Source of the DNA: a virus
Length of the DNA stretch: 20,725 nucleotides
Direction: 5' to 3' (one strand)
Virus record (IMG/VR): IMGVR_UViG_3300030103_003176
Coordinates: 1-20,725 of that record
Shown here: in pieces, positions 1-20,725 of the stretch
How the letters are laid out: every line of letters begins with the position of its first letter
Numbering within the stretch: the stretch's first letter is position 1
Program-made: the position numbers and the translations under genes
The notes under the pieces: model-generated
What the model saw: only the letters and a program-made list of their open reading frames with translations
What the model was told of the DNA's origin: nothing
Database searches by the model: none

Positions 1-1798
1 ATCCTTCTTTCATTTGGTCTTGATTCTCATTAAAGAATAGATGAGCTTGTTTGTAGTCTCTCCAGTTTGCAGGAGTGCCAAGTATGTTTTTTAATATCTC
101 ATCTTCTTCCTGCACTTGTGGATTGTTAGGAACATTTACAACTTCCATCGAATCTAGATATTCAGAATCAAATCCTTTTACATTGTACGGTAGTTCTTTG
201 GTTTCTAACAAGTCAAATAGTTTTTCTTCTCCAGACATAGGATGTTCAGAAGGAAGAAGATCGGTGTCGTGTTTTCCAGATCTGAATCTTTGATTTCTTA
301 GAGCATAAAGGAAAGAGTTTACCCTAGCCATCGCCCATTGTTGAGCAGAATTAACAGAAGGACGTACAGAAGCAGGATTATTTTCATAGGCTCCCAATCC
401 TCGATGGTAAGACACAGCCAAATAATTAACATTTGTTACCTTCTTCTTAGGATTAGATCCGTGTTCTTCGTTATGTTCTTTTGCTTTTCGTTTTAGTGCA
501 GTCTGTGTTCCTTCTGGCAATGCATTCATAGCGGCCCTTGCGTTCGACTTATCACCATAATCAACAGCCTTGTAAACATCGAGAAGATATCTAACATTCT
601 CATCTTCTTCTTCTCCTATATCTTGAGGCTCTTGTTTTCTAGGAAACTCTAGACCTTCAGTAGCATAAGCAACCTCTGGAGCAATACCGAAGAATATATG
701 TTTTTCAACTCGCATTAATTTATCATTCCTTACAGATTGCAATGCTTCGACCTCTGTATAATCATGCTCAAAGTGTAGATCATCCTCCCAAAGTCTTGCT
801 ATGCGAGTGAATAACAATCCTATTCTCTTACCTCTCTTTATTTGGTTACTCCAATATTCTACCGCTTGCTGTCGACCAAGGGCATAGTTTGCAGTGGGGA
901 GTCCTAATACAGAAGGAGGTACACCCAAAACCGCAGAGATTGATTCACGGGCAAAGGTTCTAGATGCTTGGAATTCCATATCACGAGGAGACAACTGTAG
1001 CATGTCTATTTGAACCTGACCGCTCATAACCATAGCGCCCCCGCTTTTCTGCATACCTTTATATTGATCAAGGATCTGTCTTCTCACTTCTTTATTCCAA
1101 ATATCACCGTCTTCTTTAGGTGACAGAAGAACATCAGGACGACCTTTTGAAGTTGCTTCTGATACGAGTTTTTGAGAGTTGAGATCAGCATCTAATTCTC
1201 TTGCTAGCGGCTGTATTGCTCCTGTTCCATATAATGCCTGTGGACCCTTTTGATATCCTGCATTCTTACCATGTATGATTCTTTCTGGAGGATACATAAC
1301 TACAGAACCGCTAGAATTATGTTCATAACCTACAAGACCCTTCTGTGGATCTGTAACGATTCTAACCTCTTCAGGATGTAAACGAACCATTGAAACAGGT
1401 CTATCAGAAGAACCGAGAAGCAATATATAACAGTTTCCAGATAACACTAGATCGATGGTTATCTGTTCTCTGAAAAGAAATTCGTCTGTATCTGTTGAAG
1501 GCATTCTAATCAAATCTAATACAGGATGATCCATAACTTCAACCGCTTGATCTCCGTAACCTTTGATCAATCGAAGAGGAAGAGCTGCAAGATCTTGAGA
1601 TAGTCTTTTGACACCTGCATGAGTATAGCCATGAATCCCAAAGGCATCCATAGAAACCTGTGCTGAGAATGTATTGTTTACACCGCCTGCGGAGTTCCAA
1701 CTAGCACCACGATTCTCTTCTTTTGGCTTCTCAATTTGCTTTGCATAACTCTTGCCTAAAATAGCATTATATAACCTTACAAAATAATTATCACTCAT
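1..1798 (-). CDS. HK97-type phage portal protein with C-terminal extension (partial, 3' end beyond window)
   Basis: Portal proteins form the dodecameric ring at the capsid vertex through which DNA is packaged and to which the tail attaches. The frame is open from ATG 1798 to the window edge (599 residues, no stop). The first ~390 residues read as an HK97-family portal: an N-terminal region with repeated 'DLAALPLRLIKG' and 'HPVLDLIRMPS' style segments, the 'LSGNCYILLLG' strand, and the family hallmark around residues 284-300 (RESISAVLGVPPSVLG). Normal portals end near 400-450 residues; here an acidic linker (about 395-401, GEEEDE) leads into at least 200 further residues with a helical stretch containing WAMARVNSFL and a HDTDLLP motif (about 489-516). 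That part is unidentified. The start has AGAGGA eight bases upstream and overlaps the stop of the preceding gene by 4 nt (ATGA). It follows the large terminase, as usual. Portal assignment is firm; function of the extension is unknown. Confidence 0.9.
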   Translation of the reverse strand, partial: MSDNYFVRLYNAILGKSYAKQIEKPKEENRGASWNSAGGVNNTFSAQVSMDAFGIHGYTHAGVKRLSQDLAALPLRLIKGYGDQAVEVMDHPVLDLIRMPSTDTDEFLFREQITIDLVLSGNCYILLLGSSDRPVSMVRLHPEEVRIVTDPQKGLVGYEHNSSGSVVMYPPERIIHGKNAGYQKGPQALYGTGAIQPLARELDADLNSQKLVSEATSKGRPDVLLSPKEDGDIWNKEVRRQILDQYKGMQKSGGAMVMSGQVQIDMLQLSPRDMEFQASRTFARESISAVLGVPPSVLGLPTANYALGRQQAVEYWSNQIKRGKRIGLLFTRIARLWEDDLHFEHDYTEVEALQSVRNDKLMRVEKHIFFGIAPEVAYATEGLEFPRKQEPQDIGEEEDENVRYLLDVYKAVDYGDKSNARAAMNALPEGTQTALKRKAKEHNEEHGSNPKKKVTNVNYLAVSYHRGLGAYENNPASVRPSVNSAQQWAMARVNSFLYALRNQRFRSGKHDTDLLPSEHPMSGEEKLFDLLETKELPYNVKGFDSEYLDSMEVVNVPNNPQVQEEDEILKNILGTPANWRDYKQAHLFFNENQDQMKEG

Positions 1799-2109
1799 TG
1801 CATTTTCCTCTTATTATGTAGTCTTTCATATTCTTCTAGTTTTCCATTATCTTGTATACAAGATACTTTTAATCTTGTGTTCTTTTTAGTATAATCACAG
1901 AAAAAAAAGAATGACAATCCATCATCATTGAAAGCATCTTTTAGAAGTTGTGTGAAGTCTGCAAGAAGTAACAAATGATTTTCGCAATCAATATCTTTAT
2001 ATCTGATAGCCTTTAAGAATTGTTTTTTATTTAATTGTATTCGTTCATCGTCTGAAGATGCGTAAATTGAATACTTAGATAATATTGATTCACTGTTACC
2101 ATGTTTCAT
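1795..2109 (-). CDS. Small protein of unknown function between terminase and portal
   Basis: I do not recognise this 104-residue protein. It is polar and mixed in charge, with a phenylalanine-rich patch in the middle (SFFFFCDYTKK, about residues 66-76) and a basic C-terminus; no membrane segment or metal-binding motif is evident. The ATG has a strong GGAGAATACAATG initiation site, the same arrangement used by other genes here. It starts 9 bases after the large terminase stop and its own stop overlaps the portal start by 4 nt, so it is translated as part of the packaging operon. The position could suit a packaging or head-assembly accessory protein, but that is inference from place only. Confidence 0.75.
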   Translation of the reverse strand: MKHGNSESILSKYSIYASSDDERIQLNKKQFLKAIRYKDIDCENHLLLLADFTQLLKDAFNDDGLSFFFFCDYTKKNTRLKVSCIQDNGKLEEYERLHNKRKMQ

Positions 2110-2118
2110 TGTATTCTC

Positions 2119-3594
2119 CTATTGATGTGCATTATATCTCATGTATTGCATGATCATGTACCTTAAACTGTCCATAGCATGATCCGATGATTTTTTTACT
2201 ACGTCCTTTTTTGACTTATGATCCCATTTATACAGCCTAAACTCCCTTAAAGTATTCTTTACATTTTTCGTAAATAAAAGTCTAGATTTTCCTTCTTTAT
2301 CAATCTGTAAATATTCTCTAACCATATTAATACCCTCATTCACACCCAAATGTTTTGGAGCAGGTAAGGTTCTTATATTACATTCTCTTCCTAATGTTAG
2401 ACGACCGTCTTTTGATTCCGGATCTGCTACATACCAATGTATCTCCTCATTATGTAACTTGTTGATTCTATTGATCTCTCTTCCTGATTCTATCGTTGTA
2501 TGATTCACCCAATAGAGTTCACGATATACAATCAGAGTAGTATCAGAAGAGTAGTAACCTGCAGGAGCCTCTGCAACCCATAACGCGCAGAAGGGATGAC
2601 TAGATCCAAAGTCAATAGATATATATCTTCTCCAGTGATCAGGAATCTCTTCTATATCTATCAAGTGAGTATCTTTTGAAAACTCAGGATAAACCAGACC
2701 TGATTGAGAAGAGAACTCACCAAACAATCTAGATCTTTGACTTGCTTCTGTAAGATGAGATACTGTTCTCCTCATTTTAAAACTAGATACATAAGGATTA
2801 TCAAGACCTGATATTTTTACAACTTCAAAACCCTTTGCAGGATTCTCAACAAATCTTTCAAACATCCAGGATAAACCTTTTAAAGGTGTAGCTGTTATTA
2901 TGACTTTTCCTTTGAGATCTACTGTCCTCAATAAACATTCGTGAAATATTCCTTCGTCGTTTGGCTCTTCATCGATCCAAATTAAAGAAGTAGATCCGCC
3001 CTGAAAACTCTCTCTGCCACTGTCACAACTCATAGATACAATTCTTCCACCATTTGGTAGGATAGCAACAGCACGATCTTGTGAATTCCAACGTGTTTTC
3101 TTTGTACCTACAGGAAGATATTTGTCTAGTTTTGGACGTAGGTATTCAAGACCGTCTTTGTAACTCAATGAAGCACACCAGACAGTACTAGGATTCTTAG
3201 GAACTAGATCAAGAGGTAGGTTATTAAGTTGCAACCAATCTTTGACATATTGCTCCTTTGAACCACTTGCAAAGGCTACAGATAAACATGCACCTACTTC
3301 TGTTTTTCCTGCTCTGTTTCCTCCTGATATCAAAGTACTTTCAGAACCCAAAGAGAGAAGGCTATGCTGTTGTGATGTTCTTTTCTCAGTGATATCACAA
3401 TGATCACACTTATATAGATCACCTTTGATTCTTTTCATAGGTCTACCACAACCGCGTTCACGTTCTCCTGTTATGCCTGTGTAGTTGTGGCAATGAGGAA
3501 CCCAAAGAAGAGAAACTGAAAGAGGATAGTTCTTTGCATATTCAATCAGTTGTTGCTTCTTTTTCAGATTGTCTTCTAATTTTTTCCTGCTCAT
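2119..3594 (-). CDS. terL: Phage terminase large subunit (ATPase plus nuclease) with N-terminal zinc ribbon
   Basis: The packaging motor, which pumps DNA into the prohead and cuts concatemers. In 491 residues I see a Walker A motif GGNRAGKT (91-98), Walker B LIWIDEE (204-210) with the catalytic glutamate, and the coupling motif TATPLKG (234-240). The RNase H-like nuclease follows, with acidic residues in SIDFG (D328), ADPES (D391) and SSDHAMDSLRY (D471). Ahead of the ATPase is a four-cysteine ribbon: C35, C49, C63 and C66 (CDHC), which many terminases lack. The length is normal. ATG 3594 is poorly served: the nearest purine-rich site (AAGGA) is about 17 bases upstream, and the first 53 bases overlap the preceding gene, so translational coupling is likely. 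The next in-frame ATG (residue 53) would cut through the zinc ribbon, so I kept 3594. Confidence 0.95.
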   Translation of the reverse strand: MSRKKLEDNLKKKQQLIEYAKNYPLSVSLLWVPHCHNYTGITGERERGCGRPMKRIKGDLYKCDHCDITEKRTSQQHSLLSLGSESTLISGGNRAGKTEVGACLSVAFASGSKEQYVKDWLQLNNLPLDLVPKNPSTVWCASLSYKDGLEYLRPKLDKYLPVGTKKTRWNSQDRAVAILPNGGRIVSMSCDSGRESFQGGSTSLIWIDEEPNDEGIFHECLLRTVDLKGKVIITATPLKGLSWMFERFVENPAKGFEVVKISGLDNPYVSSFKMRRTVSHLTEASQRSRLFGEFSSQSGLVYPEFSKDTHLIDIEEIPDHWRRYISIDFGSSHPFCALWVAEAPAGYYSSDTTLIVYRELYWVNHTTIESGREINRINKLHNEEIHWYVADPESKDGRLTLGRECNIRTLPAPKHLGVNEGINMVREYLQIDKEGKSRLLFTKNVKNTLREFRLYKWDHKSKKDVVKKSSDHAMDSLRYMIMQYMRYNAHQ

Positions 3595-3847
3595 ATTTAT
3601 AAACTTTGTGATCCTTCATAAGTTGTTCGTGACACTCTGCTAGTAGTGATGTGTATTCCTGACCTATATGCAAATGTAGATCATAGAGAAGTTGAGATAA
3701 TACTGGTGACTTAGGAAAGTTCTTACCCTGACACCATCTTAATAATTCTCTGCTTTTCCATTCAAACCTTTGACAGAAGTGCGTTTTCGATCCTATCTTC
3801 CTATTCAACCATTTCCCAAAATGAACATTCTTTATACTTGCATTCAT
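3542..3847 (-). CDS. Small HTH-like protein between terminase subunits
   Basis: A 101-residue protein I cannot name. The N-terminal half (about residues 8-50, FGKWLNRKIG ... LLRWCQGKNFP) has the spacing and hydrophobic pattern of a Cro/C1-type helix-turn-helix, with the likely recognition helix around FEWKSRELLRWCQG; the C-terminal third is a charged helix rich in K, E, Q and R. ATG 3847 is preceded by GAGGAG, which lies within the last codons of the upstream small terminase gene (3 nt separate stop and start). Its 3' end overlaps the large terminase by 53 nt, longer than most overlaps here. It could bind DNA in packaging-site recognition or regulate transcription; both are inference. Confidence 0.75.
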   Translation of the reverse strand: MNASIKNVHFGKWLNRKIGSKTHFCQRFEWKSRELLRWCQGKNFPKSPVLSQLLYDLHLHIGQEYTSLLAECHEQLMKDHKVYKYEQEKIRRQSEKEATTD

Positions 3848-3850
3848 TCT

Positions 3851-4315
3851 TTACTCCTCATCTAGATCTATCACAGGTCTAGCAATCAACTCTTTAATCT
3901 CTTCATCTGAGTTCTGCAATTCCTTCATCAACTGAACCACTGATAACTGTCTATTATCTACATTCACCTCTACAACCGGAGCAGATTGTTTTTGATATTC
4001 CTTGTGTACTCTTTCGAGGAGCCAAGCGGCCGCAGTCCATTGCTTTTCCTCTTTGGCTGCCTTCTGAATCAAAGCAAGATTAGCAAGTGCATGATTAGAC
4101 CTTGCTTTTTTTACTCTCCTATTCAGATCTGCAAATATAGAATCCAGTTCATCATATCGATCCTGTTCTCCTCTTTGCATCCATGTATTATATGTTGATT
4201 GTGAGACTGAAGCATGGTGACATGCTAGTTTTTTAGACATGCCTAAACTGTATGCCTTTTCAAGCATTTGAATCACGATTTCATTCAATTTTGACGGTCT
4301 TCCAACTTTAGACAT
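3851..4315 (-). CDS. terS: Terminase small subunit (HTH DNA-binding, probable)
   Basis: Small terminases recognise the packaging start site and load the large subunit. This 154-residue protein opens with a phage small-terminase style N-terminus (MSKVGRPSKL), then a predicted helix-turn-helix at about residues 12-48 (LACHHASVSQSTYNTWMQRG), a central charged helical oligomerisation-like region, and an acidic tail. It sits between the methyltransferase and large terminase genes with only one small gene between, which fits. I chose ATG 4315 over the in-frame ATG at 4342 because GAGGTG lies six bases upstream of 4315 (4321-4326) and the 4342 start has no comparable site and would overlap the upstream gene by 35 nt. 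Overlap with that gene is then 8 nt. Alternative: a generic phage HTH protein. Confidence 0.75.
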   Translation of the reverse strand: MSKVGRPSKLNEIVIQMLEKAYSLGMSKKLACHHASVSQSTYNTWMQRGEQDRYDELDSIFADLNRRVKKARSNHALANLALIQKAAKEEKQWTAAAWLLERVHKEYQKQSAPVVEVNVDNRQLSVVQLMKELQNSDEEIKELIARPVIDLDEE

Positions 4316-6032
4316 TTGACACCTCAAAGATAACAGCCTCAACTTTTACTATATCATGACCTGTCGCATGTTTGATTCTCTGAAGAGCAATATCACAATA
4401 CTCTGGATTCATCTCTGTACCTATAAACTTAAAGCCTTCCATAGAAGCAGATACACCAGTAGTACCTGAGCCTAGAAATGTATCTAATACGATTCCTCCT
4501 TTTGGTGTGAGAAGACGACATAACCATGCCATCAGTTTTGTAGGTTTTACTGTAGGATGAAAGTTCTTTAATTCTCCTTGTGCCGTTCTTCCTGCTCTCG
4601 CATTCTTCAAACCTGCCGATCCTTCTTTTCTATTTGTTATCTGTGCTGAAGTTTTGCCTTTAAATTCATCAAGCCCTGTTTCACGTTCTGATCTTGAAGG
4701 TTTTGCACATTGATATATATTTGCAGGCCATCGACCTAGATCATTATATTGTGGTGGTTCTATCATTTCATGACCCTGATCTTTATGACTCTCAAAATGC
4801 CCTCTTTTATCTCTTATTCTACCATGTGGCATGGCAGGCTCTTGATTTCCTACCCAACAAGGATCACCATATCCAAATCTACAAGCATCTATATTAATTG
4901 CACCTGTTCCCCACTTCAAAACATTCTCTGATACATTCAACCCCTTCTCTATCGGCTTTCTGCAAAGGATTGCAGGCTCACAGGCGGGCTTCAATGCTGT
5001 TCCCCATCCTGACCAATATTGCGCTTCTTCTGTAGCTGGTTTTGTTATAAGTCCAATTTTATCAACATTTGATTTTTTTGGATTTAATTTGCCCATTTGA
5101 TTATTAGTTTCTTGAAATGAATGCTTGTATCTTCCATCTGTTCTTTTTCCTAGAACTTCTCTTTCAACTCCTTTCATCTTATCAATCTGCTTTGATATAT
5201 CCATACTCTTTGGAAAACCTGAGAAGTACAACCAGTTGATCATATCTCTAATCTCAAACCCTTCATCCTCCAAAGCACAAACCATTCTATGTATTGCTCT
5301 TGTAGCACCAAAAGCAACAATATGACCACCATGCTTTAATACTCTGAAGCATTCTTTAGCCCATTCTTCAGTTGGTACAGAATGATCCCAATCTTTATCC
5401 ATAAACCCGATACCATAAGGCGGATCGCAAACAATACTATCTATTGAGTTATCAGGAAAAGACCGCAATATTCCAACGCAATCACCACATAGAACATATT
5501 GATCCCCTACAGCATAGATTCCTCCTTCTTCTGCTATTTTCACGCGTTCTAGGTCTAGATTATCAGCATCTTCATAATCATCATAAACAGCATTATCAGA
5601 TTCAGGAGGTAGTTCTGTATCTATGTTTTCCAAAAGTGAATCAAGTTCATCTTGTGAGAATCCGATATCATCTAGATCATTTTCAGGAAGAGCAGACAGA
5701 ATATCTTTCAGCATATCCTCATTCCAATCTGATATCTCTCCAAGTTTATTATCTGCTATTGCTAAGAGTTCCGCTTCTGTTCTAGATAGTTTCATATATC
5801 GTACTGGAATTGTGGATAATCCGAGACTACGTGCAGCTGCAATCCTTGTGTGACCGGCAATAACCATAGAATCTTCTTCTCGTGCTATTACAGGAGAAGC
5901 AAACCCAAAACGCTCTATAGACCTTGCAACCTTAGAAACTGCTTCAGTGTTTATTCTCGGATTGTGTTCCCATTCAACAAGAGAATCAATATCTACATAT
6001 TCTCCTATACTCTCTTTTTTCTTCTTTGCCAT
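4308..6032 (-). CDS. ParB/sulfiredoxin-like domain fused to a site-specific DNA methyltransferase
   Basis: A 574-residue two-part protein. Residues ~10-140 are a ParB/Srx-type domain: 'DIDSLVEWEHNPRINTE', the loop IAGHTRIAAA (58-67) and 'AIADNKLGEISDW'. Residues ~165-555 are an S-adenosylmethionine-dependent DNA amino-methyltransferase with the catalytic DPPY motif (203-206) near its start and the AdoMet-binding motif DTFLGSGTT (517-525) near its end, preceded by HPTVKP. This motif order (IV before I) is the beta-class arrangement; the ~290 residues between would hold target recognition. Such fusions are common in phages and may modify phage DNA against host restriction; the target site cannot be read. 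GGGAG lies six bases before ATG 6032. A terminator (6047-6073) separates it from the early operon upstream; I see no clear promoter, so read-through may drive it. Confidence 0.9.
   Translation of the reverse strand: MAKKKKESIGEYVDIDSLVEWEHNPRINTEAVSKVARSIERFGFASPVIAREEDSMVIAGHTRIAAARSLGLSTIPVRYMKLSRTEAELLAIADNKLGEISDWNEDMLKDILSALPENDLDDIGFSQDELDSLLENIDTELPPESDNAVYDDYEDADNLDLERVKIAEEGGIYAVGDQYVLCGDCVGILRSFPDNSIDSIVCDPPYGIGFMDKDWDHSVPTEEWAKECFRVLKHGGHIVAFGATRAIHRMVCALEDEGFEIRDMINWLYFSGFPKSMDISKQIDKMKGVEREVLGKRTDGRYKHSFQETNNQMGKLNPKKSNVDKIGLITKPATEEAQYWSGWGTALKPACEPAILCRKPIEKGLNVSENVLKWGTGAINIDACRFGYGDPCWVGNQEPAMPHGRIRDKRGHFESHKDQGHEMIEPPQYNDLGRWPANIYQCAKPSRSERETGLDEFKGKTSAQITNRKEGSAGLKNARAGRTAQGELKNFHPTVKPTKLMAWLCRLLTPKGGIVLDTFLGSGTTGVSASMEGFKFIGTEMNPEYCDIALQRIKHATGHDIVKVEAVIFEVSNV
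4321..4326 (-). promoter_or_regulatory. Ribosome-binding site that decides the small terminase start
   Basis: GAGGTG on the minus strand, six bases before ATG 4315. It lies inside the end of the methyltransferase gene and argues against the longer in-frame start at 4342. Confidence 0.7.
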
Positions 6033-6046
6033 AAAGAACTCCCTAT

Positions 6047-6073
6047 AAAAAAAGACTAGTATAGACTAGCCTT
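6047..6073 (-). terminator. Rho-independent terminator after early operon B
   Basis: On the minus strand a 9-bp stem (AAGGCTAGT / ACTAGTCTT, one G-T pair) closes a CTAT loop and runs directly into seven T residues. It lies just 26 bases after the stop of the 87-residue gene and before the methyltransferase Shine-Dalgarno. The plus strand of the same hairpin ends in CTTTT, so it may work weakly in both directions. Confidence 0.8.
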
Positions 6074-6098
6074 TTATCAGAAGATTGACAATATATTG

Positions 6099-6362
6099 TT
6101 ATACTTTATCTTTCAAAGCATCTTCCATGTAAAATACTAGACCTTGCATGAATACTTCTTTAAGATCTTCTTTTGGGAATACCTCACAGTATGCAATACA
6201 AATAACATCAAGATTTGTAATATTTTTAAAAGTATATTTACTATTATTTTCCCACTTATAAAGAGTAGTTCTCTCAATTTTAAATAGATCGAGTGTTTCC
6301 TGTCTTCCTTTTTTACAAATAATTGCTCTAAGTAGTTTTTTTATGTATAGATTGAGTTTCAT
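6099..6362 (-). CDS. Small HTH-like protein, last gene of early operon B
   Basis: An 87-residue basic protein. Residues ~18-42 (GRQETLDLFKIERTTLYKWENN) have the pattern of a helix-turn-helix, with the putative recognition helix 'IERTTLYKWENN'; the C-terminal half is hydrophobic and helical (VICIAYCEVFP ... VFMQGLVFYMED), possibly for dimerisation. The start has AAAGGAGAATAAAATG, in which the ribosome-binding site forms the last codons (GGA GAA TAA) of the SWIM gene. A terminator follows 26 bases after the stop. Its place in an operon whose promoter carries a dyad makes it a reasonable candidate for the repressor of the two early promoters, but that is inference; other explanations are open. 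Confidence 0.75.
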   Translation of the reverse strand: MKLNLYIKKLLRAIICKKGRQETLDLFKIERTTLYKWENNSKYTFKNITNLDVICIAYCEVFPKEDLKEVFMQGLVFYMEDALKDKV

Positions 6363-6363
6363 T

Positions 6364-6720
6364 TTATTCTCCTTTGATTGTATTGTTTATATGGGTTCTT
6401 TTACTTTGGTATCTTTCAATAAATGCGAATATATGCTTACATGGCCTTTGCTGCTTCTTTAGTCTATGACTCCAATCTGCACAAGTGCAAGACATTCTTT
6501 GAGGCTCTCTTTCACCCTGTCGATCAAATATCTCTACAGTATATCCTCCTGTTACTGTCTTTCCTGTCATGTAGGTATATTCTAGATTAGGAGCAACAGA
6601 ACAAGCTACAAATTGCACCTTCTTACTTTTGACATATCTAGAGAAGAGTTTAAATTTATGTTGTTCGACAATCTGATCAACATACTGATTAAGATGTTCT
6701 ATGATTTCCTGTTTATTCAT
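6364..6720 (-). CDS. SWIM zinc-finger protein
   Basis: A 118-residue protein with a C-terminal SWIM motif CxC-x13-CxH: C78, C80, C94 and H96 in CTCADWSH ... RPCKHIFAFI. SWIM fingers bind zinc and are used for DNA or protein contact; here the domain makes up nearly half the protein, preceded by a helical N-terminus and a beta-rich middle (TGKTVTGGYTVEIFDRQG). I chose ATG 6720 because GGGAG lies six bases upstream; an in-frame start at 6819 would add a low-complexity serine/phenylalanine stretch that is really the overlapping 38-residue gene read in another frame. The gene overlaps that small gene by 8 nt and sits 1 nt from the next start. Role unknown; early DNA-binding or host-takeover protein is possible. 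Confidence 0.8.
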   Translation of the reverse strand: MNKQEIIEHLNQYVDQIVEQHKFKLFSRYVKSKKVQFVACSVAPNLEYTYMTGKTVTGGYTVEIFDRQGEREPQRMSCTCADWSHRLKKQQRPCKHIFAFIERYQSKRTHINNTIKGE

Positions 6721-6829
6721 TGGTTGCTCCCAGAAGAAAAAGAGAAGAGATAAGGAAGAGGAAGAAGAGAAATGTGTATATTTCTGTACGATGCTCAAGA
6801 CATGCGTTTGCAAAGTCAATCATATTCAT
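6713..6829 (-). CDS. 38-residue single-span membrane protein (small ORF)
   Basis: A very short gene, easy to miss. The peptide is a polar N-terminus (MNMIDFANACLEHRTEIY) followed by one strongly hydrophobic stretch TFLFFLFLISSLFLLGA and a short polar end (TNE), so a single membrane span is very likely. Support for reality: GGGGGTG lies six bases before the ATG, the start overlaps the upstream stop as ATGA, and its stop overlaps the SWIM gene start by 8 nt, which fills an otherwise unexplained 105-base gap in a tightly packed operon. Nothing in the sequence gives the function; an early inner-membrane effector or inhibitor is a guess. Confidence 0.6.
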   Translation of the reverse strand: MNMIDFANACLEHRTEIYTFLFFLFLISSLFLLGATNE

Positions 6830-7071
6830 TTTGACACCCCCAACATGCGATCTAATCTATCGGATTCTGATTGTAATCTGCTAGATAATGATCTAATTAG
6901 GCTTTGCTGTTCTGATATTAATCTACTCTTAATCCTGTCTATTTTAAACAGCAGACCCTGAAGATCTTGAGGTGTTCCCTTAAAGATTGCATCAGGTATC
7001 TTTTCAGATAGAACTTCAATCTGTTCTTCTAGTTGTTGAATATCTGCTCTTAGTTTGTCTATATAGTCCAT
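6826..7071 (-). CDS. Short coiled-coil protein, unknown function
   Basis: An 81-residue protein that is almost wholly helical with heptad-like spacing of hydrophobic residues: 'DKLRADIQQLEEQIEVLSEKI' at the N-terminus and 'LFKIDRIKSRLISEQQSLIRSLSSRLQ' further on, so a coiled coil or helical hairpin is likely. I recognise no family. The start has CAAAGGAGTACACAATG, shared with the next gene upstream, and the stop overlaps the 38-residue gene by 4 nt. It is part of early operon B. Confidence 0.75.
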   Translation of the reverse strand: MDYIDKLRADIQQLEEQIEVLSEKIPDAIFKGTPQDLQGLLFKIDRIKSRLISEQQSLIRSLSSRLQSESDRLDRMLGVSK

Positions 7072-7092
7072 TGTGTACTCCTTTGGTTAGTT

Positions 7093-7110
7093 GGGAGGTG
7101 TTACCCTCCC
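7093..7110 (-). other. Intergenic hairpin without T tract (possible mRNA processing or stability element)
   Basis: GGGAGG and CCTCCC form a 6-bp perfect stem around a 6-base loop, located between the 129-residue gene and the 81-residue gene. On the minus strand it is followed by AACTAACC rather than T residues, so it is unlikely to be a good intrinsic terminator. The same stem with a different tail acts as a probable terminator at 10399-10423. Confidence 0.6.
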
Positions 7111-7124
7111 ATGTTAGTTGGTTA
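7093..7124 (-). repeat. Copy 1 of a 32-bp intergenic module
   Basis: Thirty of 32 bases match 10406-10437. The module comprises the GGGAGG hairpin plus CATGTTAGTTGGTTA on the plus strand. This copy begins at the stop codon of the 129-residue gene, in early operon B. Confidence 0.85.
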
Positions 7125-7511
7125 TCTTATTTCAAACAGAAACTTGCCGTCTTCTTTTGCAAATCCATCATCATAGAAAAATGCTCTACAGGTTCCTACA
7201 TCAGCCCATATTATATTTTTCTTTTCCCATGGTTCTGCATCATTCATTCTTAATTCGATTGAGAATAAAATATCCATTTCTCCCCACTCTTCTAGATCTT
7301 CTCTTGATGGTTTTCCTTCTTCAGAATACCAATAAGAATAGCAGTCCTCTTCTTGTTCATCCCATGCCATCCATCCTGATAATTTCACCCTGACAGAATA
7401 CACATTTTTATCTTGTAAAAAAACATCTTTACAATGCTGAACAGCTGCTTTTTTCATTGCTACCCATTCTTTGCGGAATATTTCCACGGTTTCTTCGTTT
7501 GTTGGTTTCAT
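7122..7511 (-). CDS. Acidic hypothetical protein, 129 residues
   Basis: Not recognised. The protein is acidic and rich in tryptophan and tyrosine (WMAWDEQEEDCYSYWYSEEG at about residues 47-66), with alternating beta-like segments (YSVRVKLSG; ILFSIELRM; NIIWADVGTCRAFFYDD). Acidic early proteins of this size are often DNA mimics or host-protein inhibitors in phages, but nothing here proves that. It starts with CCAAAGGAGTACACAATG, the same initiation cassette as the following gene, and is the second gene from the operon B promoter, so strong early expression is likely. Confidence 0.75.
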   Translation of the reverse strand: MKPTNEETVEIFRKEWVAMKKAAVQHCKDVFLQDKNVYSVRVKLSGWMAWDEQEEDCYSYWYSEEGKPSREDLEEWGEMDILFSIELRMNDAEPWEKKNIIWADVGTCRAFFYDDGFAKEDGKFLFEIR

Positions 7512-7526
7512 TGTGTACTCCTTTGG

Positions 7527-7718
7527 TTATTGTACGGTTATGATTAAGATGTTTTCGTTAGTGAACTCTCCATCATCATCCAACTCAGGGACAAGATCCT
7601 GATCGATGATTTGAAGGTTGTGCAAGTTACAGAATGAAATTGCAACTCTCATAGATGCACACGTTAATAGGATATTGCCTTCTTTGTCTTGCACATCAAT
7701 AGCGATAAAATGATTCAT
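7527..7718 (-). CDS. Small acidic hypothetical protein, first gene of early operon B
   Basis: A 63-residue protein, acidic in its second half (DQDLVPELDDDGEFTNE), with a beta-like start (MNHFIAIDVQDKEGNILLT) and a central helix-like part (MRVAISFCNLHNLQII). I recognise no family. It is the first gene after the promoter at 7743-7770, about 18 bases downstream of the expected transcription start, with a strong CAAAGGAGAAAACAATG site. First position, small size and strong signals suggest an early, abundant protein acting on the host, which is inference. Confidence 0.75.
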   Translation of the reverse strand: MNHFIAIDVQDKEGNILLTCASMRVAISFCNLHNLQIIDQDLVPELDDDGEFTNENILIITVQ

Positions 7719-7742
7719 TGTTTTCTCCTTTGGTATACAATC

Positions 7743-7770
7743 AGTATAACTGATGTTGAAAATAAATCAA
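7743..7770 (-). promoter_or_regulatory. Early promoter B (sigma70-like)
   Basis: Reading leftward: -35 TTGATT (7770-7765), 16-base spacer, -10 TATACT (7748-7743). Expected start of transcription is near 7736, about 18 bases before the first gene. It shares spacing and flanking bases (TCAACATC.GTTATA.T) with the promoter at 10777-10804. Confidence 0.75.
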
Positions 7771-7772
7771 CA
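7754..7772. promoter_or_regulatory. Operator-like dyad over the -35 box of promoter B
   Basis: TGTTGA-N7-TCAACA, a perfect 6-bp inverted repeat with a 7-base spacer, covers the -35 box and part of the spacer. The same dyad with the same placement is at 10788-10806. A bound regulator here would block RNA polymerase. Basis: seen directly; the regulatory role is inferred. Confidence 0.6.
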
Positions 7773-7791
7773 TAAAAAGAGAAAAAAACTA

Positions 7792-8139
7792 TTATTTCTT
7801 ATCTTTTTTTATCTTTTGAGGAAGAGCGGCGATCCTTTTTAGTCTTTCTTTGTTCTTCCTGTAGGATTGAAAAGGCTTTGCAGGAGAGAATCCAGCTACA
7901 ACAGTTCTAGCAGTTGCATCCAGTTCCTGTTCTAGTTCTGATCTAAGTTCTTTTATTCTTTGCTTCAGTGCCTTCTGTGATAGATACTTTGTTTTGTACA
8001 ACTTAGAGCCACAAGATAGGCAAATAATCATATCAAACTTATGATCCACTCGTACACTATACCCACAAGATAAACAAGTACATAGAACTGAATAGGAACC
8101 ATCTGATTCTTTTCGTTTTGTGGATATTAAACAAGTCAT
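7792..8139 (-). CDS. Zinc-ribbon protein, last gene of early operon A
   Basis: A 115-residue protein with two zinc knuckles, CLSCG (C22, C25) and CLSCG (C40, C43), separated by 14 residues, which together form a classic four-cysteine ribbon. A basic helical region follows (LKQRIKELRSELEQEL), then a strongly basic C-terminus (KNKERLKRIAALPQKIKKDKK) that would suit nucleic acid binding. The start overlaps the HNH gene stop by 4 nt (ATGA), with AAAGG about 11 bases upstream. Beyond the stop, 20 bases further on, lies promoter B; no stem-loop terminator is seen, only a T-rich run. A DNA or RNA binding role is likely but the family is not known to me. Confidence 0.75.
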   Translation of the reverse strand: MTCLISTKRKESDGSYSVLCTCLSCGYSVRVDHKFDMIICLSCGSKLYKTKYLSQKALKQRIKELRSELEQELDATARTVVAGFSPAKPFQSYRKNKERLKRIAALPQKIKKDKK

Positions 8140-8801
8140 TTATTATGTACCTTTGCATGACAGGTGCGACAAAGAACTATTAAATCTTGTGGCTCTTCTG
8201 CTCCAAGTCTATCATAACAGTTATGATGAACATCCAAGATCTCTTCTTTGGTGCTACAGGCTTGACATTTATATCCGGCTCTCATTAAAGCCTCTGATCT
8301 TGTTTTTTTCCAATGTGCAGAATGAAGATATGCAGCATATGTTCCTTGATCCATCTTAGGGTTTTTATGAGTAGCCCATGAATTATCAATCCAATCTTCT
8401 AAAAATGCTTTATGACTATCCAGAGCATCGGCATGAATACAGTTTGGGCAAATTGGAGAACCTTGATCTGTTCTGCTCTTCTTCTCCCTTGCATAGGTAG
8501 ATCCGCATCGTTGACACTTTGCTGAAAGAATGAGGGATCCCGCTCTTTTTGTCAATGCTCTGTTATCTACTCCTGTCATATCACTAATTTTCATCGCTGT
8601 AATATCAGTGTACCAATACAAATAACGAATCAAACTAGATACAGATTCTTTGTCATCCTCTGCTGTGCATTCCTGCAAATAGGAAGAGATAAGATTATCA
8701 AGTGCTTCCTGTTGTTCTTTCTTTGCAATCTCATAAAAGTTTATACTATCATTGATCGTTTCTATCTTTTTTATTGCTGTTGCTATACGATGCTGTATCA
8801 T
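8136..8801 (-). CDS. HNH endonuclease with zinc ribbon and HTH-like N-terminus
   Basis: About 221 residues in three parts: a helical N-terminus with an HTH-like segment (ITAMKISDMTGVDNRALTKRAG, about residues 67-88), a zinc ribbon with CQRC (96-99) and CPNC (118-121), and a C-terminal HNH nuclease. The last shows HWKKTRSEAL, CQAC (179-182), the catalytic-type LDVHHN (190-195) and CRTCHAKVH (211-219). HNH enzymes cut DNA using one metal ion. In phages they act in packaging, homing or host-DNA attack; here the gene is in the replication region, not beside terL. I chose ATG 8801 (GGGAG ten bases upstream); a longer reading from 9014 runs through the overlapping gene and adds a false hydrophobic stretch. 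Overlap with the upstream gene is 53 nt. Confidence 0.85.
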   Translation of the reverse strand: MIQHRIATAIKKIETINDSINFYEIAKKEQQEALDNLISSYLQECTAEDDKESVSSLIRYLYWYTDITAMKISDMTGVDNRALTKRAGSLILSAKCQRCGSTYAREKKSRTDQGSPICPNCIHADALDSHKAFLEDWIDNSWATHKNPKMDQGTYAAYLHSAHWKKTRSEALMRAGYKCQACSTKEEILDVHHNCYDRLGAEEPQDLIVLCRTCHAKVHNK

Positions 8802-9069
8802 ACTTCTTAATCTCCCTGATATCAAGATAGAATTCATCAATACCACCGAACGAAAAAAACGTCTTGACATGATAAGTGTTTTCTTTGATTGATAATATCT
8901 TACCCACAATTTGAACCATAGACAATTCTTTTTTCCTGAACCGCACCAAATCACCAACAGAAAGAGCAAGATCACTTTGTAATTTCTTCTTTGCTTCTGC
9001 TTCGAGTCTTTCATATTCTTCTAGTTTCTCTGGGTATTCTGCTTTGATAATGTTTGATAAACTTTTCAT
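8749..9069 (-). CDS. Small hypothetical protein with probable beta-barrel core
   Basis: A 106-residue protein. The N-terminus is helical and charged (EYPEKLEEYERLEAEAKKKL), followed by a beta-rich core that resembles an SH3-like or KOW-like fold in pattern: LSVGDLVRFRKK ... MVQIVGKILSIKENTYHVKTFF ... IDEFYLDIREIKKY. That resemblance is to a fold, not a named family. The ribosome-binding site TAGGAGAATAAAATG lies in the last codons of the initiator gene. The 3' end overlaps the HNH gene by 53 nt. It may assist DNA processing, judging only by neighbours. Confidence 0.75.
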   Translation of the reverse strand: MKSLSNIIKAEYPEKLEEYERLEAEAKKKLQSDLALSVGDLVRFRKKELSMVQIVGKILSIKENTYHVKTFFSFGGIDEFYLDIREIKKYDTASYSNSNKKDRNDQ

Positions 9070-9070
9070 T

Positions 9071-10072
9071 TTATTCTCCTATAGCTGTTTTTATCTTTTG
9101 AAGATTGAGATCATGACAATGTGGTGAGGTCTTCATATTTTCAATCATTGTTTTGTTAGATATAGATGGATATGATGTATATTGCTTTATGTTGTGATCA
9201 AGCAACCAATCAAAATCCTCTTGACCTTCATCTGTATTTATAACTTTCAAATCAGGTTCTTCTGGCTTTGGTTCCTGCTTCTTAAATTGCAGAATCTTCT
9301 CATGTACTTCCTCAACTAACATGGCTGTGTGTACATTGGGTTTTGATGATCTCCCTTTTCCATTCTTGATCCAATAAGAGATCCCTTTGACTATATAATT
9401 ACCGGTCCAAACTCTACCGCCTTCTTTCTTCATTCTTAGATTGTATGCACCGATCAGCATTAACTCATCAGTCAAATAATCAGAACAATCTGCAGGAAGA
9501 ACCTTCTCAAGTTCTTCAATGTAGTTCTTTCCTTTCCATCCAAAATAAAGAGAGAATTTATTGATCATTTCTTTTTGCTTATCGGTTAATATCAATCTGT
9601 TAATACTTTCTGTTAAATCTTTTTGTTCATTATTTTTGATATGTTTATACACAGTGTGTTTTTCACTAGTCTCTACAGTGTGGATTACACTAGTCTCTAC
9701 TGTATCATTTTCACTAGTCTCTACAGTGTAGACTTCTGAAGTAGATTCATTCTCTGAAGTCTCTACTGTGTAGACTTCTGTTTTGATTGTAAAAATAGCA
9801 GTTGTTCCAGCTCTTTGTTGTGACGTTAAAAAACCGTTCTCTTTGAGATTTGCAATTCCTTTTCCTACATAACCTCTTGAGCATCCTGTAAGATTCATCA
9901 AACGATCATACGAAGGAAAACACTTTCTTATTCTGTATTGCTTCCCTTCTTCTTCTTTGATTTGAAATTTAGTATGTAGGCATAATGTTAAAAATAAATG
10001 CTTACCACTTGAATTTAATGTTCTGATTTGATGTATTTCATCTTTGAATATCATTGTATATTGTTTACTCAT
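9071..10072 (-). CDS. Winged-helix replication initiator-like protein with repeat-encoded linker
   Basis: A 333-residue protein laid out like phage replication initiators of the lambda O / DnaD-related type. Residues ~20-98 form a winged helix-turn-helix (FPSYDRLMNLTGCSRGYVGKG, then NLKENGFL). Residues 99-142 are a linker built of repeats of YTVETSEN, encoded by the iteron-like cluster at 9647-9780. Residues ~158-240 hold a DnaD-like helical region (GNYIVKGISYWIKNG). A proline/glutamate linker and a short C-terminus follow, perhaps for loading a host or phage helicase. Initiators of this plan bind repeats inside their own gene, so the origin may be here. ATG 10072 has AAAGGA eight bases upstream and overlaps the previous gene by 8 nt. 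Family placement is by overall plan, so function is probable, not certain. Confidence 0.7.
   Translation of the reverse strand: MSKQYTMIFKDEIHQIRTLNSSGKHLFLTLCLHTKFQIKEEEGKQYRIRKCFPSYDRLMNLTGCSRGYVGKGIANLKENGFLTSQQRAGTTAIFTIKTEVYTVETSENESTSEVYTVETSENDTVETSVIHTVETSEKHTVYKHIKNNEQKDLTESINRLILTDKQKEMINKFSLYFGWKGKNYIEELEKVLPADCSDYLTDELMLIGAYNLRMKKEGGRVWTGNYIVKGISYWIKNGKGRSSKPNVHTAMLVEEVHEKILQFKKQEPKPEEPDLKVINTDEGQEDFDWLLDHNIKQYTSYPSISNKTMIENMKTSPHCHDLNLQKIKTAIGE
9664..9780. repeat. Iteron-like repeats inside the initiator gene (candidate replication origin)
   Basis: Four copies of AGTCTCTAC(A/T)GTGT with CTCTAC beginning at 9671, 9695, 9719 and 9761. The first three are exactly 24 bases apart and preceded by CACTAGT; the fourth is 42 bases on. 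Copies three and four both continue into GTAGACTTCTG. Copy three contains a perfect odd palindrome, TCTACA-G-TGTAGA (9720-9732). The repeats lie in the linker region of the gene, as iterons do in lambda O. Confidence 0.6.
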
Positions 10073-10382
10073 TGATACATCCTTTAATAAGTATAGCTAG
10101 ATTGATCTCTTCATAGAATACAGACTCGAAAAGAGGATACTGATCTTTTACATAGTTATAATTGATTGCGATCTTAAGTAGGTCGTTGTGATCTCCTTCT
10201 GGTTTCTTCTCTGTGCATTCTTCATTATTCATAAGCATTAAATTAACACCTGAAAGTAGAAGGTAACATGCTTCTGCTGCGTTCTTTGGATTATCATAGT
10301 GTGTACTAGATTCCTTTTCTCCTATGCTAGATTTGTGAATCCATACACCATTTTGATCAAACTGATATGTAAATGTGATCAT
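10065..10382 (-). CDS. Hypothetical protein upstream of the initiator
   Basis: A 105-residue protein I do not recognise. It starts with beta-like segments (MITFTYQFDQNGVWIHKSS) and a helix (NPKNAAEACYLLLSGVNLML), then a charged middle (NNEECTEKKPEGDHND) and a hydrophobic C-terminal helix (INLAILIKGCI). The start has CAAAGGAGTACAACATG, 24 bases after the probable terminator at 10399-10423, so it may depend on read-through from the ArdC-like gene. Its stop overlaps the initiator start by 8 nt, which suggests the two are translated together. Confidence 0.75.
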   Translation of the reverse strand: MITFTYQFDQNGVWIHKSSIGEKESSTHYDNPKNAAEACYLLLSGVNLMLMNNEECTEKKPEGDHNDLLKIAINYNYVKDQYPLFESVFYEEINLAILIKGCINE

Positions 10383-10398
10383 GTTGTACTCCTTTGAT

Positions 10399-10423
10399 AA
10401 AAAAAGGGAGGTTTGACCCTCCC
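10399..10423 (-). terminator. Rho-independent terminator or attenuator after the ArdC-like gene
   Basis: On the minus strand GGGAGG-6 base loop-CCTCCC is followed at once by seven T residues. The stem is short (6 bp) but GC-rich. With no promoter visible before the next gene, partial termination would lower expression of the replication genes relative to the ArdC-like gene. Confidence 0.7.
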
Positions 10424-10437
10424 ATGTTAGTTGGTTA
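10406..10437 (-). repeat. Copy 2 of a 32-bp intergenic module
   Basis: Matches 7093-7124 at 30 of 32 bases, including the hairpin arms and the CATGTTAGTTGGTTA flank. This copy is followed by a T tract, the other is not. Both copies follow a short gene near the start of an early operon. Confidence 0.85.
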
Positions 10438-10439
10438 GA

Positions 10440-10736
10440 TTATGCTCTTTCTACTACTTGCTCGATATTAAAAACGAAGAATCTTCTGGGGACACTCTTT
10501 TTCTTTTCAGGATCATTCTTATCTGTAACTGATACGATTTTGATCAACTCGGTTCCTTTTGATCCCTTCATAACTTTGTAGCCTGCATCTTTCCACTGTT
10601 TAAATGTAGCCCATCTTTGATCTAGAAATGGACTGTCAAGAAGTCGTAAAATATTTCCTTCTGTGTACTCTCTGCCTGTTGTTGCGTTTGTAGGGAATGC
10701 TATAGGAAGTTGCATTTTTTCAGATATTTCTTTCAT
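10440..10736 (-). CDS. ArdC N-terminal-domain-like protein (candidate antirestriction or ssDNA-binding), first gene of early operon A
   Basis: A 98-residue protein matching the plan of the N-terminal domain of ArdC antirestriction proteins: FPTNATTGREYTEGN at 14-28 (cf. the 'N..TGK.Y.G.N' segment), then RWATFKQWKDAGYKVMKGSKG (41-61) and a final FFVFNIEQV (86-94, cf. 'vFNv.Q'). In ArdC this half binds single-stranded DNA and is followed by a metalloprotease-like domain; that domain is absent here, and the stop is followed closely by a terminator, so this is a stand-alone short form, not obviously a broken gene. It is the first gene after promoter A, with AAAGG upstream of the ATG. Early, strong expression fits protection of entering DNA. 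Recognition is by motif memory, not a search. Confidence 0.7.
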   Translation of the reverse strand: MKEISEKMQLPIAFPTNATTGREYTEGNILRLLDSPFLDQRWATFKQWKDAGYKVMKGSKGTELIKIVSVTDKNDPEKKKSVPRRFFVFNIEQVVERA

Positions 10737-10776
10737 TGTTTTGCCTTTGGTTAGTTGTTAATTGGTTAGTAATTAT

Positions 10777-10804
10777 ATTATAACAGATGTTGATTCTTTT
10801 TCAA
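10777..10804 (-). promoter_or_regulatory. Early promoter A (sigma70-like, near-consensus -10)
   Basis: Reading leftward: -35 TTGAAA (10804-10799), 16-base spacer, -10 TATAAT (10782-10777). Transcription should start near 10770, leaving a leader of about 34 bases before the ArdC-like gene. It follows the fibre terminator by about 20 bases. Confidence 0.8.
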
Positions 10805-10806
10805 CA
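10788..10806. promoter_or_regulatory. Operator-like dyad over the -35 box of promoter A
   Basis: TGTTGA-N7-TCAACA, the same perfect 6-bp inverted repeat and the same offset from the -35 box as at 7754-7772. The 7-base centres differ (TTCTTTT here, AAATAAA there) while the arms are identical, which fits selection on the arms. Confidence 0.6.
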
Positions 10807-10821
10807 TTTATTTAATAAAAA

Positions 10822-10861
10822 ATACAAAAAGAAAAACTCCTCTAGATAATCTAGAGGAGTT
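10822..10861 (-). terminator. Strong rho-independent terminator after the tail fibre gene
   Basis: A perfect 12-bp stem (AACTCCTCTAGA with its complement) closes a 3-base loop; on the minus strand it runs into TTTTT-C-TTTTT. It lies 56 bases after the fibre stop. The 55 bases between stop and hairpin show no other feature. Confidence 0.9.
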
Positions 10862-10916
10862 CTAACCAGAAAAACGGAGTCATTATAATCAAACGCAATT
10901 ATAACGAAACAACTAA

Positions 10917-12293
10917 TTATATACTAACAACTACTGAAACACCTGTCAAAGCATCAGAAGAAGTAATTGTAAGATTATCATTATCTGTAAGTGATACTTG
11001 AACATGGACTAAATCGTCATTACTGTCATAAACAGAAACATGCACAAGTTTTTCACCAAGATCATGATTGATAGTTTTTGCTACATTTGCTGTCAAAGAT
11101 TGATTTGTGAAGGTTGCTCTAAAAAATCCATTATCAACATTGATTTCGCCGTTTGTACTATTATATTGCAATCCACTTCCAGCAGGAGCAGAAATAGAAG
11201 CTCGTGCATTTGCATCAGTGTATTGTGTGATTGTAGATGAAAATTGACCAGTTCCCGAATTGTAATTAAGACCTACACCCGCTGACAATGCGGATCTAGC
11301 ATTAGAATCAGTGTATTGTGTGATTGTACTAGAAATTGCACCCGTTGAAGAGTTATAAGCAATACCCGCTCCCGCTGACAATGCGGATCTAGCATTAGAA
11401 TCAGTATATTGTGTAATGCTACAAGCAAATTGACCTGTTGAGGAGTTATAGGTTAATCCTGTTCCAGCACTCACAGCCGCTCTTGATCTTGCATCAGTGT
11501 AAAATAATTTGTTTGATCCCTCAACTAAATCATCAGTATCAAATTCTGTAAAGTCTAATGATAATTGACCTGATATGCTAATATCAATACCCTTTCCATA
11601 CGAAAAGGCGCCTCTTGCCAATGCATCAGTGTATTGTGTGATTGAACTAGTAATTACACCCGTTGAAGAGTTGTAAGATATTCCTGTACCTGCTGACAAA
11701 GCGGCTCTTGCATTTGCATCAGTGTATTGTGTAATGCTAGAAGAAATCTGACCTGTAGAATTATTGTAGGAAATACCAGCACCACCAGACAACGCAGCAC
11801 GAGCATTAGAATCAGTATATTGTGTGATTGTACTAGATATCTGTCCACCTGCAGAAATGTTAATTCCTGCACCTGCTGACAACTTTGCGACGATCTCAGC
11901 AGAAGTTAGGCCTGATTCGACCTCTGTATAATTCGAAGCATTTGATCCATCAGCACCTGATACGATATAGGTTTCCGCTCCACCTGTGGCAGCAGTCAAA
12001 ACTAAGAAGTCACCTTTTTTCAAATTTGCAGCTGTAGAAGATTCGTTTGAAATAAAGTTTGCTAGGGATGATTGTGAATTGTCAACGTGTACATCAGAAA
12101 TCAAAAGTGATGATACGGATAACTCACCACCGGAAACAGATAGATAGGATGATGATCCAGAAGCGATCGAGGAGATGAAAGAAAGACCAGATACATCTTG
12201 TTTACGGACTAGATCATTATTGTTGCTAGGAGCAGTGTCAGACTGTACTTGACCTTTGAAGACGTATGTAGGTGAATAGTTATTGAATGGCAT
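10917..12293 (-). CDS. Repeat-rich phage tail fibre-like protein
   Basis: A 458-residue fibre-type protein. The N-terminus (MPFNNYSPTYVFKGQV, then NNNDLVRKQDV) resembles attachment segments seen in phage fibres. Residues ~128-388 contain repeats ending in QYTDxNARxALS-GxGIxYNSSTGxI; the YTD of each is at residues 159, 190, 221, 265, 296, 327 and 358, giving a 31-residue period broken by one 44-residue step that holds an extra EFDTDDLVEGSNKLF segment. Residues ~392-458 are a beta domain (LVHVSVYDSNDDLVHVQV ... SSDALTGVSVVV) that resembles the C-terminus of the small protein encoded just upstream. Composition is rich in S, T, N, G and A with almost no cysteine, typical of fibres. Receptor contact is the likely role. 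AAGGA precedes ATG 12293; a strong terminator follows. Confidence 0.8.
   Translation of the reverse strand: MPFNNYSPTYVFKGQVQSDTAPSNNNDLVRKQDVSGLSFISSIASGSSSYLSVSGGELSVSSLLISDVHVDNSQSSLANFISNESSTAANLKKGDFLVLTAATGGAETYIVSGADGSNASNYTEVESGLTSAEIVAKLSAGAGINISAGGQISSTITQYTDSNARAALSGGAGISYNNSTGQISSSITQYTDANARAALSAGTGISYNSSTGVITSSITQYTDALARGAFSYGKGIDISISGQLSLDFTEFDTDDLVEGSNKLFYTDARSRAAVSAGTGLTYNSSTGQFACSITQYTDSNARSALSAGAGIAYNSSTGAISSTITQYTDSNARSALSAGVGLNYNSGTGQFSSTITQYTDANARASISAPAGSGLQYNSTNGEINVDNGFFRATFTNQSLTANVAKTINHDLGEKLVHVSVYDSNDDLVHVQVSLTDNDNLTITSSDALTGVSVVVSI
11130..11912 (-). repeat. 93-bp tandem coding repeats in the fibre gene
   Basis: Seven near-identical units of about 93 bases (31 codons), recognisable by the plus-strand core AATCAGTGTATTGTGTGAT and close variants; a degenerate eighth lies at the N-terminal side. 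Units near 11285 and 11378 are almost identical over long runs, so recombination between them could change repeat number. Confidence 0.9.
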
Positions 12294-12332
12294 AGTAATA
12301 TCCTTATTTTGGGGTTAAAAGTCATTACTATT

Positions 12333-12593
12333 CTATCTTATAATCACTGTACCCGATAAAGAATCTGAAAAATTTATCAATATTTGACTACTTGTAGCAT
12401 GTCTTACTTCAGCATGTACGAGATAACCGGATGAATCTATAATTATCACTGTAGGAATATTTTCAAAATCGTGTGTAATCGTTAGAGAGGTTTGATCTGT
12501 AAATGTTACCTCTTTGATCGTACCATCAGAAGAACCACCGCCACCGCTTGAACCCGTTCCTCCTTGCCTATTAAATGCGTTACCTATAGCCAT
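12333..12593 (-). CDS. Small beta-domain protein related to the fibre C-terminus
   Basis: An 86-residue protein. After a glycine/serine-rich N-terminus (RQGGTGSSGGGGSSDGT, flexible) comes a ~60-residue beta domain: KEVTFTDQTSLTITHDFENI, VIIIDSSGYLVHAEVRHA, and INFSDSLSGTVIIR. This parallels the last ~65 residues of the fibre (FTNQSL ... INHDLG, SVYDSNDDLVHVQV, SSDALTGVSVVV), so the two share a domain. It could be a small head or tail decoration or a fibre cap. ATG 12593 lies 2 bases after the previous stop; the second gene of the fibre unit. Confidence 0.75.
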   Translation of the reverse strand: MAIGNAFNRQGGTGSSGGGGSSDGTIKEVTFTDQTSLTITHDFENIPTVIIIDSSGYLVHAEVRHATSSQILINFSDSLSGTVIIR

Positions 12594-12595
12594 GT

Positions 12596-13006
12596 TTACT
12601 TCTTCCCATCGTTATACGTTATGACTATCTGATCAATCGTTAGAGTTCCTTGATTTGTTTTTACATGTGCATAGACTGTATCAGCAGTATCTAATGAGAT
12701 GATGCCATCTATTCTAATGATTCCTGTTGAGGAATTTGTATCAGTAAGACCTCTTTGAAGATCTGTAACTGTATCTGTCAGAACCATTTGATCACCTGCT
12801 GAATCTTCAGAAATGCAGACAGTTATTTGAGATGGATGATTGCTATGAGAAGCATTTGAGCATTGTATATTTATCAAAGATACATGAGCAATAAAACGGG
12901 CTGTTCTAGGTGTATAACCTAGATCAATCTCTATCTTCTTTGATATATCGTATGTATTGCCTATACCTGATACCGATCCCGTAGATCTCGCGTCACTCAT
13001 TCCCAT
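12596..13006 (-). CDS. Beta-rich putative structural protein, first gene of the fibre unit
   Basis: A 136-residue protein, rich in T, S, D and I, with alternating strands (KKIEIDLGYTPRTARFIAHVSLI, then SQITVCISEDS, and GTLTIDQIVITYN) and no membrane segment, which suits an all-beta virion protein. Not recognised as a family. Start ATG 13006 has AGGA seven bases upstream; the second ATG, two codons in, is an alternative. It is the first gene after the promoter at 13030-13058, with a leader of about 17 bases. Confidence 0.75.
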   Translation of the reverse strand: MGMSDARSTGSVSGIGNTYDISKKIEIDLGYTPRTARFIAHVSLINIQCSNASHSNHPSQITVCISEDSAGDQMVLTDTVTDLQRGLTDTNSSTGIIRIDGIISLDTADTVYAHVKTNQGTLTIDQIVITYNDGKK

Positions 13007-13029
13007 ATCTCAATCCTGTTCTTTTCAGT

Positions 13030-13058
13030 ATTATATAACAATATATTGCAGACTACAA
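13030..13058 (-). promoter_or_regulatory. Promoter of the fibre unit
   Basis: Reading leftward: -35 TTGTAG (13058-13053), 17-base spacer, -10 TATAAT (13035-13030). The expected start is near 13023. The TGTTGA dyad of the early promoters is absent. The spacer holds a CAATATATTG palindrome of uncertain meaning. Confidence 0.65.
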
Positions 13059-13069
13059 AAACTGACAAC

Positions 13070-13101
13070 AAAAAGAAAAAACCTCCCAAAGGAGCAGGAG
13101 G
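13070..13101 (-). terminator. Rho-independent terminator after the lysis cassette
   Basis: On the minus strand CCTCC and GGAGG pair around a 10-base loop, and the hairpin runs into TTTTTT-C-TTTT. It lies about 43 bases after the 90-residue gene. The stretch between holds only A/T-rich sequence with no gene. Confidence 0.65.
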
Positions 13102-13143
13102 AAAAACCAAGAACAGAAAAGTTTTTTTTAAAGGAGCAATCCA

Positions 13144-13416
13144 TCAATCCCATTGAGAATTAACTGGTTTTGATTCTTCTATATCTATTTGATCATCATC
13201 ATCTAATTTACCAAGTTCTGTTTTTATGTTGTGGAATAGTTTTGTTAGCTGTTCTATAATTTCGTTGAGAGAAAATCGTGAATTAATAATGTGAATACTC
13301 AAAGCAAATAAGATCCCGTTCGCTATTGCGTTGTCAGAATGACCTTTTGATTGTAACTCGTAGATTACATTATTAAACTCTAGAGCACATGCACGATTTT
13401 CAGTTTCATTTTTCAT
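13144..13416 (-). CDS. Small helical protein at the end of the lysis cassette
   Basis: A 90-residue protein, mostly helical (ENRACALEFNNVIYELQSKG; NEIIEQLTKLFHNIKTELGKL) with an acidic tail (DDDDQIDIEE). No membrane segment. I do not recognise it. I chose ATG 13416 (GGA nine bases upstream); a TTG start at 13440 would add eight residues but has no clear ribosome-binding site. It overlaps the holin-like gene upstream by 11 nt and is followed by a terminator, so it is the last gene of the tail and lysis operon. It might regulate lysis, by position only. Confidence 0.65.
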   Translation of the reverse strand: MKNETENRACALEFNNVIYELQSKGHSDNAIANGILFALSIHIINSRFSLNEIIEQLTKLFHNIKTELGKLDDDDQIDIEESKPVNSQWD

Positions 13417-13663
13417 GCTGTTTTTCCAGTATCTTTTCAATGTGTTCTAATCTCCTAGCAATATCTTTTTCAATATCGTCTCTTTCCTTCTGTACTTTTT
13501 CAACAACTGCGATCCATCTATTCCTAATCTGCTCTTCTTTCTCTTCTTTTTGCTGCAGAAGCATTTCGATCTTTTTTTCACTTTGCGAGTTTGAATAAAT
13601 AGCATAAAGAGCAAGCAAACCAATAGGACCTGCATTAAGAAGAATATCATACATCATTTCCAT
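13406..13663 (-). CDS. Holin-like protein 2: one membrane span plus coiled coil
   Basis: An 85-residue protein. Residues ~5-24 (YDILLNAGPIGLLALYAIYS) are one hydrophobic span; the rest is a highly charged helix with coiled-coil spacing (EKKIEMLLQQKEEKEEQIRN, then EKVQKERDDIEKDIARRLEHI). This is the plan of BhlA-type holins and of some spanin-like lysis proteins. It lies directly after a second gene with the same plan and near a cell-wall enzyme. The start overlaps the previous stop by one base (TAATG), with AAGGA upstream. Which of the pair is holin, antiholin or another lysis factor cannot be told. Confidence 0.65.
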   Translation of the reverse strand: MEMMYDILLNAGPIGLLALYAIYSNSQSEKKIEMLLQQKEEKEEQIRNRWIAVVEKVQKERDDIEKDIARRLEHIEKILEKQHEK

Positions 13664-13890
13664 TATCTTAATTCCTTCTTAATTTCTGCTACGTCTTCAC
13701 CGATACGATCAATCTTTTGAGAGAGATTTGTAAGAGTAGTTCTATAAAGTTCTCGATCTTCTTTGTTATCCTTATACAGTCTCTCCATATATTGTTTCTG
13801 TGACTGCATTAGATTCCACAAAACAACACAGGCAAGGCACAAAGCACCAAACTGACCTGTTACAGCATTGATCAAACTAGAGATATCCAT
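13663..13890 (-). CDS. Holin-like protein 1: one membrane span plus coiled coil
   Basis: A 75-residue protein from ATG 13890. Residues ~5-25 (SLINAVTGQFGALCLACVVLWNL) are hydrophobic; a charged helix with heptad pattern follows (MERLYKDNKEDRELYRTTLT, then SQKIDRIGEDVAEIKKEL). The plan matches small BhlA-like holins, which form membrane lesions that release or activate the phage lysin. A TTG start at 13917 would add nine residues and overlap the previous gene by 20 nt; neither start has a strong ribosome-binding site, so ATG 13890 is a preference, not proof. The next gene encodes a protein of the same plan. Confidence 0.65.
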   Translation of the reverse strand: MDISSLINAVTGQFGALCLACVVLWNLMQSQKQYMERLYKDNKEDRELYRTTLTNLSQKIDRIGEDVAEIKKELR

Positions 13891-13897
13891 GTCTCTA

Positions 13898-14290
13898 TTA
13901 TAATTGATCCTCGGCAAGATTTAAGATTTTAGGTATAGATTTTTTCAATATTTGACCTACTATTTCTATCGCTTCCTGTTTATCTATCTTGTTATCGTCG
14001 GCTTTTGCTTCTTCAAATGCTTCTGGTAGATCATTCAAACTTTTAACAATAACTTGTATAACCTGCCATCTAAACCGCACATTGTAATTCATACCATTGT
14101 TTATAGATATCAACTCTTCCATCTTCATGCCTGTGATAAGAATAAAGTTAGATACAAGATCCCATATTTCTTTTCTGGTTACTTTTTTACCACCGTCTGA
14201 ATCTTCTTCTTTTGCGGCTCTGATTTGAATGTATGTATTATAGATTTGATCCATCAAGACTTTTGATAGTGTTGCATAAGGTATTTTCAT
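13898..14290 (-). CDS. Helical protein in lysis cassette with two EF-hand-like loops
   Basis: A 130-residue, mainly helical protein. Two similar loop-helix segments stand out: DSDGGKKVTRKEIWDLVSNF (about 31-50) and DDNKIDKQEAIEIVGQIL (about 98-115). Each has acidic residues, then a small hydrophobic-centred turn, then E in an amphipathic helix, like worn EF-hands, though neither has the full D-x-D-x-D-G pattern; calcium binding is unproved. No membrane segment or enzyme motif. It lies between the cell-wall enzyme and the holin-like pair, overlapping the former by 4 nt. Its role is unknown. Confidence 0.7.
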   Translation of the reverse strand: MKIPYATLSKVLMDQIYNTYIQIRAAKEEDSDGGKKVTRKEIWDLVSNFILITGMKMEELISINNGMNYNVRFRWQVIQVIVKSLNDLPEAFEEAKADDNKIDKQEAIEIVGQILKKSIPKILNLAEDQL

Positions 14291-14871
14291 AGGTGTATTC
14301 CTTTTAATATTGTTAGTGTAAATGTAGATCCTTTTCTATTCTGTACTTGTTTATGACATAGATCCATAAAATCATTAAATCCTGTCTGTAAAACAATACA
14401 ACCCGCCGAATATCTTCCTATTCTTAGAGAAGTGTTTGAGGAGTTTGCACGATGAATTTGAATACCTGCAGAATCGTGATCCTCTCCTCCATAGTCAATA
14501 ACCTCATCACGGGTTCCATCTCTCCAAACAGGTATATCTTTACAGGGTACGAGACATTCATAGCCACTAGAACGCATCCCAATCTTAAAAGAGGACCTGT
14601 ATTGATGATTGTGTTTGAGGATTGCAACACCTGCCGATCTCGATGGATTCAAAAGATAATGTTGACCTGCATGAGTAGTACAAGGAAAAACGTATTCTAT
14701 CCACTTCTGATCCCAATACACAACATGAATTGTATCTTGAAAAGTGTCTGGCCTTTCTAACATATTCCTACAAGCGATAATATTTAGATCGTACTTGCCT
14801 TTAAAAGTCTTAAAACCACGAGCAACACACTGATCTATTACGGGTGGATTGTCTATTGAGTATCTAATCAT
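14287..14871 (-). CDS. L,D-transpeptidase-like cell-wall enzyme (candidate endolysin)
   Basis: A 194-residue protein. Near the C-terminus it has GIQIHRA (H140) and, 15 residues on, YSAGCIVL (S155, G157, C158), the H ... SxGC arrangement of L,D-transpeptidase-like (YkuD-type) catalytic sites in which cysteine is the nucleophile. The middle has beta-type segments (AGQHYLLNPSRSAGVAIL; RSSGYECLVPCKDIPVWRDG). No signal peptide or wall-binding domain is seen, so export would depend on a holin, and two holin-like genes follow. In phages such proteins are candidate lysins that cut peptidoglycan; a virion-assembly role is also possible. AAAGAGGAGAATAAACATG gives a strong start. Motif-level call. Confidence 0.55.
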   Translation of the reverse strand: MIRYSIDNPPVIDQCVARGFKTFKGKYDLNIIACRNMLERPDTFQDTIHVVYWDQKWIEYVFPCTTHAGQHYLLNPSRSAGVAILKHNHQYRSSFKIGMRSSGYECLVPCKDIPVWRDGTRDEVIDYGGEDHDSAGIQIHRANSSNTSLRIGRYSAGCIVLQTGFNDFMDLCHKQVQNRKGSTFTLTILKGIHL

Positions 14872-15037
14872 GTTTATTCTCCTCTTTTTCTCTTATGTCT
14901 TCAGGAACCTCTGAAGGATCTATATTTATCTCAAATCCTGTTTTTGCATATATTTGAATAGCAGCTTCTTTAACAACATAAAGATAATAATACTCTCCAT
15001 TGTATAATAACTTTCTTATCCACCAGTATTCTTTCAT
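14864..15037 (-). CDS. 57-residue hypothetical protein
   Basis: A short gene: the peptide begins MKEYWWIRKLLYNGEYYYLY, is rich in tyrosine and aromatic residues, and ends in a charged tail (PEDIREKEENKHD). It has no clear membrane segment. AGAGAATACAATG precedes the start, the same style as neighbours; it begins 11 bases after the hub gene stop and its TAG overlaps the next start by 8 nt. Without it there would be a 177-base gap in a packed operon. Function unknown. Confidence 0.65.
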   Translation of the reverse strand: MKEYWWIRKLLYNGEYYYLYVVKEAAIQIYAKTGFEINIDPSEVPEDIREKEENKHD

Positions 15038-15048
15038 TGTATTCTCTT

Positions 15049-17514
15049 TTATGTTGGCACAGTGTTCTTGTACGGATGAGAAGCAGGAAGAAGAGCAGTA
15101 AGTTTAAACTTATGAGCGATATAACCCTCTACTTTTTCACGTTCTGCATCATGAAGAGGTATTGAGAATGTTAATAACTCGGCAAGATCAAAAGAGCCAA
15201 AAGCGAAATTAAATTGCTGTGTTTGATTTGCATAGTTTATATCTGGATCTCTTCCTATTCTGAAGTTAGGAGAAAGAGATATATCTGTATTCGTAGGAGG
15301 AAAATCTGAAGTGTTGACTCTTGTACCATTGACATACAATCCTTCCTCACCACTATAACCACCAACATCAGCAGAAGAATATATAACAATCTTCCAATTT
15401 GTATCAGGAGGAGCGATCTGATTATCTTGATGAAAGGTGTTGCTGTTGTTATCGTAGCCTATTGCATTTGTATAGGTCGACCCTGAAAAAGAATCTAAGA
15501 GATGTAACTGGTAAGATCTACCACAGTTTATCAAAGGAGCTTTATAATAACTTCCTCCTGAAAAATCAGTATCACCAATTGGATCAGCAGAAGCACGCAT
15601 TAACATAGCAACACAGATCCCATCTGTACCCGATAGATCCATTTTAGAATTATAATCTGTAGCAAGAAATTCATGATCGCCAAATGCAAATCTAGCAAAA
15701 TGAAAACCTGAGACAGTGATAGATTTAGAGGGCGATCCTGCTCCTGTGTTATAGTTGTTGTTATTCCCTGCTTGATTTGAGAATGAGAATGAGTTCTGTC
15801 TATCGATCCATGTCGTTACATCTCCACCAGATTCTGACATATCAACATCACTAGATAACCATATAAATAACTGAGTATTGTTATAAGTTGAGTTTGGTAA
15901 CCAACCACTATAGGCACCATCTGAATCTTCTGTATCTTCTGTTCTTTGCATTTTGGGGGATGGAATGCCTAATGTAACTGTACATTCTTGAGCATCAATC
16001 GAGTAATCACAACCCAACACCATGCAATATCTTCCTTTGTAAATAGGATCAACTGTATCATAAAGATGCTCAACATAGTTAGATCTGAAGGTTACAATAT
16101 CCCCAGCTACAAGTGTTGCAAATCTCAAAGGAAGTTTCACAGACAATCTTTCAGATATGTATAGATCCCACACTCGCAAACGTCTTAAATCTTGTAATGC
16201 TTGTGATTGTCTATTGTCAGGATCTGCAAGATAATACAAACTGAAGTCTCTCTCTATCTCTGATAATGCAGGAAGAGAATCAACACGAGATCCATTGTAA
16301 ACACCTCCTGAGTAGTACACATTCACAAAGTTGTATTTGATGTATGTAGTTCTATAAATGTTTGCTATATCGGGTGAAAAGAAATCATGTTGTAATACAT
16401 CAATAATATCATAATCTGATATCTCTGCTCTTAGATCGGGTGTTTTTCGTGTCTCTATTCCTTCAGGATCTGTACAGGCCCTAATAGATATCGAATCCTG
16501 TCTGTAGACCGGAAAAATACCAACTGTCAAAAAGATATCTACAATGGATCTGAATCCATTTGATAGAGGAGATTCCACTGCGAAACCTATATCATAATCA
16601 GCACCCGTTGATCTTGTTATCTCTTTGCTTGCTCTTTTGGCATCTGACACATCGAAGATCTGTTTGTCAATCTTACCACCTATAGACCACTCAACAGGAT
16701 AAACATCAAACTCCCCATTGTTACCCGTTCCTGTACTCGTTAGAATACTTGCAAGAATCTCATAAGGTTCTCCTTGTAGCCAAGCACAATAGCGAACCGT
16801 AGATCCTCTTTTTAAGGTTACTCTAGTTGTATTGTTGTAATTTGCTGTCGTTATTCCTGTTAAGGATGTGCTTGTAGATCCTGTCCAAAAGATATAAAAC
16901 TCTTGATTACCTCCTCCTGTACCGTCATTGATACACTTTGCTATTCCTTTCGATCCTGCTTTTTTGAAGAAAGATGCATCTGTAAGATTTAAAGTAGCAT
17001 CACCTGTTCCAAAGTCTGCACCTGTTGAGGTTGTTGTTTGTCCTACTTCATAGAATAAAGAAAAATGAGGTGGATCTGTATCTGAAAAAACAGTTCCTGC
17101 TCTTGTATCTAGTGACGTTTGTAAAGTAGATAATAGATCCTTAAATCCCAATGAAAATAGACCTCTTTGCCCTGATATCGTATCTAATGATCCTATTGCT
17201 AGGTTTCTGAATCCCTGTCTATTGATTGAGCATTGAAGAACCGCTATCTGTCCTCTTCTCATCTTTGGCAATATTGATCTAATATCACCTGACAACTGAA
17301 GAGAAAAACCACCAAAAGACACAGACCATCTTTGAGGGATTACCCTTGATCCTGTTATTCTTACAGAACCCCTAGCAATCTGTATATTCCCTGCATCATC
17401 CTCAACAGAAAAGGGTTCTCCTAAGGCATTGAGAACACCAACAAATTCTAATCTATATCTTACATATAGAGAAGATCGATTGAGAGAACCAACAAATTCA
17501 AGATCCCAACTCAT
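15049..17514 (-). CDS. Tail hub-like protein with C-terminal concanavalin/LamG-like lectin domain
   Basis: An 821-residue protein that follows the tape measure and a 285-residue tail gene, the usual place of the siphovirus baseplate hub. The first ~530 residues are beta-rich and resemble hub or tail-tip proteins in pattern (for instance 'VPQRWSVSFGGFSLQLSGDI', 'RYRLEFVGVLNALGEPFSVE'). A linker DTEDSDGAYSG (~525-537) leads to a ~285-residue lectin-like domain: TQLFIWLSSDV at its start, ARFAFGDHEFL, LYVNGTRVNTS, FRIGRDPD, and the typical end FDLAELLTFSIPLHDAEREK with EGYIAHKFKLTALLPASHPYK. This ending is common in LamG/concanavalin-like domains. Binding a host-surface glycan is the likely role. 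The start overlaps the previous stop by 4 nt; the stop comes 11 bases before the next small gene. Confidence 0.75.
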   Translation of the reverse strand: MSWDLEFVGSLNRSSLYVRYRLEFVGVLNALGEPFSVEDDAGNIQIARGSVRITGSRVIPQRWSVSFGGFSLQLSGDIRSILPKMRRGQIAVLQCSINRQGFRNLAIGSLDTISGQRGLFSLGFKDLLSTLQTSLDTRAGTVFSDTDPPHFSLFYEVGQTTTSTGADFGTGDATLNLTDASFFKKAGSKGIAKCINDGTGGGNQEFYIFWTGSTSTSLTGITTANYNNTTRVTLKRGSTVRYCAWLQGEPYEILASILTSTGTGNNGEFDVYPVEWSIGGKIDKQIFDVSDAKRASKEITRSTGADYDIGFAVESPLSNGFRSIVDIFLTVGIFPVYRQDSISIRACTDPEGIETRKTPDLRAEISDYDIIDVLQHDFFSPDIANIYRTTYIKYNFVNVYYSGGVYNGSRVDSLPALSEIERDFSLYYLADPDNRQSQALQDLRRLRVWDLYISERLSVKLPLRFATLVAGDIVTFRSNYVEHLYDTVDPIYKGRYCMVLGCDYSIDAQECTVTLGIPSPKMQRTEDTEDSDGAYSGWLPNSTYNNTQLFIWLSSDVDMSESGGDVTTWIDRQNSFSFSNQAGNNNNYNTGAGSPSKSITVSGFHFARFAFGDHEFLATDYNSKMDLSGTDGICVAMLMRASADPIGDTDFSGGSYYKAPLINCGRSYQLHLLDSFSGSTYTNAIGYDNNSNTFHQDNQIAPPDTNWKIVIYSSADVGGYSGEEGLYVNGTRVNTSDFPPTNTDISLSPNFRIGRDPDINYANQTQQFNFAFGSFDLAELLTFSIPLHDAEREKVEGYIAHKFKLTALLPASHPYKNTVPT

Positions 17515-18368
17515 ACTATGCTCTTACCTTGTTGTCTTGCTATCTCGTTAAGTATTGCAAGACCTTGTATTCTGTCTGTGCTAGAAATACCTCCTACATT
17601 TGTAAACGGATTAGAACCACCAGAAGCAGCAGGAACCTCTGAAGGCTTGAAGTTTGGAGATCTATCTATACCGTCAAAGCCTGAATGAAAGTTAAATAAT
17701 GTATGTGTATCTAGATACAATCGTACATTAAGAGAAAACAAACGACCGTTCTCATTTGTTATAATGTTTTGTCCTATGTCAGCGGCTGCTCTTCGCAATG
17801 TGGGCCAAAAACGATAATATCTAAGGAATGCTCTTTCTGGATATGTGTATGCCATCTTTGGATTGAATGTAATATTACCACCCGTTGAAGAAGAGAAAGA
17901 ACCATCAACACCTGCGATCTTTGACTTCTCAATAATTGACGTAGGTGAATCTGTTTGTATTGTCACATAATCACCTGTAACAGGAAGATTTGCACCTGTA
18001 ATATCTTTAAAAGGGTTTGATCCTAATAACTGTGTTGCAGAATTTTGTTCAACTGTATTCAGAAAAGGATGAATGTAGGCTTTATCAGCATCAGCACAGA
18101 AGGAAACATATCCTCCTCGATCTAGATGATTCTGCATAGATTCTAACTTGATAGCAAGATCCTCACCTAATAGCATTCTATCTCTTTGAATCGTTACAAA
18201 CTCCCTTTGCAATCCGTGAGATAGATATCTCCTTCCACCCCTCGAAATAGATTCTGATACATCATATTGATATTCAGAAAACAGTTCTCCTAACTTCTCA
18301 CCTAGATCAATCGTTCTAAGTGATCTAGCATCAGGCTCAGGAAAATAATAAAACTTTGCATTACCCAT
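17511..18368 (-). CDS. Tail protein, distal-tail (Dit) candidate
   Basis: A 285-residue protein located between the tape measure and the hub, where siphoviruses place the distal tail protein that joins tube and baseplate. Mixed alpha/beta with many aromatic residues (RAFLRYYRFWPTLRRAA; VRLYLDTHTLFNFHSGFDG); no motif I can name. I chose ATG 18368 because GGAGG lies six bases upstream; the ATG just before it (18371) has only a three-base gap. With this start the gene begins immediately after the tape measure stop. The stop overlaps the hub start by 4 nt. Assignment is by position. Confidence 0.7.
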   Translation of the reverse strand: MGNAKFYYFPEPDARSLRTIDLGEKLGELFSEYQYDVSESISRGGRRYLSHGLQREFVTIQRDRMLLGEDLAIKLESMQNHLDRGGYVSFCADADKAYIHPFLNTVEQNSATQLLGSNPFKDITGANLPVTGDYVTIQTDSPTSIIEKSKIAGVDGSFSSSTGGNITFNPKMAYTYPERAFLRYYRFWPTLRRAAADIGQNIITNENGRLFSLNVRLYLDTHTLFNFHSGFDGIDRSPNFKPSEVPAASGGSNPFTNVGGISSTDRIQGLAILNEIARQQGKSIV

Positions 18369-20725
18369 CATCGACCTCCAAATAAGGGAGAAGTAGAAGA
18401 TCCAAATGTTTGGAACCTTCTCTCAATCTGTCTAACCAACTCATCAACAGCATTACTTTCAACTACAGCTGCATTTATATTGATAGTCATGCCACCTTGA
18501 CCCATGCCCATAGTTCTCTGTACTGCTTGAGGCATTTGACCAGTTTCGGGCACAACGAACTCCCCTCTGTGAAGCATCGCTAATCCTTCGTCTGCTCCTG
18601 TAAACTTGATACCACCTCTAGCAGAAGGAATGAATGGGCCACCACCGCGCTTTGATCCTCCTGATAAAATACCACCTACAACATTAACGCGTCTAAAGAA
18701 CTCCTCAAAACCTTCCTTCAATCCTTCTTTGATATTCTTTCCTATGTTCTGTCTTCCTTCTCTTGTAAATATGCTTTTAATTCCATCTATGATCTGTTTG
18801 ACAAACTCAGCAAGACCTTTAAACAATCCGAATACAACACGATCAGCAAACTCAACAAAGAGAGGAGGCAAGACTTGAAAGAGGATTCTAGGCAATGCAC
18901 GCAAACCCAACTCTATAGCCTTTGCTCTTGCTCTGATATCTTCCTCAACACTCTTTTCTATCTCTGCAACAGTAGATCCTCTCTGCCCTAGACCCTCAGC
19001 AATTTTAAGAACTGCAAGAACACCTGTAACTGCTAAAGCTGCTCCTCCCGCTAGTCCTTTACTCAATGCTCCAGATAATCTAGACACAGACTGCCCTAGA
19101 CCCTTTACAGCAATGGAAAAGATCTCAGTTACACCTAATTTCATTTTATTGATAAACTCTTCAAATCTTGTAAATTTCGTCGCTTCTATCGTTATTTCAC
19201 CGAATGATTGACCATCTAGCATTCCTGCTTCAGCATCTAGGGTAACTGTATCTAATAACTTTTTCCTAAGTGTATTTGCAAATAGATCAATTCTAGATCC
19301 ATCAAATGATTTGTTTATAATCTTATCAATAGCAGCAAAACCAATTGCAAAATCAGATACAAATTTAGCGATATTAAAAGATACAAATTTGCGAAAAAGA
19401 TCACTTACAACATCATTTAAATCTCTAATGTGTTCTGTAGTTTCCTTAGATTCTTTTCCTACTTTTTTGATCTGCTCTCCTGCATTCAAAGAAGCACCTG
19501 CTAGACCATTCATAGATCCGCTAAATCCATTTACCAACTCATTGAATTTTTTTGCTTCTGCAAGTGCATTGTCAAAAGCAAGTGATAATCTATTTGTTGG
19601 ATCTATTGTTTTCTCAAGTGCTTGACCAATTAAGGCACGAAATGAATTTGAAAGATTATCTATTTCAAGACCTAAAAACGCGACTGCTTTACTTATGAAA
19701 TTAAAAGCCATGAATAAAGGTCCCATCAAAGTATTTATTGTTAGATCTATAGAGAATTCTAGAAATGATCTGAATCTCTCATCTAGATGCTGATAAGCAT
19801 CTGTCAATCCTTCTATCAATGATATTGTAAAAACGACAGTAGATCCAAAATTGATCATGCCTTTGGTTACTTTATTTTGAGCATCAAAATAATTAACAAG
19901 TCTCTGAAGAGATCCATTTATAGCAGTTTGCAAGGAAGATAAAGCAACTTGAAAATCTGCGGCTGCTCTACTTGCTTCAGGCCCTGTATCTATTCCAAAC
20001 TTTTCTGTAAATTCTAAGAAGTTCTGAAAGTTTCCTGCTGCTAGTGCTTGATTTAATTTTGATCCTGCCTTACCAAACAAAAGAACTGCAACCCTTGATC
20101 TTTCTGAAGCATCTTCTATAGATTGTAATTTCTTAATACCATCTAGCATGATCTCATTGTTAGATCTAAGTTTTCCATTTGCATCAACAACAGCGATTCC
20201 CATGCTCTTAAATTTCTTCTCTACCTCTCCGCCCTCTGTTGCAAAAGTAGCGAATCTAGTAGCAACACCACTTAAAATAGCGTTGAGTTCTGTAGCAGGT
20301 TGACCCGATGCTAAAAGAGCTTGTCTTAATCCTTGTATAGATTGAGCAGTTAGACCTGATCGAACTGCTAGATCATTAAGTTCATTTGTTAGATCTGTGA
20401 CCTTCTGAGTAACCTTAAAAGCAGCTACTACTGATAATGTTAATGCTGTGGTAACTCCTGCCACAGCAAATTGTAATTTTCCAAAAACAGATCTAGCCCT
20501 TCCTACTAGAGTTAAGGCTTTTGCTGTTTTCTTTGCTTCTTTTTGTGTTTTCTTAAAAGTTTTATTTGTTTTCTTTGCAGATTCATCTGTTTTCTTGAAA
20601 CTCTTTTTTCCCTTCTTATCTACTTTCGCGAGTTCTTTGATAAGTTGATCTAGTTCTTTGGTGATATCATCAAGACCTTTTTCTGCTGCTTTTGTCTTAA
20701 TATCTAAAACATATTCTACTAAATT
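18368..20725 (-). CDS. Phage tape measure protein (partial, 5' end beyond window)
   Basis: Tape measure proteins fill the tail tube, set its length and help DNA exit. The frame is open to the right edge (786 residues shown); a GTG at 20464 is in frame but internal, since the frame continues upstream with plausible coding sequence. Typical features: a lysine-rich coiled-coil N-terminal part with heptads, an AALTLSVVAAFKVTQKVTD segment, 'LNDLAVRSGLTAQSIQGLRQ' and 'LLFGKAGSKLNQALA' motifs common in this family, several hydrophobic helices (GSTVVFTISLIEGLTDA; TLMGPLFMAFNFISKAVAFLG; GGAALAVTGVLAVLKIA; ILFQVLPPLFVEFADRVVFG), and a C-terminus with FTGADEGLAMLHRGEFVVP, another family hallmark. The stop lies directly before the next start. 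Confidence 0.92.
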   Translation of the reverse strand, partial: NLVEYVLDIKTKAAEKGLDDITKELDQLIKELAKVDKKGKKSFKKTDESAKKTNKTFKKTQKEAKKTAKALTLVGRARSVFGKLQFAVAGVTTALTLSVVAAFKVTQKVTDLTNELNDLAVRSGLTAQSIQGLRQALLASGQPATELNAILSGVATRFATFATEGGEVEKKFKSMGIAVVDANGKLRSNNEIMLDGIKKLQSIEDASERSRVAVLLFGKAGSKLNQALAAGNFQNFLEFTEKFGIDTGPEASRAAADFQVALSSLQTAINGSLQRLVNYFDAQNKVTKGMINFGSTVVFTISLIEGLTDAYQHLDERFRSFLEFSIDLTINTLMGPLFMAFNFISKAVAFLGLEIDNLSNSFRALIGQALEKTIDPTNRLSLAFDNALAEAKKFNELVNGFSGSMNGLAGASLNAGEQIKKVGKESKETTEHIRDLNDVVSDLFRKFVSFNIAKFVSDFAIGFAAIDKIINKSFDGSRIDLFANTLRKKLLDTVTLDAEAGMLDGQSFGEITIEATKFTRFEEFINKMKLGVTEIFSIAVKGLGQSVSRLSGALSKGLAGGAALAVTGVLAVLKIAEGLGQRGSTVAEIEKSVEEDIRARAKAIELGLRALPRILFQVLPPLFVEFADRVVFGLFKGLAEFVKQIIDGIKSIFTREGRQNIGKNIKEGLKEGFEEFFRRVNVVGGILSGGSKRGGGPFIPSARGGIKFTGADEGLAMLHRGEFVVPETGQMPQAVQRTMGMGQGGMTININAAVVESNAVDELVRQIERRFQTFGSSTSPLFGGR
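20513..20617 (-). repeat. Five lysine heptads in the tape measure protein
   Basis: Five successive seven-residue units beginning with KK: KKGKKSF, KKTDESA, KKTNKTF, KKTQKEA, KKTAKAL, a 21-base period at the DNA level. Regular heptads suggest a positively charged coiled coil. Codons vary between units, so the repeat is kept at protein level rather than being a fresh DNA duplication. Confidence 0.8.

Follow-up and report, generated by a model that had tools for sequence, protein, structure and literature searches.

The replication initiator gene of an uncultivated phage raises the question of why the middle of its coding sequence is built from DNA repeats, and whether these repeats mark a replication origin inside the gene, as the original prediction had proposed. 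The window, i.e. the whole stretch of DNA analyzed here (20,725 bases), is the first part of a 30,004-base virus contig, with a run of N just past the window end. We consider it probable, at roughly 87%, that the locus is a lambda-type intragenic origin composed of iterons and an unwinding element, which would be bound by the winged helix that the gene encodes and to which the DnaD-like C-terminal domain of the same protein would bring a helicase. The proposal is supported by repeat arrays in homologues, by co-variation of the repeats with the winged helix, by a low level of synonymous change, by relatives with repeats in shifted frames and by a meltable flank. The gene and its coding regions are as follows (window positions):

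9071-10072, minus strand: replication initiator gene, 333 amino acids, with an N-terminal winged helix, a disordered linker and a C-terminal helical domain
9776-10060, minus strand: region coding for the winged-helix DNA-binding domain, type A (residues ~5-99; HTH_36; AF2 secondary structure H-H-E-E-H-H-E)
9605-9772, minus strand: region coding for the disordered linker (residues 101-156; AF2 pLDDT ~25 over 101-150), with the candidate origin embedded in it
9074-9595, minus strand: region coding for the C-terminal helical domain, type C1 (residues 160-333; AF2 model; C1/C2 mosaic)

The AlphaFold model of the initiator was used for the domain layout only, because its overall pTM was merely 0.34. 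The sole Pfam match of the window protein above the cut-off was HTH_36 (E=1e-7, residues 50-82), with no Pfam match for the C-terminal domain. Comparison with PHROGs indicated a DnaD-like helicase loader (E=1.8e-8) as well as several replication-initiation O-like families, phrog_186 spanning residues 3-293. HTH_36 was above the cut-off in 8 of 8 members of the family described below; the PHROG replication-initiator matches were phrog_186, 270, 391 and 678. Judged by these profiles, the initiator is a member of the broad HTH_36/PHROG O-like and DnaD-like group of phage initiators. Strict membership of the lambda O family was rejected: Phage_rep_O (PF04492) gave only a weak Pfam match, in 2 of 8 family members (best E=0.063), and profile comparison of the window family with lambda O by hhalign revealed no detectable direct homology (probability 0.2%, E=0.38). 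PHROGs 678, 391 and 345 are common to the window family and lambda O.

Close relatives of the window protein were found neither in 85,000 bacterial and archaeal genomes nor in 50,697 phage records, and when viral contigs were scanned for spaced pairs of iterons, of both types described below, only the window's own family and unrelated, mostly low-complexity proteins were returned. The PDB sequence search with the window protein gave nothing meaningful, and the PDB fold search gave only winged-helix transcription factors and weak matches to plasmid initiators, none below E=0.001; other helix-turn-helix and replisome-organizer proteins were retrieved from a viral fold library. A terminase search identified no host.

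The repeats lie within the codons of the disordered linker. The 9-mer GTAGAGACT has exactly four exact copies in the window, all on the coding strand at 9668-9766 and spaced by 24, 24 and 42 bp. The CTCTAC cores reported earlier indeed start at 9671, 9695, 9719 and 9761, each inside GTAGAGACT on the minus (coding) strand. The palindrome TCTACA-G-TGTAGA, also pointed out earlier, is perfect at 9720-9732 and occurs as a single copy. The array is organized as follows:

9751-9774, minus strand: iteron 1 (24-bp unit), core GTAGAGACT at 9758-9766
9709-9732, minus strand: iteron 2, core at 9716-9724, holding the 13-bp palindrome TCTACAGTGTAGA at 9720-9732
9685-9708, minus strand: iteron 3, core at 9692-9700
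9661-9684, minus strand: iteron 4, core at 9668-9676
9637-9660, minus strand: degenerate half copy ACACTGTGTATAAAC, one period beyond iteron 4, kept in all type A genes

A 24-bp array was independently called by TRF at 9651-9729 (score 109), and when codons were shuffled within the gene, the observed repeat score was reached in none of 300 shuffles (P=0.003).

The family of the window gene, with relatives taken from viral contigs, comprises six distinct genes including that of the window (L003 is identical to L004 in the gene, and L008 to L009 in the protein). Every distinct homologue carries a 24-bp array at this site, and none has the winged helix without the repeats. The winged helices fall into two types, with identity of 93% within A, 87-97% within B and 37-39% between them, and the C-terminal domains likewise into C1 and C2 (82-94% within, 57-63% between). 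All four combinations were found: A/C1 in the window and L002, A/C2 in L003 and L004, B/C1 in L005 and L007, and B/C2 in L008 and L009. The iterons accompanying winged helix A are GTAGAGACT, those accompanying B are mainly GGATCACATGTTAAGCC-like with some GGAACAACAGTAGAGCC, and the 24-bp period is kept in both, the A and B iteron sequences being unrelated. In four of four combinations, the iteron type follows the winged-helix type independently of the C-domain type. In the type B array of L007 (5288-5420), the GGATCACATGTTAAGCC and GGAACAACAGTAGAGCC versions are interleaved in one 24-bp register, and the GGAACAACAGTAGAGCC version there has ACAGTAGAG in common with type A iterons.

The DNA identity switches at codons ~145-165, between the iterons and the C domain, so that a winged helix is transferred along with its sites. 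This linkage supports recognition of the iterons by the winged helix without proving it, because adjacency alone could yield such linkage. Since the mosaic junctions lie beside the array, the conserved segment might serve mainly as a joint at which gene modules recombine, instead of as an origin. A joint would explain the shared A/T-rich segment described below, but not a repeated array with a different sequence in each type that matches the type of the winged helix, and it leaves the arrays of remote relatives unexplained; we find this reading hardly credible. The evidence for module swapping, in which a binding domain and its DNA sites are exchanged together, is the most useful part of the intragenic-origin reading, and the four naturally occurring pairings of a winged helix with a C domain provide ready-made proteins and sites for studying the co-evolution of initiators with their sites.

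The window alone cannot separate constraint on the DNA from constraint on the peptide, because all its spacings are multiples of 3. The same holds for all spacings in the family, which yields peptide repeats (YTVETSEN, EGSHVKPT), and codon slippage could thus have expanded a low-complexity linker, the array being a feature of the peptide and the DNA repeats a by-product; tandem growth can also keep codons alike. When the peptide was fixed and synonymous codons were redrawn, however, a 9-mer repeated four times arose in only 0.7% of trials for the window and 0.3-0.6% for L003 and L002. Synonymous differences between the window and L003 (type A) affect 3 of 42 conserved codons in the linker versus 30 of 88 in the winged helix (P=5e-4), and between L005 and L008 (type B) 7 of 39 versus 32 of 83 (P=0.017). 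Within the iteron codons alone, the contrast gives P=0.014 for type A and P=0.08, i.e. not significant, for type B; recent exchange of the linker segment could partly explain the low synonymous change. The peptide spacers between the repeats vary although synonymous change is depressed, the less common codons GAG, ACT, CCC and ACC are reused in the repeats, and in type B arrays, units for SHVK and for TTVE, peptides of opposite charge, occur together in one 24-bp register. All these features argue against a peptide feature, as does the predicted disorder of the linker.

Further evidence on this point came from remote relatives. An initiator ORF of the Pseudanabaena phage Pam5 shows 35% identity over the winged helix and linker:

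L077:2893-3696 (ON014757 34535-35338): Pam5 initiator ORF, 267 amino acids, unannotated in the public record

The annotated CDS Pam5_60 overlaps the 3' part of this ORF in another frame. The ORF contains three perfect 19-bp iterons (GGGGTCAGAATGTGACCCC, three copies) spaced by 43 and 23 bp, and the GGGGTCAGAATGTGACCCC repeats therefore sit in two reading frames. Dyad symmetry of the iteron unit is clear in Pam5, moderate in type B, and weak with an ambiguous centre in type A, where a clean dyad was looked for and not found. The weak symmetry in type A and the mixed array of L007 count against the intragenic-origin reading. The Pam5 ORF thus resembles the window family in its intragenic iterons, with a GTCA-N5-TGAC dyad common to its iterons and those of type B, but differs in the out-of-frame spacing and in its C-terminal domain.

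The Pam5 ORF matches 235 phage records, from which 14 annotated relatives were taken for a survey. Significant direct repeats inside the gene, at nt 238-431, were present in 12 of these 14 (two Pseudomonas records among the 14 carry one identical array), and the spacing was out of frame in 7 of the 14. By comparison, among 40 control genes drawn from the window and from these loci, one showed a significant repeat, and lambda O, put through the repeat test as a positive control, was positive. Repeats in shifted frames likewise argue against a peptide feature, and we regard that explanation as very unlikely. As the original prediction had suspected, the constraint appears to lie on the DNA and not on the peptide, a view favoured by the homologues, the synonymous depression, the shifted frames and the disordered linker; comparison of the six distinct family members points the same way. 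Judging by this small survey, a search for repeats in the linker-coding stretch of winged-helix initiators can locate replication origins in many phages that are unannotated or mis-annotated.

Gordonia phage Spooky gp76 was considered as a relative and rejected, its 24-bp repeats encoding an unrelated long repeat. This gene (L079:1353-1664) has ~12 tandem 24-bp units with a SSHVxA-like peptide repeat and does not encode an initiator; L069, from another contig, has a repeat of similar kind, NSHVVA.

An A/T-rich flank of the array had also been pointed out, and it proved to be real and exceptionally meltable:

9560-9650, no strand assigned: candidate DNA unwinding element, 78% A+T, on the C-terminal-domain side of the array
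9581-9627, minus strand: 13-14 bp tandem repeats TTAAC[A/C]GA.. within the A/T-rich segment (TRF)

In windows of 40-100 bp, the duplex stability of 9560-9650 ranks within the bottom 0.27-0.47% for the 30-kb contig, whereas the opposite flank of the iteron array has average stability. In the lambda control, the stability minimum was located on the same, C-terminal side of the iterons. The TTAAC motif occurs three times in the window, with spacing of 13 and 14, and five times in the type B relatives L005 and L007, with spacing of 12, 14, 13 and 14. Part of this conservation may be accounted for by the conserved NINRLIL peptide.

In several of the relatives, the iterons are immediately followed by another short array (GAACCAGTCACT and variants, at spacings of 12 or 17), possibly a repeat of the unwinding element comparable to the TTAAC 13-mers of the window. 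The GAACCAGTCACT-type array is identical in mEp460 and a Klebsiella phage despite their differing iterons. Arrays of this type were located at:

L087:1174-1214
L085:1147-1187
L088:1020-1063
L086:1166-1196

Alternatively, the repeats might be initiator-binding sites used mainly to regulate the initiator gene, by autorepression or copy-number control, with the origin located elsewhere. Plasmid iterons do both jobs, and the sites here lie inside the gene of their presumed binder. This reading is nevertheless unlikely in our view, since the exceptionally unstable segment with its 13-14 bp repeats adjoins the array on one side, which is the layout of ori-lambda, and no comparable array next to an A/T-rich tract was conspicuous elsewhere in the contig. 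The GC skew of the whole contig is monotonic, follows gene direction and has no turning point; it is uninformative on the origin, since almost all genes lie on the same strand.

In the preferred reading of an intragenic origin, the winged helix encoded by the gene would bind the four iterons, and the nucleoprotein complex so formed would strain and melt the A/T-rich segment just past them (9560-9650). The DnaD-like C-terminal domain would then recruit or load the replicative helicase, probably that of the host, because the contig proteins examined included no recognisable helicase. This most likely mechanism is modelled on lambda (PMC5043065, PMC7466680), and DNA binding by the protein, opening of the duplex, recruitment of the helicase and origin function are all inferred. 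The peptide would tolerate the sites because they lie in a stretch coding for a floppy linker, and their position in this stretch would also allow the binding domain and the sites to be inherited and recombined as one cassette.

In ori-lambda, the iterons lie in the middle of the lambda O gene, between the N-terminal DNA-binding and the C-terminal partner domains (PMC5043065, PMC7466680). Both systems have four iterons at intervals of ~20-24 bp, placed centrally in the initiator gene, and an A/T-rich tract on the C-terminal side. However, the iteron sequences are unrelated, the spacing is 24, 24 and 42 (in frame) here versus 20, 24 and 23 in lambda, and no P-like loader gene was recognised beside the window initiator, which itself resembles DnaD-like loaders. 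The gp18 proteins of phages P22 and L are distant initiators whose genes each contain a different set of repeats (PMC8022706), and there protein and sites co-vary as in the window family. In the window family, both site types are combined with both C domains, and the exchange of winged helix plus sites against the C domain is therefore directly readable within one family. SPP1 oriL comprises direct repeats and an A/T-rich unwinding element inside the gene of the gp38 replisome organizer (PMC6316719). By this published description, SPP1 resembles the window in having both elements inside the initiator gene, but SPP1 additionally possesses another origin, oriR, as well as a loader and a helicase of its own, and neither feature was recognised here.

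The locus is thus a well-supported new example, in an uncultivated phage, of an arrangement known from lambda, P22, L and SPP1, and it allows the origin of an uncultivated phage lineage to be placed to ~200 bp from sequence alone. What this example adds is the four-way set of natural chimeras, the frame-shifted relatives and a simple search rule. We tentatively extend this reading to a broader one, with the balance slightly against it: that iterons in linker codons are a general device of winged-helix phage initiators, and that the winged helix and its sites form one cassette, swapped against the helicase-recruiting C domain through a shared A/T-rich joint that is also the unwinding element. 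If this is true, one gene would let phages alter the specificity for the origin and the choice of helicase partner independently of each other.

Three further genes on the minus strand of the window deserve mention. Upstream of the initiator, a 98-amino-acid protein (10440-10736) consists entirely of an ArdC N-terminal domain (E=5e-16) and is possibly a single-stranded-DNA-binding replication accessory rather than an anti-restriction protein. At 4308-6032, adjoining the terminase genes, a ParB-like N-terminal domain is fused to a DNA methyltransferase. The long protein encoded at 10917-12293 contains a repeat of ~31 residues, YTDSNARAALSAGAGIxYNSSTGxISSTITQ, derived from 93-bp DNA repeats, and is probably a tail fibre.
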